From NCBI GenBank assembly GCA_027484605.1, contig JAIXSR010000005.1, positions 1-64,000 of the forward strand: DNA of 64,000 nt, read 5' to 3'. This document shows positions 1 through 64,000 of the stretch, piece after piece. This DNA is from Hyphomicrobiales bacterium (GTDB lineage Bacteria; Pseudomonadota; Alphaproteobacteria; Rhizobiales; Beijerinckiaceae). Position 1 is the first letter of the stretch. Each line of letters opens with the position of its first letter. Below the pieces are notes generated by a model. It was not told the DNA's origin, did no database searches, and was given only the letters and a program-made list of their open reading frames with translations. The translations under genes were made by a program, and so were the position numbers.

Positions 1-1650
<1,650 letters not shown>

Positions 1651-1778
1651 GGACGATCCGGTCGGGCGGCGCTTCGGGAGCGCCGCTCGCGATCCACAGG
1701 AAAACAGGGTATCGAGGCACCGGAAGCGGGGCTTTCAGGCTGCCGGAACAGAGGTTTGCCGAAGGGCAAGGAAGAAAC

Positions 1779-3200
1779 ATGGGCAAGGTGACAGGGTTTC
1801 TCGAGATCGACCGGCGTGATTCCAAGTATCAGCCGGCCTCCGATCGCATCCGCCATTTCCGGGAATTCGTCCTGCCGATGGACGACAAGGATGTGCGCGA
1901 GCAGGCGGCGCGGTGCATGGATTGCGGCATTCCCTATTGCCATGGCCCGACCGGCTGCCCGATCCACAACCAGATCCCGGACTGGAACGACCTCGTCTAC
2001 CAGGATGACTGGCAGCTGGCGCTGGACAACCTGCACTCGACGAACAATTTCCCGGAATTTACCGGCCGCATCTGCCCGGCCCCCTGCGAGGAAGCCTGCA
2101 CGCTGAACCTCGAGAACATGCCGGTGACGATCAAGACGATCGAGCAGGCCATCGCCGATACCGGCTGGAAGAATGGCTGGATCCGCCCGGAAGCGCCGGA
2201 AAAGATGACCGGCAAGCGCGTCGCGGTGGTCGGTTCGGGCCCGGCGGGGCTTGCCGCTGCCCAGCAGCTCGCCCGTGTCGGGCATGAAGTCCATGTCTTC
2301 GAGCGCGAGCCGAAGGCCGGTGGCCTCCTGCGCTATGGCATTCCCGACTTCAAGATGGAAAAGCACCATATCGATCGCCGCGTCGCCCAGATGACGGCGG
2401 AAGGCGTGACCTTCCATTACGGCGTGAATATCGGCGTCACCAAGTCGGTCGACGATCTCAAGCGGGATTTCGACGCCGTGCTGATGGCCGGCGGGGCGGA
2501 AGCGCCGCGCGATCCGGAATTGCCGGGACAGGATCTCGAGGGCGTGCATTTCGCCATGCCCTATCTTGTCCAGTCAAACCGCCGCGTCGGCGGCGAGCCG
2601 GAATCCGAGCGGCCGGTTGTCGCCGGCGGCAAGAATGTCGTGGTGATCGGCGGGGGCGATACGGCCTCGGATTGCGTCGGCACGGCCTTCCGCCAGGGCG
2701 CCCTCTCGGTGACGCAGCTCGACATCCGCCCGCGCCCGCCGGAGCTCGAAGACAAGCTGGTGATCTGGCCCTACTGGCCGACCAAGTTCCGCACGTCTTC
2801 CAGCCAGGCCGAGGGCGCGGATCGCGAGTTCCAGGCGGCGACTTTGGGCGTGGTGGGCAAGAACGGCCGCGTCACGGGCGTGCAATGCGCGCGCGTCGAT
2901 GACCGGCGCCGGCCGGTTGCGGGGACGGAATTCATCATCAAGGCGGATCTCGTCTTCCTCGCCATCGGCTTTGCCGGGCCGGTCAGGGAAGGGCTCATCG
3001 CGCAATCCGGCGCGTCGGTCGACAAGCGTGGCAATGTCGTCGCGAATGATGCGAACTACCTGACATCGCAGGAAAAGCTCTTTGTCGCGGGGGATATGCG
3101 CCGGGGGCAGAGCCTCGTGGTCTGGGCGATCCGCGAAGGGCGCCAGGCCGCACAGGCCATCGACGAATTCCTCATGGGTTCGTCGGTCCTGCCGCGCTGA
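1779..3200 (+). CDS. gltD: Glutamate synthase (NADPH) small chain
   Basis: This 473-residue protein is the beta subunit of glutamate synthase, which passes electrons from NADPH through FAD and Fe-S clusters to the large subunit. The N-terminal ferredoxin-like domain shows clustered cysteines ([16 protein letters not shown], later CPAPCEEAC). A first dinucleotide fold follows at about residue 150 ([18 protein letters not shown]) and a second at about 290 ([17 protein letters not shown]). The start is the ATG at 1779 because [12 protein letters not shown] matches the usual N-terminus; the frame stays open upstream to 1548 but that extension has no support. It lies downstream of gltB and ends before a shared hairpin with the convergent HU gene. 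Confidence 0.96.
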
Positions 3201-3218
3201 GCCGCAGGAAGGGAACGG

Positions 3219-3247
3219 GGCGGAACCCGGCCAAGCCAGGTTCCGCC
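3219..3247. terminator. Inverted repeat between convergent gltD and the HU-like gene
   Basis: A perfect 9-bp inverted repeat (GGCGGAACC, 11-nt loop, GGTTCCGCC) fills the 55-base gap between the stop of gltD and the stop of the convergent HU-like gene. There is no T-run on either side, so it may end transcription weakly or mainly stabilise 3' ends. Its position suggests a bidirectional role. Confidence 0.5.
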
Positions 3248-3255
3248 GGGTTCGA

Positions 3256-3504
3256 TCAGCCGACCTTCAGGACAAGCGTCGTCTTGGCCGGGACATCGAC
3301 CATCGCGCCGGTGCGCGGGTTGCGGGCCTTGCGGGCCGGCTTGGTCACGGCCTTGAAGCGGCCGAGATCCGGCAGGACCGCGAAACCGGTCTTTGCCTGC
3401 GCGACCGCCACTTCCGCATAGGCGCGGGCGATGCGATCCGCTTCGGCCTTGGTCAGACCGGCGGATTTGGCGAAGGCATCGATAAATTCGGCTTGCGTGG
3501 CCAT
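3256..3504 (-). CDS. HU/IHF-family DNA-binding protein, C-terminally short
   Basis: This 82-residue protein belongs to the HU/IHF family of nucleoid proteins, which bind and bend DNA as dimers. The N-terminal helices (FIDAFAKSAGLTKAEADRIA) and the DNA-binding arm with the RNPRTG motif at about residues 61-66 are clear. HU proteins usually have about 90 residues and finish with a short helix after the second beta strand; here the chain stops at LVLKVG and that helix is missing. A Shine-Dalgarno-like GAGGAGAG stretch lies just upstream of the ATG. It is monocistronic, convergent with gltD, and probably a divergent HU paralogue rather than the main HU of the cell. Confidence 0.88.
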   Translation of the reverse strand: MATQAEFIDAFAKSAGLTKAEADRIARAYAEVAVAQAKTGFAVLPDLGRFKAVTKPARKARNPRTGAMVDVPAKTTLVLKVG

Positions 3505-3691
3505 GGTGGCTCTCCTCTCTTCAGCGACATGCCCGCTGTGCTGTTCTTGCTCTGAAGCAGCGGGCGCGGAGCCGGATCCTTAGCCATCATCGGCGGTTTC
3601 ACCAGCGGGAAGGCCTGAAAAACGGGCAATATCCCGAAAAATGGTGTGATTAACCCGCAGATTGCGACAGGAAGTTGTGTCGCATAGCAAA

Positions 3692-3715
3692 ACGGCCCGC
3701 GCGCTGGCGGGCCGT
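3692..3715 (-). terminator. Rho-independent terminator of asd
   Basis: A 9-bp stem (ACGGCCCGC/GCGGGCCGT with a 6-nt loop) lies 25 bases past the asd stop codon. On the minus strand it is followed by a short T-run (CCGTTTTGC). This is a convincing intrinsic terminator for asd. Confidence 0.75.
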
Positions 3716-3740
3716 TATCCTGTGTCCTGGACAGGAAGGG

Positions 3741-4775
3741 TCAGGCGGCCTTGCGGCGCGGCTGGATCAGCTTCCGGTTGATCAGGCATTCCGCGATCTG
3801 GATCGCGTTCAGCGCGGCGCCCTTGCGCAGGTTGTCCGAGACGCACCAGAAGGCGAGCCCGTTCTCGACCGTGATATCCTCGCGGATGCGGGAGATGTAG
3901 GTCGCATCCTCGCCGGCCGATTCATGCGGCGTGATGTAGCCGCCGGGTTCACGCTTGTCGATGACAAGCACACCCGGCGCCGCGCGCAGGATGTTCCGCG
4001 CTTCCTCGGCCCTGATCGGCTTCTCGCATTCGATATTGACGGCTTCCGAATGGCCGATGAAGACCGGAACGCGCACGCAGGTGGCCGTCAGCTTGATCTT
4101 CGGGTCAAGGATCTTCTTGATCTCGACCGTCATCTTCCATTCTTCCTTCGTGTAGCCATCCTCCATGAAGACATCGATATGGGGGATGACGTTGAAGGCG
4201 ATGCGCTTGGTGAACTTCTTCGTCTTCGGCTCGCCGGCCGAGAAGATCGCGCGGGTCTGGTCAAACAGCTCGTCCATGCCGTCCTTGCCCGCGCCGGAGA
4301 CCGACTGGTAGGTCGACACCACCACCCGCTTGATGCCGAAGCGATCATGCAGGGGCTTCAGCGCCACGACGAGCTGCGCGGTGGAGCAGTTCGGATTGGC
4401 GATGATGTTCTTCTTGGTGAAGCCGCGAACGGCCTCGGCATTCACTTCCGGCACGACCAGCGGGACATCCGAATCGTAGCGCCAGGCCGAGGAGTTATCG
4501 ATCACGACACAGCCCTGCGCACCGATCTTCGGCGACCAGGCCTTGGAGATTTCGCCGCCCGCGGACATCAGGCAGATATCCGTGTCGGAGAAGTCGTAAT
4601 GCTCGAGCGACTGCACCTTCAGCGTCTTGTCGCCGAAGGAGACTTCCCTGCCGATGGAGCGGCTCGAGGCGAGCGCCACGACTTCCGATACCGGAAAGGC
4701 GCGTTCCGCCAGGATGTTGAGCATTTCCCGGCCCACATTGCCGGTGGCACCCGCGATAGCGACCTTGTAACCCAT
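3741..4775 (-). CDS. asd: Aspartate-semialdehyde dehydrogenase
   Basis: This 344-residue enzyme reduces aspartyl phosphate to aspartate semialdehyde with NADPH, the branch point to lysine/diaminopimelate, threonine and methionine. The N-terminal Rossmann motif is GATGNVG at about residues 9-15. The catalytic cysteine is Cys130 in NPNCSTAQ, and the substrate-binding segment QSVSGAGKDG follows at about 160. The length is normal. The start is the ATG at 4775 (MGYKVAIAG); an in-frame extension to 4877 would add 34 residues before the Rossmann fold and is unlikely. It is transcribed alone and ends at a good terminator. Confidence 0.96.
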   Translation of the reverse strand: MGYKVAIAGATGNVGREMLNILAERAFPVSEVVALASSRSIGREVSFGDKTLKVQSLEHYDFSDTDICLMSAGGEISKAWSPKIGAQGCVVIDNSSAWRYDSDVPLVVPEVNAEAVRGFTKKNIIANPNCSTAQLVVALKPLHDRFGIKRVVVSTYQSVSGAGKDGMDELFDQTRAIFSAGEPKTKKFTKRIAFNVIPHIDVFMEDGYTKEEWKMTVEIKKILDPKIKLTATCVRVPVFIGHSEAVNIECEKPIRAEEARNILRAAPGVLVIDKREPGGYITPHESAGEDATYISRIREDITVENGLAFWCVSDNLRKGAALNAIQIAECLINRKLIQPRRKAA

Positions 4776-5157
4776 GATGGACTTCCTGTTCTGATCGAGA
4801 TCTCCCCCGGGGTGGTGGACCCGGTGGCCGGGTCTCGCCCTTTCCCCCGCCGGGGGAGGGCCCGAGAGCGAGGACAAGCGTTAGCGCACGAAGCCGCCTT
4901 TGGCGGTCGTGGTTTTCGTCGTCGGTTTTTTCGTCATCAGGGCCGACATCGAACGCTTTCCCCGGCTGGAATGCCGATGCGCCAGCAGAAACACGCAAAG
5001 GACTGAAAAGTCAATCCAACCTTCCGATTTCGCGTCGGGAACGGCCTGTTTACCATCCCCGCAGGTTCTCGGCCGCCGGTAAGCCCATGCTCGCATTTTC
5101 GCGCCATCCTCGCCCGCAGATGGGGAAGCGGGCGAAGCCTGCGAGGGGCGTGGACAG
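4776..5157. other. Non-coding gap between divergent asd and the 5158 gene
   Basis: These 382 bases separate two divergent genes and should hold both promoters, though I cannot place either confidently. Two compact hairpins lie on the asd side: GACCCGG/CCGGGTC with a 3-nt loop at 4818-4834, and CCCCC/GGGGG with a 3-nt loop at 4844-4856. A 22-codon minus-strand reading frame (4881-4949, rich in Thr and Lys, ending GGFVR) lies just upstream of them and has a GGGGAAAG stretch before its ATG. It could be a tiny gene followed by a terminator, or chance. Confidence 0.4.
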
Positions 5158-6186
5158 ATGAGGGGCATGGCAAGGCTGCTCGCCGAGACAGCCGATTTTC
5201 CGCCAACGTCGAACATGACGGTCGAGCAGGCGCTTGGCCGGCGTCGCCTCGCCTTCCGGCTTGCCGCTCTTGCCAAAGGCGTCTGGCTGGGCCTCGTTGC
5301 CCTGGCGGCAGGCTTTTCCCGGATGTTCACCCGCGCGACCCGCAGCCGACGCGGCACCACCACGATCACGATCGTGCTTTCGCTTGTTGTCTCGGCCTGG
5401 CTCGCCGCGATGATCCTTCCGGAGCGCGTCTCCGATGGCGGCGAAGGCCCTGCCGAGGCGCAGCCCGTTGCGGCAGCGCCGGCCAGGCCGGCCGAGCCGG
5501 TCCTCGAGGCGCCGCGGGTCCAGTTGCAGCCCGTGCCGGCACGCGATGTCTGGGTGCCGGTGCGCCGGCCCTTCGCGATCTACCATGTCGAGGCGCCGGA
5601 GCTCGACCAGGCCGAGCTTGTCCATCGGGTCGCGACCAAGGACCGGCAGACCCGGCAAGACAGCTTCCTCTGGACCAACAGCCAGGTCCGGCCGAATTCC
5701 CTGCAGCGCCCGGCGATCCATCTCGTCATCGAGCGCTACGAGAACGGCCTGCCGACCACGCGGCCGCTCTTCCCGGATCTTGCGATGCGGGCGGCGGAGA
5801 TCGGTGTCTCGATCGAGCGCCTGCAGAATGCGCAGGACGTGATGACCAAATTCGGTGCGCTCGAAGTGGCCGAGGCGCATCTCGATTCCGAAAGCGGGCG
5901 CATGGCCTGCCTTGCTTTCCGCCGCAACGATACGGCCGGGCTGGTGCTTGCCGGCTGGTATTGCGGCACGAAGGAACGCCCGGCGGACCGGGTCGGCTTC
6001 GCGTGCTTCATCGACCGGATCGACATGGTCGGCGCCGGCCAGGATCAGGCCCTGCGCCGCCTCTTCGCGCAGGCCGAACGGCAGCGCAAGGGCTGCCCGA
6101 CCCAGCGCCAGCCGGGCCGGAAGATGACCTGGCTCGATCACGAGGCGCCGGTGCCTGCGCTGAAAACATCACAGCGTCGGCCCTGA
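5158..6186 (+). CDS. Hypothetical single-pass membrane protein
   Basis: I do not recognise this 342-residue protein. The N-terminal 65 residues are basic and cytoplasm-like. One hydrophobic helix follows at about residues 67-86 (TTITIVLSLVVSAWLAAMIL). Next comes an Ala/Pro/Glu-rich linker at about 90-120 and a soluble C-terminal domain of about 200 residues that would be periplasmic. That domain has four cysteines (around CLAF, YCGTK, ACF and GCPTQ) that could form disulfides. The ATG at 5158 has a GAGGGG Shine-Dalgarno sequence 9 bases upstream, which favours it over the ATG at 5167. Coding bias is normal for the window, so the gene is probably real. Confidence 0.75.
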   Translation: MRGMARLLAETADFPPTSNMTVEQALGRRRLAFRLAALAKGVWLGLVALAAGFSRMFTRATRSRRGTTTITIVLSLVVSAWLAAMILPERVSDGGEGPAEAQPVAAAPARPAEPVLEAPRVQLQPVPARDVWVPVRRPFAIYHVEAPELDQAELVHRVATKDRQTRQDSFLWTNSQVRPNSLQRPAIHLVIERYENGLPTTRPLFPDLAMRAAEIGVSIERLQNAQDVMTKFGALEVAEAHLDSESGRMACLAFRRNDTAGLVLAGWYCGTKERPADRVGFACFIDRIDMVGAGQDQALRRLFAQAERQRKGCPTQRQPGRKMTWLDHEAPVPALKTSQRRP

Positions 6187-6277
6187 TCGCCCCGCCGGTT
6201 GATTCAGAATTGCGTTACGCTAACGAGGCGTTAATCACTGCTTGTCATGGTTAATCCAGCCATCCAAGGAGAGTCCC

Positions 6278-6553
6278 ATGCGCGTTGTTGCCCTTGCCGC
6301 CTTCACCCTCGTCCTGGCGGGTTCCGCTTTCGCGCAGAGTGCCAACCGCCTCGTGATCGAGGTGAAGCCGCGCTCCTGGCTCGATGCCGGCCGTCAGGTG
6401 CCCGTCGGTTCCATGCAGAATTATGTCTACGATACGCAGGGCTCGTCCGATGCCGCCCGCTTCGGCGCGCGCGGCAGCTCGCCCTCCATCCTGCCGGACC
6501 GTTTCTCCTCGGGCCGCGGCGTGCCGTTCGAATCGCCGATTTTCTGGCGCTGA
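6278..6553 (+). CDS. Small secreted protein of unknown function
   Basis: This 91-residue protein starts with a clear signal peptide (MRVVALAAFTLVLAGSAFAQ, probable cleavage after AFA). The mature part of about 72 residues has no cysteine and no motif I recognise, but it is rich in Ser, Arg and Pro and ends FESPIFWR. The ATG at 6278 has an AAGGAGAG Shine-Dalgarno sequence 5 bases upstream, which decides the start. It is probably exported to the periplasm. A strong bidirectional hairpin follows. Confidence 0.75.
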   Translation: MRVVALAAFTLVLAGSAFAQSANRLVIEVKPRSWLDAGRQVPVGSMQNYVYDTQGSSDAARFGARGSSPSILPDRFSSGRGVPFESPIFWR

Positions 6554-6584
6554 CCGGCACCGTCATCCGGCCATCTTCCAGCAG

Positions 6585-6608
6585 AAAGGGCGCCTTGCGG
6601 CGCCCTTT
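6585..6608. terminator. Bidirectional terminator between the 6278 gene and leuB
   Basis: A perfect 10-bp stem (AAAGGGCGCC/GGCGCCCTTT, TTGC loop) sits between two convergent genes. The A and T flanks inside the stem give a short U-tract in both directions. Confidence 0.8.
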
Positions 6609-6635
6609 GTCGTTCTGGCAAGGCTTGCGCTTCGA

Positions 6636-7745
6636 TCACAGACGCTTGCGCAGGGCCGCCACGATGGCATCGCCCATTTCCGTGGTGCCGACGGCATTGG
6701 CGCCCTTGGCCGCGATGTCGCGGGTGCGCATGCCGGAAGCCAGCACATCGGCGATCGCGGCATCGACGAGATCCGCCGCCTGGCCGAGGCCGAGGGAATA
6801 GCGCAGCGCCATGCCGAACGAGCCGATCATCGCGATGGGGTTGGCGAGGCCCTGGCCGGCAATATCCGGCGCCGAGCCATGGACCGGCTCGTAGAGCGAC
6901 TTGCGCTTGCCCGTGGCAGCATCCGGCGCGCCGAGCGAGGCGGAGGGCAGCATGCCCAGCGAGCCGGTCAGCATCGCGGCCACATCCGAGAGCATGTCGC
7001 CGAAGAGATTGTCACAGACGATGACGTCATATTGCTTGGGCCAGCGCACGAGCTGCATGCCGCAGGCATCGGCGAGGTGATGTTCCAGTTCGATATCCGG
7101 ATATTCCTCGGCCCCGATGCGCGTCACGACTTCCTTCCACAGCACGCCCGAGCGCATGACATTGTGCTTCTCGGTCGAGGTGACCTTCTTGCGGCGGACC
7201 TTGGCGAGGTCGAAGGCAACTCGGGCGATCCGCTCGATCTCGTGGGTCGTGTAGACCTGCGTGTCGACCGCGCGCTTCTGGCCGTTCTCGAGCGTGACGA
7301 CTTCCTTGGGCTCGCCGAAATAGACGCCGCCGGTGAGTTCGCGGACGATCATGATGTCGAGCCCCTCGATCACCTCGCGCTTGAGGGAGGAGGCCTCCGC
7401 CAGAGCCGGATAGCAGACGGCCGGCCGGAGATTGGCGAAGAGGGCGAGATCCTTGCGGAGGCGCAGAAGGCCGGCTTCCGGGCGATGCTCATAGGGCACC
7501 TTTGCCCATTTCGGCCCGCCGACGGCGCCGAAAAGCACGGCATCGGCCGCGAGGGCGAGCTGCATGGTGCTGTCGGCCACGGCCTTGCCATGGGCATCAT
7601 AGGCCGCGCCGCCGACGAGATCCGTCTCGGTTTCGAAGGTGCCGAGCCCTGCCTTGCCGAGAACATCCGCGACCTTCTTCACCTCGGCCATCACTTCAGG
7701 GCCAATCCCGTCACCGGGGAGCAGCAGGAGGTTGAAGGAGGCCAT
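6636..7745 (-). CDS. leuB: 3-Isopropylmalate dehydrogenase
   Basis: This 369-residue enzyme oxidatively decarboxylates 3-isopropylmalate to 2-oxoisocaproate in leucine synthesis. Family signatures are [12 protein letters not shown] at the N-terminus, the substrate loop [12 protein letters not shown], the YFGEPK and TEKHNVMRS segments, and the metal/NAD region [10 protein letters not shown] followed by [12 protein letters not shown] and [14 protein letters not shown]. The length is normal. I place the start at the ATG at 7745, preceded by GGAAAGGG; a TTG six bases further upstream is in frame but less likely. The other leucine genes, leuD and leuC, lie within 6 kb on the same strand but are separated by unrelated genes. 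Confidence 0.97.
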
Positions 7746-7864
7746 GGTCAAACCCTTTCCGGCAGAACGTGAATGGCGCCATTCCGGCGCGGCAGGCGTT
7801 GACTACAGAAGGCGGGCGCCCGCCGCAAGCGCCTTTCGAGCAAGGGAAAACGGGGTCCTTCGTC

Positions 7865-9043
7865 TCAGCGCAGCGAGTCGAAGACCTTGCCGCCGGCGCG
7901 GCCCGTCTGGGGCAGGCCGAGCTTGGCCTCGACCTCCCGGATCGCGGCGCGGGTGAGGGCCCCGATCGCGCCGTCCGGCTTGCCGACATCATAACCGGCG
8001 CGCGTCAGGCGTTCCTGCAGTTCCTTGCGCTCCGCGCGGGAGAGGCCGCGATCATCGGTCGGCCAGGGCGTGCGGATGCCGGGCCGGCCGCGCAGCCGGT
8101 CGGACAGGACCGAAATGGCAAGCGCATAGCTCTCGGCGGCGTTGTAGGCATAGGCCGCATCGAAATTCTTCGTGACGAGGAAGGCCGGGCCATTGCGGCC
8201 GGCCGGCAACAGCAGCCCCGCCGCGGTCAGGCCGGACAGGGCGCTGCCATCGATCCGGGTAATGCCGCGGCCCGCCCAGCTGGCGAGATCCTGCTTGCCG
8301 GTGCGGCCGGACGGGCCGGCATAGCCGGCCGGGAGCCGCACCTCGTAGCCCCAGCTCGCGCCGGTGATCCAGCCGGATTTCTTCAGGTAATTGGCGGTGG
8401 AGGCGAGGGCGTCGGGGATCGAGTCGACGAGGTCGCGCCGGCCGTCACCGTCGAAATCCACCGCGAGGCGGAGATAGGTCGAGGGGATAAACTGGGTATG
8501 GCCGAAGGCGCCGGCCCAGGAGCCGCGCAGCTTTTCCGCCGCGAGATCGCCGCGCTGGACGATCTTCATCGTCGAGACGAGTTCGGTCCGGAAGAATTCG
8601 CGCCGGCGCGTGCCGAAACAGGCGGCGGTGGAGAGGGCCTGCGGCAGCGACCAGCGGCCCGGCACCTGGCCGTAATCGCTCTCGACTCCCCAGACCGCGA
8701 CCACCGTGTGCCGGTCAACGCCATAGGCCTGCTCGATCCGCGCGAGCACCGAGGCGTGCTTTGCCAGCATGGCGCGGCCCTCGGTGATCTTCTGGTCATC
8801 GACGAGGGTGGCGAGATAGTCCCAGATCGGCGTCTTGAATTCCGGCTGGGCATTCATCGCCTCGATGATCTTCATGTCGGGCGTCACGCCGGACATCATC
8901 TGGTCGAAGGTGCCGCCGCTGATGCCCTGGGACAGGGCGTGGCTGCGCAGGCCGGAAACGCAGCCGGCGAAATCGGCCCGCGCCGGGGCGATGGCCGCAG
9001 CCAGGGCAAGGGCGAAAAGGGGCAGGCGGCCGTAGCGCTTCAT
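7865..9043 (-). CDS. Lytic murein transglycosylase, MltB/SLT_2 type (paralogue 1)
   Basis: This 392-residue periplasmic enzyme cleaves the glycan strands of peptidoglycan. A signal peptide (about 1-23, cleavage after ARA) is followed by the SLT_2 catalytic domain. The likely catalytic glutamate is Glu121 in VAVWGVESDYG. The family motifs GSWAGAFGHTQFIPSTY and DFDGDGRRDL follow, then a C-terminal peptidoglycan-binding domain (about 330-392). There is no lipobox cysteine, so it is probably soluble rather than lipid-anchored. A second enzyme of the same architecture lies at 25420-26718. Confidence 0.93.
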   Translation of the reverse strand: MKRYGRLPLFALALAAAIAPARADFAGCVSGLRSHALSQGISGGTFDQMMSGVTPDMKIIEAMNAQPEFKTPIWDYLATLVDDQKITEGRAMLAKHASVLARIEQAYGVDRHTVVAVWGVESDYGQVPGRWSLPQALSTAACFGTRRREFFRTELVSTMKIVQRGDLAAEKLRGSWAGAFGHTQFIPSTYLRLAVDFDGDGRRDLVDSIPDALASTANYLKKSGWITGASWGYEVRLPAGYAGPSGRTGKQDLASWAGRGITRIDGSALSGLTAAGLLLPAGRNGPAFLVTKNFDAAYAYNAAESYALAISVLSDRLRGRPGIRTPWPTDDRGLSRAERKELQERLTRAGYDVGKPDGAIGALTRAAIREVEAKLGLPQTGRAGGKVFDSLR

Positions 9044-9064
9044 GCGGGACAGTCTCCAAAGACA

Positions 9065-9087
9065 ACGGCGCCAAAATAAGGCGCCGT
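9065..9087 (-). terminator. Hairpin downstream of leuD
   Basis: An 8-bp stem (ACGGCGCC/GGCGCCGT) with an AT-rich 7-nt loop lies between the stop of leuD and the start of the next minus-strand gene. The tract after it on the minus strand is only moderately T-rich (TGTCTTTGG). It is a plausible leuD terminator. Confidence 0.5.
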
Positions 9088-9148
9088 CGTTAACGGAGAT
9101 TCACCATGGGAACGTTTCCCGGAGCGCGCGGCGCCTCGCCGCATGCTT

Positions 9149-9754
9149 TCACAGCCAGGGACGTTCGGTTTTCGCCTTGGCTTCGTAGTTTCCGATCTTC
9201 GGCGCCTTTTCCATGGTCAGGCCGATATCGTCGAGGCCTTCCATCAGGCACTTCTTGCGGAAGGCATCGATCTCGAACTTCACCGTGCCGCCATCCGGGC
9301 CGCGGATTTCCTGCGCCTCGAGATCAACCGTCAGCGTGGCATTCGAGCCGCGATCCGCGTCGTCGAAGAGCTTGTCGAGATCTTCCGGCGAGACGGTGAT
9401 CGGCAGGATGCCGTTCTTGAAGCAATTGTTGTAGAAAATGTCGGCGAAGCTGGTGGAGATCACGCAGCGTATGCCGAAATCGAGCAGGGCCCAGGGGGCG
9501 TGCTCGCGGCTGGAGCCGCAGCCGAAATTGTCGCCGGCGATCAGGATCTCGCTCTTGCGATAGGCGGCTTTGTTCAGCACGAAATCCGGGTTCTCGGTGC
9601 CATCCTCGTTGAAACGCATCTCGAAGAACAGCGACTTGCCGAGGCCGGTGCGCTTGATCGTCTTCAGGAACTGCTTGGGGATGATCATGTCGGTATCGAC
9701 ATTGACCACCTTCATCGGGGCCGGGGTGGAGGTGAGCGTCTTGAACGGCTGCAT
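9149..9754 (-). CDS. leuD: 3-Isopropylmalate dehydratase small subunit
   Basis: This 201-residue swivelling subunit works with LeuC to isomerise 2-isopropylmalate to 3-isopropylmalate. Diagnostic segments are [14 protein letters not shown] at about residues 18-31 and the active-site loop [17 protein letters not shown] at about 74-90. The ATG at 9754 (MQPFKTL) is the natural start; the frame is open much further upstream but the extra sequence is unrelated to the family. leuC is about 2 kb away on the same strand, so the two subunits are not co-transcribed here. Confidence 0.97.
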
Positions 9755-9910
9755 GGCGGGAACTCCTGATCCCGGCGTGATACCGCATTCCGCAGCGGAT
9801 TCAAGCCTCCGGGCATGCGGGGCAAAGCGGGACATCCGAAGATCGCCTTTGCCGGTCCTTAAGGGTCGTCTGGCAGGGTCCGGCCGGAAACCTTCACGGG
9901 GCGAGATCCG

Positions 9911-10525
9911 ATGAGCGGCATGCAATCCCTCCCGCGCTATGCGCTCCAGCGGCTCACACGCGAACTGGCCGGCGAACCCATTCTCTGGGCGGGCCGGCCT
10001 TCGGCGCGGGCGGTCTTCTGGAAGGCGGCACCCATCCTGCTTTTCGGAATCCCGTGGCTTGCCTTCTCGCTGGCCTGGGAGTTGACCGCGCTCGGCGTGT
10101 TTTTCAATACCGGAATCGGCAAGGTCGAGGGGCCGGGCGGGATCATGGCCTATGTCTTCCCGATTTTCGGCATTCCTTTCGTGGCCATCGGCATCGGCCT
10201 GGTCGGCGCGCCGCTCTGGGGGGCGCGGAAGGCGATGCGGACGGTGCATGTCCTGACGGATCGGCGCCTGGTGACGGCGGTGCTGGGCAAGACGCTGTCC
10301 ATCAAGTCGATCGATCCGCAGCGGGTCTACGATGTCACGCGCGTCGAGAAAAGTGACGGTTCGGGGACGATCACATTCGCGCTCGGCAGCTATCGGGACA
10401 GTGATGGCGACTGGGTCGAGAAATCCGAGATCTGGCCGGGCACTCCCGACATCCGCGAGCTCGAACTAAAGTTCCGGCAGCTGACATCCAACGCGCGCCG
10501 GATGGGCCCCGATCAGCCGGCCTGA
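9911..10525 (+). CDS. Membrane protein with bacterial PH-like domain
   Basis: This 204-residue protein has two predicted transmembrane segments (about 36-60 and 78-103). These are followed by a C-terminal region that reads like a bacterial PH domain: [35 protein letters not shown] and a tail starting at [11 protein letters not shown]. Proteins of this architecture are membrane-anchored and mostly of unknown role. The N-terminal [14 protein letters not shown] stretch is also typical of such proteins. The last 13 bases overlap the 3' end of the convergent peptidase gene. The domain call rests on pattern only. Confidence 0.72.
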
Positions 10526-10941
10526 GCCTCGATCTTTTCCATATCGGCATCGGAGAGGCCGAAATGATGGCCGATCTCATGCACGAGGACATGCGTGATG
10601 ACGGCGCCGAGGGTTTCCTCGTTCTCGGCCCAGTAATCGAGGATCGGCCGGCGATAGAGCCAGACCATGTTCGGGCCCTGCCCGGTTTCCGGCACGGCGC
10701 CGGCTTCCGTCATCCCCTGGCCGTGGAACAGGCCGAGAATGTCGAAGGGTGTCTCGAGTTCCATCGCCTCGATCACCTCGTCATCCGGGAAATCCTCGAT
10801 CCGGATGATGACGGTGCCGCAGAGGGTGCGGAAGGATTCGGGCAATTGCCGGAAGGCCTCGTCGGCCATCGCTTCGAAATCCTCGAGCGTGGGGGCCTGC
10901 ATCGGCGCCCAGGAGGCGGAAGGGAAGCGGGACGTTGCCAT
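10513..10941 (-). CDS. Zincin-type metallopeptidase family protein
   Basis: This 142-residue protein carries an HExxH zinc motif (HEIGHHFGLSD, about residues 121-131), with the downstream Asp expected as third ligand. It matches the small minimal-zincin family of putative metallopeptidases. The rest (FRTLCGTVIIRIEDFPDDE, PFDILGLFHGQ, MVWLYRRPILDYWAE) also fits that family. The substrate is unknown. I take the ATG at 10941 (MATSRFPSA) over a further upstream in-frame start because the extra residues are low-complexity and lack homology to the family pattern. No signal peptide is visible, so it is cytoplasmic. Confidence 0.85.
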   Translation of the reverse strand: MATSRFPSASWAPMQAPTLEDFEAMADEAFRQLPESFRTLCGTVIIRIEDFPDDEVIEAMELETPFDILGLFHGQGMTEAGAVPETGQGPNMVWLYRRPILDYWAENEETLGAVITHVLVHEIGHHFGLSDADMEKIEAQAG

Positions 10942-11045
10942 GGTCTTCGGGTGCACGCTGGATGGAGATACACGACAGGGCGCCGCGCATATTGCGCCGC
11001 ACATCCCCTATCTAGCCCTTCATCCCCCTATGGGGAAGGGCCGGC

Positions 11046-11243
11046 TCACCACCATTTCAGCTGATGGCCGAAATACCAGGCGAGCGCGATGAAGGCGAGC
11101 AGCGACAGGCCGCGTCCGATCCGCGTGGCCCAGCGCTCGACGCCATCGGCCTTTTCCGCATCCTTCGCGGCGAAATGCTCGCCCGCCCGCGCCAGCGAGG
11201 AGGAGAAGAAGGTGCCGGAATCATCGGGGCGTTTGTCGGTCAT
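11046..11243 (-). CDS. Small single-pass membrane protein
   Basis: This 65-residue protein has a charged N-terminal half with many Asp, Lys and Glu (KDAEKADGVERW) and one C-terminal hydrophobic helix (about 44-59, LSLLAFIALAWYFGHQ), ending KWW. It would be tail-anchored with the N-terminus in the cytoplasm. I do not recognise a family. The ATG at 11243 has a GGAGG Shine-Dalgarno sequence (ggaggttcc) upstream. It lies about 100 bases downstream of the peptidase gene on the same strand. Confidence 0.65.
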   Translation of the reverse strand: MTDKRPDDSGTFFSSSLARAGEHFAAKDAEKADGVERWATRIGRGLSLLAFIALAWYFGHQLKWW

Positions 11244-11393
11244 GGGATGGAACCTCCGGTCATGGGAGCGATGTTGGCCTTCCCGGCCCTGCGGTCAACC
11301 CCCGCCGGCCGGTGCTGCGACGCACGGCGGGCCCGGCCACGGCGCGGCATTCTCCCCTCCTGCGGCAATCCCGCCGCGAAGGAGGGATCTCCG

Positions 11394-11672
11394 ATGAAAC
11401 GCTCATTCCTGATGCTCGCTTTGGTGGCGGGCGGAACCTTTTCGGCGGGGCTGGTCGCGGCCCCGCGCGAGGCCGAGGCGCGGGTCTGCGTGGCCCGGCA
11501 TTTCGATGTCCGCGGTACCTGCGCGCGCTGGGCGCCGGGCTGGGGCCCGGGGGCGATGCGCCCGATCCGGCCCGGCTGGGCGGGGCTCGGCCCCTATCAT
11601 TGCCGCTGGGTGTCCTTCGCCGTTCCCACCCCCTGGGGGGTGAGGGTCGAGCGCCGGCGCGTCTGCCGGTAG
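11394..11672 (+). CDS. Small secreted Cys/Trp-containing protein
   Basis: This 92-residue protein has a signal peptide (MKRSFLMLALVAGGTFSAGL, probable cleavage near AEA at about residues 25-31). The mature part has four cysteines (VCVARHF, GTCARW, YHCRW, RVCR), enough for two disulfides, and many Trp, Gly, Pro and Arg residues. An AAGGAGGG Shine-Dalgarno sequence 8 bases before the ATG at 11394 decides the start. The function is unknown; export to the periplasm or surface is inferred. Confidence 0.72.
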   Translation: MKRSFLMLALVAGGTFSAGLVAAPREAEARVCVARHFDVRGTCARWAPGWGPGAMRPIRPGWAGLGPYHCRWVSFAVPTPWGVRVERRRVCR

Positions 11673-11680
11673 GGCGGATG

Positions 11681-11711
11681 ACAGGGGCTGATACCCGTCT
11701 TCCGCCCCTGT
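11681..11711. terminator. Hairpin between the 11394 gene and leuC
   Basis: An 8-bp perfect inverted repeat (ACAGGGGC/GCCCCTGT, 15-nt loop) lies between two convergent genes. It has a weak T-rich flank on the plus strand (TTCTGG). It is probably a bidirectional transcription end. Confidence 0.45.
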
Positions 11712-11774
11712 TCTGGCCTTTGACGCCTTTTCTGCGATCAGCCGGCATCCACCGGATCGGAAAAGGCTTTGGCC

Positions 11775-13184
11775 TCAGCCGATCGTGCGGATATCGACGA
11801 AGCGGCCGGCAATCGCCGCGGCGGCGGCCATCTGCGGCGAGACGAGATGCGTGCGGCCCTTGAAGCCCTGGCGGCCCTCGAAATTGCGGTTCGAGGTGGA
11901 AGCACAGCGCTGGCCCGGCTTGAGCTGGTCCGGGTTCATGCCGAGGCACATGGAGCAGCCCGGTTCGCGCCACTGGAAGCCGGCGGCGATGAAGATCTTG
12001 TCGAGACCTTCGGCCTCGGCCTGTTCCTTGACGAGGCCCGAGCCCGGCACGACCATCGCATAGTCGAGGCGCGAGGACACGGTCTTGCCCTCGAGGATCT
12101 TGGCGGCGGCGCGCAGATCCTCGATCCGGCCGTTCGTGCAGGAGCCGATCCAGACCACGTCGAGTTCGATGTCGGTCATCTTCGTGCCGGCGGCGAGGCC
12201 CATATAGGCAAGGGCGCGGATCTTCGATTCGCGCTTGGTCTCGTCCGGGATGAGGGCGGGATCCGGCACGGCGCCGGTGATGGAGATGACATCCTCCGGC
12301 GAGGTGCCCCAGGACACGATGGGCGGCAGGTTGTTGGCATCCAGCGTCACCACGCGGTCAACATGCGCGCCGGCATCGGTGCGCAGGGTGTCCCAGTAGC
12401 GGCGGGCCGCATCCCAGGCGGCGCCCTTCGGCGCCTTCGGGCGGCCCTCGAGATAGGCATAGGTCTTCTCGTCCGGCGCGATCAGGCCGGCGCGGGCGCC
12501 GCCCTCGATCGACATGTTGCAGACGGTCATGCGGCCTTCCATCGAGAGCGCCTCGATGGCCGAGCCGGCATATTCGATCACCGAGCCGGTGCCGCCGGCG
12601 GTGCCGATCTCGCCGATGATGGCGAGCACGATGTCCTTGGCGGTGACGCCGCCCTGCAGGGTGCCATCGACCTGCACCCGCATGTTCTTCGCCTTTTTCT
12701 GGATCAGCGTCTGGGTGGCGAGCACATGCTCGACCTCGGACGTGCCGATGCCATGGGCGAGGGCCCCGAAGGCGCCATGGGTGGAGGTGTGGCTGTCGCC
12801 GCAGACAATGGTCGTGCCCGGCAGGGTGAAGCCCTGTTCCGGCCCGATCACGTGGACGATGCCCTGGCGCTTGTCGCGCTCGGAATAATACTCGACCCCG
12901 AAATCGGCGGCATTCTGGGCCAGGGTTTCCACCTGGATCCGGCTCTCCTCCTCCGCGATGCCCTTCGAGCGATCGGAAGTGGGAACGTTGTGGTCCACCA
13001 CGGCGAGGGTCTTTTCCGGTGCGCGGACCTTGCGGCCTGTCATCCGGAGGCCCTCGAAGGCCTGGGGCGAGGTCACCTCGTGGACGAGGTGGCGGTCGAT
13101 ATAGAGCAGGCAGGTTCCATCCGGCTGGCGATCAACCACGTGGTCGTCGAAGATCTTGTCATACAGGGTGGTCGGCGTGCTCAT
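11775..13184 (-). CDS. leuC: 3-Isopropylmalate dehydratase large subunit
   Basis: This 469-residue aconitase-family subunit carries the [4Fe-4S] cluster of isopropylmalate isomerase. Family landmarks are [20 protein letters not shown] near the N-terminus, the [29 protein letters not shown] segment in two parts at about 130-158, and the cluster cysteines in GSCTNGR and [10 protein letters not shown]. The start is the ATG at 13184 with GGAGAG five bases upstream; the longer in-frame extension is not family-like. The gene is divergent from kup and convergent with the small secreted protein gene. Confidence 0.97.
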
Positions 13185-13491
13185 CTCATCTCTCCTTCGC
13201 GGCGCCAGGCAGGGCGGCGGCGTGGCCCCGGCGGCTCCGTGCCGGGCGGCGCCGTGATTTACGCCAATCGCTGCACGGATTCCAGCCCCTTCTTGCCGAA
13301 GGCTCCAAAGTCGGATCGCGTCGGCCCTTATCCGCAGGGCGGACAAAAGCGGGCTATCCGCTGCCCGGGGAAGGGTGTATAAGGCGCGCCGCCCCGACCG
13401 GATTGCCTTGCGCTGCAGCAAGGGCGGGCAGGGCTCCGGGCAGGGACAAGCGGGGCTTCTCCTGCCGGCCTTTCAACGAGGGAATTCCTGC
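13185..13491. promoter_or_regulatory. Divergent promoter gap between leuC and kup
   Basis: These 307 bases separate leuC from kup. No convincing reading frame, attenuator peptide or strong hairpin is seen. A TATAAG-like element at about 13377 on the kup side is the only -10-like sequence I noticed, and I cannot pair it with a clear -35. Confidence 0.35.
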
Positions 13492-15426
13492 ATGGGCGAT
13501 CAATCGTCAACGGGCGGGCCGCATGAAGATCATGGCGGGCACGGGGCCGGGCTGTCGGGTCCCATGCGGACTTTCGCGCTGGCCGTCGGCTCTGTCGGGG
13601 TCGTTTATGGCGATATCGGCACCTCGCCGCTCTACGCCCTCAAGGAATCGCTCCATCACGCCGCGAAGGACGGGATCACCCGCTCGGAAGTGATCGGGAT
13701 TGTCTCGCTGCTCATCTGGGCGGTGGTCGTCGTCGTGACGATCAAATATGTCATCTTCATCATGCGCGCCGACAACAAGGGCGAGGGCGGCACGCTCTCG
13801 CTCATGGCGCTGGCGCAGCAGGCCTTCGGGCGACGCAGCCCGGTCATTTTCCTGCTCGGCGTGATGGGCGCGGCCCTGTTCTACGGCGATTCGATCATCA
13901 CGCCGGCCATTTCCGTGCTTTCCGCCGTGGAAGGGCTGAAGCTGGTCCATCCGGCCTTCGCCGACCAGTGGAACGTGATCATGCTGGCCATTGCCATCCT
14001 GTTCGCGCTGTTCCTGGTCCAGAGCCGCGGCACCGAGAGCGTTGCCCGCTTCTTCGGGCCGATCATGGTGGTCTGGTTCGCGGTGATCGCGCTGCTCGGC
14101 ATCATCCATATCGAGGATGATCTCGGTATCCTCGCGGCGTTCAATCCCTATTATGCGGCCGAATTCGTCGCGGGCCACGGCGTGATCGGGCTGCTGGTGC
14201 TGGGCTCGGTCTTCCTGGCGGTGACGGGGGCCGAGGCGCTCTATGCCGATATGGGCCATTTCGGCCGGCGGCCGATCCGGCTCGCCTGGCTGCTCTTCGT
14301 CTTCCCGGCGCTGACGCTGAACTATCTCGGCCAGGGCGCCTTCGTGCTCAAGAACATCAGCGATCCCAAGGCGGTCGAGAACCCGTTCTTCCTGCTGGCG
14401 CCGGAATGGGCCGTGCTGCCGCTGGTCATCCTGTCGGGCCTGGCCACGGTCATTGCCAGCCAGGCGGTGATCACCGGCGCCTTCTCGCTGACCCAGCAGG
14501 CGGTGCAGCTCGGGCTGCTGCCGCGCATCGAGATCCGCCATACCTCCGAGACCACGCTGGGCCAGATCTACATTCCGCAGGTCAACTGGCTGCTGGCGCT
14601 CGGCGTCTTCGCGCTGGTCCTCTCCTTCCGGACGTCGAGCTCGCTTGCCTCGGCCTATGGTATCGCCGTCACCGGCGCCATGCTGGCGGATACGGGCCTG
14701 TTCTTCATCGTCGCGCGCTACGTCTGGCAATGGCCGAACTGGCGCGTTGCCCTGTTCGGCATCCCCTTCCTGGCGATCGACCTGACCTTCTTCGGCGCGA
14801 ATTGCCTGAAGATCCCGGATGGTGCCTACATGCCGCTGATCTTCGGCGCGGCGCTGATCCTGATGATGTGGACCTGGGTCCGCGGGACGCGGATCATCAA
14901 CGAGAAGTCGCGCCGGGATTCGGTGCCGCTGGTCGACCTGATCAAGATGCTCGAGAAATCCAAGCCGGTCCGTGTTGCCGGGACGGCCGTGTTCCTCACG
15001 GCCGATCCGGAGACGGCGCCGGGAGCGTTGCTGCACAATCTCAAGCACAACAAGGTGCTCCACAAGCGGAACATCATGCTGACGATCCGGACCGAGGACA
15101 TGCCGCGCGTGCCGGAATCGGAGAAGCTCCAGATCGAGGAACTCAGCGAGGATGTGAAGCGGATCGTCGTGCGGATCGGCTATATGGAAACGCCGCGCGT
15201 GCCGCATTTCCTTGCGCTGGCGCGCCGTCGCGGGCTGGATTTCGACATCATGCAGACCTCGTTCTTCCTCGGGAAGCGGACGATCAAGGCGGCCGCCACC
15301 TCCGGCATGCCGCTCTGGCAGGACAATCTCTTCATCTTCCTGTCCCGGACGGCGGCGAATGCAACCGACTTCTTCCACATCCCCACCGGGCGGGTGGTCG
15401 AACTCGGCGCGCAGGTCACGGTCTGA
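13492..15426 (+). CDS. kup: Low-affinity potassium transporter Kup
   Basis: This 644-residue protein is a K+/H+ symporter of the KUP/HAK/KT family in the inner membrane. The signature GDIGTSPLYALKES at about residues 40-53 is in the first membrane segment. About twelve hydrophobic helices fill residues 30-465, and a soluble C-terminal domain of about 180 residues follows. The start is the ATG at 13492; the frame is open upstream but the preceding residues are not family-like. The His-rich N-terminus (PHEDHGGHG) is short and typical of rhizobial Kup proteins. It is followed 67 bases later by the ureohydrolase gene. Confidence 0.96.
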   Translation: MGDQSSTGGPHEDHGGHGAGLSGPMRTFALAVGSVGVVYGDIGTSPLYALKESLHHAAKDGITRSEVIGIVSLLIWAVVVVVTIKYVIFIMRADNKGEGGTLSLMALAQQAFGRRSPVIFLLGVMGAALFYGDSIITPAISVLSAVEGLKLVHPAFADQWNVIMLAIAILFALFLVQSRGTESVARFFGPIMVVWFAVIALLGIIHIEDDLGILAAFNPYYAAEFVAGHGVIGLLVLGSVFLAVTGAEALYADMGHFGRRPIRLAWLLFVFPALTLNYLGQGAFVLKNISDPKAVENPFFLLAPEWAVLPLVILSGLATVIASQAVITGAFSLTQQAVQLGLLPRIEIRHTSETTLGQIYIPQVNWLLALGVFALVLSFRTSSSLASAYGIAVTGAMLADTGLFFIVARYVWQWPNWRVALFGIPFLAIDLTFFGANCLKIPDGAYMPLIFGAALILMMWTWVRGTRIINEKSRRDSVPLVDLIKMLEKSKPVRVAGTAVFLTADPETAPGALLHNLKHNKVLHKRNIMLTIRTEDMPRVPESEKLQIEELSEDVKRIVVRIGYMETPRVPHFLALARRRGLDFDIMQTSFFLGKRTIKAAATSGMPLWQDNLFIFLSRTAANATDFFHIPTGRVVELGAQVTV

Positions 15427-15493
15427 GCGCAAGGCGGGTGCTTGCCATCGGCGCGCCCGCTTGCCACTCTTCGCTCCAACGCGAGGATTGACC

Positions 15494-16537
15494 ATGGATC
15501 CGAAGAAACTCGAGGCCCTCCGCGCCCGTTATGGCGGGGCAGGGGCGACCGACGTGCATGACCCCGAATTCCGGAAGGTCGTCGACCTGCTCTTTACCGG
15601 CAAGGATCGGCGGGCCAAGCCCTATGAGGGCATCTCGACCTTTCTCGATGCGCCGTACCGGCCGGAACTGGCGGCTGAGAAGGCATTTGCCGCGCTCGAT
15701 GTGCCGCTGATCGGCGTGCCGATGGATCTCGGGGTGACGCATCGCCCGGGCTCGCGCTTCGGGCCCCGTGCCGTGCGGCAGGTCGAGCGGATCGGGCCCT
15801 ATCACGAGGTCCATCGCATCGTGCCGCTGGCGGAATGCCGGATTGCCGATATCGGCGATGTCCCCTTCCGCAGCCGCTACAGCCTGGCCGAGAGCCACGA
15901 GGATATCGAGGCCTTCTACGGCCCGATCGCCGAGGCGGGCTGCCGGCCCGTCTCGATCGGCGGGGATCATTCGATCACCCTGCCGATTCTCAAGGCCCTC
16001 GGGCGCGGGCGGCCGGTCGGGATGATCCATATCGACGCCCATTGCGATACCAGCGCGCCCTATGAGGGCACGCGCTTCCATCATGGCGGGCCGTTCCGGC
16101 AGGCGGTGCTGGAGGGCGTGCTCGATCCCGAGCGGGTGATCCAGATCGGCATCCGTGGCAATGCCGAATATCTCTGGGAATTTTCCTACGAGAGCGGGAT
16201 GACGGTCATCCATGCCGAGGAATTCCACCGCCTCGGTGTCGACGAGACCATCGCCCGGATGCGGAAGGTGGTGGGTGACGGGCCGGTCTATCTGTCCTTC
16301 GATGTGGACAGCCTCGACCCGGCCTTTGCGCCCGGCACCGGCACGCCCGAGGCCGGCGGGCTCTCGACACGCGAGGCCATGGCGCTGCTGCGTGGCGCAG
16401 CCGGGCTCGACATTGTCGGCGGCGATGTCGTCGAGGTAGCCCCGCAATATGATGCGACGAGCAATACCGCCCAGGCGGGCGCGCAGATCCTGTTCGAGAT
16501 TGTCAGCCTGATCGCGCTCAGGCTGCGCAAAGGCTGA
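15494..16537 (+). CDS. Agmatinase-family ureohydrolase
   Basis: This 347-residue protein belongs to the arginase/agmatinase/guanidino-acid hydrolase family, which uses two Mn2+ ions to release urea from guanidino compounds. The metal ligands are visible in GGDHSITLP at about residue 155, DAHCDT at about 180 and SFDVDSLDPAFAPGTGTPE at about 270. The substrate could be agmatine, guanidinobutyrate or guanidinopropionate; the sequence does not decide. The start is the ATG at 15494 (MDPKKLEAL). Its last 20 bases overlap the end of the convergent hydrolase gene. A LysR-regulated ABC importer nearby may supply its substrate, but this is inference. Confidence 0.9.
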   Translation: MDPKKLEALRARYGGAGATDVHDPEFRKVVDLLFTGKDRRAKPYEGISTFLDAPYRPELAAEKAFAALDVPLIGVPMDLGVTHRPGSRFGPRAVRQVERIGPYHEVHRIVPLAECRIADIGDVPFRSRYSLAESHEDIEAFYGPIAEAGCRPVSIGGDHSITLPILKALGRGRPVGMIHIDAHCDTSAPYEGTRFHHGGPFRQAVLEGVLDPERVIQIGIRGNAEYLWEFSYESGMTVIHAEEFHRLGVDETIARMRKVVGDGPVYLSFDVDSLDPAFAPGTGTPEAGGLSTREAMALLRGAAGLDIVGGDVVEVAPQYDATSNTAQAGAQILFEIVSLIALRLRKG

Positions 16538-17336
16538 CCAGGCGGTCAGTCAATTCGCTGTCGCGGTCAGCCAATCCGGCAATCACCGTGAAATGGTTGG
16601 CGCCGGCGAGTTCGAGGCATGTCGTGTCGATGCCATGCTGCTGCCAGACCCGGCAGATATCGCGGCTCTGGCGGAGATATTCGGCGCTTTCCGCTCCGCC
16701 CACGGCGGCCACGAGCCTTCGACCGGCCGGCGGCGTGTGCACGATCGGAGAGAGGCGGCGCGCCTCGGGTTCCGAAAGGCCGAGAGCTTTGTTGATCGTG
16801 GTGCCGACCAGCGGCGGGAGGTCGAACAGGCCGGAAATGGCGAGGCCGGCCGGTGTCAGGTCGCCCGGGGCAGCCGGGTCGAGCGCCTTCCAGTCCACCG
16901 CCAAAGCCATGGCGGTGAGATGGCCGCCGGCCGAATGGCCATAGGGCACGACGCGGCGGCCCGTCCGGCGCCAGAGATCGAGGATGGCCATCCGCGTCTG
17001 CTCGATGATCGCCGCCATCGGCACGTTCGGGCAGAGATCATATTCCATGATCGCCGCGCTCAGCCCGCGGGCATTCGGCCCCGCCGCCATATGGCTGAAA
17101 AAGCTGCGGTCGAGCGCCTGCCAGTAGCCGCCATGGATGAAGAGCACGACCGGTCCATCGCCCGCGGCCGGGAAGAGATCGTAGCGGTGCCGTTCCCCTG
17201 GCCCGTAGGCGATGCCGGCCTCGAAGGGCCGGGCAGCCCGGCAGGCTGCGGCATCGGCCGCCCAGCCCGCGATGATGCCGGGATGTTCCGGCACGCGGGC
17301 CCGGTTGTTGTACTCGGCTTCATAATCGGGCGACAT
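16518..17336 (-). CDS. Alpha/beta hydrolase, HGGxW formamidase/esterase type
   Basis: This 272-residue hydrolase has the oxyanion motif HGGYW at about residues 68-72 and the nucleophile elbow GHSAGGH at about 134-140. Both are shared with kynurenine formamidases and related carboxylesterases. A likely catalytic His is in GANHFTVI near residue 250. The N-terminus YEAEYNNRARVPEHP is typical of the formamidase-like subgroup. I choose the ATG at 17336, with GGGAG 9 bases upstream, over a TTG at 17360. It lies 24 bases after the LysR gene on the same strand, so the two probably form an operon. Confidence 0.85.
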   Translation of the reverse strand: MSPDYEAEYNNRARVPEHPGIIAGWAADAAACRAARPFEAGIAYGPGERHRYDLFPAAGDGPVVLFIHGGYWQALDRSFFSHMAAGPNARGLSAAIMEYDLCPNVPMAAIIEQTRMAILDLWRRTGRRVVPYGHSAGGHLTAMALAVDWKALDPAAPGDLTPAGLAISGLFDLPPLVGTTINKALGLSEPEARRLSPIVHTPPAGRRLVAAVGGAESAEYLRQSRDICRVWQQHGIDTTCLELAGANHFTVIAGLADRDSELTDRLVSLCAA

Positions 17337-17360
17337 CGGCGCAACTCCCGGCGCAGGCAA

Positions 17361-18299
17361 TCAGACAGAGCGAATCGCCAGCGAGTATCCGTCTTCCTGC
17401 TGATGCGTGCGAACAAAATCGATGAAGCGGCGCGCCACGGCCGAGGGCGGCATCATCGATGGCAGGACGAAGGAGGTCTCGTAGGCGATCGAGGGCCGGA
17501 AGGGGATGAAGCGGATATCCGGGTCCTCGCGCAGCGACATCGGGAAGGGGTTGATGATCGTCATGCCGACCCCGGCCCGGACGAATTCATAGGCGGCCAC
17601 GGCGGTCGAGACCTCGATCAGGATGCGCGGCTCGACCCCGGCGCCGAGGAAAAGCCGCTCCAGCTGGGTGCGGGAGGGAAAGCGCCGCGCCAATGCGATG
17701 AAGGGCTGGCCATGGAGATCCTGCGGGGTCAGGAACGGGCGATCCGCCAGCAGCGAGCCCGGCGGAAGCACGGCATGGGCATTGGAGGAGCGGAAGGCGA
17801 GATAGCGCACGCCGGCATGGTCGGGGCCGGAATCGACGAGGCCGAGATCCATGTTGCCATTGGCCATCATGGTCACGACTTCCGGCCCGGAACCGATCTC
17901 GACATAGATCCGGGTTTCCGGTTCCGTGCGCGAGAACTCGCCCAGCAGCCGGTGCAGGAACCAATGGGCGAGGGTCGGTGGCGCCGCCACGCGAAGGACC
18001 GGGCTCGCATCCTCCGGGCGCCAGCGCACGCGCTCCAGCCGTTCGAAGGTCAGGAAGATCGGCTCGCTCTCCTGATGCAGGGCCAGGGCCTCCGCCGTGG
18101 GCAGCAGGCGGCCGCCCTCGCGGCGGAACAGGGTCAGCCCGGTCCGCTCCTCGAGCTGGTGGATTGCGCGGGACACGGCGGGCTGGGAAATGCCGAGCTT
18201 CTTGGCGGCGGCCGTCGCCTTGCCGAACCGGATCAGCGTGCGGAGGACCTCCAGTTCCCGGAGGGTCGGGCGGCGGCCGGGATTGGCGGGTTCCTGCAT
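17361..18299 (-). CDS. LysR-family transcriptional regulator
   Basis: This 312-residue protein has an N-terminal winged helix-turn-helix (about 10-70, KLGISQPAVSRAIHQLEE) and a C-terminal periplasmic-binding-like effector domain (about 98-300). It is divergent from the ABC importer gene at 18478 and co-directional with the hydrolase, the usual layout for a LysR regulator of its neighbours. It probably controls the importer and perhaps the agmatinase-like enzyme. The ligand is unknown. The intergenic region contains a candidate inverted-repeat site. Confidence 0.94.
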   Translation of the reverse strand: MQEPANPGRRPTLRELEVLRTLIRFGKATAAAKKLGISQPAVSRAIHQLEERTGLTLFRREGGRLLPTAEALALHQESEPIFLTFERLERVRWRPEDASPVLRVAAPPTLAHWFLHRLLGEFSRTEPETRIYVEIGSGPEVVTMMANGNMDLGLVDSGPDHAGVRYLAFRSSNAHAVLPPGSLLADRPFLTPQDLHGQPFIALARRFPSRTQLERLFLGAGVEPRILIEVSTAVAAYEFVRAGVGMTIINPFPMSLREDPDIRFIPFRPSIAYETSFVLPSMMPPSAVARRFIDFVRTHQQEDGYSLAIRSV

Positions 18300-18315
18300 A
18301 GGACTATGCCTGTTG

Positions 18316-18341
18316 GTTATATCAATTTCAGTGACAATAAC
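18316..18341. promoter_or_regulatory. Candidate LysR binding site
   Basis: An inverted repeat GTTAT-N16-ATAAC lies 16 bases before the LysR start codon, in an AT-rich patch that stands out in this GC-rich DNA. LysR regulators commonly bind such sites between their own gene and the divergent target. The arms are short, so this is only a candidate. Confidence 0.4.
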
Positions 18342-18477
18342 TCATGTGAATAGTAGTGTCACGCCATCGTGCCGGCCCCGCATTTACGCTTGGACTTTCG
18401 TTCAGGCTGACGCGAGAATGGTGCATCGCAGGGTGGGAGACGTCTTCAAGGAGCCCCGTCCTGACCGCAGGGAGACG

Positions 18478-20061
18478 ATGATGCGAAAACTGTTGAAGCC
18501 CGCCCTGATGGCGGTTGTGCTCGGCTGCGGCTGGGCTTTCCCGGCCGCCGCGCAGGAGCTGAAGATCGCGATGTCCTCCGAGCCCAGCTCGGCCGACCCG
18601 CATTACCACAACCTCACGCCGAACAACCAGATCGCGCGGCATGTCTATGAGGCGCTGGTGTTCATGGACCAGTTCCAGGCCATCGGCCCGGGCCTCGCCT
18701 CGAGCTGGAAGATCGTCGACGACACGACCTGGGAGTTCAAGCTCCGGGCCAATATCAAGTTCCATGACGGCTCGCCGCTGACGGTCGATGACGTGATCTT
18801 CACGTTCAACCGGGTGCCGAATGTGCCGAAATCGCCGGCGCCGAAGACCTCCTATATCCGCGGCAAGACGATCGAGAAGATCGACGACGTCACCTTCCGC
18901 GTGAAGACGCCGGCGCCCGAGGCCCTGATGCTCAACCATCTCGCCAATATCGAGATCATGTCGGCCAAGGCCTCGGCCAATGTGACGACCGAGGACATCA
19001 ATGCCGGCAGGGGCGCGGTCGGGACCGGCCCGTACCAGTTCGTCGAATTCGTGCCCGGCGACCGCCTCGTCCTCAAGCGCAACGACGCCTATTGGGGCAA
19101 CAAGGAGCCCTGGGAAAAGGTGACGTTCCGCTTCATCAAGTCGGATCCGACCCGCGTCGCGGCCTTGCTCTCGGGCGATGTCGACGTGATCGAGACGGTT
19201 CCGACGGCCGATGCGCAGCGCCTCGCCAAGGACCCCAAGGTCGCGATCGCCAGCGCGCTCTCGAACCGCCTCGTCTATCTCCACATGGATCGCTATCGCG
19301 CCGAAACCCCGTTCGTGAAGGGCAAGGATGGCAGCACGGTCAAGAATCCGTTCCATGACCTGAAGGTGCGCCAGGCCATCACCAAGGCCATCAACCGCCC
19401 GGCCATCGTCGATCGGATCATGGAAGGCGAGGCTGTTCCGGCGAGCCAGATGCTCCCGGATTCCTATGCCGGCACGTCGAAGAAGCTGAAGCCTGTCGCC
19501 TATGATGTCGAGGGGGCGCGCAAGTTGCTGGCCGAAGCCGGCTATCCGAACGGCTTCAAGCTGACGATCCATGGCCCGAATGGCCGCTATACCAACGACA
19601 CCAAGATCATCGAGGCCGTGGCCCAGATGCTGACCCGCGTCGGCATCGAAGCCAGCGTCGAGACCCTGCCGCCGGCCGTGTTCTTCTCGCGCGCCTCCAG
19701 CGGCGGCCCTGACAAGCAGCCGGAATTCTCGATGATCCTCGCCGGCTGGTCTGCCGGGACGGGCGAGCCGAGCGACTCGCTGCGTGCCCTGCTCGGCACG
19801 TTCGATCCGAAGATCGGGCGTGGTTCGGCCAATCGCGGCCGCTACTCGAACCCGGCCATGGATGTCGTGCTCGACAAGGCGCTCTCGACGGTCGATTTCG
19901 ACAAGCGCAACGTGCTGCTGGCCGAAGCCGCCGAGATCGTCATGGGCGATGTCGGGCTGATCCCGATCCACTACCAGAAGAACACCTGGGCGGCGAAAAA
20001 GGGCCTGAAGGTCACGCCGCGGACCGACGAATACACCCTCGCCATGTCGGTGCGTCCGTAA
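18478..20061 (+). CDS. ABC transporter substrate-binding protein, peptide/nickel family
   Basis: This 527-residue periplasmic binding protein (SBP_bac_5 family) captures a peptide or similar solute for the importer encoded next to it. A signal peptide covers about residues 1-24 (cleavage after AAA in FPAAAQE). Family landmarks are ADPHYHNLTPNNQIA, WEFKLRANIKFHDGSPLT and GTGPYQFVEF. Two ATGs stand in tandem; AGGGAG is 3 bases from the first and 6 from the second (18481), so the second may be used. A stem-loop after the stop probably sets binding-protein levels above those of the permeases. The solute cannot be read from the sequence. Confidence 0.93.
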   Translation: MMRKLLKPALMAVVLGCGWAFPAAAQELKIAMSSEPSSADPHYHNLTPNNQIARHVYEALVFMDQFQAIGPGLASSWKIVDDTTWEFKLRANIKFHDGSPLTVDDVIFTFNRVPNVPKSPAPKTSYIRGKTIEKIDDVTFRVKTPAPEALMLNHLANIEIMSAKASANVTTEDINAGRGAVGTGPYQFVEFVPGDRLVLKRNDAYWGNKEPWEKVTFRFIKSDPTRVAALLSGDVDVIETVPTADAQRLAKDPKVAIASALSNRLVYLHMDRYRAETPFVKGKDGSTVKNPFHDLKVRQAITKAINRPAIVDRIMEGEAVPASQMLPDSYAGTSKKLKPVAYDVEGARKLLAEAGYPNGFKLTIHGPNGRYTNDTKIIEAVAQMLTRVGIEASVETLPPAVFFSRASSGGPDKQPEFSMILAGWSAGTGEPSDSLRALLGTFDPKIGRGSANRGRYSNPAMDVVLDKALSTVDFDKRNVLLAEAAEIVMGDVGLIPIHYQKNTWAAKKGLKVTPRTDEYTLAMSVRP

Positions 20062-20071
20062 CCGCCAAAAG

Positions 20072-20097
20072 GCAGCGGGGCCGCCCGGCTCCGCTGC
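20072..20097 (+). terminator. Intra-operon stem-loop after the binding-protein gene
   Basis: A 7-bp stem (GCAGCGG/CCGCTGC, 12-nt loop) without a T-tract lies between the binding-protein gene and the first permease gene. Such elements often protect the upstream mRNA or attenuate downstream expression. Confidence 0.45.
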
Positions 20098-20149
20098 GCC
20101 TCCTGGCGCGTGTCTGTTCCGGCGCGATTGCCTCCCCGGGGAGTTTTCC

Positions 20150-21127
20150 ATGCTGGCCTTTGTCATCCGGCGGCTTGCGCAGGCGTTCTTTGTCGTCGTC
20201 GCCATGGTCGTTCTCGTCTTCTTCGGCACCTATGTGATCGGCGACCCCGTCTGGATGATGGTTCCGGGCGATGCGACGCAGGAGCAGGTCGAGGAGGTGC
20301 GGCGCACCTTCGGCTTCGACCAGCCGGTCTACATGCAGTTCCTGACCTTCCTCGGCGATGTGCTGCGGGGCGAGTTCGGCCGGTCCTATGTGCATGGCTC
20401 CTCGGCCATCGGCCTCATTCTCGACCGCATGCCGGCAACCCTGGAACTGGCCTTCGCAGCCCTGATCCTCGCCATCGTGATCGGCATTCCGCTCGGGCTT
20501 TTCGCCGGGCTGAAGCCGGACCATCCGGTTTCACGCGGGATCATGGCGGTCTCGATCCTCGGCTTCTCGCTGCCCACCTTCTGGGTCGGGCTGATGCTGA
20601 TCATGCTGTTCTCGGTGATGCTCGGCTGGCTGCCGGCTACAGGGCGCGGCCCGGTCATCTCGATCCTCGGCATCGAGACCTCGCTGTTCAGCCTCGAGGG
20701 CTGGCGGCATCTGTTCCTGCCGGCGCTCAACCTTGCCTTGCTCAAGATCAGCCTTGTCATCCGGCTGACGCGCTCCGGCGCCCGCGAGGCCAGCCTGCAG
20801 GATTATGTCAAATTCGCCCGGGCCAAGGGCCTGAGCCCGCGCCGCATCATCGGCGTGCATATCCTGAAGAACATCATGATCCCGATCGTCACCGTGCTCG
20901 GGCTCGAATTCGGCTCGCTGGTGGCCTTCTCGGTCGTGACCGAGACGATCTTCGCCTGGCCGGGCATGGGCAAGCTGCTGCTGGAGGCCATCCAGCGCCT
21001 CGATCGCCCGCTCATCGTCGGCTACGTGATGGTGGTGGTGCTGCTCTTCGTGACGATCAACCTGATCGTCGACATCCTGTACTCCGCGCTCGATCCGCGC
21101 GTCCGCCTCACGGGGAGCCAGTCATGA
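20150..21127 (+). CDS. ABC transporter permease, DppB type
   Basis: This 325-residue inner-membrane permease belongs to the DppB/OppB family. It has an N-terminal membrane helix (about 7-28), the periplasmic segment with RRTFGFDQPVYMQF, and five further helices. The cytoplasmic EAA-like loop is YVKFARAKGLSPRRIIGVHIL at about 220-240. Its stop overlaps the start of the next permease by four bases (ATGA), which implies translational coupling. It forms the channel with the DppC-type protein. Confidence 0.95.
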   Translation: MLAFVIRRLAQAFFVVVAMVVLVFFGTYVIGDPVWMMVPGDATQEQVEEVRRTFGFDQPVYMQFLTFLGDVLRGEFGRSYVHGSSAIGLILDRMPATLELAFAALILAIVIGIPLGLFAGLKPDHPVSRGIMAVSILGFSLPTFWVGLMLIMLFSVMLGWLPATGRGPVISILGIETSLFSLEGWRHLFLPALNLALLKISLVIRLTRSGAREASLQDYVKFARAKGLSPRRIIGVHILKNIMIPIVTVLGLEFGSLVAFSVVTETIFAWPGMGKLLLEAIQRLDRPLIVGYVMVVVLLFVTINLIVDILYSALDPRVRLTGSQS

Positions 21128-22026
21128 GTGCCGCGATTTCCACACCGACGCCGGCCAGGGGCGAGTTCGCCCGGTTTGCTGCCCGTTTCGCCGAGGACCG
21201 CGTTGCCGTCATCGGTCTGGTCCTGCTGCTGGCCATCGTCACGATGGCGCTGCTGGCCCCCTTCATCACCCCGCAGAACCCTTATGATCTCGGCAAGGTC
21301 GACATCATGGATTCGCGCCAGCCGCCGGGCGCCAAGGCCGGCGACGGTTTCGCCATGTGGCTCGGCTCCGACGGGATGGGGCGTGACCTTCTGTCGAGCA
21401 TCCTCTACGGGCTGCGCATATCGCTCACCGTCGGCGTGCTCAGCGGCGTCATCGCGGCGACGATTGGCCTCGTGCTGGGGCTCGTCGCCGCCTATGCCGG
21501 CGGCCGCGTCGAGACGCTGATCATGCGCATCGTCGATCTCCAGCTCTCGCTGCCCTCGGTGCTGGTGGCGCTGATCCTTGTCGCGCTGCTCGGCAAGGGG
21601 ATCGACAAGATCATCCTCGCCCTCGTCGTGGTGCAATGGGCCTATTACGCCCGCACGGTGCGCGGCTCGGCGCTGGTGGAACGGCGCAAGGAATATGTCG
21701 AGGCCGCCCGCTCGCTCGGGCTCTCGCATGCCCGGACGGTGTTCCGCCATATCCTGCCGAACTGCCTCGCGCCGGTCATCGTCATCGCCACGGTACAGAC
21801 CGCCCATGCGATCAGCCTCGAGGCGACCTTGTCCTTCCTCGGCGTCGGCCTGCCGCAGACCGAGCCCTCGCTCGGCGTGCTCATCGCCAACGGCTTCCAG
21901 TATATGCTCTCGGGCAAATACTGGATCTCGTTCTTCCCCGGCCTCGCCTTGCTGCTGACCATCGTCGCGATCAATCTCGTCGGCGACCGGCTGCGCGACG
22001 TGCTCAACCCGCGGCTGGAGAAGTGA
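21124..22026 (+). CDS. ABC transporter permease, DppC type
   Basis: This 300-residue permease is the DppC/OppC-type partner of the preceding protein. An N-terminal helix (about 27-50) is followed by LGSDGMGRDLLSSILYGLR, a family hallmark, and five more helices. The EAA loop reads YVEAARSLGLSHARTVFRHI at about 197-216. It overlaps the upstream permease gene by four bases and is followed within three bases by the first ATPase gene. Confidence 0.95.
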   Translation: MSAAISTPTPARGEFARFAARFAEDRVAVIGLVLLLAIVTMALLAPFITPQNPYDLGKVDIMDSRQPPGAKAGDGFAMWLGSDGMGRDLLSSILYGLRISLTVGVLSGVIAATIGLVLGLVAAYAGGRVETLIMRIVDLQLSLPSVLVALILVALLGKGIDKIILALVVVQWAYYARTVRGSALVERRKEYVEAARSLGLSHARTVFRHILPNCLAPVIVIATVQTAHAISLEATLSFLGVGLPQTEPSLGVLIANGFQYMLSGKYWISFFPGLALLLTIVAINLVGDRLRDVLNPRLEK

Positions 22027-22028
22027 TC

Positions 22029-23012
22029 ATGGCCGAACCTGTCCTGGCGGTCGACAATCTCGCCACGCATTTCTTCACCCGCGACGGGGTGGTGAAATCG
22101 GTCGATGGCGTCTCCTTCACCGTGGCGCCGGGGGAAGTGCTCGGGCTTGTCGGCGAATCCGGCTCGGGCAAGTCGGTGACCGGCTTCTCGATCATGGGGC
22201 TGATCGACCCGCCCGGGCGCATCGTCTCGGGCTCGATCCGGCTGAAGGGCGAGGAACTGGTTGGCCGGACGGAAGCCGAGATGCGGGCCGTGCGCGGCCG
22301 TTCCCTCGCGATGATCTTCCAGGACCCGATGATGACGCTGAACCCCGTCCTGCGCATCGATACGCAGATGATGGAAGCGGTCCATGCCCATGAGAACGTG
22401 TCCGAAAAGGCCGCGCGTGACCGGGCCGTGCAGGCGCTGGCGCAGGTCGGCATTCCCTCGCCGGAGGAGCGGCTCTCGGCCTATCCGCACCAGTTTTCCG
22501 GTGGGATGCGCCAGCGCGTCGCCATCGCGATCGCGCTGATCCATCGCCCTGCGCTGATCATCGCGGACGAGCCCACCACCGCGCTCGACGTGACGATCCA
22601 GAGCCAGATCCTCGCGGAGGTGCAGAAGCTCTGCGCCGAAAGCGGCACGGCGCTGGTCTGGATTACCCATGACCTCGCCGTCGTGGCCGGCCTGGCCGAC
22701 CGCGTTGCCGTGATGTATGCGGGCCGCATTGTCGAGCAGGGCCCTGTCGATGACGTGCTCGACCGGCCGCTGCATCCCTACACGCATGGCCTGATCGGTT
22801 CCGTCCCGGGCGATTCCCTGCCGGGCAAGCGGCTGATGCAGATCCCCGGCTCCACGCCCTCGCTCGGGCGCCTGCCGCCGGGCTGTGCCTTCGAACCCCG
22901 CTGCAGCCGCGCGGTCGAGGCCTGCCGCGCCGCCGCGCCGCCGCTGATGCAGGGCGCCGGGGGCCGCGCCTATCGCTGCATCAACCCCGTTTCCGCCGAG
23001 GAGGCCGCCTGA
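22029..23012 (+). CDS. ABC transporter ATP-binding protein, DppD type
   Basis: This 327-residue ATPase powers the importer. It has a Walker A GESGSGKSV at about residue 40, the ABC signature FSGGMRQRVAIA at about 157, a Walker B ALIIADEPTTALD, and the switch histidine in WITHD. The C-terminal extension with CAFEPRC and further cysteines is the oligopeptide-transporter domain, which in some relatives holds an Fe-S cluster. It overlaps the next ATPase gene by one base. Confidence 0.95.
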   Translation: MAEPVLAVDNLATHFFTRDGVVKSVDGVSFTVAPGEVLGLVGESGSGKSVTGFSIMGLIDPPGRIVSGSIRLKGEELVGRTEAEMRAVRGRSLAMIFQDPMMTLNPVLRIDTQMMEAVHAHENVSEKAARDRAVQALAQVGIPSPEERLSAYPHQFSGGMRQRVAIAIALIHRPALIIADEPTTALDVTIQSQILAEVQKLCAESGTALVWITHDLAVVAGLADRVAVMYAGRIVEQGPVDDVLDRPLHPYTHGLIGSVPGDSLPGKRLMQIPGSTPSLGRLPPGCAFEPRCSRAVEACRAAAPPLMQGAGGRAYRCINPVSAEEAA

Positions 23013-24028
23013 TGGCCGCGCAAGAACTCCTGCGCATCGAAGGCATTTCGAAGCGTTTCGTGAAGCCGGTCGATCTCGCCGGCCGCATCGCCAACATGAT
23101 GGGCGCCAGTAACCGCGAATCCGTGGTCCATGCCGTCGATGGCGTGGATCTGACGGTGGCCGAGGGGGAGGTCGTCGCCCTGGTCGGTGAATCCGGCTGT
23201 GGCAAGTCCACGCTCGGCCGGGTGATTGCCGGGATCCACGAGGCGACCAAGGGCCGCGTCTTCTGGCGCGGGCAGGACATTGCCAAAATGGATTCCGCCG
23301 CCCGGCAGGCCTTCACCCTCGGCGCGCAGATGATCTTCCAGGATCCGATGTCCTCGCTCAATCCGCGCATCCGCGCCGGGGAGATCGTGGGCGAGGCGCC
23401 GCGTGTGCACGGGCTGGTGGATGCGGCAGGCCAGGCGGAATATGTCGCCAACCTGTTCCGGCAGGTCGGGCTCGATCCGGATTATCGCCGGCGCTTCCCG
23501 CACCAGTTTTCCGGCGGGCAGCGCGCGCGGATCGGCATTGCCCGGGCGCTGGCGGTCAAGCCGAAGCTGCTGGTCTGCGATGAATCCGTCGCGGCGCTCG
23601 ATGTGTCGATCCAGGCGCAGGTGCTCAACCTCTTCATGGATCTGCGCGAGGCCTTGGGCCTTGCCTATGTCTTCATCAGCCATGATCTCGGCGTGGTGCG
23701 GCACATTTCCGACCGCATCTTCATCATGTATCTCGGCCGGGTCATCGAGAGCGGGCGGACCGACGAGATCTTCCGCGCGCCGGCCCATCCCTATACGCGG
23801 GCGCTGCTCGACAACGTGCCTCGGCTCGATGCTCGCAAGCGCAGTTTCTCGACCGTCAAGGGCGAGATCCCGTCGCCGCTCCACCCGCCGCCGGGCTGCC
23901 ATTTCCATCCGCGCTGCCCCGTGGCCGGACCGCGCTGCGCCATTGAGGTGCCGCGCCGCACGACGCTTTCGGAAGGCCGGATCGTGGCCTGCCATCTGGC
24001 CGATGGCGGCGTCTCCGCCGCCGCCTGA
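23012..24028 (+). CDS. ABC transporter ATP-binding protein, DppF type
   Basis: This 338-residue protein is the second ATPase of the importer. It has Walker A GESGCGKST at about residue 61, signature FSGGQRARIGIA at about 165, Walker B KLLVCDESVAALD, and switch FISHD. A C-terminal cysteine-containing domain (CHFHPRC) matches the DppD partner. The signature carries RAR where many relatives have RQR, a minor variation. With 18478-23012 it completes a five-gene importer; two short repeats follow the stop codon. Confidence 0.95.
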   Translation: MAAQELLRIEGISKRFVKPVDLAGRIANMMGASNRESVVHAVDGVDLTVAEGEVVALVGESGCGKSTLGRVIAGIHEATKGRVFWRGQDIAKMDSAARQAFTLGAQMIFQDPMSSLNPRIRAGEIVGEAPRVHGLVDAAGQAEYVANLFRQVGLDPDYRRRFPHQFSGGQRARIGIARALAVKPKLLVCDESVAALDVSIQAQVLNLFMDLREALGLAYVFISHDLGVVRHISDRIFIMYLGRVIESGRTDEIFRAPAHPYTRALLDNVPRLDARKRSFSTVKGEIPSPLHPPPGCHFHPRCPVAGPRCAIEVPRRTTLSEGRIVACHLADGGVSAAA

Positions 24029-24031
24029 GCG

Positions 24032-24125
24032 GGATCGGAAAACCGGTTCCCACTTTTCCGCGGCATGGGTTCATTCCCGCGCATGCCTTGGATCGGAAAA
24101 CCGGTTCCCACTTTTCCGCGGCATG
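24032..24125. repeat. Two copies of a 36-bp palindromic intergenic repeat
   Basis: An identical 36-bp unit occurs at 24032-24067 and 24090-24125, separated by 22 bases. Each copy contains CGGAAAA and TTTTCCG arms around a CCGGTTCCCAC core, so it can fold into a hairpin. The pair fills the gap between the convergent ABC ATPase and SGNH hydrolase genes. From memory, near-identical motifs (GAAAACCGGTTCCCACTTTT) are common between genes in Hyphomicrobiales. It may act as a transcription end or mRNA stabiliser. Confidence 0.8.
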
Positions 24126-24127
24126 CG

Positions 24128-25360
24128 CTACCGCCAGCGGAAATCGTCGGCACGGCCGATGCGCGGCTCGGGGGACAGCCCGCGATCGAAGAGATCGCGC
24201 GTCACGGGATCGGCAATGGCCGGCGCCTGGCTGGAGGCAAGGGAAGGCGCCGCATTCTGCACGGCCAGCGGGCGGATCTCGCCGATCTCCGGCCGCTGCC
24301 GGATCACCACCGGCGGGGCGGCGGCCGGGGCGGGCAGGGTGATCGCGCGTTCTGTCGGCGGCGGCGGGACGATGCCGGCCGGGAGCGAGGCCAGCGCTTC
24401 GCCGGTAGGTGACGGGGCCGGTACCACGACCGGCTGCGCGGCTGCCGCGGCGGCATTGAGCCGGTCCTGGATGCGCAGCCGGAGCGGTTTTTCGACGAAG
24501 AAGGCCAGCTTGCGCTGCCCGGCCGGCGTGAAATGGATGCCGTCAGGCCCGCGCAGGCGCACGATGTCGCCGATCACATCCGGGCCGGTCGCCGTGAAGC
24601 CGCCGCTGCCATCGGCAAAGCTCTCGTAGGTTTCCACGAAGGTCTCGCCCGCCTGGGTCACCCGGTCGCGGATGAGCGCATTCAGCGTCGCCATGTCCTG
24701 CGACAGGCGCGGGGATCGCATGATCGGCAGGCCGACCCAGACCAGCGGTACCCGGGCCTCCTGCGCCGAGCGGAGGATCGTGTCGACCCGCTGCCGATAG
24801 GCTTCCAGCCAGGGCTCGCCGAGCGGGTCGAGGCTGGCCTCGCCGCTGCGTATGGCCTGGCGGTCGTTCAGGCCGATCATCACGATGGTCGCGGCGGCAT
24901 CCGGCGTGGCGGCAAGCATCTCGCGCAGGGTTTTCGGCCAGTCATGGAAATCCTCGCGGACAAGGCCGGAGGAACTGACCGTCTTCGGAACAAGCGCGAT
25001 ATCGGCCTTGATGGCGGGGTCGGCATTCATGCCGGCGGCCAGCGCATCCGCCATCGAATCACCGATCACCAGGATGCGCGCCCGCGTCCCTTCTGCCGGA
25101 TCGGGAAGGGCGACGCTGATGTCCGGCAGGACCAGGCCGAGCATGGCGTCATCCGGATAAAGGTTGCGCGGCGTGTCGTAGCGGCGGCGGGCGCGGTAGG
25201 TCTGGCCCGGCTGGGCCGGCGCAACGCGCGGCGCGGCCTGGATGATCCGCCAGCTCTGGACCGAGGCATCGCCTTCCGCATGCAAGGGAAGGGTCTGGCC
25301 CGAAAGAAGGCAGGCCAGCACGAGGAGACAGCAGAGAGCGGCTCTTTCCACCCGGTTCAT
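24128..25360 (-). CDS. SGNH/GDSL hydrolase, DUF459-like, periplasmic
   Basis: This 410-residue exported protein has a signal peptide (about 1-29, cleavage after LHA). Its SGNH hydrolase core (about 95-290) contains the block I serine in VIGDSMADAL, the block III motif GLNDRQA, and the C-terminal DxxH catalytic pair in DGIHFTPAG. A Pro/Ala-rich low-complexity tail fills about residues 300-400. Family members are esterases or acyltransferases, often acting on cell-surface glycans. It is downstream of, and co-directional with, a transglycosylase gene, which suggests an envelope role. Confidence 0.88.
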   Translation of the reverse strand: MNRVERAALCCLLVLACLLSGQTLPLHAEGDASVQSWRIIQAAPRVAPAQPGQTYRARRRYDTPRNLYPDDAMLGLVLPDISVALPDPAEGTRARILVIGDSMADALAAGMNADPAIKADIALVPKTVSSSGLVREDFHDWPKTLREMLAATPDAAATIVMIGLNDRQAIRSGEASLDPLGEPWLEAYRQRVDTILRSAQEARVPLVWVGLPIMRSPRLSQDMATLNALIRDRVTQAGETFVETYESFADGSGGFTATGPDVIGDIVRLRGPDGIHFTPAGQRKLAFFVEKPLRLRIQDRLNAAAAAAQPVVVPAPSPTGEALASLPAGIVPPPPTERAITLPAPAAAPPVVIRQRPEIGEIRPLAVQNAAPSLASSQAPAIADPVTRDLFDRGLSPEPRIGRADDFRWR

Positions 25361-25419
25361 CGCCGCACTCTGGCGAGGCGCGGCCGCGCTGGCAAGGGGA
25401 GGCAGCGCTCCCGGTGCGC

Positions 25420-26718
25420 TCAGGGGGCCTTCTTCAGGCGCGCCAGCAGGGCATGGTCGGGATAGCCATCGGCCGGAAGGCCCAGCTTCGCCTGCGCCTT
25501 GCGCACGGACTCACGCGAGATCTCGCCGATCCGGCCGTCGATCTTGCCGACGGGCAGGCCCATCGCCACCAGCTTGCGCTGGACTTCCTTGATCTCGTCG
25601 GAGGTCAGGCGCTTCTCGTTGCGCGGCCAGGCGCCCTGAAAAGCGGCGCCGCCGAGCAGTCGGTCGCCGAGATGGGCGACGCCCAGGGCATAGGCATCCG
25701 AGGAATTGTACTTCTTGATGACGCGGTAATTCTCGGTGACCAGCAGGGCCGGGCCGCGAATGCCGGCCGGCAGGTAGAGCATGGCCTGCCCCTTGCGCGG
25801 CAGCGCCCCGCCGCCGATCCGCGTGAGGCCGGCCTCGCTCCATTTGGCGAAATCATGCATGCCCATGGCGCCGGCGAGGTTGAAACCGTCGGGCAGGCGC
25901 ACCTCGACGCCCCAGGGCACGCCGCTCTCCCAGCCGAAGCTGGCGAGGTAATTCGCCGTGGAGGCGAGGGCATCGGGAATCGTGCCCCAGATGTCGCGTG
26001 CGCCGTCGCCATCGCCATCAACGGCATATTTCATGAAGCTGGACGGCATGAACTGCGTCTGGCCCATGGCGCCGGCCCAGGAGCCGCGCATGGCCGAGCG
26101 CTCGACATGGCCATCCTGCAGGATGCGGAGCGCGACCAGCAATTCGTCGCGGAAGAAATCGTCGCGATAGCGCTTGAAAGCCAGCGTGGCGAGCGACCGG
26201 ATGACATCCTTGTCGCCGGTGAAGGAGCCGAAATTGGTCTCCATGCCCCAGACACCGAGCACGACGCGGCGATCGACGCCGTATTTGCGCTCCAATGCGG
26301 CGAGGGTGCCGGCATATTGCTCGGCTGCTGCCCGCCCGCGCTCCATGCGCGAGGCGGAGACCGCGGAATCGATATAGGACCAGATCGGGCGGACAAACTC
26401 GCTCTGCTTGCGCGTCAGGGCGATGATCGAACTGTCGGGCGTGACGCCGCGGAAGGCGAGATCGAAGGTCTGCCGCGTGATGCCCTGTTTCTGGGCGTCG
26501 GGCCAGAGCCGGTTCACGAAAGCCTGGAACCCGGCCGTGTCGGCCTGTGCCGGCTGCGCGGACTGGGCCGGCGGCGTGGTCTGGCGCGGCTGGGTGGCCG
26601 AGGCCGGAAGCGCCGGAACCAGGGCCAGGCCGGAGCCGAGGATCAGCGCCTGCATCGCCCGGCGGGCGAGCCGCAGGCCGGGTCGGGCGGGGGAGGCATG
26701 TCGGGCGGACGCGGTCAT
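25420..26718 (-). CDS. Lytic murein transglycosylase, MltB/SLT_2 type (paralogue 2)
   Basis: This 432-residue periplasmic enzyme has the same plan as the protein at 7865-9043. It has an N-terminal export signal (about 18-42, basic start then LILGSGLALVPALPASA), a Gln/Pro/Ala linker, the SLT_2 domain with probable catalytic Glu160 in VWGMETNFG, GSWAGAMGQTQFMPSS, and a C-terminal peptidoglycan-binding domain (about 365-430). No lipobox is seen. The gene lies 59 bases upstream of the SGNH hydrolase gene on the same strand and may be co-transcribed with it. Confidence 0.93.
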   Translation of the reverse strand: MTASARHASPARPGLRLARRAMQALILGSGLALVPALPASATQPRQTTPPAQSAQPAQADTAGFQAFVNRLWPDAQKQGITRQTFDLAFRGVTPDSSIIALTRKQSEFVRPIWSYIDSAVSASRMERGRAAAEQYAGTLAALERKYGVDRRVVLGVWGMETNFGSFTGDKDVIRSLATLAFKRYRDDFFRDELLVALRILQDGHVERSAMRGSWAGAMGQTQFMPSSFMKYAVDGDGDGARDIWGTIPDALASTANYLASFGWESGVPWGVEVRLPDGFNLAGAMGMHDFAKWSEAGLTRIGGGALPRKGQAMLYLPAGIRGPALLVTENYRVIKKYNSSDAYALGVAHLGDRLLGGAAFQGAWPRNEKRLTSDEIKEVQRKLVAMGLPVGKIDGRIGEISRESVRKAQAKLGLPADGYPDHALLARLKKAP

Positions 26719-26767
26719 GGCAGGCCTCGTGGCGAATCAGCAGAGTGTAGGGGCCCGGCGGGCCGGA

Positions 26768-27754
26768 TCAACCGTTGCGGCCGGCGAGCTTGCGCTCCCA
26801 GCGGAAGGCGCTGGAGACGATCTCCTCGAGATCGTCGTGCTTCGGTGTCCAGCCGAGCATGCCGCGGATCTTCTCCGATTTGGCGACAATGATCCCAGGA
26901 TCACCCGCCCGCCGCGGGACGAGGCGGGCCTCGAAATCGACGCCGGTCACCTTGCGGACCATCTCGACCACCTCGAGCACCGAGAAGCCCTGGCCGTAGC
27001 CGCAATTGAGGATCATGCTGTCGCCGCCGCGCCGCAGGTGGTTCAAAGCGTCGACATGTGCGCTGGCGAGATCCGTGACATGGATGTAGTCGCGGATGCA
27101 GGAACCGTCCCGCGTGGGGTAATCCGTGCCGAACACATCGAGATGCGGGCGCTGGCCGAGGGCCGTCTGGACGGCGACCTTGATCAGATGCGTCGCGTTG
27201 GGGAAGCTCTGGCCGGTGCGGCCCTGCGGATCGGCGCCGGCCACATTGAAATAGCGCAGGATGATGAAGTTGAGGCCATGGGCGGCCGCGGTGTCCTGCA
27301 GCATCCATTCCGTCATCAGTTTCGAGCGGCCATAGGGCGAGACCGGGGCCGGCGGCATGGTTTCCCCGATCGGATCGCCCGAGACATCGCCATAGACCGC
27401 CGCAGTGGAGGAAAAGATGAACCTCTCGATGCCGCAGCGAACGGCCGTCTCGAGCAGGACGCGGCTCTTGGCTGTATTGTTGCCGTAATAGAGCATCGGG
27501 TTGGTGACCGATTCCGGCACCACGATCTTGGCGGCGAAATGCGCGATCTCGGTCACCCCGAATTCCCGGATCACGGCTTCGAGGAAGGCGGCATCCCCGA
27601 TATCGCCGCCGCGCAGGGCGACACCCGGCGGCAGCGCCCAGGGATGGCCGGTCGAGAGATTGTCGACAACAACCACGGTCTCGCCGCGATCGAGAAGGGC
27701 CAGCACCATGTGCGAGCCGATATAGCCCGCTCCGCCCGTGACCAGAATAGCCAT
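26768..27754 (-). CDS. galE: UDP-glucose 4-epimerase
   Basis: This 328-residue extended SDR enzyme interconverts UDP-glucose and UDP-galactose. The NAD motif is TGGAGYIGSH at residues 5-14. The catalytic Ser lies in SSTAAVYG and the YxxxK pair in SPYGRSK at about 144-150. RYFNVAGADP and the DGSCIRDYIHV segment are typical of GalE. It is divergent from galU, so the two together supply UDP-sugars for surface polysaccharides. Confidence 0.95.
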   Translation of the reverse strand: MAILVTGGAGYIGSHMVLALLDRGETVVVVDNLSTGHPWALPPGVALRGGDIGDAAFLEAVIREFGVTEIAHFAAKIVVPESVTNPMLYYGNNTAKSRVLLETAVRCGIERFIFSSTAAVYGDVSGDPIGETMPPAPVSPYGRSKLMTEWMLQDTAAAHGLNFIILRYFNVAGADPQGRTGQSFPNATHLIKVAVQTALGQRPHLDVFGTDYPTRDGSCIRDYIHVTDLASAHVDALNHLRRGGDSMILNCGYGQGFSVLEVVEMVRKVTGVDFEARLVPRRAGDPGIIVAKSEKIRGMLGWTPKHDDLEEIVSSAFRWERKLAGRNG

Positions 27755-27885
27755 GCGCTGCCCTTCCCAAAAAGACCTGTCTGAACGTTTCTACGGCGCT
27801 GCGGTTCAAGGAGCGTTAAGGCAGGAGGCTGCATAAGTTTTGGAACAGAACCGCTTGCCGGTTTCCGATCATGAGATGAGACCCG

Positions 27886-28761
27886 ATGTCCCACCGTATC
27901 CGCAAGGCCGTTTTCCCGGTTGCTGGCCTTGGCACGCGCTTCCTGCCCGCGACGAAGGCGATCCCCAAGGAGATGCTCACCGTCGTCGACCGCCCCGTCA
28001 TCCAGCATGTCGTCGACGAGGCGCGCGCGGCAGGGATCGAGCATTTCGTCTTCGTGACCGGCCGGAACAAGCAGGTGATCGAGGATCACTTCGACCGGCA
28101 ATACGAGCTGGAGGCCACCCTGCGCCAGCGCGGGAAGACGGCGGAACTCGCCAAGCTCGAACAGGATACGCCCAAGGCCGGCGCGACCAGCTTCACTCGG
28201 CAGCAGGAGCCGCTCGGTCTCGGCCATGCAGTCTGGTGCGCGCGCGACGTGATCGGCAACGAGCCCTTCGCCCTGCTGCTGCCGGACATGCTGCATCTTG
28301 GCCAGAAACCCTGCCTCGCCGAGATGATCGAGGCGCATGACCGGCATGGCGGCAACCTGATCGGCGTCTACCCCGTCGCCGATGACGAGACGCATCAATA
28401 CGGGATCGTCGATGTCGGGGGTTCGCGCGACAAGGTCGCGCGGATCGGGGCGATGGTCGAGAAGCCGCCGCGCGGCACCGCGCCGTCCAATCTCGCGATT
28501 TCCGGGCGCTATATCCTGCAGCCCGATATTTTCGACCTGCTGGAGAAGCAGGAGCGCGGCGCCGGGGGCGAGATCCAGCTCACCGATTCCATGCTGACCC
28601 TGGCCCGCAGCCAGGTCTTCCACGCCGTCCGGTTCGACGGGCAGGTCTATGATACCGGCTCGAAGCTGGGCTTCCTCGCCGCCAATGTCGCCTATGCCCT
28701 GGCCCGCGAGGATATCGCACCGGAATTCCGCAAGCAGGCGGCGGCGCTGCTCGGCCTGTAA
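27886..28761 (+). CDS. galU: UTP-glucose-1-phosphate uridylyltransferase
   Basis: This 291-residue enzyme makes UDP-glucose from UTP and glucose-1-phosphate. The nucleotide-binding signature is [20 protein letters not shown] at residues 10-29. The segments [15 protein letters not shown] at about 105-119 and EKPPRG at about 190 are typical, and [19 protein letters not shown] lies near the C-terminus. It is divergent from galE across 131 bases, which must hold both promoters. It ends 19 bases from the convergent outer-membrane protein gene. Confidence 0.96.
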
Positions 28762-28780
28762 GGTGGCGATGCGCCCGGCG

Positions 28781-30430
28781 TCACGGCGTCAGGCGCATGC
28801 CCAGCAGGAAGGTATGTGCGTTGTAGTTCTCGCCGGGCGCGTTCACCTGCAACCGCTCGAATGTGTAGCTGCCGCGCAATGCGACGAGGCGGTTGAACTT
28901 GTATTCGAGCCGCATGCCCGCATTGTATGTCGTTTCCGCGCGGTTGACGCCTTCATAGTCGATCCGGGCAATGCCGAGCGTGGCCGTGGCGGTGAAATTG
29001 CGCAGGAAGGCATGGGTCAGCGTTGCCGTGCCGCGATAGGCGATACCCCCGGCCGAACTGGCGAGTGTCGTCTCGACAACCTCGGTCTGGGCCCGGAGGT
29101 TCAGCGTTGTCAGCGGCGAGGCCGACCAGGTCAGCGCCGCATCGACCACCGGGGCCCGGAGATAGGCGAGGCGCGCATCCTCGTAATGGCGGAAGGTATA
29201 TCCGGCGCCCACTTCACCGGTCAGGTCTCGCGCCAGTTCGAAGGTCGAGCCGAGCCGCAAGGTCATCCCGCGTGAATCGCGGCGGAAGCCGTTCGTGTCG
29301 GGCGAGAGGTCATGCACGCGGCTGTCGACGCCCAGCTCCGCGAAGGGCGTGATGCCGGGCGTCACCTCGTAGCCGGCGCGGAGGCGGAGGCCGTAGACGG
29401 TGAGGTTCCGGCTTTCCTGCGAGACAGTGACACCGCCCGCCTGGATATCCGAATAGAGCGTGCGGTCCAGCGTGCCGCGCAGGCCGAGGCTCAGCCGGCC
29501 GAACCGGTGTGTCGCCCCGAGCAAGGTGCCGAAGCTGTAATAGGGGATCCGGTCCTGCGTCCCGGCCGGCAGGTTCACATTGCCCGGATTTTCGGTGTCG
29601 ATCCGCGCCGTAAGGCCGCCCTCGATCGTGAGATCGCGCGTGGCATCAAGGCGCAAGGCGGCGCGCACGTCGCCTTCGGGCCGGTTGACGCCGCTGAGGG
29701 CCGTGTAGCCCGTATAGGCGCCGCGCAGGGTGACATCGAGCTGGTGCCGGCTCCAGTCGGACCGGGCGGCCAGTTCACCCTCGGTGCGGTAGACCGGCGA
29801 GCCGCGCGCATTGGTGGCGGAACGGGCGGCATTGGTGTCGTAGCCGGCGGAAACCTCGATGGCCGGCCGCAGGATGAAGCTTCCGGCCTTGATGCCGAGC
29901 GGGGCGTAGGGATCATCCTCGCGCACCGGGCGGCGTGGCGTGACAATGACAGGTGGCGGCAGGCCCGGCCCGGCGGGCGGGGAAATGGCGGGCCGGCCAA
30001 GGGGCGCGATCGTGCCGGTCGCTTCCATGGCGCTGCCGTTCCGCGATGCTGCCGGGGCGCCGGGGCGCTGGCTCCGGGCCGCGGCGGGGTTCATGCTGCT
30101 GCCCGGGCGGACCTGGCCCGAGCCGAGCTGCTGCCTGGCCGCGAGATTCGGGTTCCGGCGCAGGCCGAAGCGACGGTTTGCCGGCGACCCGGCGAGATCG
30201 GGATCCGGCCCGCGCAGGCCGTTTGCAATCGGCGCTGCGGGTGCGGTCGCGGGACGCGCCGGCCGGAATTCGCCATCCAGCGCGCCGGGCGTTCCGGGGG
30301 TCTGGTTGCCGAGGATCTGGGCTTCGGCCGGGGCGGGCAGGGCGCCCATCAGGGCAAGGCCTGTCAACACCGCGGGGAGGGCGCGGGCTATCCAGAACGA
30401 TCCGAAGCGCGTATCAGAGCGGCGCGGCAA
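28781..30430 (-). CDS. Outer-membrane beta-barrel protein
   Basis: This 549-residue protein has an export signal (about 1-37, ending PAPAEA) and a long low-complexity N-terminal part rich in Pro, Ala, Arg and Gly (about 40-175). A C-terminal domain of about 370 residues follows, with alternating hydrophobic and polar residues and many aromatic-ended strands. It resembles the BBP2-type beta-barrel family of alphaproteobacteria. It does not end in Phe but in LLGMRLTP. The only start that keeps the signal peptide is a TTG at 30430 with GGGGA upstream; there is no ATG before residue 28. The role is unknown; polysaccharide export is possible given galU and kdsD next door. Confidence 0.8.
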   Translation of the reverse strand: MPRRSDTRFGSFWIARALPAVLTGLALMGALPAPAEAQILGNQTPGTPGALDGEFRPARPATAPAAPIANGLRGPDPDLAGSPANRRFGLRRNPNLAARQQLGSGQVRPGSSMNPAAARSQRPGAPAASRNGSAMEATGTIAPLGRPAISPPAGPGLPPPVIVTPRRPVREDDPYAPLGIKAGSFILRPAIEVSAGYDTNAARSATNARGSPVYRTEGELAARSDWSRHQLDVTLRGAYTGYTALSGVNRPEGDVRAALRLDATRDLTIEGGLTARIDTENPGNVNLPAGTQDRIPYYSFGTLLGATHRFGRLSLGLRGTLDRTLYSDIQAGGVTVSQESRNLTVYGLRLRAGYEVTPGITPFAELGVDSRVHDLSPDTNGFRRDSRGMTLRLGSTFELARDLTGEVGAGYTFRHYEDARLAYLRAPVVDAALTWSASPLTTLNLRAQTEVVETTLASSAGGIAYRGTATLTHAFLRNFTATATLGIARIDYEGVNRAETTYNAGMRLEYKFNRLVALRGSYTFERLQVNAPGENYNAHTFLLGMRLTP

Positions 30431-30591
30431 AAGGCAGGTTCCCCGGTAACTGGCCGGGAGCGGCCAGAGAAGCCCAGGTTCGGATGCGGGACCGAACCCT
30501 TGACAAGAAGTAAACAGAGAGGGTTAACGCTTGGTTTCCAACTGGGCATTTTCTGCCCCGTCGGAGCCGGGTCTTGGCCGGGAGCATCAGC

Positions 30592-31572
30592 ATGACCCAA
30601 CCGCTTGACGGCGCGCGCGCCAGCGCTCTCAGGACCATCCGGACCGAGATTGCCGGGCTCGACGCCCTGCGGGCCTCGATCGAGAACGGGATGGGCGCGG
30701 CCTTTTCCGAGGCGGTCCGGCTGATCGCCTCGGCGACCGGGCGTGTCATCGTGACCGGCATGGGCAAATCCGGCCATGTCGGGCGGAAGATCGCGGCGAC
30801 CTTCGCCTCGACGGGTACGGCGGCGCATTTCGTCCATCCCGGCGAGGCGAGCCATGGCGATCTCGGCATGATCCGCAACGAGGATGTGATCCTCGCCCTG
30901 TCCTGGTCGGGCGAGACGGCAGAATTGTCCGACATCATCGCCTATTCGCGCCGCTACGGCGTCGGGCTGGTGGCTGTGACATCCAATCCGGAATCGACCC
31001 TCGCGGTCGAGGCGGATATCGCGCTTGTCCTGCCGAAGGTGGAGGAGGCCTGCCCGAACGGCCTCGCGCCGACGACATCCACCACGATGCAGATCACGCT
31101 GGGTGATGCGCTGGCCGTGGCGCTTCTGGAAGCGCGCGGTTTCACGCCGGAGGATTTCCGCACCTTCCATCCCGGCGGGAAGCTCGGGGCCAAGCTCGCC
31201 TATGTGCGCGACATCATGCATCAGGGTGAGGCCTTGCCACGCATTCCGCAGAATGCGCCGATGGGCGAGGCGATTGTCGAGATGACCTCGCGCGGGTTCG
31301 GCTGCGTGGCGGTGGTGGACGGGGAAGGCCGGATGACCGGCGTGATCTCCGACGGCGACCTGCGCCGCCATATGCGGCCGGATCTGACGACCGTCCCGGT
31401 CACCGAGGTGATGACGCGCAATCCGCGTGTCGTGCGCGAGCAGACCCTTGCGGTCGAGGCGCTCGACCAGCTCAACAAGAGCAAGATCACGGCCTTGTTC
31501 GTGGTCGATGCCGGCCACAGGCCGGTCGGCATCGTGCATGTGCACGACCTGCTGCGCATCGGCGTCGCCTAG
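30592..31572 (+). CDS. kdsD: Arabinose-5-phosphate isomerase
   Basis: This 326-residue enzyme of the KpsF/GutQ family converts ribulose-5-phosphate to arabinose-5-phosphate, the first step toward Kdo for lipopolysaccharide. An SIS domain covers about 38-175 (VTGMGKSGHVGRKIA, SWSGETAEL, GLAPTTSTT). The conserved FHPGGKLG segment links to two CBS domains (about 205-326). I use the ATG at 30592, preceded by GGGAG; a TTG at 30574 is also in frame. It is divergent from the outer-membrane protein gene. The kds partners are not in the window. Confidence 0.94.
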   Translation: MTQPLDGARASALRTIRTEIAGLDALRASIENGMGAAFSEAVRLIASATGRVIVTGMGKSGHVGRKIAATFASTGTAAHFVHPGEASHGDLGMIRNEDVILALSWSGETAELSDIIAYSRRYGVGLVAVTSNPESTLAVEADIALVLPKVEEACPNGLAPTTSTTMQITLGDALAVALLEARGFTPEDFRTFHPGGKLGAKLAYVRDIMHQGEALPRIPQNAPMGEAIVEMTSRGFGCVAVVDGEGRMTGVISDGDLRRHMRPDLTTVPVTEVMTRNPRVVREQTLAVEALDQLNKSKITALFVVDAGHRPVGIVHVHDLLRIGVA

Positions 31573-31581
31573 GGCCGCATA

Positions 31582-32049
31582 TCAACCTGCGGCCGCTTCC
31601 GGATCGCCCTTTGCCACCACGACCAGCGTTGCGCCGTCGAGCGCCGTGACCTCGACCAGCGCGCCGGCCGGCAGGTCCGGCCCGGTGACGCGCCAGATGG
31701 AATCGCCGAAACGCGCCTGGCCGATGCCGTTCTCGATCGCATTCACCAGCTGGAGTTCGCGCCCGACAAGGCCGGCGGCGGGATCGTCGAGGCCGGCATC
31801 CGTGGCGTTTGCCCGGCGCGATCCATAGACGCGCACGCCGATCATGGCGGCGGCGAGGGCGAGCAGGCCGAACAGGACCAATTCGGTGCCCGGGCCGAGC
31901 GACACGATGAGCGACACCAGCGCCATGGCGAGGGCGGCAAGGCCGATCCAGAGCAGGTAGGAGCCCGGGGCGACGAGCATCTCAACGGCGATCAGGATCA
32001 TGCCGATGCCAAGCCAGCCGGCCATGGCGGGAAGGCCGAGATAGAGCAT
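31582..32049 (-). CDS. NfeD-family membrane protein
   Basis: This 155-residue protein has three or four N-terminal membrane helices (about 8-74) and a soluble C-terminal OB-fold domain (GLVGRELQLVNAIENGIGQARFGDS, read in two parts, about 92-150). This is the short NfeD form. It sits 6 bases downstream of the SPFH-domain gene, the classic stomatin-NfeD operon. Such pairs organise membrane microdomains or stabilise partner proteases; the exact role here is unknown. Confidence 0.9.
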   Translation of the reverse strand: MLYLGLPAMAGWLGIGMILIAVEMLVAPGSYLLWIGLAALAMALVSLIVSLGPGTELVLFGLLALAAAMIGVRVYGSRRANATDAGLDDPAAGLVGRELQLVNAIENGIGQARFGDSIWRVTGPDLPAGALVEVTALDGATLVVVAKGDPEAAAG

Positions 32050-32055
32050 TGCGGC

Positions 32056-33039
32056 TTACTCCCTGCTGCCCTTGTCGGACCAGGGCCGGCGCGGTGCTTC
32101 GGCATTGGCCGGGCCGCCGCCATTGCCGAGCGCGGATTTCGCGATTTCGGCGATCCCGCCCAATGTGCCGACCAGCCCGCCCATCTCGGCGGGGATGATG
32201 ACGACCTTCTGGTTCGGCGCCGTTGCCAGCTTGGCGAAGGCGGCGACATATTTTTCCGCGATCAGGTAGTTCACGCCGGCGGTGTCGCCCTTGGCGATCG
32301 CCTCGGAGACGGCACGGGTGGCATTGGCTTCCGCCTCGGCCTGCCTTTCGCGGGCCTCGGCATCACGGAAGGCGGCTTCCTTCCGGCCTTCCGCCGCGAG
32401 GATCTGGGCCTGCTTCTCGCCCTCGGCCTTGAGGATGGCGGATTGCCGGGCACCCTCGGCCTCGAGGATGGCGGCGCGCCGCTCGCGTTCGGCCTTCATC
32501 TGACGGCCCATCGCGCCGACAAGATCGGCCGGCGGGACGATGTCCTTGATCTCGATCCGGGTGACCTTGACGCCCCAGGGCGAGGCCGCGGCATCGACCA
32601 CCGAGAGCAGGCGGACATTGATCTCGTCGCGGTGCGAGAGCAGCGAATCGAGGTCCATCGCACCCATGACGGTGCGGATATTCGTCATGGTCAGGTTGAG
32701 CAGCGCGTAATCGAGCTGGGCGACCTGGTAGGTGGCCCGGGCCGCATCGACGACCTGGTAGAAGAGCACGCCATCGGCGCGGACGGTCGCGTTGTCCTTG
32801 GTGATGACTTCCTGCGTCGGCACATCGAGCACCTGCTCCATCACCACGACCTTGGCGCCGATCGTCTCGATATAGGGAATGACGAGGCCGAGCCCGGGCG
32901 TGAGCGTCCGGCTGTAGCGGCCGAAGCGCTCGACCGTGTAATGCTTGCCCTGCGGCACCTGACGGACCATCGCGGCCAGCGTGATGATGGCAAAGACGAG
33001 AAAGATCAGCGCGACAATCTGGCCGGTATCGAGATTCAT
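32056..33039 (-). CDS. SPFH/band-7 protein (slipin/QmcA type)
   Basis: This 327-residue protein has one N-terminal membrane helix (about 6-25) followed by the SPFH domain (VPQGKHYTVERFGRYSRTL through about residue 180). A long Ala/Glu-rich coiled coil with repeated AEG motifs follows (about 190-270), then a hydrophobic C-terminal stretch. Homologues form large membrane oligomers. The ATG at 33039 (MNLDTGQIV) fits the family; the longer frame upstream is not supported. It is the first gene of a two-gene operon with the NfeD gene. Confidence 0.92.
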   Translation of the reverse strand: MNLDTGQIVALIFLVFAIITLAAMVRQVPQGKHYTVERFGRYSRTLTPGLGLVIPYIETIGAKVVVMEQVLDVPTQEVITKDNATVRADGVLFYQVVDAARATYQVAQLDYALLNLTMTNIRTVMGAMDLDSLLSHRDEINVRLLSVVDAAASPWGVKVTRIEIKDIVPPADLVGAMGRQMKAERERRAAILEAEGARQSAILKAEGEKQAQILAAEGRKEAAFRDAEARERQAEAEANATRAVSEAIAKGDTAGVNYLIAEKYVAAFAKLATAPNQKVVIIPAEMGGLVGTLGGIAEIAKSALGNGGGPANAEAPRRPWSDKGSRE

Positions 33040-33127
33040 GACGGGACGTCTCCTTGCTGGCGTCTCAAGCTGCCTTCCGTCGCATGATTCCACAAGTGCG
33101 GCGGCGCACGCTGCGGGTTTCCTCACA

Positions 33128-33607
33128 TCATGATGACGGCTTTACGATGACGCCCTGCTTGAGGCTGTCGCCCAGGCGGCGCATGAGCGTGCCGACCTGG
33201 TTGCATTCCTCCTCAGAGAGCACCTGCATCATCTCGTCGAGCAGCCGGGTTTCCTCGGCCAGGGCCTGCCGCGCGAGAGTCTCGCCCTCGGCGGTGAGAT
33301 AGAGCCGGCGCACGCGGCGATCCTCGGCATCGGCATCGCGGCGGACCCAGCCGCTGGCCTCGAGATCCGGCAGGGCCATGGAGAGGTTCGAACGGCCGAC
33401 GAAGAGCTTCTCTGCCAGCCGCTGCTGCGTCATGCCCGGCTCGTAGAGCAGGTTCGCCATGATGTCGAACTGCGCCATCCGGATCCCGAGCGGCTGGATG
33501 GCCTGCGCCATGCGCTGGGCCCAGAGCGAATGGACGCGCGCCACGGCCAGCCAGTTCTTGAAGCGCGGACGGTCCCAGGGGAGATCGGATTTGGGCGGCT
33601 GGTTCAT
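33128..33607 (-). CDS. MarR-family transcriptional regulator
   Basis: This 159-residue winged-helix regulator has the MarR core, with MTQQRLAEKLFVGRSNLSMALPDLE as recognition region (two parts, about 58-82) and the wing DAEDRRVRRLYLT at about 92-104. I choose the ATG at 33607 (MNQPPKSD); a TTG 57 bases upstream would run into the operator. It is divergent from the alpha/beta hydrolase at 33701, and the two inverted repeats between them are the likely binding sites. No ligand can be inferred. Confidence 0.9.
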   Translation of the reverse strand: MNQPPKSDLPWDRPRFKNWLAVARVHSLWAQRMAQAIQPLGIRMAQFDIMANLLYEPGMTQQRLAEKLFVGRSNLSMALPDLEASGWVRRDADAEDRRVRRLYLTAEGETLARQALAEETRLLDEMMQVLSEEECNQVGTLMRRLGDSLKQGVIVKPSS

Positions 33608-33643
33608 GGCGGGCTCGGCGGACACGGAACAACCAGCTTGACT

Positions 33644-33680
33644 TTGTTCAGAATTGAACAACAATGTTCAATGTTGAACA
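33644..33680. promoter_or_regulatory. Tandem inverted-repeat operator for the MarR regulator
   Basis: Two related palindromes lie side by side: TTGTTCA-N4-TGAACAA at 33644-33661 and TGTTCA-N4-TGAACA at 33665-33680. Their centres are 20 bp apart, two helical turns, so two dimers could sit on the same face. The block is far more AT-rich than its surroundings. It lies 36 bases before the regulator start and 20 bases before the hydrolase start, fitting repression of both. Confidence 0.8.
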
Positions 33681-33700
33681 AACAAGCTGAGGTCCACACC

Positions 33701-34588
33701 ATGGCATACCCCGCGCTCAAGGTCATCCGTCCCGTCATCCGGCTGTCGAGCGCGCTCTCGCCGCGCCTCACCGGGCGCCTGGCCTTTCGCCTGTTCTGCA
33801 CGCCGATCGGCCATGCGCGGGTCGATCCCGCCAATCCGGCCATGCGCAAGGCGCTGGCGCTGTTCGAACGGGCGGAGACCCGGATCGTCGGCCATTGCCG
33901 GGGCTATGTCCGCAGCTTCCGTTTCGAGCCGGCCGGCGAAGTGCGCGGCACGGTGCTGCTGATCCATGGCTGGACCGGGCAGGCGATCTTCATGGCCGGC
34001 TTCGTCGAGCCGCTGCTGGCGGAGGGGTTCCGCGTGCTCGCGCTTGACCTGCCGGCGCATGGCGGCTCGGGCGGGCGGCAGCTCAACGTGCCGCTGGCGG
34101 TCGAGGCGGTCAGCGCGGTCGTGCGCGATCACCTGCCGCTGGCGGGCATTGTCAGCCATTCCTTCGGCGGGGCCATCGCCATGGCGGCCCTGGCCGGCGG
34201 GGTGGAAAATTTCCCGGCCCTGCCCTGCGCACGGCTGGTCACCCTGGCCGCGCCGCAAGCGATGCAGGATTACGGCGATGCTTTCTCCCGGGCAGTCGGG
34301 TTGACCCGCAAGGGCCATCGCGCCTTCGAGAACCGCGTGCTCGAACTGGCGGGGCGGCCGATGGCCAGCTTTTCCGGCAAGGCCTATCTCGCGCAGACGC
34401 TGGTCCCCGCCCTGGTGGTCCATGCGCCGGATGACCGGGAAATCCCGTTCTCGGATGCGGAGGCCCTGGCCTCGGCAGGGCCCCAGGTCAGGTTGCTGCC
34501 CGTGCCCGGGCTCGGGCATCGCCGCATCCTGATGGCGCCTTCGGTGCATCGCGCGGCGGCCCGCTTCCTCGCTTCGGGCGAGGCATGA
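33701..34588 (+). CDS. Alpha/beta hydrolase
   Basis: This 295-residue protein has an alpha/beta-hydrolase core with the oxyanion region LLIHGWTGQA at about residue 87, the nucleophile elbow SHSFGGA at about 149-155, an acid in APDDREIPF and a catalytic His in GLGHRRIL near the C-terminus. The N-terminal 70 residues are basic and unassigned. The ATG at 33701 is preceded by GAGG. An earlier ATG at 33671 lies inside the operator and lacks a ribosome site. The substrate is unknown; control by the divergent MarR gene is likely. Confidence 0.85.
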   Translation: MAYPALKVIRPVIRLSSALSPRLTGRLAFRLFCTPIGHARVDPANPAMRKALALFERAETRIVGHCRGYVRSFRFEPAGEVRGTVLLIHGWTGQAIFMAGFVEPLLAEGFRVLALDLPAHGGSGGRQLNVPLAVEAVSAVVRDHLPLAGIVSHSFGGAIAMAALAGGVENFPALPCARLVTLAAPQAMQDYGDAFSRAVGLTRKGHRAFENRVLELAGRPMASFSGKAYLAQTLVPALVVHAPDDREIPFSDAEALASAGPQVRLLPVPGLGHRRILMAPSVHRAAARFLASGEA

Positions 34589-34597
34589 TGGGGTGGC

Positions 34598-35674
34598 TCA
34601 GAGCCAGCCCATCAGTTCACGGCGGGCAATCGCCTCGAGCACGTCGATCCCGCCCGCGCTGGCATTGAGCGCGGGGATGTAGGTGAAATGCTCGCCGCCG
34701 GCATGCTCGAAGATCTCGCGGTTCTCGCCATCGAGTTCTTCCAGCGTCTCGAGGCAATCCGCCGAGAAACCCGGCGCGACCAGCGCCAGCTTCTTCACGC
34801 CTGATTCAGCCAGGGCCTTGACGGTCTCGTCCGTATAGGGCTGGAGCCAGGGGTCATTGCCGAAGCGCGACTGGAAGGTGATCCGGAAACGGTCCTTTTC
34901 CCAGCCCAGGGCCTCGCGCAGCAGGCGGCCGGTCTTCTGGCATTCGCAATGATAAGGATCGCCCTTCTCGAGATATTTCTGCGGCATGCCGTGGAAAGTC
35001 GCCACCAGCACTTCCGGTTCCCAGTCGAGCGTGGCGAGATGGGCGCGGACCGATCTGGCGAGCGCCTCGATATAGACCGGCTCGTCGGCATAGGCCGGGG
35101 CCACCCGCACCGATGGCTGCCAGCGCATTTTCATCAGCGCGCGGAAGGCCTCGTCGCAGGCCGTGGCGGTGGTGGCCGCCGCGTAATGCGGGTAGAGCGG
35201 CACCAGCAGGATCCGGTCACAGCCCTGGTCCTTCAGGGCCTGGATCCGGCTCTCGGTGCTCGGGTTCTGGTAGCGCATCGCGAAATCGACGATGACCTTG
35301 TCCTCGCCGCCGAACCGGGCGGCCAGCTGCTCGGCCTGCTCGCGCGAGATCGTCTTCAGCGGACCCTCGTTCCGCTCGTTGTTCCAGATCGTCGCATAGT
35401 CCTTGCCCTTGCGGCCGGGGCGCGTGGTCAGGATGATGAGGTTCAGCAGCGGCCACCAGAGCAGGCGCGGCACCTCGATCACGCGGCGATCGGAGAGGAA
35501 CTGCTTGAGATAGCGGCGCATCGACCAGTAATCGGTGCCATCCGGCGTTCCCAGATTGAGCAGGAGCACCCCGACCATCCCCTTGCGGACAGGCGGATGG
35601 CCCTCGGGAAGGCGAACGCGGCGCATCTCGGCCTCGTTGGCCGTGGCGGCAGGCAGGATCACAGGCTTGTTCAT
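34598..35674 (-). CDS. hemH: Ferrochelatase
   Basis: This 358-residue enzyme inserts Fe2+ into protoporphyrin IX, the last step of protoheme synthesis. The N-terminal LLLNLGTPDG begins at about residue 37. The metal-binding histidine is in ATFHGMPQKYLEKGDPY at about 215-230, and the family signature FQSRFGNDPWLQPYT follows at about 260-275. The late glutamate is in LETLEELDGENREIF. The 30-residue N-terminal extension is common in alphaproteobacteria. It is monocistronic and convergent with the hydrolase gene. Confidence 0.96.
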   Translation of the reverse strand: MNKPVILPAATANEAEMRRVRLPEGHPPVRKGMVGVLLLNLGTPDGTDYWSMRRYLKQFLSDRRVIEVPRLLWWPLLNLIILTTRPGRKGKDYATIWNNERNEGPLKTISREQAEQLAARFGGEDKVIVDFAMRYQNPSTESRIQALKDQGCDRILLVPLYPHYAAATTATACDEAFRALMKMRWQPSVRVAPAYADEPVYIEALARSVRAHLATLDWEPEVLVATFHGMPQKYLEKGDPYHCECQKTGRLLREALGWEKDRFRITFQSRFGNDPWLQPYTDETVKALAESGVKKLALVAPGFSADCLETLEELDGENREIFEHAGGEHFTYIPALNASAGGIDVLEAIARRELMGWL

Positions 35675-35761
35675 GCCCGCATCACATAACGCGATGCGTG
35701 AATTTGTTAAGAGGCTTCTCGTTGTCCGGTCGATTCTTGTCGAAAAGCGGGTCCGGACAGC

Positions 35762-36997
35762 TCAGCCGACGGGGCGCTCGTCCGCGATCACCTTGCCGTC
35801 ATTCGGGAGCGAGCCGAGCGGAACGAGCTCGACCTCGCCCTTCAGGCTGGTGGCTGCCCGCAGCGCCTCGCCGATGGCGCTGGAGAGATCCTCGCCGAAA
35901 TGCGCGGTCTCGACCCGGAGGACCATTGTGTCCTGCTCGTTCTCGCGCCGGACGACGAGGCGCAGGCGGCCGAGGCCGGGATGTTTCTTGGCGACGGTAT
36001 CGACCTGCGCGGGATCGACGAACATGCCCTTCACCTTGGTGCGCTGGTCGGCGCGGCCCATCCATCCGGCAAGGCGCCGGTTGGTACGGCCGCAGGGCGA
36101 GGCACCGTCGAGGAATTTCGACAGGTCACCCGTGCCGAAGCGCAGCAGCGGGTAATCCCGGTTCAGGCGGGTGACGACGATCTCGCCGACCTCGCCATCG
36201 GGCACGGGGTCATTCGAGCCGGGGCGGACGATCTCGACCAGGATGCCCTCGTTCACGACGAGGCCGGCGCGGGCCGGTGTCTCGTAGGCAATGATGCCGA
36301 GATCGGCCGTGGCATAGGCCTGGTAGGCATCGATGCCCTTCGCCGCAATGGCCTGCTGCAGGCTGGGCGGGAAGGCGGCCCCGGAAACCAGCGCCTTGCG
36401 GAGCGAGAGCGCCGGCCTGCCGGCTTCCTCGGCCTTGTCGAGCAGGATCTTCAGGAAATCGGGCGTGCCGCAATAGGCATTCGGTTTCAGCGCCGCGATG
36501 GCCTCGATCTGCATCTCGGTCTGGCCGGGGCCGGCGGGGATCACGGCGCAGCCCACCGCATGGGCGCCGGATTCCATGATATGGGCACCGGGTGTGAAGT
36601 GATAGCTGAACGTGTTCAGCACGATATCGCCCTTGCGGAAGCCGGCGGCGAAAAGCGCGCGGCCGGCGCCCCACCAATCGGCGGCATAGCCTTCGGGATC
36701 GTAGATCGGCCCGGGCGACATGAGCAGCCGCTTGAGCTGACCCGCCGGCGTGGTGGTCAGCCCCGCGAAGGGCGGTGCCACGGCCTGCATGCCGAGCAAT
36801 TCACCCTTGCGCAGAACCGGAATCCTGGCCAGGGACGCCCGGTCGGTCAGGCCGGCGAGGTCGATTCCGGCGAGCTGCCGGTCGAGATGCGGGGCCGCGG
36901 GCCGGGCCCAGGCGAGCAGATCGCGCAGGTCTCCCAGCAGGCCGAGTTCCCGCGTCTCCGGGGCGCGGGTTTCCACGGAATCGAAAAACTCGCTCAT
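35762..36997 (-). CDS. Phenylacetate-CoA ligase-like adenylating enzyme
   Basis: This 411-residue protein belongs to the PaaK branch of the AMP-forming ligases, which activate an aromatic or fatty acid as acyl-AMP and then acyl-CoA. Recognisable parts are NTFSYHFTPGAHIMESGA at about 128-145, YCGTPDFLKILLDKAEE at about 175, the aromatic AYATADLGIIAYE at about 225, and DYPLLRFGTGDL followed by GRADQRTKVKGMFV near 310-325. It is shorter than typical PaaK (about 430-440) and lacks a clear glycine-rich P-loop near residue 85. It lies 39 bases downstream of the aminotransferase gene and may be co-transcribed with it. Confidence 0.85.
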   Translation of the reverse strand: MSEFFDSVETRAPETRELGLLGDLRDLLAWARPAAPHLDRQLAGIDLAGLTDRASLARIPVLRKGELLGMQAVAPPFAGLTTTPAGQLKRLLMSPGPIYDPEGYAADWWGAGRALFAAGFRKGDIVLNTFSYHFTPGAHIMESGAHAVGCAVIPAGPGQTEMQIEAIAALKPNAYCGTPDFLKILLDKAEEAGRPALSLRKALVSGAAFPPSLQQAIAAKGIDAYQAYATADLGIIAYETPARAGLVVNEGILVEIVRPGSNDPVPDGEVGEIVVTRLNRDYPLLRFGTGDLSKFLDGASPCGRTNRRLAGWMGRADQRTKVKGMFVDPAQVDTVAKKHPGLGRLRLVVRRENEQDTMVLRVETAHFGEDLSSAIGEALRAATSLKGEVELVPLGSLPNDGKVIADERPVG

Positions 36998-37036
36998 CGT
37001 TCCTCCGGTCGGTCTCGCGGCAACCCTGACTTCCGC

Positions 37037-38221
37037 TCAGGCGGCGGGCCGGACGGTTTCCAGGAACTGCTTCATCCGCACAAGCGCCCGCTCGATATTC
37101 TCGAGCGAGTTGGCATAGGAGAGCCGGATATAGCCCTCGCCATGGATCCCGAAATCGGGCCCGCCGATTGTGGCGACCCCCGCTTCCTCCAGCAATTGCG
37201 CGGCGAGCTTCTTGGCCTTCCAGCCTGTCGCCTTCACATTAGGATAGGCATAGAAGGCCCCCTTCGGTGTCAGGCAAGTGACATTCGGCAGGGAATTGAG
37301 GCCGGCCACGACGGCCTTCCTGCGCCGGTCGAATTCGGCCAGCATCGAGGCCACGGCATCCTGCGGGCCTGTCAGCGCGGCGATTCCGGCCCATTGCGCA
37401 GAGGCATTCACGCAGGAATAGGAATTGACGGCGAGCTTGCGCGCGGCCTCGTAGGCGGCTTCGGGCCAGACCGACCAGCCCATGCGCCAGCCTGTCATGG
37501 CATAGGTCTTCGACCAGCCATTGAGGAGGATCAGACGGTCCCGGATCTCCGGATAGGAGAGCAGGGTGACATGCTCCTCGCCGTCATAGGTCATCTGGTC
37601 ATAGATCTCGTCCGACATGATGGCGACGCGCGGGAAGCGGGCGAGGCCGGCGATGAGCTTGTCGATCTCGGCCTTCGGTGTCACGCCGCCCGTCGGGTTG
37701 GCCGGCGAATTGATGATCAGCAGCCGCGTGCGCGGGGTGATCAGGCCGAGGGTTTCCTCGGCGGAGAAGGCGAAACCGTTTTCCTCGCGGATCGGAACCG
37801 GAACCGGGGTCGCGCCGGTGAATTCGATCATCGAGCGGTAGATCGGGAAGCCGGGATCCGGATAGAGGATCTCGACGCCCGGCTCGCCGAACATGGTGAT
37901 CGCCATATACATCGTCACCTTGCCGCCCGGCACGATCATCACCCGGTCGGGCGAGATCGTGGCGCCGAAACGGCGGTGGAGATCCTCGGCCACGGCCTCG
38001 CGGCAGGGAAGGATGCCGGTGGCGGGGGTGTAGCCGTGATGGCCGTCACGCAGGGCCTTGATGGCGGCCTCGACGATATGCGGCGGGGTGGGGAAGTCGG
38101 GCTGGCCGATCCCCAGATTGATGATGTCGCGGCCCTGGCGCGCCAGCTCGGTGGCGCGGGCGAGGACAGCGAAGGCGTTTTCCTCGCCGATGCGGGCGAA
38201 GGACGGCACGATATCGAGCAT
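37037..38221 (-). CDS. Class I/II pyridoxal-phosphate aminotransferase
   Basis: This 394-residue enzyme is a fold-type I aminotransferase. Landmarks are INLGIGQPDFPTPPHIVEA at about 35-53, GHHGYTPATG, NSPANPTGG at about 170, SDEIYDQMTYDG at about 203-214 and the PLP lysine in NGWSKTYAMTGWRMGW at about 232-247. Substrate specificity is not evident. The ATG at 38221 is the natural start; the frame stays open antisense to the next gene as far as 40276, but that is a shadow. It is divergent from the dehydratase and may be co-transcribed with the CoA-ligase-like gene. Confidence 0.92.
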   Translation of the reverse strand: MLDIVPSFARIGEENAFAVLARATELARQGRDIINLGIGQPDFPTPPHIVEAAIKALRDGHHGYTPATGILPCREAVAEDLHRRFGATISPDRVMIVPGGKVTMYMAITMFGEPGVEILYPDPGFPIYRSMIEFTGATPVPVPIREENGFAFSAEETLGLITPRTRLLIINSPANPTGGVTPKAEIDKLIAGLARFPRVAIMSDEIYDQMTYDGEEHVTLLSYPEIRDRLILLNGWSKTYAMTGWRMGWSVWPEAAYEAARKLAVNSYSCVNASAQWAGIAALTGPQDAVASMLAEFDRRRKAVVAGLNSLPNVTCLTPKGAFYAYPNVKATGWKAKKLAAQLLEEAGVATIGGPDFGIHGEGYIRLSYANSLENIERALVRMKQFLETVRPAA

Positions 38222-38302
38222 GGCAGTTTCCTGTTTCCGGGCCCCTGAAAATATCTGCACGATCCCGACGGGACGCGCTTGATTTTTGCCGTCATCGTGA
38301 GC

Positions 38303-38358
38303 GATCTTGCGGACAAGATCAATCATCATACGATAGCTGCCGACGAGATTGTCGGTAG
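38303..38358. promoter_or_regulatory. Two candidate operators in the aminotransferase/dehydratase gap
   Basis: The 180-base divergent gap holds a perfect inverted repeat GATCTTG-N4-CAAGATC at 38303-38320 and a second CTGCCGAC-N6-GTCGGTAG at 38337-38358 with one mismatched pair. Their centres are 36 bp apart. This arrangement suggests a dimeric regulator controlling both flanking genes, but no regulator gene is adjacent. Confidence 0.6.
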
Positions 38359-38401
38359 CGTCGTTGCGGCGGGGGCAACCCGCCGCCCAGGGAGGCACGA
38401 G

Positions 38402-40210
38402 ATGGCGAAGAAACCCACCAAGGCAAAGATCGCGCGGCTTCGCTCCCGCGACTGGTTCGACAATCCCTCCAACCCCGACATGACCGCGCTCTATCTCGAG
38501 CGCTACCTGAATTACGGCCTGACGCGCGAGGAACTGCAATCGGGCAAGCCGATCATCGGCATCGCCCAGACCGGGTCGGATCTCTCGCCCTGCAACCGGC
38601 ATCATATCGTGCTGGCCGAGCGCATCCGCGAAGGCATCCGCGAGGCCGGCGGCATCGCGCTGGAATTCCCGGTCCATCCGATCCAGGAAACCGGCAAGCG
38701 GCCTTCGGCCACGCTGGACCGCAACCTCGCCTATCTCGGCCTGGTCGAGATCCTCTACGGCTATCCGATCGACGGTGTCGTGCTGACCACGGGCTGCGAC
38801 AAGACCACTCCGGCCTGCCTGATGGCGGCGGCGACGGTCGATATCCCGGCGATCTCGATCAATTCCGGCCCGATGCTCAATGGCTGGTTCAAGGGCGAGC
38901 GGACCGGCTCCGGCACCATTGTCTGGAAGGCCCGCAACCTGATGGCGGCCGGCGAGATCACCTACGAGCAGTTCGTGGAACTCGTGGCCTCCTCGGCGCC
39001 CTCGACCGGCCATTGCAACACGATGGGGACCGCCTCGACCATGAACAGCCTCGCCGAGGCGCTCGGCATGTCGCTGCCCGGCTCGGCCTCGATCCCCGCG
39101 CCCTATCGCGAGCGCCAGCAGGCCGCCTATGAAACCGGCAAGCGCATCGTCGACATGGTCTGGGAGGATCTCCGTCCATCCAAGATCATGACGCGCAAGG
39201 CTTTCGAGAACGCGATCCGCGTGAATTCGGCGATCGGCGGCTCGACCAATGCGCCGATCCATCTCAATGCGATTGCCCGCCATCTCGGCGTGAAGCTGGA
39301 CAATAACGATTGGGAGACGATCGGCTACGAGGTGCCGCTTCTCGTCAACCTGCAGCCCGCCGGCGAATATCTCGCCGAGGAATATCACCGCGCCGGCGGC
39401 GTGCCGGCCGTGGCGGCCGAGCTGATCGCCGAGGGGCTGATCCACGAGGATGCGCTCACGGTCAACGGCAAGACCTTCGGCACGAACAACAAGGGCAGGT
39501 TCGCCTCCGACCGGAACGTGATCAAGCCTTTCAAGCAGCCGCTCAAGGCGAAGTCGGGCTTCCTCAACCTGTCCGGCAACCTGTTCGACAGCGCGATCAT
39601 GAAGACGAGCGTGATCTCGGAGGAATTCCGCAAGCGCTATCTCGAGAACCCCAAGGATCCGATGGCCTTCGAGGGCACGGCCTTCGTGTTCGACGGACCG
39701 GAGGATTATCATCACCGGATCGACGATCCCGCCCTGAAGATGGGCGAGGATGCCGTTCTCTTCATGCGCGGCACCGGGCCGATCGGCTATCCCGGCGCGG
39801 CCGAGGTCGTGAACATGCGGCCGCCGGCCTATCTCATCAAGAAGGGCATCACGGCCTTGCCCTGCATCGGCGATGGCCGGCAATCCGGCACTTCGGGTTC
39901 GCCGTCGATCCTCAATGCGACGCCGGAAGCTGCGATCGGCGGCGGGCTGGCCATCCTGCGCTCGGGGGACCGGGTTCGGATCGACCTCAACAAGCGTTCG
40001 GCCGATATTCTCATCTCGAAGGAGGAATATGACAGCCGCCGTGCCGAGCTGGCCGCCAATGGCGGCTACAAGTATCCGCGCAGCCAGTCGCCCTGGCAGG
40101 ATATCCAGCGCAAGCTGGTGGGCGGGCTTGCCGAAGGCATGGTTCTCAAGCCGGCGGTCAAGTACAAGCGGATTGTCCGCACCCACGGAACCCCGCGGGA
40201 CAATCACTGA
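38402..40210 (+). CDS. IlvD/Edd-family dehydratase, sugar-acid type
   Basis: This 602-residue Fe-S dehydratase removes water from a dihydroxy acid. The three cluster cysteines are in [10 protein letters not shown] at about 67, [12 protein letters not shown] at about 130 and [11 protein letters not shown] at about 203. [18 protein letters not shown] at about 281 and [15 protein letters not shown] at about 498 are also family hallmarks. The opening [19 protein letters not shown] and the neighbours resemble the arabonate/xylonate-type sugar-acid dehydratases more than the isoleucine-valine enzyme. The SDR and DenD-like genes downstream support a sugar-acid catabolic role, by inference. Confidence 0.9.
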
Positions 40211-40213
40211 GCC

Positions 40214-40561
40214 ATGGCAGGCAAGGCAGGACAGGCATCGCGGCATTTCCGGCTGCTGCCGGAATGGCTGGGCCAATCCGGCCTCTGGATCCGGGATGAG
40301 GCCGATGGCGTGTTCGACGCCATCGGCGCGGAGGAAGCCGGGTTCAGCGAGGATCTGGCCGATCGTCTCGAGGACTGGATGGACGAGTTCGATTCCATCT
40401 ACGACGAGGATGATCCCAAGGCTTCCGCCTTTGCCAGCCAGGCCGATTTCGACCGCTGGCGCCAGGAGGGGGAGGCGATTGCCGCCGCCCTCCGGGCCGA
40501 ACTCCCGCCCGGGGACAGGCTGGAGATGATCCTTCCCGAAACCCTGGTGCCAATCGCATGA
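40214..40561 (+). CDS. Hypothetical acidic protein
   Basis: I do not recognise this 115-residue protein. It is strongly acidic, with a DEFDSIYDEDDP cluster at about 57-68, and has no signal peptide or membrane helix. It starts 4 bases after the dehydratase stop and overlaps the next gene by four bases (ATGA), so it is translated as part of the same operon. It reads like a small cytoplasmic helper protein. Confidence 0.75.
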   Translation: MAGKAGQASRHFRLLPEWLGQSGLWIRDEADGVFDAIGAEEAGFSEDLADRLEDWMDEFDSIYDEDDPKASAFASQADFDRWRQEGEAIAAALRAELPPGDRLEMILPETLVPIA

Positions 40562-41229
40562 CCGATCTTTCCGGATGGACGAGCCGGCCCCTGCCCGAAC
40601 GCCGGAGCCTCGAGGGGCATTATTGCCGGCTGGAGCCGCTCGATGCGGCGCGGCATGGTGACCAGCTCTTTGCCGCCTCGATGGCGCCGGGCGCCGAGGA
40701 ACGGCACCTTTATCTCTTCGAGGGGCCGATGGACCGGGCCCCGTTCCAGGCGTGGCTGGAAGGTCGCGCGGCCTCGCAGGATCCGCTGTTCTTCGCCGTG
40801 ATCGACAAGGCCACCGGCCGCGTCGAGGGCCGGCAGACCCTGATGCGGATCGACCCCGCCCATGGTGTGATCGAGATCGGCTCGATCCTCTGGGGGCCGG
40901 CGATGGCGCGTAGCCGGATCGCGACCGAGGCGCTGTTTCTCTTCGCCGCCTATGCGTTCGACGGGCTCGGCTATCGCCGCTTCGAATGGAAATGCAACGA
41001 TGCGAATGAACCCTCGAAGCGCGCCGCCCTGCGCTTCGGGTTCAGCTTCGAAGGCCTGTTCCGCCAGCATATGGTGGTCAAGGGCCTCAACCGCGATACG
41101 GCCTGGTATTCGATGATCGACCGGGAATGGCCTTCCTTGCGGGAAGGCTACCAGGCCTGGCTCCATCCGGACAATTTTGACAGCAACGGCCAGCAGAAGG
41201 CTCGTCTCGAGACCTTCCTCAAGGGCTGA
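40558..41229 (+). CDS. GNAT-family N-acetyltransferase (RimJ/RimL-like)
   Basis: This 223-residue protein has the plan of the RimJ/RimL branch of GNAT enzymes: a strand near LEGHYCRLEPLD, the core IEIGSILWGPAMARSRIATEA at about 100-120 (where the acetyl-CoA loop is expected), FEWKCNDANEPSKRAALRFGF at about 140-160 and a C-terminal FEGLFRQHMVVKG. The acyl-acceptor is unknown. It overlaps the acidic protein gene by four bases and precedes the SDR gene by 14 bases. Confidence 0.85.
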   Translation: MTDLSGWTSRPLPERRSLEGHYCRLEPLDAARHGDQLFAASMAPGAEERHLYLFEGPMDRAPFQAWLEGRAASQDPLFFAVIDKATGRVEGRQTLMRIDPAHGVIEIGSILWGPAMARSRIATEALFLFAAYAFDGLGYRRFEWKCNDANEPSKRAALRFGFSFEGLFRQHMVVKGLNRDTAWYSMIDREWPSLREGYQAWLHPDNFDSNGQQKARLETFLKG

Positions 41230-41243
41230 CAGGAGGACAATCC

Positions 41244-41990
41244 ATGGCAGGGCGTTTGAAGGGAAAGGTGGCGGTGGTCACGGCTGCGGGGGCCGGGATC
41301 GGGCAGGCCATCGCGATGGCTTTCGTGGCCGAGGGGGCGAAGGTGTTCGCCACCGACATCAATCGTGCGGCACTCGATGTGATCCCCCGCGCGCGGAAGA
41401 TGAAACTCGACGTGCTGAGCGACAAGGCGGTCGCGCGGTTCGCGGAGAAGGTCGGTCCGATCGACATCCTCGTCAATGCGGCGGGTTTCGTGCATCACGG
41501 CACCATTCTCGACTGCGATGACAAGGCCTGGGAATTCTCCTTCGACCTCAACGTGAAATCGATGCACCGGATGACGAGGGCCTTCCTGCCCGGCATGCTG
41601 GAGAAGGGTCGTGGCTCCATCGTCAACATCGCCTCGGGCGCCGGCTCGGTGCGCGGTATCCCGAACCGCTATGTCTATGGCGCCACCAAGGCGGCGGTGA
41701 TCGGCCTGACCAAGGCCGTCGCGGCGGATTTCATCAAGAAGGGCATCCGGGCCAATGCCATCTGCCCGGGGACGATCCAGTCGCCCTCGCTCGACCAGCG
41801 CATCGCCGACCTGGCCAAGGCCAGCGGCCAGAGCCTCGAGGCGGTGCGGCAGGCCTTCATCGACCGGCAGCCGATGGGCCGGCTCGGGATGGCAGAGGAA
41901 ATCGCCATGCTCGCGGTCTATCTCGGCTCGGACGAGGCGAGCTACACGACCGGCCAGATTCACCTTGCGGATGGAGGCTTTGCGCTATGA
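41244..41990 (+). CDS. SDR-family oxidoreductase
   Basis: This 248-residue short-chain dehydrogenase has TAAGAGIGQAIA at about 13-24 for NAD(P), NAAG at about 76, the catalytic Ser in NIASGAGS and YVYGATKAA at about 141-149. The sequence AICPGTIQSPSLDQRI and the C-terminal TGQIHLADGGFAL resemble dehydrogenases of 2-keto-3-deoxy sugar acids and 3-hydroxybutyrate (DHRS6/BDH2-like). Given the dehydratase upstream, a keto-deoxy sugar acid is a reasonable substrate, but this is inference. It overlaps the denD-like gene by four bases. Confidence 0.88.
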   Translation: MAGRLKGKVAVVTAAGAGIGQAIAMAFVAEGAKVFATDINRAALDVIPRARKMKLDVLSDKAVARFAEKVGPIDILVNAAGFVHHGTILDCDDKAWEFSFDLNVKSMHRMTRAFLPGMLEKGRGSIVNIASGAGSVRGIPNRYVYGATKAAVIGLTKAVAADFIKKGIRANAICPGTIQSPSLDQRIADLAKASGQSLEAVRQAFIDRQPMGRLGMAEEIAMLAVYLGSDEASYTTGQIHLADGGFAL

Positions 41991-42967
41991 AGATCCTGAT
42001 CCTCGGCGGCGCCGGGATGGTTGGACGGAAGCTGGCCGAAAGGCTGGCGGGGGATGGTCGCCTGGGCGGCATCCCGATCAGCCGGGTCGTGCTGCATGAC
42101 ATCGTCATGCCTGCCGCCCCCAAGGGCGCGACATTCCAGGTCGAATGCCTCGCTTCCGATTTCTCGCTTCCGGGCGGGGCGGAGCGCCTTGTCGCCTCGC
42201 GGCCGGATGTCATCTTCCATCTCGCCGCGATTGTCTCGGGCGAGGCGGAAGCGGATTTCGAGAAGGGCTACCGGATCAATCTCGACGGCACGCGGATGCT
42301 GTTCGACGCGATTCGCCGGATCGGCGACGGCTATCATCCGCGCGTCGTCTTCACCTCGTCGATCGCGGTGTTCGGCGCGCCCTTCCCCGAGGCGATCGGC
42401 GACGAGTTCTTCAACACGCCGCTGACCAGCTACGGTACCCAGAAGACCATCGGCGAGCTCCTGCTGGCCGACTACACCCGGAAGGGGTTCTTCGACGGGA
42501 TCGGCATCCGGCTGCCGACGATCTGCGTGAGGCCGGGCCTGCCGAACAAGGCGGCCTCGGGCTTCTTCTCGAATATCTGCCGCGAGCCGCTGGCGGGCAA
42601 GGAGGCGGTCCTTCCGGTCTCCGAAGAGGTGCGCCACTGGCATGCCTCGCCGCGCGCCGCTGTCGGGTTTCTCGTGCATGGCGCGACGATCGATACGGCC
42701 AAGGTCGGCCCGCGCCGCAACCTGACCATGCCGGGCCTGTCCTGCACGGTGGGCGAGCAGATCGAGGCGCTGCGGCGTGTCGGGGGTGACAAGGTCGTCG
42801 CGCGGATCCGGCGCCAGCCCGATCCGGTAATCGAGAAGATCGTTGCCGGGTGGCCGAGGAATTTCGATGCGCGGCGTGCTGTCGCCCTCGGTTTCCGCGC
42901 CGAAGCCACGTTCGACGAGATCCTCAAGGTGCATGTCGAGGACGAACTCGGCGGCCAGATCGCCTGA
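41987..42967 (+). CDS. denD: D-erythronate dehydrogenase-like epimerase-family protein
   Basis: This 326-residue extended SDR protein has GGAGMVGRKLAERL at about 6-19, FHLAAIVSGEAEADFEKGY at about 75-93 and the YxxxK pair in SYGTQKT at about 145-151. The sequence pattern matches DenD, which oxidises D-erythronate in four-carbon acid sugar catabolism. The usual partners (DenH, OtnK/OtnC-type genes) are not next to it here. It is translationally coupled to the SDR gene and ends at a strong terminator. Confidence 0.85.
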   Translation: MKILILGGAGMVGRKLAERLAGDGRLGGIPISRVVLHDIVMPAAPKGATFQVECLASDFSLPGGAERLVASRPDVIFHLAAIVSGEAEADFEKGYRINLDGTRMLFDAIRRIGDGYHPRVVFTSSIAVFGAPFPEAIGDEFFNTPLTSYGTQKTIGELLLADYTRKGFFDGIGIRLPTICVRPGLPNKAASGFFSNICREPLAGKEAVLPVSEEVRHWHASPRAAVGFLVHGATIDTAKVGPRRNLTMPGLSCTVGEQIEALRRVGGDKVVARIRRQPDPVIEKIVAGWPRNFDARRAVALGFRAEATFDEILKVHVEDELGGQIA

Positions 42968-42981
42968 GGGGAAAGCAGGAA

Positions 42982-43004
42982 GGGGAGCCGCCGGCTCCCC
43001 TTTT
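42982..43004. terminator. Terminator after denD
   Basis: A perfect 8-bp stem (GGGGAGCC/GGCTCCCC, 3-nt loop) is followed by TTTT on the plus strand. It also lies just past the stop of the convergent hydroxyacid dehydrogenase gene, so it can serve both. Confidence 0.9.
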
Positions 43005-43007
43005 CCG

Positions 43008-43979
43008 TCAGCGGCGGATCGGCCAGGGTGTCTCGGTCACCGGGGTCAGCGGACCCTTGCCTTCCGAGAAGCTGATGATGTTGTCGACCACCAGCTGGCC
43101 CATCTTGTTCCGGGTGTAATGCGAGCCGGAACCGACATGCGGCAGCAGCACGACATGTTCCATCCCGAACAGGGCCTCGGGAACATGCGGCTCGTTCTCG
43201 AAGACATCGAGCCCCGCCGCGCCGAGCTTGCCGGCAGCCAGAAGCTCGACCATGGCCGGCTCGTCGACGAGCGTGCCGCGGGCGACATTGATCAATGTTC
43301 CGCTCGGGCCGAGCGCTTCCATGACCGCACGGCTGACGATGCCCTTCGTGCCCGGGCCGCCCGGGGCGATGACCATCAGGATGTCCACATCCCGCGCCAT
43401 CTCGACCAGATCGCCGTAATAGCGATAGGGGATATCCGGCTTCGGATTGCGGCTGTGATAGGAGAGGGTCAGGCCGAAGGCTGCGGCGCGCTGGGCGATG
43501 GCCGAGCCGATCCGGCCGAGGCCGAGAATGCCCATCTTCTTCTCGCGCAGGGAGGCCGTAAGCGGGAAGGGGCCTTCCTTCGTCCAGCGGCCGTCGCGCA
43601 GGTAGCGATCGGCCTGCGGCAGGCGGCGGATGGTGGCGATGAGCAGGCCGAGCGCAAGATCGGCCACTTCGTCGGTCAGGACATCCGGCGTGTTGGTGAC
43701 GACGATGCCGTTCTTGCCGGCCCAGGCGGCATCGACGCTGTCATAGCCCACGCCGAAATTGCCGACGATGCCGAGATTGGGAAAACGCTGCATCAGCGCC
43801 GCGTCGATCTTGCCATGGCCGGACCCGCCGACCATGCCGCGGATCCGGTCGCGATGGCTGGCGAAGAAGGCTTCCTTGTCGGCGATCTCGTGCAGCTTGT
43901 GCACGGTAAAGCGCGCCTCAAGACCTTCCCGGATCAATGCCATGACCGGGCCGGTCATCAGGATTTCAAAATCGGACAC
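43008..43979 (-). CDS. D-2-hydroxyacid dehydrogenase (NAD-dependent)
   Basis: This 323-residue enzyme is of the glyoxylate/hydroxypyruvate reductase type. The NAD fold is GILGLGRIGSAIAQRAAAFG at about 150-169. The catalytic Arg is in INVARGTLVDE at about 230, the Glu in FENEPHVP and the His in LLPHVGSGSHYTR at about 285. I choose the GTG at 43979 (MSDFEILMTG), with AGGGAG eight bases upstream, because the residues further upstream do not belong to the family. It faces the denD operon and may act in the same hydroxyacid metabolism. Confidence 0.9.
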   Translation of the reverse strand: MSDFEILMTGPVMALIREGLEARFTVHKLHEIADKEAFFASHRDRIRGMVGGSGHGKIDAALMQRFPNLGIVGNFGVGYDSVDAAWAGKNGIVVTNTPDVLTDEVADLALGLLIATIRRLPQADRYLRDGRWTKEGPFPLTASLREKKMGILGLGRIGSAIAQRAAAFGLTLSYHSRNPKPDIPYRYYGDLVEMARDVDILMVIAPGGPGTKGIVSRAVMEALGPSGTLINVARGTLVDEPAMVELLAAGKLGAAGLDVFENEPHVPEALFGMEHVVLLPHVGSGSHYTRNKMGQLVVDNIISFSEGKGPLTPVTETPWPIRR

Positions 43980-44107
43980 CCGAACTCTCCCTTGAATGCT
44001 CTGTCCGCCCTCGGACTTGGCGGCGTTGGCTCCACTAGAGCCTGACAGGCAGGACAATTCAACCGGCTGCAGCAGGATTTCCGTTGCGCAGCGCGCGGCC
44101 GGGAGGG

Positions 44108-44599
44108 TCACTCGGCCTCGTCGGCCTCATCCTCGGCCAGCGCCTCGGCATCCAGATCAGGATCGAGCTGCTCGCCCAGCTGCCGGGTTATGCGCCGGAG
44201 CGACTTGCGCAGGCGCTTGGCTTCCTTGCTGTCGAAGATATCGGAGATCTCGGCTTCCAGCTGGGCCGTGGCGATCTCGATCTTCTCGAGCTTGTCGATC
44301 CCTGCCTCGGTCAACCGGACGCGGACGACCCGGCCATCCGCGGATTTGGCCTCGCGCTCGACAAGGCCCTGCGCCGCCAGCCGGGCGATGGTTTTCGACG
44401 CGGTGGGCGGCCGGACATGCAGGGTGCGCGACAGGTCACCCATCGACATTCCGTCACGGTTCTGCGCAAGGATCTGAAGTGCCTGCTCCTGGCCCGGGAA
44501 CAGGCCGATCTCCCCGAGCAGGGTCGCCATGCGCGTCCGGTGCAACCGTGCCGCAAGGACAAGCTGGAACCCGATCGACTTCCGCCCAGGATGCTTCAT
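44108..44599 (-). CDS. MarR-family transcriptional regulator
   Basis: This 163-residue winged-helix regulator shows ILAQNRDGMSMGDLSRTLHV and RPPTASKTIARLAAQGLVERE (about 40-80) and the wing SADGRVVRVRLTEAG at about 83-97. It has a very acidic C-terminal tail (DPDLDAEALAEDEADEAE). The ATG at 44599 (MKHPGRKS) has a G-rich ribosome site; the frame upstream is a shadow. It is divergent from the P-type ATPase gene, with a clean inverted repeat between them, so it probably regulates that gene. Confidence 0.88.
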   Translation of the reverse strand: MKHPGRKSIGFQLVLAARLHRTRMATLLGEIGLFPGQEQALQILAQNRDGMSMGDLSRTLHVRPPTASKTIARLAAQGLVEREAKSADGRVVRVRLTEAGIDKLEKIEIATAQLEAEISDIFDSKEAKRLRKSLRRITRQLGEQLDPDLDAEALAEDEADEAE

Positions 44600-44684
44600 G
44601 CCCCGCCCCTTTGACCCGGCTCTCCCGGATCTGTTCCGATGTCCCTGATCAAGGCCAGGGTCATTCGCTTCCGTTTCGCCGATA

Positions 44685-44703
44685 CTCTGGCTAAATACCA
44701 GAG
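44685..44703. promoter_or_regulatory. Candidate operator between the MarR and P1B-ATPase genes
   Basis: A perfect inverted repeat CTCTGG-N7-CCAGAG, with an AT-rich centre (CTAAATA), lies 38 bases before the ATPase start. It fits a MarR dimer site. A CueR-type operator is not seen here. Confidence 0.6.
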
Positions 44704-44741
44704 AACTTCCTATCCGAACGACACAATTCAATGACAGGACG

Positions 44742-46961
44742 ATGACAAAGCCGGCTTTTTCGCTCGATATCGCCGGAATGACCTGCGCCGCCTGTGCGCA
44801 ACGCGTCGAGCGGATGCTGGCGCGGGATGGCGGTTTTGTGCATATCGCGGTCGATCTCGCTGCCGATCGCGTGGTGCTGACGCCGCAGGATGCGCTGGCT
44901 ATCGAACAAGCAAGCCGGCGCGCTGTCGCGGCCATCGAGGCGGCCGGCTACCGGGCCTTTCCGCGCGGCGGTTCGCTGGAAGAGCGGCGACTCGCCCGGG
45001 CCTTGGGCGAGGCCGAGGCGCGGGCCGCATCGCGCTGGCTCCTTCTGCGTGCAGCGATGTCGCTGGCGCTCTTCATGCCCTTTGCGATCGCGATGATCGC
45101 CGAAACCCTGGCCGGAGACGGGCATCACTGGATCCCGCCGCTCTGGCAGCTGGCGCTCGCCATCCCGGTCCAGACGTTCGGAGCCTGGCCGTTCTACCGC
45201 CAGGCCTGGCATGCCGTGCGCGGCCGGACCGCCACGATGGATGTGCTGGTGGTGCTGGGGACGGGGGCGGCCTTCCTTCTCAGCCTCTGGCATCTGTTCG
45301 ACGGATCGGCCGGGCATGGCGCCCCGCTCTATTTCGAGGGCAGCGTCGCCGTCATTGCCTTCGTGCTGGCGGGCAAGCTGGTGGAGCAACGCGCCAAGCG
45401 CGAGGCCGGGGTGGCTCTCGGTGCCCTCGAGGCTCTCATCCCCGACCGGGTGGAGATCCGCGACGGCACGGAATCCCGGGTGATCACCCGCAAGGATGTC
45501 CGGACGGGCATGGTGGTCCTTGTCCGGCCTGGCGGCATGTCGCCGGTGGATGGCGAGATCGTCGATGGCGTCGCCTTCCTCGACGAATCCAGCTTGACCG
45601 GCGAGAGCCTGCCGATCCGGCGCGGCCCTGGCGAAAGGGTCCAGGCGGGGGCGGTCGTCAGCGGCGGGGCCCTCGCCTTGCGGGTCGAGGCTGTCGAGGA
45701 CGAAACGCGGATCGCGCGGCTGGCCCGGCTGATCGATGATGCCGGATCCGGCGCCGCCACCCGCGTGCCGCTGATCGACCTGCTGACCCGCATCTTCGTG
45801 CCGGCGGTTCTGGCCATTGCCGCCATGTCCTTCGGTTTCTGGCTCTGGCAGGGCGCCGGCTTCGAACGGGCTGCCATCATCGCGGCATCCGTGCTGGTTG
45901 TCGCCTGTCCCTGTGCGCTCGGCCTCGCCACGCCGATTGCCCTGATGGCCGGCCGCCGCGCCGGTGCCCGGCTGGGCCTGATCGTCGTGGACCAGCGCGC
46001 CTTCGATCCCGGTGCCCGGCTCGAGGCCATCGCCTTCGACAAGACGGGCACCCTGACCCGGGGACGGCCGGAATTGCTGGCGATCCATGCAGGGGGTGAT
46101 GCGACGGAGGCGCTCGTCCTTGCGGCGGCGCTTGCCGGGCGATCGGACCATCCGCTGGATCTTGCGCTACGCCAGGCTGCCGAGGCCCGCAGCCTCGCCC
46201 TGCCGGAAGTCGAGGCATGGCAGGCGGAATCCGGCGGAGGCCTCAGCGGAGATATCGCGGGCAGGCTTGTCCGGCTGGGCTCGCAGGCCTTTGCCGAGGC
46301 CGGGGCCGTTGCGCGTTTCGATGCGCTGCTTTCGGCCATGCCGGAAGCGGACCGGGTGCAGCCGAACAGTTTCCTCAGCGTCGATGGCCAGCCGCGCGCG
46401 ATCTTCGTTGCCGGCGATTCTCCGCGTCCGGAATCCGCCGAGGCCATTGTCCTCCTGCATGGGCTCGGCCTCGAGACGGTCATGCTGTCCGGCGACCGGC
46501 AGGCTGTCGTCGACCGGGTGGCTGCCGGTCTCGGGATCGGGAAGGCGCTTGGCGGCATGAAGCCCGAGGACAAGCTGGCCTGGCTGCAGGCCCGGATCGG
46601 CGAGGGCCGGGTGATCGGCTTCGTCGGGGATGGGCTCAATGACGGGCCGGCCCTGCAGGCCGTGGCGGTCGGGCTCGCCATGGGCACGGGAACCGAAGTG
46701 GCGAAGGGTGCCGCCACGGTGATTCTCGCCCGCCCGGACCCGCGGCTGGTGGCGCGGTTCGTCGCCTTGTCGCGCCGGGTCCGGCTCGGGATCGGCGAGA
46801 ACCTTTTCCTGGCTTTCGTGTTCAATGCCGTGGCCATTCCGCTTGCGGTGCTGGGCCATCTCTCGCCGGCCATTGCCGGCGCGGCCATGGCCCTGTCCTC
46901 GATTTCCGTGGCCCTGAATGCCCTGCGGCTGGCCCGCTGGCGCCCTGTCGGAACACATTAA
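44742..46961 (+). CDS. Heavy-metal (Cu+-type) P1B ATPase
   Basis: This 739-residue inner-membrane pump has one N-terminal heavy-metal domain with Cys15 and Cys18 (GMTCAAC). About eight membrane helices follow, with the actuator TGES motif (LTGESLPI, about 287). The intramembrane metal site is Cys389-Pro-Cys391 (ACPCALGLATP), the phosphorylated aspartate is Asp433 in DKTGTLT, the HP motif appears as RSDHPLD, and GDGLNDGPAL is the hinge. CPC usually means Cu+ (or Ag+) transport, but export or cuproenzyme loading cannot be separated here. It follows a divergent MarR gene rather than a CueR gene. Confidence 0.93.
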   Translation: MTKPAFSLDIAGMTCAACAQRVERMLARDGGFVHIAVDLAADRVVLTPQDALAIEQASRRAVAAIEAAGYRAFPRGGSLEERRLARALGEAEARAASRWLLLRAAMSLALFMPFAIAMIAETLAGDGHHWIPPLWQLALAIPVQTFGAWPFYRQAWHAVRGRTATMDVLVVLGTGAAFLLSLWHLFDGSAGHGAPLYFEGSVAVIAFVLAGKLVEQRAKREAGVALGALEALIPDRVEIRDGTESRVITRKDVRTGMVVLVRPGGMSPVDGEIVDGVAFLDESSLTGESLPIRRGPGERVQAGAVVSGGALALRVEAVEDETRIARLARLIDDAGSGAATRVPLIDLLTRIFVPAVLAIAAMSFGFWLWQGAGFERAAIIAASVLVVACPCALGLATPIALMAGRRAGARLGLIVVDQRAFDPGARLEAIAFDKTGTLTRGRPELLAIHAGGDATEALVLAAALAGRSDHPLDLALRQAAEARSLALPEVEAWQAESGGGLSGDIAGRLVRLGSQAFAEAGAVARFDALLSAMPEADRVQPNSFLSVDGQPRAIFVAGDSPRPESAEAIVLLHGLGLETVMLSGDRQAVVDRVAAGLGIGKALGGMKPEDKLAWLQARIGEGRVIGFVGDGLNDGPALQAVAVGLAMGTGTEVAKGAATVILARPDPRLVARFVALSRRVRLGIGENLFLAFVFNAVAIPLAVLGHLSPAIAGAAMALSSISVALNALRLARWRPVGTH

Positions 46962-47001
46962 GGCTGGCGGAAAAATTTTCTCCGCAGGGTGCCGGTTTTT
47001 C

Positions 47002-47030
47002 TTGCATCGCCGGAACGATGGACCTATACA
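47002..47030 (+). promoter_or_regulatory. Sigma-70-like promoter upstream of the RNA region
   Basis: TTGCAT at 47002-47007 and TATACA at 47025-47030 are spaced by 17 bases. Transcription would start near 47037 and run into the structured region before the decarboxylase gene. This is the best promoter-like sequence in the 570-base gap. Confidence 0.55.
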
Positions 47031-47036
47031 GCGCTT

Positions 47037-47233
47037 GCCCAATTTCGCACGTGCCTGTGGTTGCGTGCTGGTCGGCGGATCTCCGGACAAGAGGCCGGAA
47101 AAACGCCAGTCGTTGGGGGCAGCGAGAGATCGCTGAGCCCTGAAGAACGGACCAGTAGCCGGAGGCGAACCGGCGGCCCCGCCCGAAGCGGGTGACGCAG
47201 CTCAAAGCAACGACGGAGCGGGCTTTTTTGGTC
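47037..47233 (+). ncRNA. Candidate structured RNA ending in an intrinsic terminator
   Basis: About 195 nt between a promoter-like sequence and a terminator hold nested helices. GUCGUUG (47109-47115) pairs with CAACGAC (about 47208-47214). A hairpin AGCGA-GAGA-UCGCU with a GNRA loop sits inside GGGC/GCCC (47116-47140). Two more stems are GCCGG/CCGGC at about 47158-47174 and CCCGC/GCGGG at about 47178-47192. The end is GAGCGGGC followed by six T residues. It could be a free small RNA or the attenuated first part of the decarboxylase leader. I cannot match it to a known family by eye. Confidence 0.6.
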
Positions 47234-47531
47234 TCAGCCGGGTTCCAAGTCCGGCGAACTGAAGAGGCTTGTCCATCTTGCCGGGCGTGCGGTCGGGTAT
47301 CCCCCTTCCAAACGATGGCTTCCTTGACGTGATGTCTGGCTTTTCGGCTGGCAGCACTCATGGTCGTCCAACGGCGCAGCGTCACCGCCGTAACGGAACC
47401 GCTCAGGTTCCCGCGCGGCACGGGACTCATCGGAATCGCTTGCCGCGTCTCCACCGTGCGGCATGCAGGGAAGATGCGTCCCAAGTGTCCATCGCCCATG
47501 CGGGAGAGTCCCGCAAGAAGGGGATGCTGCC
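47234..47531 (+). promoter_or_regulatory. Structured leader of the ornithine/lysine decarboxylase mRNA
   Basis: Nearly 300 bases without a long gene precede the decarboxylase. The 3' half can form GCACGG/CCGTGC (47417-47458 region) and a tight hairpin GCGGGA-GAG-UCCCGC at 47500-47514, placed directly before the AAGGGG ribosome site. An RNA motif named speF is known upstream of ornithine decarboxylase genes in alphaproteobacteria. This leader is in the right position to be a member, but I cannot confirm the covariance from sequence alone. Confidence 0.55.
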
Positions 47532-47539
47532 ATGACTGA
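47474..47539 (+). CDS. Possible 21-residue leader peptide overlapping the decarboxylase start
   Basis: An ATG at 47474 with an AGGGA ribosome site 3-4 bases upstream opens a 21-codon frame rich in Arg, Pro and Cys, ending at a TGA inside codons 2-3 of the decarboxylase gene. It runs through the hairpin at 47500-47514. Translation of it would open that hairpin and could couple to, or interfere with, decarboxylase initiation. Its small size means it could also be chance. Confidence 0.35.
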   Translation: MRPKCPSPMRESPARRGCCHD

Positions 47540-48665
47540 TCGCATTCGCGAATTCCTCCGGACCCGTCGTGATGAAGGTCCGCGTCTCATCATCGATCTC
47601 GATGTCGTCCGCGACAATTACAATGCGTTCGCCGGCGCCTTGCCGGATACGCGCGTCTTCTATGCCGTGAAGGCCAATCCGGCTCCGGAAGTCCTGGAAC
47701 TGCTGACCAAGCTCGGCTCCTGCTTCGACACGGCCTCGATCGGCGAGATCGAGATGGTGCTCGCGGCCGGTGCCACGGCGGAGCGGATTTCCTTCGGCAA
47801 CACGATCAAGAAGGAACGCGATATCGCGCGTGCCTATGAGCGTGGTGTGCGCCTCTTCGCCGTGGATTGCGAAGCGGAAGTCGAGAAGATCGCCCGTGCC
47901 GCGCCGGGTTCGAAGGTGTTCTGCCGCATCCTGTGCGACGGCGAGGGCGCCGAATGGCCGCTTTCGAAGAAGTTCGGCTGCGTGCCGGAAATGGCGCCGC
48001 GCGTTCTCGAGCTGGCGCATCGCCTCGGCCTCGTGGCCCATGGCGTGTCGTTCCATGTCGGCTCGCAGCAGCGCAACCCGCTGATGTGGAATCGCGCGCT
48101 TGCCTCGGCGGCGTCGATCTTCCGCGAGATGGCGGAGCGCGGCATCGTGCTGTCTATGGTCAATCTCGGCGGTGGTTTCCCGACGAAGTATCTGAAGGAC
48201 GTGCCGGCCGTTAAGGCCTATGGCCAGGCGATCTTCGCCGCGTTGCGCGCGCATTTCGGCAACCGCATCCCGGAAACGATCATCGAGCCGGGCCGCGGCA
48301 TGGTGGGCAATGCCGGAATCATCGAGGCCGAGGTCGTGCTCGTCTCGAACAAGTCCGACGATCCCTCGGATCTCCGATGGGTCTATCTGGATATCGGCAA
48401 GTTCCACGGACTGGCCGAGACCATGGACGAGGCGATCCGCTATCCGATCCGCACCCCGCGGGATGGCGATGACCTCATTCCCTGCGTCCTCGCCGGGCCG
48501 ACCTGCGATTCGGCGGATGTGATGTACGAGAAGGAGCCGTATATGCTGCCCTTCAGCCTCGAGCTCGGCGACAAGGTGCTGATCGAGGGGACGGGCGCCT
48601 ATACGACGACCTATTCGTCGCAGAACTTCAACGGCATGACCGGCCTGCGCCAGATCGTCATCTGA
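47532..48665 (+). CDS. Ornithine/lysine decarboxylase, type III PLP enzyme
   Basis: This 377-residue enzyme belongs to the eukaryotic-type (alanine-racemase-fold) decarboxylases, which make putrescine from ornithine or cadaverine from lysine. The PLP lysine is Lys47 in YAVKANP. Further landmarks are SFHVGSQQ at about 175, NLGGGFP at about 215, EPGRGMVG at about 255 and the catalytic Cys in GPTCDSADV at about 325. Homospermidine synthase two genes downstream suggests ornithine as main substrate. The start at 47532 is set by AAGGGG 7-8 bases upstream. The long structured leader implies RNA-level control. Confidence 0.94.
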   Translation: MTDRIREFLRTRRDEGPRLIIDLDVVRDNYNAFAGALPDTRVFYAVKANPAPEVLELLTKLGSCFDTASIGEIEMVLAAGATAERISFGNTIKKERDIARAYERGVRLFAVDCEAEVEKIARAAPGSKVFCRILCDGEGAEWPLSKKFGCVPEMAPRVLELAHRLGLVAHGVSFHVGSQQRNPLMWNRALASAASIFREMAERGIVLSMVNLGGGFPTKYLKDVPAVKAYGQAIFAALRAHFGNRIPETIIEPGRGMVGNAGIIEAEVVLVSNKSDDPSDLRWVYLDIGKFHGLAETMDEAIRYPIRTPRDGDDLIPCVLAGPTCDSADVMYEKEPYMLPFSLELGDKVLIEGTGAYTTTYSSQNFNGMTGLRQIVI

Positions 48666-48769
48666 CCCCACCCAACCTTTCCCGTTCGGCGTGAGCGCGG
48701 CATTTCCGCGCTCATGGTGCGAGGGTTCTCTCTTGCAATGGCGGAGTTTCCGCCAGGGAGGACCATCCC

Positions 48770-49309
48770 ATGGCCTTTATCGATACCGAGAAACTGTTCG
48801 ACATTCCCGCCCGCGAGGCGCTGCTCGACCGCGCCTTCGGCCCGAATCGCCGGGCGAAGACCTGCGAGCGCCTGCGCGAGGGGCGCCTTCCGGCCGACGG
48901 CCTGTCTTTCGTCGCGCGGGCAGATGACCGCGTGATCGGCACCCTGCGCTTCTGGCATATCCGTGCCGGGGGAAGGGCGGCGCTTATGCTCGGCCCGATC
49001 GCCGTCGACCCGCTGTTTCGCAGCATGGGCCTTGGCAGGCACATGATCAGGCTCGGCCTCGACCGGGCCGAGCAGATCGGCCATCAGGCTGTCATTCTGG
49101 TCGGCGATGCGCCCTATTACCAGCGCTTCGGGTTCAGCCGCTCCCTGACGGAAGGGCTGGACATGCCCGGCCCCGTCGATCCGGCGCGGTTCCTCGGGCT
49201 CGAGTTCGAGCCCGGCATCCTGGCAGGGGCCAAAGGCCTTGTCAGCCCGACGGGTGCGATCCCGCTTGTTTCGGCGGAGCGCCCGGTGGGCCATCGACGG
49301 GCCGCCTGA
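48770..49309 (+). CDS. GNAT-family N-acetyltransferase (YhbS-like)
   Basis: This 179-residue enzyme has the single-domain GNAT fold: VIGTLRFWHIRAG at about 59-71, LGPIAVDPLFRSMGLGRHMI at about 74-93 (acetyl-CoA loop RSMGLGRHM) and GDAPYYQRFGFSRS at about 116-129. It lies between the decarboxylase and homospermidine synthase genes, so a polyamine or polyamine precursor could be its acceptor, but nothing in the sequence proves this. The ATG at 48770 follows AGGGAGG. Confidence 0.88.
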   Translation: MAFIDTEKLFDIPAREALLDRAFGPNRRAKTCERLREGRLPADGLSFVARADDRVIGTLRFWHIRAGGRAALMLGPIAVDPLFRSMGLGRHMIRLGLDRAEQIGHQAVILVGDAPYYQRFGFSRSLTEGLDMPGPVDPARFLGLEFEPGILAGAKGLVSPTGAIPLVSAERPVGHRRAA

Positions 49310-49348
49310 CCCGCTGGCCGACGTTTCAGCCCTTGACGAGGGCCTTCC

Positions 49349-49369
49349 CGCTCCGCATTAGGCGGAGCG
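49349..49369 (+). terminator. Hairpin between the GNAT and homospermidine synthase genes
   Basis: An 8-bp perfect stem (CGCTCCGC/GCGGAGCG, 5-nt loop) is followed by TTCCCTTCT. The tail is pyrimidine-rich but not a true T-run. It could end the decarboxylase-GNAT transcript partly and allow separate control of the next gene. Confidence 0.5.
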
Positions 49370-49409
49370 TTCCCTTCTATTGATCATGTATCAGGAAAGA
49401 TCCGCGACC

Positions 49410-50843
49410 ATGACCGACTGGCCAGTCCACGGCACCATTTCCGGCCCGATCGTGATGATCGGTTTCGGCTCCATCGGGCGCGGCACCCTGCCGCTGATCG
49501 AGCGCCATTTCCGGTTCGACCGTTCCCGTTTCGTGGTGATCGATCCGGATGATTCGGATCGCCGCCTGCTGGACGAGCGCGGGATCACCTATATCCAGGC
49601 GGCAGTGACACGCGAGAATTATCGCGACCTGCTCAAGCCGCTGCTGACTAAGGGCGAGGGCCAGGGTTTCTGCGTCAATCTCTCGGTCGATACCTCGTCC
49701 CTGGACATCATGGAATTCTGCCGCGAGATCGGGGTGCTCTACATCGACACCGTGGTCGAGCCGTGGCTCGGTTTCTACTGGGACAATTCGGCCGGCGCGG
49801 CCGCGCGCTCGAACTATGCCTTGCGCGAGACCGTGCTCGCGGCCAAGCGGCGCAAGCCGGGCGGCACGACGGCGGTTTCCTGCTGCGGTGCCAATCCGGG
49901 CATGGTCTCCTGGTTCGTGAAGCAGGCGCTGGTGAACATCGCGTCGGATATGGGCCTCGATTTCGAGGAGCCGAAAACCCGCGAGGGCTGGGCCGGGCTG
50001 ATGCACAAGGCGGGCGTCAAGGGCGTGCATATTGCAGAGCGTGACACGCAGCGGGCAAAGAATCCGAAGCCGGCAAATGTCTTCGTGAATACATGGTCGG
50101 TTGAGGGGTTCCTGTCGGAGGGCATGCAGCCTGCTGAACTCGGCTGGGGCACGCATGAAAAGTGGATGCCGGAGAACGGCCGCACCCATGAGAGCGGCTG
50201 CGGAGCGGCGATCTATCTGCTCCAGCCCGGCGCGAATACCCGGGTGCGCTCCTGGTGCCCGACGCTTGGCGCTCAGTATGGTTTCCTCGTGACGCATAAC
50301 GAGTCGATCTCGATCGCCGATTTCTTCACGCTTCGGGATGATGCCGGCAAGCCGATCTACCGGCCGACCTGCCATTACGCCTATCATCCGGCCAATGATG
50401 CGGTGCTGTCGCTGCATGAACTGTTCGGCAATGGCGGCACTATCCAGGAAAAGCACCATATTCTCGACGAGCACGAGATCGTCGATGGCATCGACGAACT
50501 CGGCGTCCTGCTCTTCGGGCATTCCCGCAATGCCTACTGGTATGGCTCGCAGCTCTCCGTCGAGGAGACGCGGCGCCTCGCGCCCTACCAGAACGCGACG
50601 GGGATGCAGGTGACGTCGGCCGTGCTCGCCGGCATGGTCTGGGCGCTCGAGAACCCGGATGCCGGGATCGTCGAGGCCGACGAGATGGATTACAAGCGCT
50701 GCCTCGAGGTGCAGTTCCCGTATCTCGGGCCGGTGCGCGGCTTCTATACCGACTGGTCGCCGATCCAGGGCCGCGAGAAGCTCTTCCCGGAGGATGTGGA
50801 TTATTCCGATCCCTGGCAGTTCCGGAACATCCTGGTCCGGTAA
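49410..50843 (+). CDS. hss: Homospermidine synthase
   Basis: This 477-residue enzyme joins putrescine units, or spermidine and putrescine, to make homospermidine, the characteristic polyamine of many alphaproteobacteria. The N-terminal Rossmann fold is MIGFGSIGRGTLPLIERHF at about 14-32. The stretches VVEPWLGFYWDNSAGA, SCCGANPGMVSWFVKQAL and HNESISIADFFTL are typical. The ATG at 49410 follows AGGAAAG; a second ATG at 49386 is possible. The upstream decarboxylase supplies putrescine. A perfect terminator follows. Confidence 0.95.
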   Translation: MTDWPVHGTISGPIVMIGFGSIGRGTLPLIERHFRFDRSRFVVIDPDDSDRRLLDERGITYIQAAVTRENYRDLLKPLLTKGEGQGFCVNLSVDTSSLDIMEFCREIGVLYIDTVVEPWLGFYWDNSAGAAARSNYALRETVLAAKRRKPGGTTAVSCCGANPGMVSWFVKQALVNIASDMGLDFEEPKTREGWAGLMHKAGVKGVHIAERDTQRAKNPKPANVFVNTWSVEGFLSEGMQPAELGWGTHEKWMPENGRTHESGCGAAIYLLQPGANTRVRSWCPTLGAQYGFLVTHNESISIADFFTLRDDAGKPIYRPTCHYAYHPANDAVLSLHELFGNGGTIQEKHHILDEHEIVDGIDELGVLLFGHSRNAYWYGSQLSVEETRRLAPYQNATGMQVTSAVLAGMVWALENPDAGIVEADEMDYKRCLEVQFPYLGPVRGFYTDWSPIQGREKLFPEDVDYSDPWQFRNILVR

Positions 50844-50849
50844 CCAGAA

Positions 50850-50873
50850 GGCGGGCCATGGCCCGCCTTTTTT
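50850..50873. terminator. Perfect terminator shared by hss and the convergent zinc operon
   Basis: The 18-base perfect palindrome GGCGGGCCATGGCCCGCC is followed by six T residues on the plus strand. It ends hss transcription and also stands just past the last gene of the minus-strand operon. Confidence 0.93.
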
Positions 50874-50900
50874 CTGGATCGGCCGAGATCGGAAGCCGGC

Positions 50901-51419
50901 TTACAGCCGGCGCTGCATCATCAGCTCGGTAATTGACCGGCCATCCGGCAGGCGAAGGTAATCCTCCTCGCGGCCATAAACCGTGAAGCCGACCCGCTCA
51001 TAGGTGGCGCGCGCGGCCTTGTTGTGCTCTCCGACCTGCAGTTTCAGCCAGGCAAAGCCAAGTTCGCGGGCCAGGTCGATCGCATGGGTCAACATCGCCT
51101 CGGCGATGTTGCGGCCGCGCGCTTCCGGCACGACATAGACCGACCAGACCTCGCATTTGTGGCGGGTCTTCACCCCCGTGGCGAGATGGGTCGGCAGGAA
51201 GAGATGGCCGAGCATCGCATCCGTGCCCGGCTCGAAGGCGCCGATCACGTGGCCGGCCTCGATCCGCTCGATATAGGCTGCCAGCGGCAGATCCCAGTCC
51301 TTTGCGGTCGAGGTGAAGGCATCGGGGTGATCGGTCAGCCCGCGCAGCCGCAGCACCCGGAAGGCCGGGGCATCGGCCGGCCCGAGGCGGCGGATCGAGA
51401 CATTCTGCGCTTTCGCCAT
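50901..51419 (-). CDS. GNAT-family N-acetyltransferase
   Basis: This 172-residue enzyme has SIRRLGPADAPAFRVLRLRGL at the N-terminus, the acetyl-CoA site VYVVPEARGRNIAEAMLTHAI at about 94-114 and NKAARATYERVGFTVYGRE at about 133-151. It is the last gene of the minus-strand run that begins with the zinc uptake genes, 16 bases after the 88-residue protein gene. Its acceptor is unknown, and its tie to zinc is positional only. Confidence 0.88.
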   Translation of the reverse strand: MAKAQNVSIRRLGPADAPAFRVLRLRGLTDHPDAFTSTAKDWDLPLAAYIERIEAGHVIGAFEPGTDAMLGHLFLPTHLATGVKTRHKCEVWSVYVVPEARGRNIAEAMLTHAIDLARELGFAWLKLQVGEHNKAARATYERVGFTVYGREEDYLRLPDGRSITELMMQRRL

Positions 51420-51435
51420 GATGTGTGCTCCCGCC

Positions 51436-51702
51436 CTAGAGATAACGCAATGCGTCCTGGATATCCGCCTCGTCGATCTCGACCAGTGGCTTCCGCACCT
51501 TGGCGGCCTGGATCGCCTCGCCGGGCCGCATCACGAGGATGAAGGTCTCGAGTCCGGGGCATGCCGGGTCGGCGCATTCCACCTCGGAAATGGTCAGGTC
51601 GGCCTCCGGGCCGAGGGCGGCGAGGCACCATCCGCGGACCCGCTCGAGCGCCCCGGCATCGCGGGGCGGCTTTTTCCGGAAGGGTCCGCCGAACAGGGCC
51701 AT
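51436..51702 (-). CDS. Small conserved-looking protein of the zinc operon
   Basis: I do not recognise this 88-residue protein. It begins MALFGGPFRKKPPRDAG, contains three cysteines (Cys25 in GWCLA, and two close together in VECADPACPG at about 41-50) and ends IDEADIQDALRYL. The CxxxxC pair could bind a metal or form a disulfide. The start at 51702 is one base after the stop of the WD40 gene (TGACATG), so translation is likely coupled. No signal peptide or membrane helix is present. Confidence 0.75.
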   Translation of the reverse strand: MALFGGPFRKKPPRDAGALERVRGWCLAALGPEADLTISEVECADPACPGLETFILVMRPGEAIQAAKVRKPLVEIDEADIQDALRYL

Positions 51703-51703
51703 G

Positions 51704-52696
51704 TCACACCGGCAGGGCCAGCAGCCCGGCGCCGCCGCTTGCGGAGCCGAAGACCAGTCTCTTGCCATCCCTGTCCCAGCCGAGGGCGGTGATCGGCGTG
51801 CCGTCACCGCCGGCCCGGACCAGCAATTCCGAGGCATCGGTCAGGCGGACGAGCAGGACCCAGCCATCCTCGTAGCCGATGGCGAGAACCAGCGCGCGGG
51901 GATGGAACGCGACACAGGAGACCTTGGCCGGCCGGATCCCGCATTCCCGCGGGGCCTTGCCGGTCGGGCCTTCCTTGGCGAAGGGCCAGATGATGGCGGC
52001 CTCGGCCCCGGATGTCGCAAGCCAGAGCCCGTCATGCGACCAGGACCACGACCGCGTCTTCGAGGGATAGCCCGACATCCGCATATGGCCCTTGTCGGCC
52101 AGGCGCCAGCCATGGAGCTGGTTCTCCTGCATCGAGGTGATGAGGAAACGGTTGTCCGGCGAGAAGCTCGTGTCGAGATGCGGGCCCTTCCATGTCAACC
52201 GTTCGGGTTCGGCATCGGCGTTCGGGAACCAGAGCGTCACGCCGTCGATATGCGCGATGGCAAGCCGGTAGCCCTTGGGTGCGAAGGCGAGGCCCTGCGG
52301 CGTCGAGGGCGCGGTCAGCGTCTTCAGCCTCCCCTTGCTGTCGCGCACGGTGACATTCTTGCCGGCTGACCAGCCGGCGCTGCCATCGGGCCCGAGCGCA
52401 ACGGCGTCGATCCACCGGCCCTTCTCGTTGCCGATCTCGACAGACCGGCCATCGGGTCCGGTCTCGACAATCCGCCCGTCATCGCCGCCGGTGAGGAGCC
52501 GCGTGCCGGCATGGGCCGCGACAAGGATCGCATCGGCATGCGGGTGCATCGGCGCGGCTTCCCGGCCGAGCTGGATCCCGCCATCGGCGAAGACGAAGAG
52601 CATCTCGTCGCCCAGGAAGCCGGCCCTGAGCACGTAGCGGTCGAAGGCCAGTGTGGTGACGCGGTCGACCAGCGTCTGGACAGGCGCGGCAGGCAT
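51704..52696 (-). CDS. WD40-repeat protein of the zinc operon
   Basis: This 330-residue protein is built of degenerate WD40-like blades of about 40 residues (for example LTGGDDGRIVETG, LDTSFSPDNRFLITSM, WSWSHDGLWLATSG, VSCVAFHPRALVLAIGYEDG, TALGWDRDGKRLVFGSASG). It probably forms a seven-bladed propeller for protein contacts. It has no signal peptide, so it is cytoplasmic. It overlaps the CobW-family gene by one base (TGATG type) and is followed directly by the 88-residue protein, implying a joint function. No enzymatic residue is evident. Confidence 0.88.
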   Translation of the reverse strand: MPAAPVQTLVDRVTTLAFDRYVLRAGFLGDEMLFVFADGGIQLGREAAPMHPHADAILVAAHAGTRLLTGGDDGRIVETGPDGRSVEIGNEKGRWIDAVALGPDGSAGWSAGKNVTVRDSKGRLKTLTAPSTPQGLAFAPKGYRLAIAHIDGVTLWFPNADAEPERLTWKGPHLDTSFSPDNRFLITSMQENQLHGWRLADKGHMRMSGYPSKTRSWSWSHDGLWLATSGAEAAIIWPFAKEGPTGKAPRECGIRPAKVSCVAFHPRALVLAIGYEDGWVLLVRLTDASELLVRAGGDGTPITALGWDRDGKRLVFGSASGGAGLLALPV

Positions 52697-53763
52697 CAGG
52701 CGACGCAGGACAGGAAGCCCTGGCGCAGGGCATCTTCGTTGAGGTTCCGGCCGATGAAGACGATGCGCGAGACGCGCTTCTCGTCCGGCTTCCAGTCACG
52801 CTGCAGGTCGCCATCGAGGATCATGTGGACGCCCTGGAAGACGAAGCGCTTCGATTCCCTGGCAAAGGCGAGAATGCCCTTGGAGCGGAGGATGTTCGGC
52901 CCCTCGGTCTGCACCAGATCGTTGATCCAGGGCATGAATTTCTCGGGATCGACATCGCCGGGATGGGCGATCGAGACCGATTGCATCTCCTCGTCATGGT
53001 AATGTTTCAGCCCGCCATGGTGGTGGTGATGGCCATGATGGTGGTGATCATGCGTGCAATCCGGCCCGCATTCGCCGTCATGGTCATGATCATGATGGTG
53101 ATCATCCGCTTCGAGGAAGGCGGGCTCGATCTCGAGGATGCGTTCGAGATCGAAGGCGCCGCGATCGAGCACCTCGGCCAGCGGGATCTGGCATTTCTGC
53201 GTCTTGTGCAGGCGGGCATAGGGGTTGATGGCGCGGATCCGCGCCTCGACCTCGCGCAGCTCCGCCGGCGAGACCAGATCGGTCTTGTTGAGCAGGATCA
53301 CGTCGGCGAAGGCGATCTGGTTCTTGGCTTCCGGTGCATCCTTCAGCCGTGCGGCCAGCCATTTCGCATCCGCCACGGTGACGACGGCATCGAGCCGCGC
53401 CTTATCCCCGACATCCTGGTCGACGAAGAAGGTCTGCGCGACAGGGGCCGGGTCGGCGAGGCCGGTTGTCTCGACAATGATGGCGTCGAAGCGGCCTTTC
53501 CGCTTCATCAGGGTCTCGATGATGCGGATCAGATCGCCGCGCACGGTGCAGCAGATGCACCCGTTATTCATCTCGAAGACTTCCTCGTCGGCCCCGACGA
53601 CGAGGTCATTGTCGATGCCGATCTCGCCGAATTCGTTGACGATCACCGCATATTTCTTGCCATGCGGTTCCGAGAGGATCCGGTTGAGCAAGGTGGTCTT
53701 GCCGGCGCCGAGATAGCCCGTCAGGACCGTTACAGGGATCTTGTCCGTCATCGTGTTGCTCAT
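52696..53763 (-). CDS. CobW/COG0523-family GTPase, putative zinc metallochaperone
   Basis: This 355-residue G3E GTPase has the P-loop GYLGAGKTT at about 16-24, the metal motif CxCC (Cys69, Cys71, Cys72 in NNGCICCTV), [10 protein letters not shown] at about 98 and the base-binding NKTD at about 159. A His/Asp/Cys-rich insert at about 217-255 ([15 protein letters not shown] and [12 protein letters not shown]) should bind Zn2+. The C-terminal CobW domain covers about 265-350. Its place 80 bases after znuA points to zinc delivery rather than cobalamin synthesis. A second ATG 12 bases in (MTDKIP) is an alternative start. Confidence 0.93.
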
Positions 53764-53843
53764 GGCTCATCCGCGCGGCTGTCGCAGCCGCTTCCGTTGT
53801 CGCGTGTTTGAAACGAAACGCGAAGCGCTTCAAGTCCTGACGG

Positions 53844-54818
53844 TCATTCCGCCTTCAGGGCATCGAGCAGCGTCTTCGCGTTGTGACGCATCATCGCGAT
53901 GTAGGTCGGCGCGGGGCCTTTTTCATCGGACAGGGCATCAGAAAACAGCGTGCCGCCAACTCTCGCGCCGGTTTCCTTCGCGATCTGTTCGGCGATGCGC
54001 GGTGAGGTCATGTTCTCGAGGAAAACGGCCCGGACCTTCTTGTCCCGAATCAGGCGGATGACCCGGGCGACGTCCTTGGCCGACGGTTCGGCATCCGAGG
54101 ACATGCCCTGGACTGACTCGAAGGTGAAACCGAATTCGCGCGCGAAATAGTCGAACGCTGCGTGGCTGGTCATCGTGACGCGGCGCTCCCGCGGCAAGGT
54201 GGCGAAGGCGTTCTCGATCTCGGATTTCACAGCGGCCAGCTCGGCGAGATAGGCTTCGGCATTCTTTCGATAGGCCGGTTCGCCCGCAGGGTCAGCCTTG
54301 ATCAGACCATCGCGGATATTGACGACATAGACCTTGACGGCATCAATGGATTGCCAGGCATGCGGGTCGAGCCGGCCATGGCTGTGACCATGGTCATGTC
54401 CGTGCCCATGCCCATGGGCTTCCTTCTTCGTCTTCTCGATCGCGTTGATGCCCGTCGATGCGACGATCACCGGGATCTTGGCGCCTGCACTCTTGATCAG
54501 GCGTGGCATAAAGGTCTCCAGACCGAGGCCGTTCACGACTATCAGGCCAGCGTCCTTCACCTTCTTCGCATCGGCCGGGCTCGCCTGATAGACATGCGTG
54601 TCTCCGTTCGGACCGACCAGCGGGACAACATTGGCGCGCTCCTTTGCGACCTGCCGCGTCAGGTCCGCGAGGATGGAGAAGGATGTCACCACCTCCAGTG
54701 GTTTTGACGGAGCGGTCTGGGCCAGGGCGGCGGGCGCCAGCGCGAGGGCCATGGCGCCGGCCATCAGGCTGCGACGAGAGGTTATAACATTACGAAAGAG
54801 GGGCGGGAGGATATCCAT
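53844..54818 (-). CDS. znuA: Zinc ABC transporter, substrate-binding protein
   Basis: This 324-residue periplasmic protein captures Zn2+ for ZnuBC. A signal peptide (about 15-33, RRSLMAGAMALALAPAALA) precedes the cluster A-I fold. Likely ligands are a His in GDTHVYQASPAD, the His in RLDPHAWQS, a His in MTSHAAFDYFA and a late Asp/Glu. A His-rich loop (GHGHGHDHGHSHG, about 136-148) is diagnostic of zinc rather than manganese. The start at 54818 has GGAG nine bases upstream; a Zur-like sequence then falls inside codons 9-13. An alternative ATG at 54764 lacks a ribosome site. Confidence 0.94.
   Translation of the reverse strand: MDILPPLFRNVITSRRSLMAGAMALALAPAALAQTAPSKPLEVVTSFSILADLTRQVAKERANVVPLVGPNGDTHVYQASPADAKKVKDAGLIVVNGLGLETFMPRLIKSAGAKIPVIVASTGINAIEKTKKEAHGHGHGHDHGHSHGRLDPHAWQSIDAVKVYVVNIRDGLIKADPAGEPAYRKNAEAYLAELAAVKSEIENAFATLPRERRVTMTSHAAFDYFAREFGFTFESVQGMSSDAEPSAKDVARVIRLIRDKKVRAVFLENMTSPRIAEQIAKETGARVGGTLFSDALSDEKGPAPTYIAMMRHNAKTLLDALKAE
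54781..54793 (-). promoter_or_regulatory. Second Zur-like sequence at the start of znuA
   Basis: GTTATAACATTAC matches the perfect palindrome at 56751-56763 in 11 of 13 positions. It lies within the first codons of znuA as annotated and forces codons such as AAT, GTT and ATA that are uncommon in this GC-rich DNA. It may be an internal Zur site. Confidence 0.5.
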
Positions 54819-54836
54819 GGCGGGGCACTCCGTTGT

Positions 54837-55703
54837 TCAGGCTTCGAGATGGCGTTGGGGGAAATAGCGCCGCACGATTCCGTGCGGGCCAAGGGCGAGC
54901 GAGGCGCCGTAGATCAGGCCGGCGACAAGGATGATGGCGGGCCCGGAGGCCATGCCGAGATGATAGGAGGCGAGAAGCCCGGTCACATTGGCGAGGATGG
55001 CCAGCGGCACGGCGATGGCGATCATGGACGAGACATCATCGGTCCAGAGACGTGCCGAGCCGGCGGGGAGCATCATGATGCCCACGACGAGCAGCGTCCC
55101 GAGCGCGTGGAACCCGGCGACAAGGTTCAGCACGACAAAGGTCAGGAAGCCGAAATGGAAGACCCATCCGAACCGGGTGACGCCGGCGGCGAAGCCGGGA
55201 TCGAGGCATTCCATCACCACGCCGCGATAGCCCAGGGCCAGTGCCAGCAGGGTTGCCGAGGCAACCGCGACGATGAGGACAAGGGTCGGATCGTCCAGCG
55301 CGAGGATCGAGCCGAAGAGCAGGGCCAGCAGGTCGAGATTGGAGCGGCTGGCCGAGATGAGGGTGACGCCGAGGGCCAGCGAGACGAGATAGAAGGCCGC
55401 GAGAGCCATGTCTTCCTTGACGAGGGTGGTCCGCGATACGAAGCCCGAGGCGATGGCGACACCGAAGCCGGCGATCAGCCCGCCGAGGGTCATGTAGCCG
55501 AGCGACAGGCCGCCGATCAGGAAGCCCAATGCGGCGCCGGGCAGGATGGCATGGGCCATGGCATCGCCGATCAGGCTCATGCGGCGCAGCATCAGGAACA
55601 CGCCGATCGGCGCGGCCGCGAACGAGATCGCCAGCCCGCCGACCAGCGCGCGTCGCATGAAGGGGAATTCGACGAAGGGCGCGACGAGGAGATCGTAGAC
55701 CAT
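54837..55703 (-). CDS. znuB: Zinc ABC transporter, permease
   Basis: This 288-residue inner-membrane protein has eight or nine hydrophobic helices and family landmarks such as MLRRMSLIGDAMAHAILPGA at about 38-57, SRTTLVKEDMALAAFY and TLLVVGIMMLPAGSARLWTDD at about 207-227. It starts one base after the znuC stop and ends 18 bases before znuA, so it is part of one transcript. It transports the metal delivered by ZnuA, powered by ZnuC. Confidence 0.94.
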   Translation of the reverse strand: MVYDLLVAPFVEFPFMRRALVGGLAISFAAAPIGVFLMLRRMSLIGDAMAHAILPGAALGFLIGGLSLGYMTLGGLIAGFGVAIASGFVSRTTLVKEDMALAAFYLVSLALGVTLISASRSNLDLLALLFGSILALDDPTLVLIVAVASATLLALALGYRGVVMECLDPGFAAGVTRFGWVFHFGFLTFVVLNLVAGFHALGTLLVVGIMMLPAGSARLWTDDVSSMIAIAVPLAILANVTGLLASYHLGMASGPAIILVAGLIYGASLALGPHGIVRRYFPQRHLEA

Positions 55704-55704
55704 G

Positions 55705-56439
55705 TCAGGCCGCCCGGTGGCATTCGGCGGCCCGGCGGTCGAAGGCTTCCGCCATCTGCCGCGCGGTTTCGAGCCGGTCGGTCGTCAGCACCCCGGATGT
55801 CGCGCCCCAGCCGAGCGGATCGCGGGCGAGGAGCAGGGTCTGCGGGAAATGTCGCCGGACGAGTTCGAGATCATGCAGGACGGCGAGGATGGTCCTGCCC
55901 TCGCTGTGCCAGCGCGCGACGATCTCCAGAAGGTCGTCGATGGTGCGCTGGTCGATGGCGGTGAACGGCTCGTCGAGCAGGATGAGCGGGGCATCCTGCA
56001 ACATCAGCCGTGCGAAGAGCAGGCGCTGCAGCTGGCCACCCGACAGCGTGCGGATGGAACGGCGCTCGAAACCCGACAGACCGACCAGGCCAATGGCCTC
56101 GAGCGCGCGATCCCGCTCGGTGCGCGAGATCCGGCCGAACATCCCGCGCCGGCCGCACAGGCCGGTCAGGGCGAGATCGAAGACCGTCACCGGGAAATCA
56201 CGGTTGAGATCGCCGATCTGCGGCATGTAGGCCATATGCGGGAAGGTGTTGACGATCCGCCCTGCCAGCGGGGCGAGGCGCCCGGCAATGCCTTTCAGGA
56301 GGGTCGACTTGCCGCCGCCATTCGGCCCGACAATCGCCAGCAGCGTGCCCGGCTCGATCCGTCCGTCGAGATGGTGGACGGCGGGGTGCCGGTCATAGCC
56401 GAGCGTCAGGTCCTCGAAGGCCAGGATCGGATCAGACAT
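55705..56439 (-). CDS. znuC: Zinc ABC transporter, ATP-binding protein
   Basis: This 244-residue ATPase has Walker A GPNGGGKST at about 38-46, signature LSGGQLQRLLFARL at about 134-147, Walker B LILLDEPF at about 153-160 and a switch His in LAVLHDLELV. It overlaps the end of the small His-rich protein gene by 8 bases, which implies coupled translation from the first gene of the operon. Confidence 0.95.
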   Translation of the reverse strand: MSDPILAFEDLTLGYDRHPAVHHLDGRIEPGTLLAIVGPNGGGKSTLLKGIAGRLAPLAGRIVNTFPHMAYMPQIGDLNRDFPVTVFDLALTGLCGRRGMFGRISRTERDRALEAIGLVGLSGFERRSIRTLSGGQLQRLLFARLMLQDAPLILLDEPFTAIDQRTIDDLLEIVARWHSEGRTILAVLHDLELVRRHFPQTLLLARDPLGWGATSGVLTTDRLETARQMAEAFDRRAAECHRAA

Positions 56440-56743
56440 CGCGCATCGCCCAGAAGGCCAGCGCCCAGAGCAGGGCGACCAGCGGCAGGGCCAGCAGCAG
56501 GCGCTGGCCGGCGGACAAGGCCATCAGCGAGAGGCGCGGCGGATCGGCCCGCTCCGTGCGCAGGGCCGGAAGGGTGGCATGGTCATGCCGGTGGCCGGCA
56601 TGGTCATGTCCGTGGTGATGGTCATGCGCATGAGGATGCCCGTGTCCGGGGCCATGGTCATGCCCGTGGGCATGCCCCGATGCCGGAGCATGGGCAGGAA
56701 CGGGGGCGACGGCGCGCGGCAGGAGGGATGTCGGTTCCGACAT
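56432..56743 (-). CDS. His-rich small membrane protein, first gene of the zinc operon
   Basis: This 103-residue protein has no name I know. After a short start (MSEPTSLLPRAVAP) comes a segment of alternating His with Gly, Asp and Ala (about residues 18-53, for example HAHGHDHGPGHGHPHAHDHH) with about 18 histidines. A short linker and one C-terminal hydrophobic helix (about 79-98, LLLALPLVALLWALAFW) follow. It would be a tail-anchored cytoplasmic zinc-binding protein, or have the opposite topology. It overlaps znuC by 8 bases, and the Zur-like palindrome lies only 7 bases before its ATG. A role as zinc buffer or donor at the transporter is inferred. Confidence 0.85.
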   Translation of the reverse strand: MSEPTSLLPRAVAPVPAHAPASGHAHGHDHGPGHGHPHAHDHHHGHDHAGHRHDHATLPALRTERADPPRLSLMALSAGQRLLLALPLVALLWALAFWAMRDV

Positions 56744-56750
56744 GGCCAGC

Positions 56751-56779
56751 GTTATAATATAACAGGCCGGCCGGGGCAA
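56751..56779 (-). promoter_or_regulatory. Zur-like operator overlapping the zinc operon promoter
   Basis: The perfect palindrome GTTATAATATAAC spans 56751-56763 and matches the TATAAT-containing Zur boxes of alphaproteobacteria. On the minus strand its last half reads TATAAC, 17 bases after TTGCCC (56774-56779), making a plausible -10/-35 pair. Transcription would start at or within a base or two of the ATG at 56743, so the mRNA may be leaderless. Binding of Zur with zinc would block the -10 element. Confidence 0.8.
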
Positions 56780-56792
56780 CCGCTTCGCGCGG

Positions 56793-57026
56793 TTATTCGT
56801 AGATCGGTTCCGCCTTGATGGCAGCCTTGACGAAACGCCAGCAGAGATAGATGCCCAGGGCCAGCGAGATCGCGATGAGGGCCATCGTCACTTCCTCGCC
56901 CCAGCCGGTCAGGCCGCCAACTGCCCAGCCCAGCGCAAGGGCAGCCGCCAGGATCTCGGTGCCGACGAGGATCGTCGCGCAGATCACGGTCAACGCGTTC
57001 TGGCGGTTGAGCGATTTTCCGGCCAT
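56793..57026 (-). CDS. Small two-helix membrane protein
   Basis: This 77-residue protein has two hydrophobic helices (about 9-31 and 43-65) and ends FVKAAIKAEPIYE. I do not recognise it. The ATG at 57026 has AGGAAAAG upstream; a TTG further up would add 20 residues. It lies upstream of the zinc operon promoter on the same strand and probably has its own promoter in the gap to the gamma-glutamyltransferase gene. Confidence 0.7.
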   Translation of the reverse strand: MAGKSLNRQNALTVICATILVGTEILAAALALGWAVGGLTGWGEEVTMALIAISLALGIYLCWRFVKAAIKAEPIYE

Positions 57027-57127
57027 CGGCTTTTCCTTGTCCAAGACGTCTTTCCTGATGGTGGGGAGCGGTATAGCTTTTGGCAACCCGGCGCAATCGC
57101 CGATCCCTCATTTTCTGCAGGACCTCC

Positions 57128-58723
57128 ATGCCCGATACGCCTATTTTCGGACACGCGGCTGTTGCCGCGCCGCATTTTCTCGCTGCCGAAGCCGGGCGCG
57201 ATATCCTCGCTGCCGGCGGCAATGCCATCGAGGCCATGGTGGCCATGGCGGGGGTGATTGCGGTCGCCTATCCGCATATGAACGGGCTCGGCGGTGACGG
57301 ATTCTGGACGATCCGCACGCCGGACGGGAAGGTCCGCTGCATCGAGGCCTGCGGATTTGCCGGCTCGAAGGCGACGATCAGCCATTATCGCGCCAAGGGC
57401 CACGAGACGATTCCGGTGCGGGGCGGCGATGCGGCCCTGACCGTGGCCGGGGCCGTGGGCGGCTGGCAGGCCGCGCTCGAGCTTGCGGCGGCTTTCGGGG
57501 GCAAGATGCCGGTGCCCGACCTGCTGGCGCCGGCCCGTCGGCATGCGGCCGATGGCGTGCCGGTTTCGCAGAGCGAGGGGCGCTACATCATCAAGGAGCG
57601 GGAGGAGATCACCGCCGTTCCCGGTTTCGCGGCGCATTTCCTGGCCGAGGATGGCGGGCAGGTGAAGGCCGGGACCCTGCGGCGCCAGCCGGCCCTTGCC
57701 GGCGTGTTCGAGCAGATGGCCCATGCCGGTCTCGATGATTTCTATCGCGGCGATGTCGGCCGCGAGATCGCTGCCGATCTGGCGAAGGCCGGCTCGCCGG
57801 TGACGCGCGGCGACCTGCAGGCCTACCAGGCCCGCTGGCGCGAGCCGCTCCAGACGCGGATCCCGGGTGCGAGCCTGTTCAACGTGCCGCCGCCGGCGCA
57901 GGGGCTGGCCTCGCTGATCCTGCACGGGGTCTTCGCCCGCCTGCCGGAAGCGCGGCCGGAGAGTTTCGAGCATCTCCACGGGCTCATCGAGGCCGCGAAG
58001 CGCGCCTACGCGATCCGGGACCGCGTGGTGACGGATTTCGACCATCTCGCCGTCGATCCCTCCCGTTACCTGACCGAGCAGGCTCTGGCGCGGGAAGTCG
58101 CGGCGATCCGGGCCGACCGCGCCGCCGGCTGGCCGATTCCTTCGGCCGAGGGCGACACGATCTGGATGGGCGCGATTGACGACAAGGGCATCGCGGTTTC
58201 CTTCATCCAGTCACTCTATTGGGAATATGGCTCGGGCGTGGTGCTGCCGCAGACCGGCCTGATCTGGCAGAATCGGGGCATCGCCTTCTCGCTCGATCCG
58301 GATTCGCTGAACCCGCTCCAGCCGGGCCGCCGGCCCTTCCATACGCTCAACACGCCGCTGGCCGTGTTCGATGACGGCCGGGTGGCGAGCTATGGCGCGA
58401 TGGGCGGCGATGGCCAGCCGCAATTCCAGGCGCAGGTGTTCTTCCGCGCCTTTGCCTACGGGCAGGGCGTGGCCGAGGCGCTCGACCGGCCGCGCTTCCT
58501 GTTCGGGAAGACCTGGGGCAAGCCCTCGGCGACGCTCAAGGTCGAGAACCGGTTCGACGGGGCCGTGCTGGAGAAGCTGGACCGGGCGGGCCACCAGATC
58601 GAGTTGGTCGACAAGCCCTATGCCGATATGTTCGGCCATGCCGGGCTGCTGGTGCGGGATGCGCGTGGCCGGATCGATGCCGGCCATGATCCGCGCTCGG
58701 ATGGCCGGGCGGAAGGGCTCTGA
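57128..58723 (+). CDS. Gamma-glutamyltransferase family protein
   Basis: This 531-residue protein is an Ntn-hydrolase of the gamma-glutamyltranspeptidase family, which cleaves glutathione and other gamma-glutamyl compounds after self-processing. The nucleophile is expected to be Thr344 in AEGDTIWMGAID, where most relatives have GTTH or similar, so this is a variant. FGHAAVAAPHFLAAEAGRDIL begins the large subunit and YGAMGGDGQPQFQAQVF lies in the small subunit. No signal peptide is seen, unlike classical periplasmic Ggt, so it may act in the cytoplasm on another gamma-glutamyl or cyclic substrate. Its stop codon abuts the stop of the convergent NicO gene. Confidence 0.88.
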   Translation: MPDTPIFGHAAVAAPHFLAAEAGRDILAAGGNAIEAMVAMAGVIAVAYPHMNGLGGDGFWTIRTPDGKVRCIEACGFAGSKATISHYRAKGHETIPVRGGDAALTVAGAVGGWQAALELAAAFGGKMPVPDLLAPARRHAADGVPVSQSEGRYIIKEREEITAVPGFAAHFLAEDGGQVKAGTLRRQPALAGVFEQMAHAGLDDFYRGDVGREIAADLAKAGSPVTRGDLQAYQARWREPLQTRIPGASLFNVPPPAQGLASLILHGVFARLPEARPESFEHLHGLIEAAKRAYAIRDRVVTDFDHLAVDPSRYLTEQALAREVAAIRADRAAGWPIPSAEGDTIWMGAIDDKGIAVSFIQSLYWEYGSGVVLPQTGLIWQNRGIAFSLDPDSLNPLQPGRRPFHTLNTPLAVFDDGRVASYGAMGGDGQPQFQAQVFFRAFAYGQGVAEALDRPRFLFGKTWGKPSATLKVENRFDGAVLEKLDRAGHQIELVDKPYADMFGHAGLLVRDARGRIDAGHDPRSDGRAEGL

Positions 58724-59722
58724 TCAGGTTCCCGCGGCCATCAGGCCCCGGACCAGCAGGAAACCCAAAGCGGCAAGGCCGAGGCCGGCCAGCATCTCGA
58801 GGATGAGGCCGAGCCGTGCCCAGCCTCTGCCGCCGCGTGAGATGAGGTTCAGCGCCAGCAGCTTCGCCTTGACCGCGAGCAGGGCGAAAAGGCTGGTACC
58901 TAGCGCCGTGCCGATCGCCATCACGATCACCGAGAGGGCGCCGGCAAGGAACAGCCCTTTCGACAGGGCGAAGACCAGCAGGATGATCGCCCCGGTGCAG
59001 GGCCGGATTCCCGCGCCGATGGCCATCAGGGCGAGGTCGCGGCGGGAGGCTGCGACAAGCTGGCGCGGATCGCCGCCATGCTGGTGGCCGCAGAGCGGAT
59101 CGGCGCAGGCGGGGTCGTGGGTGAAGCCGGCGAACAGGAGCCGGGCCTTGCGCCAGGCCAGCCAGAGGCCCATCAGCGCGATCAGCGTGAACCCGCCCTT
59201 TTCGATCCAGGCGATGCTGGCATTCATGGTGCGGGCCGTACCGCCGGCGATGCCGGCGACGATGCCGACAATGCCGAGGGCGATGATCGCCTGCACCGCC
59301 GCTGCCGCGAAGGCCAGGCCGATGCCGCGCTTCAGCGCCCGCTCGTTGGCGAGCAGGTAGGAGGCGATCACCGCCTTGCCATGGCCGGGGCCCACCGCAT
59401 GGAGCACGCCATAGGCGAAGGCAAGGCCGAGCAGGGTGGCGAGGGCGGCCGGGCTGGTTTCGACCGCGCCGATGGCGGCCGTCAGCGCCTTGTGGAAGGC
59501 GGCCTGCTGGCTCAGCAGCCAGGCGCCGAGGCCGGAGGCGGCTTCTGCCGGTGGCGCGGGCGGCCCGGCGCCGAAAGGCGAGCGGGTCTGCGCGAGGGCG
59601 GGAGCTGCGGCGAGCAGCGAAGCGAATGCCGCAAGAGGGCGGCTTCCGGGCAGCGCGCGACGGCCATGGAGAGCCTGTCTCTGCATCCCTTGCAGGAAAT
59701 ACATCACGTGCAGGAAATACAT
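58724..59722 (-). CDS. NicO/RcnA-family nickel-cobalt (metal) transporter
   Basis: This 332-residue membrane protein carries the NicO signature VLHAVGPGHGKAVIASYLL at about 107-125 and GAGIRPCTGAIILLVFALSKG at about 235-255. It has a signal-like N-terminus (LPGSRPLAAFASLLAAAPALA), six or seven membrane helices and a His/Cys-containing loop (CADPLCGHQHGGD). I place the start at the ATG at 59722 because it overlaps the stop of the DUF1007 gene (TGATG); ATGs at 59704 and 59686 are alternatives, and none has a strong ribosome site. The metal could be Ni, Co or, given the zinc operon nearby, another cation. Confidence 0.85.
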   Translation of the reverse strand: MYFLHVMYFLQGMQRQALHGRRALPGSRPLAAFASLLAAAPALAQTRSPFGAGPPAPPAEAASGLGAWLLSQQAAFHKALTAAIGAVETSPAALATLLGLAFAYGVLHAVGPGHGKAVIASYLLANERALKRGIGLAFAAAAVQAIIALGIVGIVAGIAGGTARTMNASIAWIEKGGFTLIALMGLWLAWRKARLLFAGFTHDPACADPLCGHQHGGDPRQLVAASRRDLALMAIGAGIRPCTGAIILLVFALSKGLFLAGALSVIVMAIGTALGTSLFALLAVKAKLLALNLISRGGRGWARLGLILEMLAGLGLAALGFLLVRGLMAAGT

Positions 59723-59733
59723 CACTTGCAGGA
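59691..59733. repeat. 18-bp tandem repeat at the NicO start
   Basis: Two 18-bp units (TGCAGGAAATACATCACG and the same with a final T), plus 7 bases of a third, span the stop of the DUF1007 gene and the first codons of the NicO gene. The repeat duplicates six codons (MYFLHV then MYFLQG) and gives several in-frame ATGs. Confidence 0.85.
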
Positions 59734-60363
59734 GAACCGGACCGGGATGGCCCAATCCGGATTGGCATTGGGCCCCATGCTCTGGAAGAAGCCCTCGCCC
59801 ATCTGCGACAGGCGCGCCATCACGCCGGGATTGGGCGGGCTGACCTTGGCTTCGCAGGGTTTCGCCGTTCCCTCGACCGTGACGGGCGTGCCTTCCTGGA
59901 AATTGAAGGCGACGAAAAAGGTCGGGTCATAGACCTCGAGCCGGGCCTCGGCGAGGCTGGGCCTGGTGCCATCGACGGGCAGGGTGAAATGCAGCGTCAG
60001 CGCCTTGCCGTCATGGCTGAGGTAATAGTCGCTCACCTGCCCGAAACGGGTGCGGGCCCGGCCCTGTTTCAGGAAGCTGAAATACTCGTATTCGTTGAGC
60101 GATTCGACATTGACCTGCGCCAGTTCGGCCAGTTCCTCGCGGTCGAGCTTGCCATCCTTGTTCTTGTCGAGGCCGGTAGTCGAATAGGCGGAGAAGGCCT
60201 CGTCGAAGGTCCAGGCATGGCGAAGGGCCGTGATGGCGCCGCCGGCATCGGCCACAACCACCGTCCGCACGCTCACCAGCACATGCGGATGGGCCGCAGC
60301 GGGCATCGTGGCGCCGGCCAGCGCGCAGGCGGTGCAGAACAGAATGGCCGGTAACCGCAACAT
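59722..60363 (-). CDS. DUF1007-family periplasmic protein with EF-hand loop
   Basis: This 213-residue exported protein has a signal peptide (about 1-24, cleavage after AAA before HPHVLV). It contains the HPHV start typical of DUF1007 proteins, a canonical 12-residue EF-hand loop DKNKDGKLDREE at about residues 66-77, and paired Cys near the C-terminus (KPCEAK, FSCK). DUF1007 proteins regularly accompany NicO-type transporters and probably help in metal capture or sensing. The NicO gene is translationally coupled downstream. Confidence 0.88.
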   Translation of the reverse strand: MLRLPAILFCTACALAGATMPAAAHPHVLVSVRTVVVADAGGAITALRHAWTFDEAFSAYSTTGLDKNKDGKLDREELAELAQVNVESLNEYEYFSFLKQGRARTRFGQVSDYYLSHDGKALTLHFTLPVDGTRPSLAEARLEVYDPTFFVAFNFQEGTPVTVEGTAKPCEAKVSPPNPGVMARLSQMGEGFFQSMGPNANPDWAIPVRFSCK

Positions 60364-60512
60364 CGGGCGAAGCCCCCTTACCTGCGAATCGGTCTAGCAG
60401 AAATCCGTCAAGGCTGCATCGGTCGGACGGCGCAGCCCAAGCCTCCTCTCTCCCCGGGTTTTACGGCAAAAATAGGTCACTTTCGATCCTTTCGAAACTC
60501 CCTCTTGAAAAG

Positions 60513-60534
60513 GTCAGTATTACTGACGTATACG
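60513..60534. promoter_or_regulatory. Palindromes before the indolepyruvate oxidoreductase gene
   Basis: The gap between the divergent genes holds a perfect 15-bp palindrome GTCAGTA-T-TACTGAC at 60513-60527, adjoining the 8-bp palindrome CGTATACG at 60527-60534. They lie about 73-94 bases before the start of the oxidoreductase gene and look like a regulator site. No regulator gene is adjacent. Confidence 0.6.
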
Positions 60535-60606
60535 AAGGGACAAGAAGCGCGCACACTCGCGATCGTCGCGAAAGAAGGCGCCGTGATTGGCAAGGGAGAA
60601 TGCCGG

Positions 60607-63600
60607 ATGGGCAAGCCTGTTCCGCTGAAGGATGTCACGCTGGACGACAAGTACGACCTTGCCGCCGAGCAGGTGTTCCTGTCCGGCACGCAGGCGGTGG
60701 TCCGGATGCTGCTCATGCAGCAGGAGCGCGATCGTCGCGCCGGGCTCGACACGGCCGGCTTCGTCTCGGGCTATCGCGGCTCGCCGCTGGGCGGGCTCGA
60801 CCAGCAGCTCTTCCGGGCCGGCAAGCAGCTGAAGCGGCACCAGATCGTCTTCCAGCCGGGCCTCAACGAGGATCTCGCCGCCACGGCCTGCTGGGGCACG
60901 CAGCAGGCGGAAATGCGCGGCGAGGGCAAGCATCAGGGCGTGTTCGCGCTCTGGTATGGCAAGGGGCCGGGCGTCGACCGGACGGGGGACGTGTTCCGCC
61001 ATGCCAATATGGCGGGCTCGTCGAAATTCGGCGGCGTCGTCTGCCTCTCGGGCGATGACCACACGGCCGAAAGCTCGACCAACGCCCACCAGACCGAGTT
61101 CAATTTCGTCGATACGATGATCCCGATCCTGAACCCGGCGGGGGTGCAGGAAATCCTCGATTTCGGCCTCCACGCCTTCGCGCTCAGCCGCTATGCCGGC
61201 GTCTGGGTGGCGGTGAAGGGGGTCAAGGACAATGTCGAATCGACCGCCTCCGTCGATGGCCGGATCGACCGCGTCTCCATCGCCATCCCGAATGATTTCG
61301 AGATGCCGCCGGGCGGCCTCAATATCCGCCCGCGGGACAATTTCCTCGAGCAGGAAGCGCGCCTGCATGAATTCAAGCGCGCGGCCGTGCTGGCCTATTT
61401 CCGGGCCAACAAGCTCGACAAGATGATCTTCACCGGCGGGCGAAAGCCCCGCATGGGCATCATCTCGGTGGGCAAGAACTATCTCGACGTGATGCAGGCG
61501 CTCGACATTCTCGGCATCGATGCGGCGAAGGCCGACAGGCTGGGCCTCAGGCTGCTCAAGCTGGCCTCGCCCTGGCCGGTCGATCCGGACCTGCTGAAGG
61601 ATTTCGTGCAGGATATCGATCTCTGCATGGTGGTCGAGGAGAAGCGCTCGCTGATCGAGGTGCAGGTGCGCGAGGAGCTCTATGGCTCGAAGCACCAGCC
61701 CGTCGTGGTCGGCAAGAAGGACGAGCAGGGCAACTGGCTCTTCCCGGTCAAGGGCGCGCTCGATCCGAACGACATCGCCATCGCCATCGGCTCGCGCCTG
61801 CTGGCGCGGGAGGCGGATGCCGACCTCGCGGAAAGGGTGGAGCGGATCCGCCGCGCGCAGGGCGTGTTGTCCGAGACGCTCGATCTCGCCACCCGCACGC
61901 CGTATTTCTGCTCGGGCTGCCCGCATAACAGCTCGACCAAGGTGCCCGAGGGCAGCCGCGCCTATGCCGGTATCGGCTGCCATTACATGGTCCAGTGGAT
62001 GGATCGCGAGACCGAGGGCTTCACCCAGATGGGGGGCGAGGGCACCAACTGGATCGGCGAATCGCCCTTCTCGACGCGCGAGCATGTCTTCCAGAATCTC
62101 GGCGACGGCACCTACAACCATTCCGGCGTGCTGGCCCTGCGCTGGGCCATCGCGACCAAGACCAACATCACCTACAAGATCCTCTTCAACGACGCCGTCG
62201 CCATGACGGGCGGCCAGCATCACGAGGGCAATCTGACGCCCGACATGATCGCGCGGCAGGCACGGGCCGAAGGCGTCGAGCGGATCGCCATCGTCTCGGA
62301 CGAGCCGGAGAAATACGGTCCGGGATATACCTGGCCGGCTGGGGTGAGCTTCCATCACCGCTCCGAGCTGATGCCCGTCCAGAAGGAACTGGCCGGGATT
62401 CCCGGCGTCACGGTCATGATCTACGACCAGACCTGCGCCGCCGAGAAGCGCCGCCGCCGCAAGCGCGGGCTCTATCCCGATCCGGACAAGCGCGTGCTCA
62501 TCAACGAGCTGGTCTGCGAGGGCTGCGGCGATTGCGGCAAGGCTTCGAACTGCGTGTCCGTGCAGGCCGTCGATACGGAATTCGGCCGCAAGCGCCGGAT
62601 CGACCAGTCAAGCTGCAACAAGGATTTCTCCTGCATTGACGGGTTCTGCCCGTCCTTCGTCACCGTTTCCGGCGCCAGGCCGCGCAAGCTTGCCGGTTCG
62701 AGCAAGGGCACGGCCCTGCCGCGCCTGCCGGAGCCGGCGATCCCGGATCTCGACAGCGCCTCCTGGGCCGCCATCGTCACCGGTGTCGGCGGGACCGGCG
62801 TGGTGACGATCGGCGCGATCCTCGGCATGGCGGCCCATCTCGAGGGCCGCGGCTGCGGCATGATCGACATGGCCGGGCTCGCGCAGAAGGGCGGCGCGGT
62901 CTTCTCGCATATCCGCCTCGCGAAGACGCCGGAGGATATCCATGCCATCCGTGTTTCGGCCGGGATGGCCGACCTGATCCTCGGTTGCGATCTTGTCGTG
63001 TCGGGCTCGAAGAAGGTGCTGGCCAGCGTCAAGCCGGGCGAGACCTTCTTCGTCGTCAACACGGCGGAAGTGCTGCCGGGCGATTTCACCCGCAACCCGG
63101 ATTACTCGCTGCCGACGGAAAGGCTCCGCCGGGGGATCACTTCCGCTGCGGGCAAGGATGCGTCCGGCCAGCCGCTGGCGCATTTCCTCGACGCCACGAC
63201 GATCGCCACCACGCTGTTCGGCCAGTCGATCGCGGCCAACATGTTCCTGCTCGGCTATGCGTTCCAGCGTGGTGCGGTGCCGCTGCATGCCGATTCGCTC
63301 GAGCGGGCCATCGAACTCAACGGCGAGGCCGTGACGATGAACCGGGAGGCCTTCCGCTGGGGCCGCGCGGCGGCGCATGATCTCGAAATGGCCAAGGGGC
63401 TCGTTGCCACGGCGCAGGCGGTGCCGGAGCAGGGCGTCGCGACCACCCTCGACGAGGCGATTGCCCGCCGCGTCGCGTTCCTCGCCGGCTACCAGGACAA
63501 GCCCTATGCCGAGACCTATCGCCTTTTCGTCGAGACGGTCCGGGCCGCGGAGGCGAAGGCTGTTCCTGAATCAACGGCGCTGACCGACCAGGTGGCGCGG

Positions 63601-64000
63601 AGCCTGTTCAAGCTCATGGCCTACAAGGACGAATACGAGGTTGCCCGGCTCTATGCCGGCCCCGCTTTCAGCCGCCAGCTGAAGGAGGCCTTCGAGGGCG
63701 AGGACATGCGGCTGACCTTCTATCTCGCGCCGCCGCTCCTCGCGAAGAAGGATCCGGCCAGCGGGCTGCCGCGCAAGATGAGCTTCGGCCCGTGGATGAT
63801 GAAGGCGTTCGGCCTGCTGCAGCATTTCAAGGGCCTGCGCGGCACGCGGCTTGACCCGTTCGGCTATACGGCGGAGCGCCGCGACGAGCGCGCGCGGATC
63901 GGACGCTACCGCACGACGGTCGAATCGCTTCTCGCCACGCTCGGCGCCGGCAATCACGCGCTGGCGGTCGAGATTGCCGGCCTGCCGCAGCAGATCCGCG
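60607..64000 (+). CDS. Indolepyruvate ferredoxin oxidoreductase, fused, 3' end beyond the window
   Basis: The first 1,131 codons of a fused 2-oxoacid:ferredoxin oxidoreductase are visible, most of the usual length of about 1,150-1,170. It oxidatively decarboxylates aryl-pyruvates from aromatic amino acid transamination to acyl-CoA. The N-terminal pyrimidine/TPP part (FVSGYRGSPLGGLDQQL) and the TPP region (SGCPHNSSTKVPEGS, GGEGTNWIGE, ILFNDAVAMTGGQHHEG) precede a Cys-rich Fe-S segment (CEGCGDCGKASNC and CNKDFSCIDGFC, about 637-680). The gamma-type domain TGVGGTGVVTIGAIL is at about 725. The ATG at 60607 follows GGGAG. An aryl-CoA route together with the ligase-like protein at 35762 is possible but distant. 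Confidence 0.95.
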   Translation, partial: MGKPVPLKDVTLDDKYDLAAEQVFLSGTQAVVRMLLMQQERDRRAGLDTAGFVSGYRGSPLGGLDQQLFRAGKQLKRHQIVFQPGLNEDLAATACWGTQQAEMRGEGKHQGVFALWYGKGPGVDRTGDVFRHANMAGSSKFGGVVCLSGDDHTAESSTNAHQTEFNFVDTMIPILNPAGVQEILDFGLHAFALSRYAGVWVAVKGVKDNVESTASVDGRIDRVSIAIPNDFEMPPGGLNIRPRDNFLEQEARLHEFKRAAVLAYFRANKLDKMIFTGGRKPRMGIISVGKNYLDVMQALDILGIDAAKADRLGLRLLKLASPWPVDPDLLKDFVQDIDLCMVVEEKRSLIEVQVREELYGSKHQPVVVGKKDEQGNWLFPVKGALDPNDIAIAIGSRLLAREADADLAERVERIRRAQGVLSETLDLATRTPYFCSGCPHNSSTKVPEGSRAYAGIGCHYMVQWMDRETEGFTQMGGEGTNWIGESPFSTREHVFQNLGDGTYNHSGVLALRWAIATKTNITYKILFNDAVAMTGGQHHEGNLTPDMIARQARAEGVERIAIVSDEPEKYGPGYTWPAGVSFHHRSELMPVQKELAGIPGVTVMIYDQTCAAEKRRRRKRGLYPDPDKRVLINELVCEGCGDCGKASNCVSVQAVDTEFGRKRRIDQSSCNKDFSCIDGFCPSFVTVSGARPRKLAGSSKGTALPRLPEPAIPDLDSASWAAIVTGVGGTGVVTIGAILGMAAHLEGRGCGMIDMAGLAQKGGAVFSHIRLAKTPEDIHAIRVSAGMADLILGCDLVVSGSKKVLASVKPGETFFVVNTAEVLPGDFTRNPDYSLPTERLRRGITSAAGKDASGQPLAHFLDATTIATTLFGQSIAANMFLLGYAFQRGAVPLHADSLERAIELNGEAVTMNREAFRWGRAAAHDLEMAKGLVATAQAVPEQGVATTLDEAIARRVAFLAGYQDKPYAETYRLFVETVRAAEAKAVPESTALTDQVARSLFKLMAYKDEYEVARLYAGPAFSRQLKEAFEGEDMRLTFYLAPPLLAKKDPASGLPRKMSFGPWMMKAFGLLQHFKGLRGTRLDPFGYTAERRDERARIGRYRTTVESLLATLGAGNHALAVEIAGLPQQIR

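Follow-up and report, generated by a model that had tools for sequence, protein, structure and literature searches.

A tail-anchored single-helix membrane protein as a probable subunit of AztAB-type zinc importers

The closest described systems to the importer considered here are AztABCD of Paracoccus denitrificans and ZniCBA of Klebsiella pneumoniae and Rhizobium leguminosarum, which are zinc-responsive in those species and share with our locus the type of permease and ATPase and a Zur-type box (PMC5387054, PMC10797113, PMC12183173). In the available portions of these papers the importers are treated as an ATPase, a permease and a binding protein with no small membrane subunit, P. denitrificans having AztD instead, and the K. 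pneumoniae genes are described as a unidirectional zniCBA locus without a small open reading frame (ORF) (PMC10797113). Outside zinc import, AcrZ, MgtS, MgtU, MntS, KdpF, CydX and LucB are small one-helix proteins tied to a membrane transporter or enzyme; KdpF and CydX are small subunits and LucB is part of a mycobacterial lipid ABC importer, and none of the seven belongs to a zinc importer in the accessible portions of the two sources (PMC10710835, PMC10903887). The terms 'zinc' and 'ABC transporter' are absent from the accessible portion of the second, a small-membrane-protein method paper. Two other loci were set aside as comparisons: Caulobacter znuGHI, annotated as ABC-2 type in the part of the source consulted (PMC4176598), and Cupriavidus ZniCBA, a namesake that the part consulted describes as an efflux system (PMC11647595).

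We analyzed a 64,000-nucleotide stretch of a Hyphomicrobiales genome (the window), in which a minus-strand cluster is headed by a small gene (56432..56743; ATG at 56743, stop codon at 56434-56432) encoding 103 amino acids. Genes follow on the same strand for an AztA-like ATPase (55705..56439), an AztB-like permease (54837..55703), an AztC-like zinc-binding protein with its own His-rich loop (53844..54818), a CobW-type (COG0523) GTPase with a His-rich loop (52696..53763) and a WD40-repeat protein (51704..52696), the last two being kept in the cluster. According to the accessible part of the source, a COG0523 GTPase subfamily clustering with WD40 genes and znuABC has already been described (PMC2770081). 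A sequence-only reading of this DNA had proposed that the small frame is a real gene of a zinc uptake operon, with about 18 histidines, a single C-terminal membrane helix, an 8-base overlap with the ATPase gene and a Zur-like palindrome before its ATG. The frame itself was confirmed by its orthologues (see below), and the ATPase ORF starts at 56439, giving exactly that overlap (56432-56439). The protein does carry a His-rich tail, with a count of 17 histidines, all within residues 18–55 (56579..56692). AlphaFold2, run with 33 sequences, likewise agreed with the proposal, predicting a single helix at residues 73–102 (56438..56527; block mean pLDDT 84–97) and no structure N-terminal of residue 73.

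Being small, with one predicted membrane helix and encoded together with its putative partner, the window protein is of the KdpF and AcrZ kind, although we found no sequence link to any of the seven proteins named above. None of those seven is known to carry a cytosolic His tail. A scan of 34 family members against Pfam and NCBIfam gave no convincing match, and the window protein had no Pfam match; the best scores, with cut-offs compared only for the first member, were E 0.0076 for Pfam Zip (seen in 4 of 34) and E 0.0011 for NCBIfam PRK10019 (seen in 2 of 34), and both are read as matches to the His stretch. CbtB, the small one-helix partner of the cobalt transporter CbtA, also contains histidines, but its His tail lies at the opposite end from that of the window protein. 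ZrgA and ZinT are likewise His-rich and serve zinc import, but they are soluble periplasmic proteins, and the ZrgA model matches only the His stretch of the small protein (E 0.26, 11.7 bits versus a cut-off of 27.4).

The Zur-like palindrome is exact. This putative operator, TGTTATATTATAACG (56750-56764, minus strand), ends 6 nt upstream of the ATG, so that a Zur-type site stands before the first gene as in a Zur regulon; it is the sole match to TGTTATAWTATAACR within the window, and none of 100 shuffles has one. A promoter-like element, TTGCCC-17 nt-TATAAC (56751..56779, minus strand), has its TATAAC within the operator and 7 nt upstream of the ATG, and would give a near-leaderless message starting at or beside the ATG. 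A consensus promoter scan did not flag it; TTG at the -35-like offset, 17 nt from TATAAC, recurs in 22 of 74 short-leader loci, mostly from the window's genus. These 74 belong to a set of 170 proteins with a Zur-type box (at most 2 mismatches) and have it 3–10 nt before the start codon. In none of them do the 14 nt before the start contain a Shine-Dalgarno-like 4-mer, a result that is no more than suggestive, since the short spacing leaves little room; such a 4-mer occurs in 37 of 88 proteins with leaders of at least 15 nt.

The same reading had taken the importer for ZnuCBA, which the family models do not support. The best NCBIfam models were AztA (202.3 bits, cut-off 220), AztB (246.9, cut-off 280) and AztC (302.2, cut-off 350), while ZnuB (58.1, cut-off 284) and ZnuA (88.5, cut-off 268) fell well short of theirs. 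The transporter genes thus resemble AztABC more than ZnuABC in sequence, and because the Azt models score best yet below every cut-off we call the importer Azt-like only. At E 1e-40 the window's genome gave no AztD match. Among solved permeases, the sequence matches were ZnuB (9oko) and a manganese permease (7kyo, 7kyp) that we take to be PsaC.

Occurrence among AztAB-type loci

Within the genus, all 16 other genomes gave a match to the small protein. In a search of relatives the permease was present in 90 of 150 genomes, and in the 89 other loci that we read a short ORF with one C-terminal helix preceded nearly every ATPase gene, just where the sequence-only reading had proposed to look for homologues. 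A His-rich query mixed orthologues with unrelated His-rich proteins, and we therefore relied on gene context together with a profile (HMM) of the helix region alone, built from the relatives' loci, with a score of at least 10 bits counted as presence. Applied to another 96 loci, taken from named genomes and plasmids, the profile found the ORF in 82 of the 90 holding the ATPase start, and in 77 of 85 unique named loci after removal of training-set genomes; 80 of the named loci were the top-ranked ones among at least 562, which over-represents near relatives.

Two wider samples were counted over unique loci with usable upstream DNA. Class-wide, 96 of 337 genomes yielded the permease, and the 70 loci read gave the ORF in 55 of 63 usable ones, with 32 of the 102 listed places, mostly weaker, left out. 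The phylum-wide sample (permease in 79 of 319 genomes, 64 new loci read) gave 45 of 58, leaving out G625, G645, G648 and G731, three of which are congeners of ORF-lacking genomes. Loci fetched from genomes outside the class had the ORF in 27 of 34 cases. Across Pseudomonadota as a whole, 264 of 299 unique AztAB-type loci have the ORF immediately ahead of the ATPase gene with a score of at least 10 bits; these loci hold 43,124 ORFs in all, and the profile matched 4 that lie in other places. The earlier statement that the importer is complete without such a subunit may thus hold for ZnuABC but does not fit the AztAB type.

Among the 35 misses, eight are diverged copies by eye (L149, L257, L285, L290, L309, L313, L314 and L316); they stay misses in the 264 of 299 but are treated as present in the comparison of 272 permeases below, from which L323 was dropped for gaps. 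The remaining 27 loci lack the small protein even by eye, which indicates that some AztAB importers work without it. One locus (L303) has an ORF with the helix motif (449-655 in operon-strand orientation, 20.9 bits) roughly 1 kb upstream of the ATPase gene, possibly a displaced copy. One Bradyrhizobium homologue, searched against plasmid records with the low-complexity filter on, gave no match. On Salipiger, Neorhizobium and Sinorhizobium plasmids (L320, L321 and L322), AztD genes occur by themselves, and aztABC is absent from the surrounding 5 kb.

Where both the small protein and a box are present (171 loci), the distance from the start of the box to the ATPase gene is at least 121 nt; among 11 boxed loci scored as lacking the protein, seven have the box at 50–101 nt and four hold diverged copies. 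For R. leguminosarum, the available text places the Zur motif 153 bp before zniC (PMC12183173), and two Rhizobium relatives that carry the ORF have their best box-like site (3 mismatches) starting 139–145 nt upstream of the ATPase gene. For P. denitrificans, the available text places the motif 30–44 bp before aztA (PMC5387054), which leaves no room for a small ORF, and the three Paracoccus loci that we read all lack it.

The ORF is also present at the zni locus itself. In records of Klebsiella pneumoniae (35 residues) and Enterobacter hormaechei (33 residues), an ORF of the same kind, without histidines, lies between the Zur-type box and the zni ATPase gene, and the locus sits between mltB and pncC as in the published one. 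Both ORFs are absent from the listed annotation, taken from the PLSDB gene table, which is incomplete; of seven PLSDB records with a gene table and the ORF, two (Comamonas and Skermanella) list it, as 'hypothetical protein'. No description of the small protein was found in open-access text, a corpus that misses most subscription journals. In L388 (Klebsiella pneumoniae CP125156.1, 2328-2974), the alignment of the zni ATPase gene is split into two pieces, and the record does not list the gene.

Helix, tail and coevolution with AztB

Two residues of the window helix, Arg81 and Trp93, are nearly invariant in the family. Conservation within the training set is partly by construction, and we therefore quote it for proteins outside the training loci, where Arg is kept in 178 of 179 and Trp in 173 of 179, although these too were chosen by a profile favoring both residues. 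The first detection, by a regular expression requiring R and W, missed L067 (W to G), which was recovered later. Over the 264 relatives, length ranges from 28 to 133 residues (median 54) and histidines number at least five in 111 proteins, two to four in 39 and at most one in 114, both lengths and tail counts depending on start codons that were chosen from box and ATG positions. The His-rich state requires at least 26 changes on the AztB tree. Since His content varies while the helix is kept, the helix defines the family and the tail is an elaboration, presumably zinc-binding and repeatedly gained or lost.

Both parts of the protein are under purifying selection, with pN/pS in three sets of close relatives of 0.22, 0.34 and 0.26 for the helix and 0.40, 0.41 and 0.15 for the tail; three further sets of two sequences each were too small for use. 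A chance ORF was rejected on this selection together with conservation at the same place in relatives. Flanking charges bear on topology: Lys and Arg total 550 in the 15 residues before the hydrophobic stretch and 74 after it, with more before than after in 255 of 264 proteins, equal numbers in 8 and fewer in 1, and a median of 1 residue follows the stretch. The protein is therefore most likely C-terminally anchored, with its tail in the cytosol.

We then examined coevolution by a mean-field coupling analysis (own script) of 264 paired small-protein and AztB sequences, with an effective number of about 150. The top pair joins helix column 36 (A96 in the window) to AztB residue 145 (V; 55269-55271, minus strand) at z 20–21, above the best pair inside AztB (z 9.1), and it came first in six of six half-samples. 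Null maxima were 5.1–6.5 for random re-pairing (five runs) and 5.0–6.5 for re-pairing among near relatives (three runs), and the small protein showed only noise-level coupling with AztA (maximum z 6.3) and AztC (5.6). The commonest pairs at 36-145 compensate in size (V-A in 140 of 264, I-G in 44, A-V in 12, T-V in 12 and F-C in 10), with a volume correlation of -0.55. On a tree built without AztB columns 21, 25, 145 and 149, the association of AztB G with a large partner held in 8.8 to 0.0 of 10 independent pairs (median p 0.004) and that of any change in 9.3 to 0.0 of 13 (median p 0.004); AztB V with a small partner gave 3.4 to 0.0 of 7 (p 0.25), and eight control columns gave median p values of 0.375–1.

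Three weaker pairs were also considered. Pair 29-149 (V89 with S149; 55257-55259, minus strand) has z 7.6, which barely exceeds the null, and in one half-sample it dropped to rank 168, while 35-21 (L95 with V21, z 6.1) and 32-25 (L92 with A25, z 4.4) lie within the null. All four pairs nevertheless fit one geometry, in which the small helix, running from inside to outside, is antiparallel to AztB helices 14–39 and 138–157, whose direction was deduced from flanking charges. A separate contrast points to residue 149, which is S or T in 258 of 272 permeases with the small protein versus 3 of 26 without, making it the best separator of the two groups once three gap-dominated end columns are left out; in the same contrast, out of 288 ranks, AztB 21 is 7th, 25 is 14th and 145 is 71st. 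On the tree this contrast gives 3.1 to 0.0 (p 0.25) for 149 and 1.2 to 0.4 for 25, and it cannot reach significance there because only four independent pairs support it. The coupling data suggest that the small helix directly contacts the permease, with one residue pair dominating.

Proposed role and rival explanations

We consider it probable, at roughly 70%, that the small gene encodes a dedicated single-helix, tail-anchored subunit of the AztAB-type zinc ABC importer. A sub-case, which present data do not separate from a subunit acting in transport, is a stability factor that protects or assembles the permease and takes no part in transport, like guards of metal transporters against proteolysis. 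It would share its anatomy with the small modulators MgtS, MgtU, AcrZ and others in the accessible part of the source (PMC10710835), and the predicted helix contact with AztB fits it too; we hold this narrower version to be possible, if doubtful. The sequence-only reading had put the histidines first, proposing a membrane-tethered zinc buffer or donor whose tail works while the helix only anchors. Its membrane tether and inner-face position agree with the predicted topology, and it draws on the 17 histidines of a tail predicted on the inner face, with the operon's CobW-type GTPase and binding protein also His-rich, on the 111 relatives with at least five histidines and on selection acting on the tail (pN/pS 0.15–0.41). 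The tail as the core of the function fares worse, since 114 of 264 relatives keep the helix with no more than one histidine and a helix that only anchors would have no need to coevolve with AztB 145, so that we regard a buffer or donor first of all as unlikely. The variant in which the protein donates zinc on the outer face to the binding protein does not fit the tail-in topology.

Translation of the small gene might alternatively serve only to feed ribosomes into the overlapping ATPase gene, the peptide being dispensable. A start close to the box and the frequency of short overlaps or gaps with the ATPase start are what such a leader would show, but conservation of single residues across the phylum, pN/pS well under 1 and coevolution with AztB make it highly improbable. 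Replacement of the periplasmic zinc chaperone AztD drew on a pattern that at first looked near-absolute, with the small ORF in 1 of 12 loci with AztD versus 263 of 287 without. The AztD loci are few and related, however; Loktanella L197 has both genes, and 16 of the 27 loci without the small protein have no AztD nearby either, AztD being absent from the genomes of those searched. We therefore do not argue function from this exclusion, and with a tail predicted on the inner face the replacement is scarcely credible.

For a dedicated subunit of the importer, the order of events might be as follows. On zinc shortage Zur would leave the operator, and the small protein would be made first, here perhaps from a near-leaderless message, with translation running on into the overlapping ATPase gene. 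The small helix would lie antiparallel against AztB helix 138–157 (A96/V145, V89/S149), as coevolution suggests, and perhaps also against helix 14–39 (L95/V21, L92/A25); this contact and the inner-face tail have good support from couplings and charges. The small protein might then stabilize or tune the permease. Where the tail is His-rich, it could conceivably catch Zn2+ as it exits the pore at the inner face and buffer it or deliver it to a partner such as the operon's His-rich CobW-type GTPase, the hand-over being the least secure step; for the His-rich tail and cobW the counts are 45 of 48 versus 18 of 39, a difference that is not significant on the tree. More speculatively, Azt/Zni-type importers of Pseudomonadota may be four-part machines, with the tail-anchored helix in a groove between two AztB helices and an N-terminal tail repeatedly turned into a His-rich zinc sensor or relay, giving feedback on uptake or channelling from pore to CobW rather than release. 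We offer this extension tentatively.

Where the published accounts, in the portions available, count three components, the small protein may usually be a fourth. If most of the subfamily does have a one-helix fourth part, any reconstitution or structure lacking it is incomplete, and the small gene may have been cut through in promoter fusions or deletions that begin at zniC or aztA. The fate of zinc leaving the importer would become testable, as many copies put ten or more histidines there, and the covarying residue pairs provide ready mutational tests.

Flanking genes

Just upstream of the small gene, between the zinc operon and a gamma-glutamyltransferase gene, lies another short membrane-protein-like ORF (56793-57035, minus strand), which has no family match and keeps its position in genus relatives. 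A second, weaker Zur-type palindrome (54781-54793, 2 mismatches) falls within the binding-protein gene, in its 5' part. Adjoining the zinc operon, in the window and also in genus relatives, are genes for a NicO-type metal transporter and a DUF1007 protein (58724-60363, minus strand), presumably a ZevAB-like pair. DUF1007 genes are likewise found beside azt operons in Paracoccus and Thioclava.
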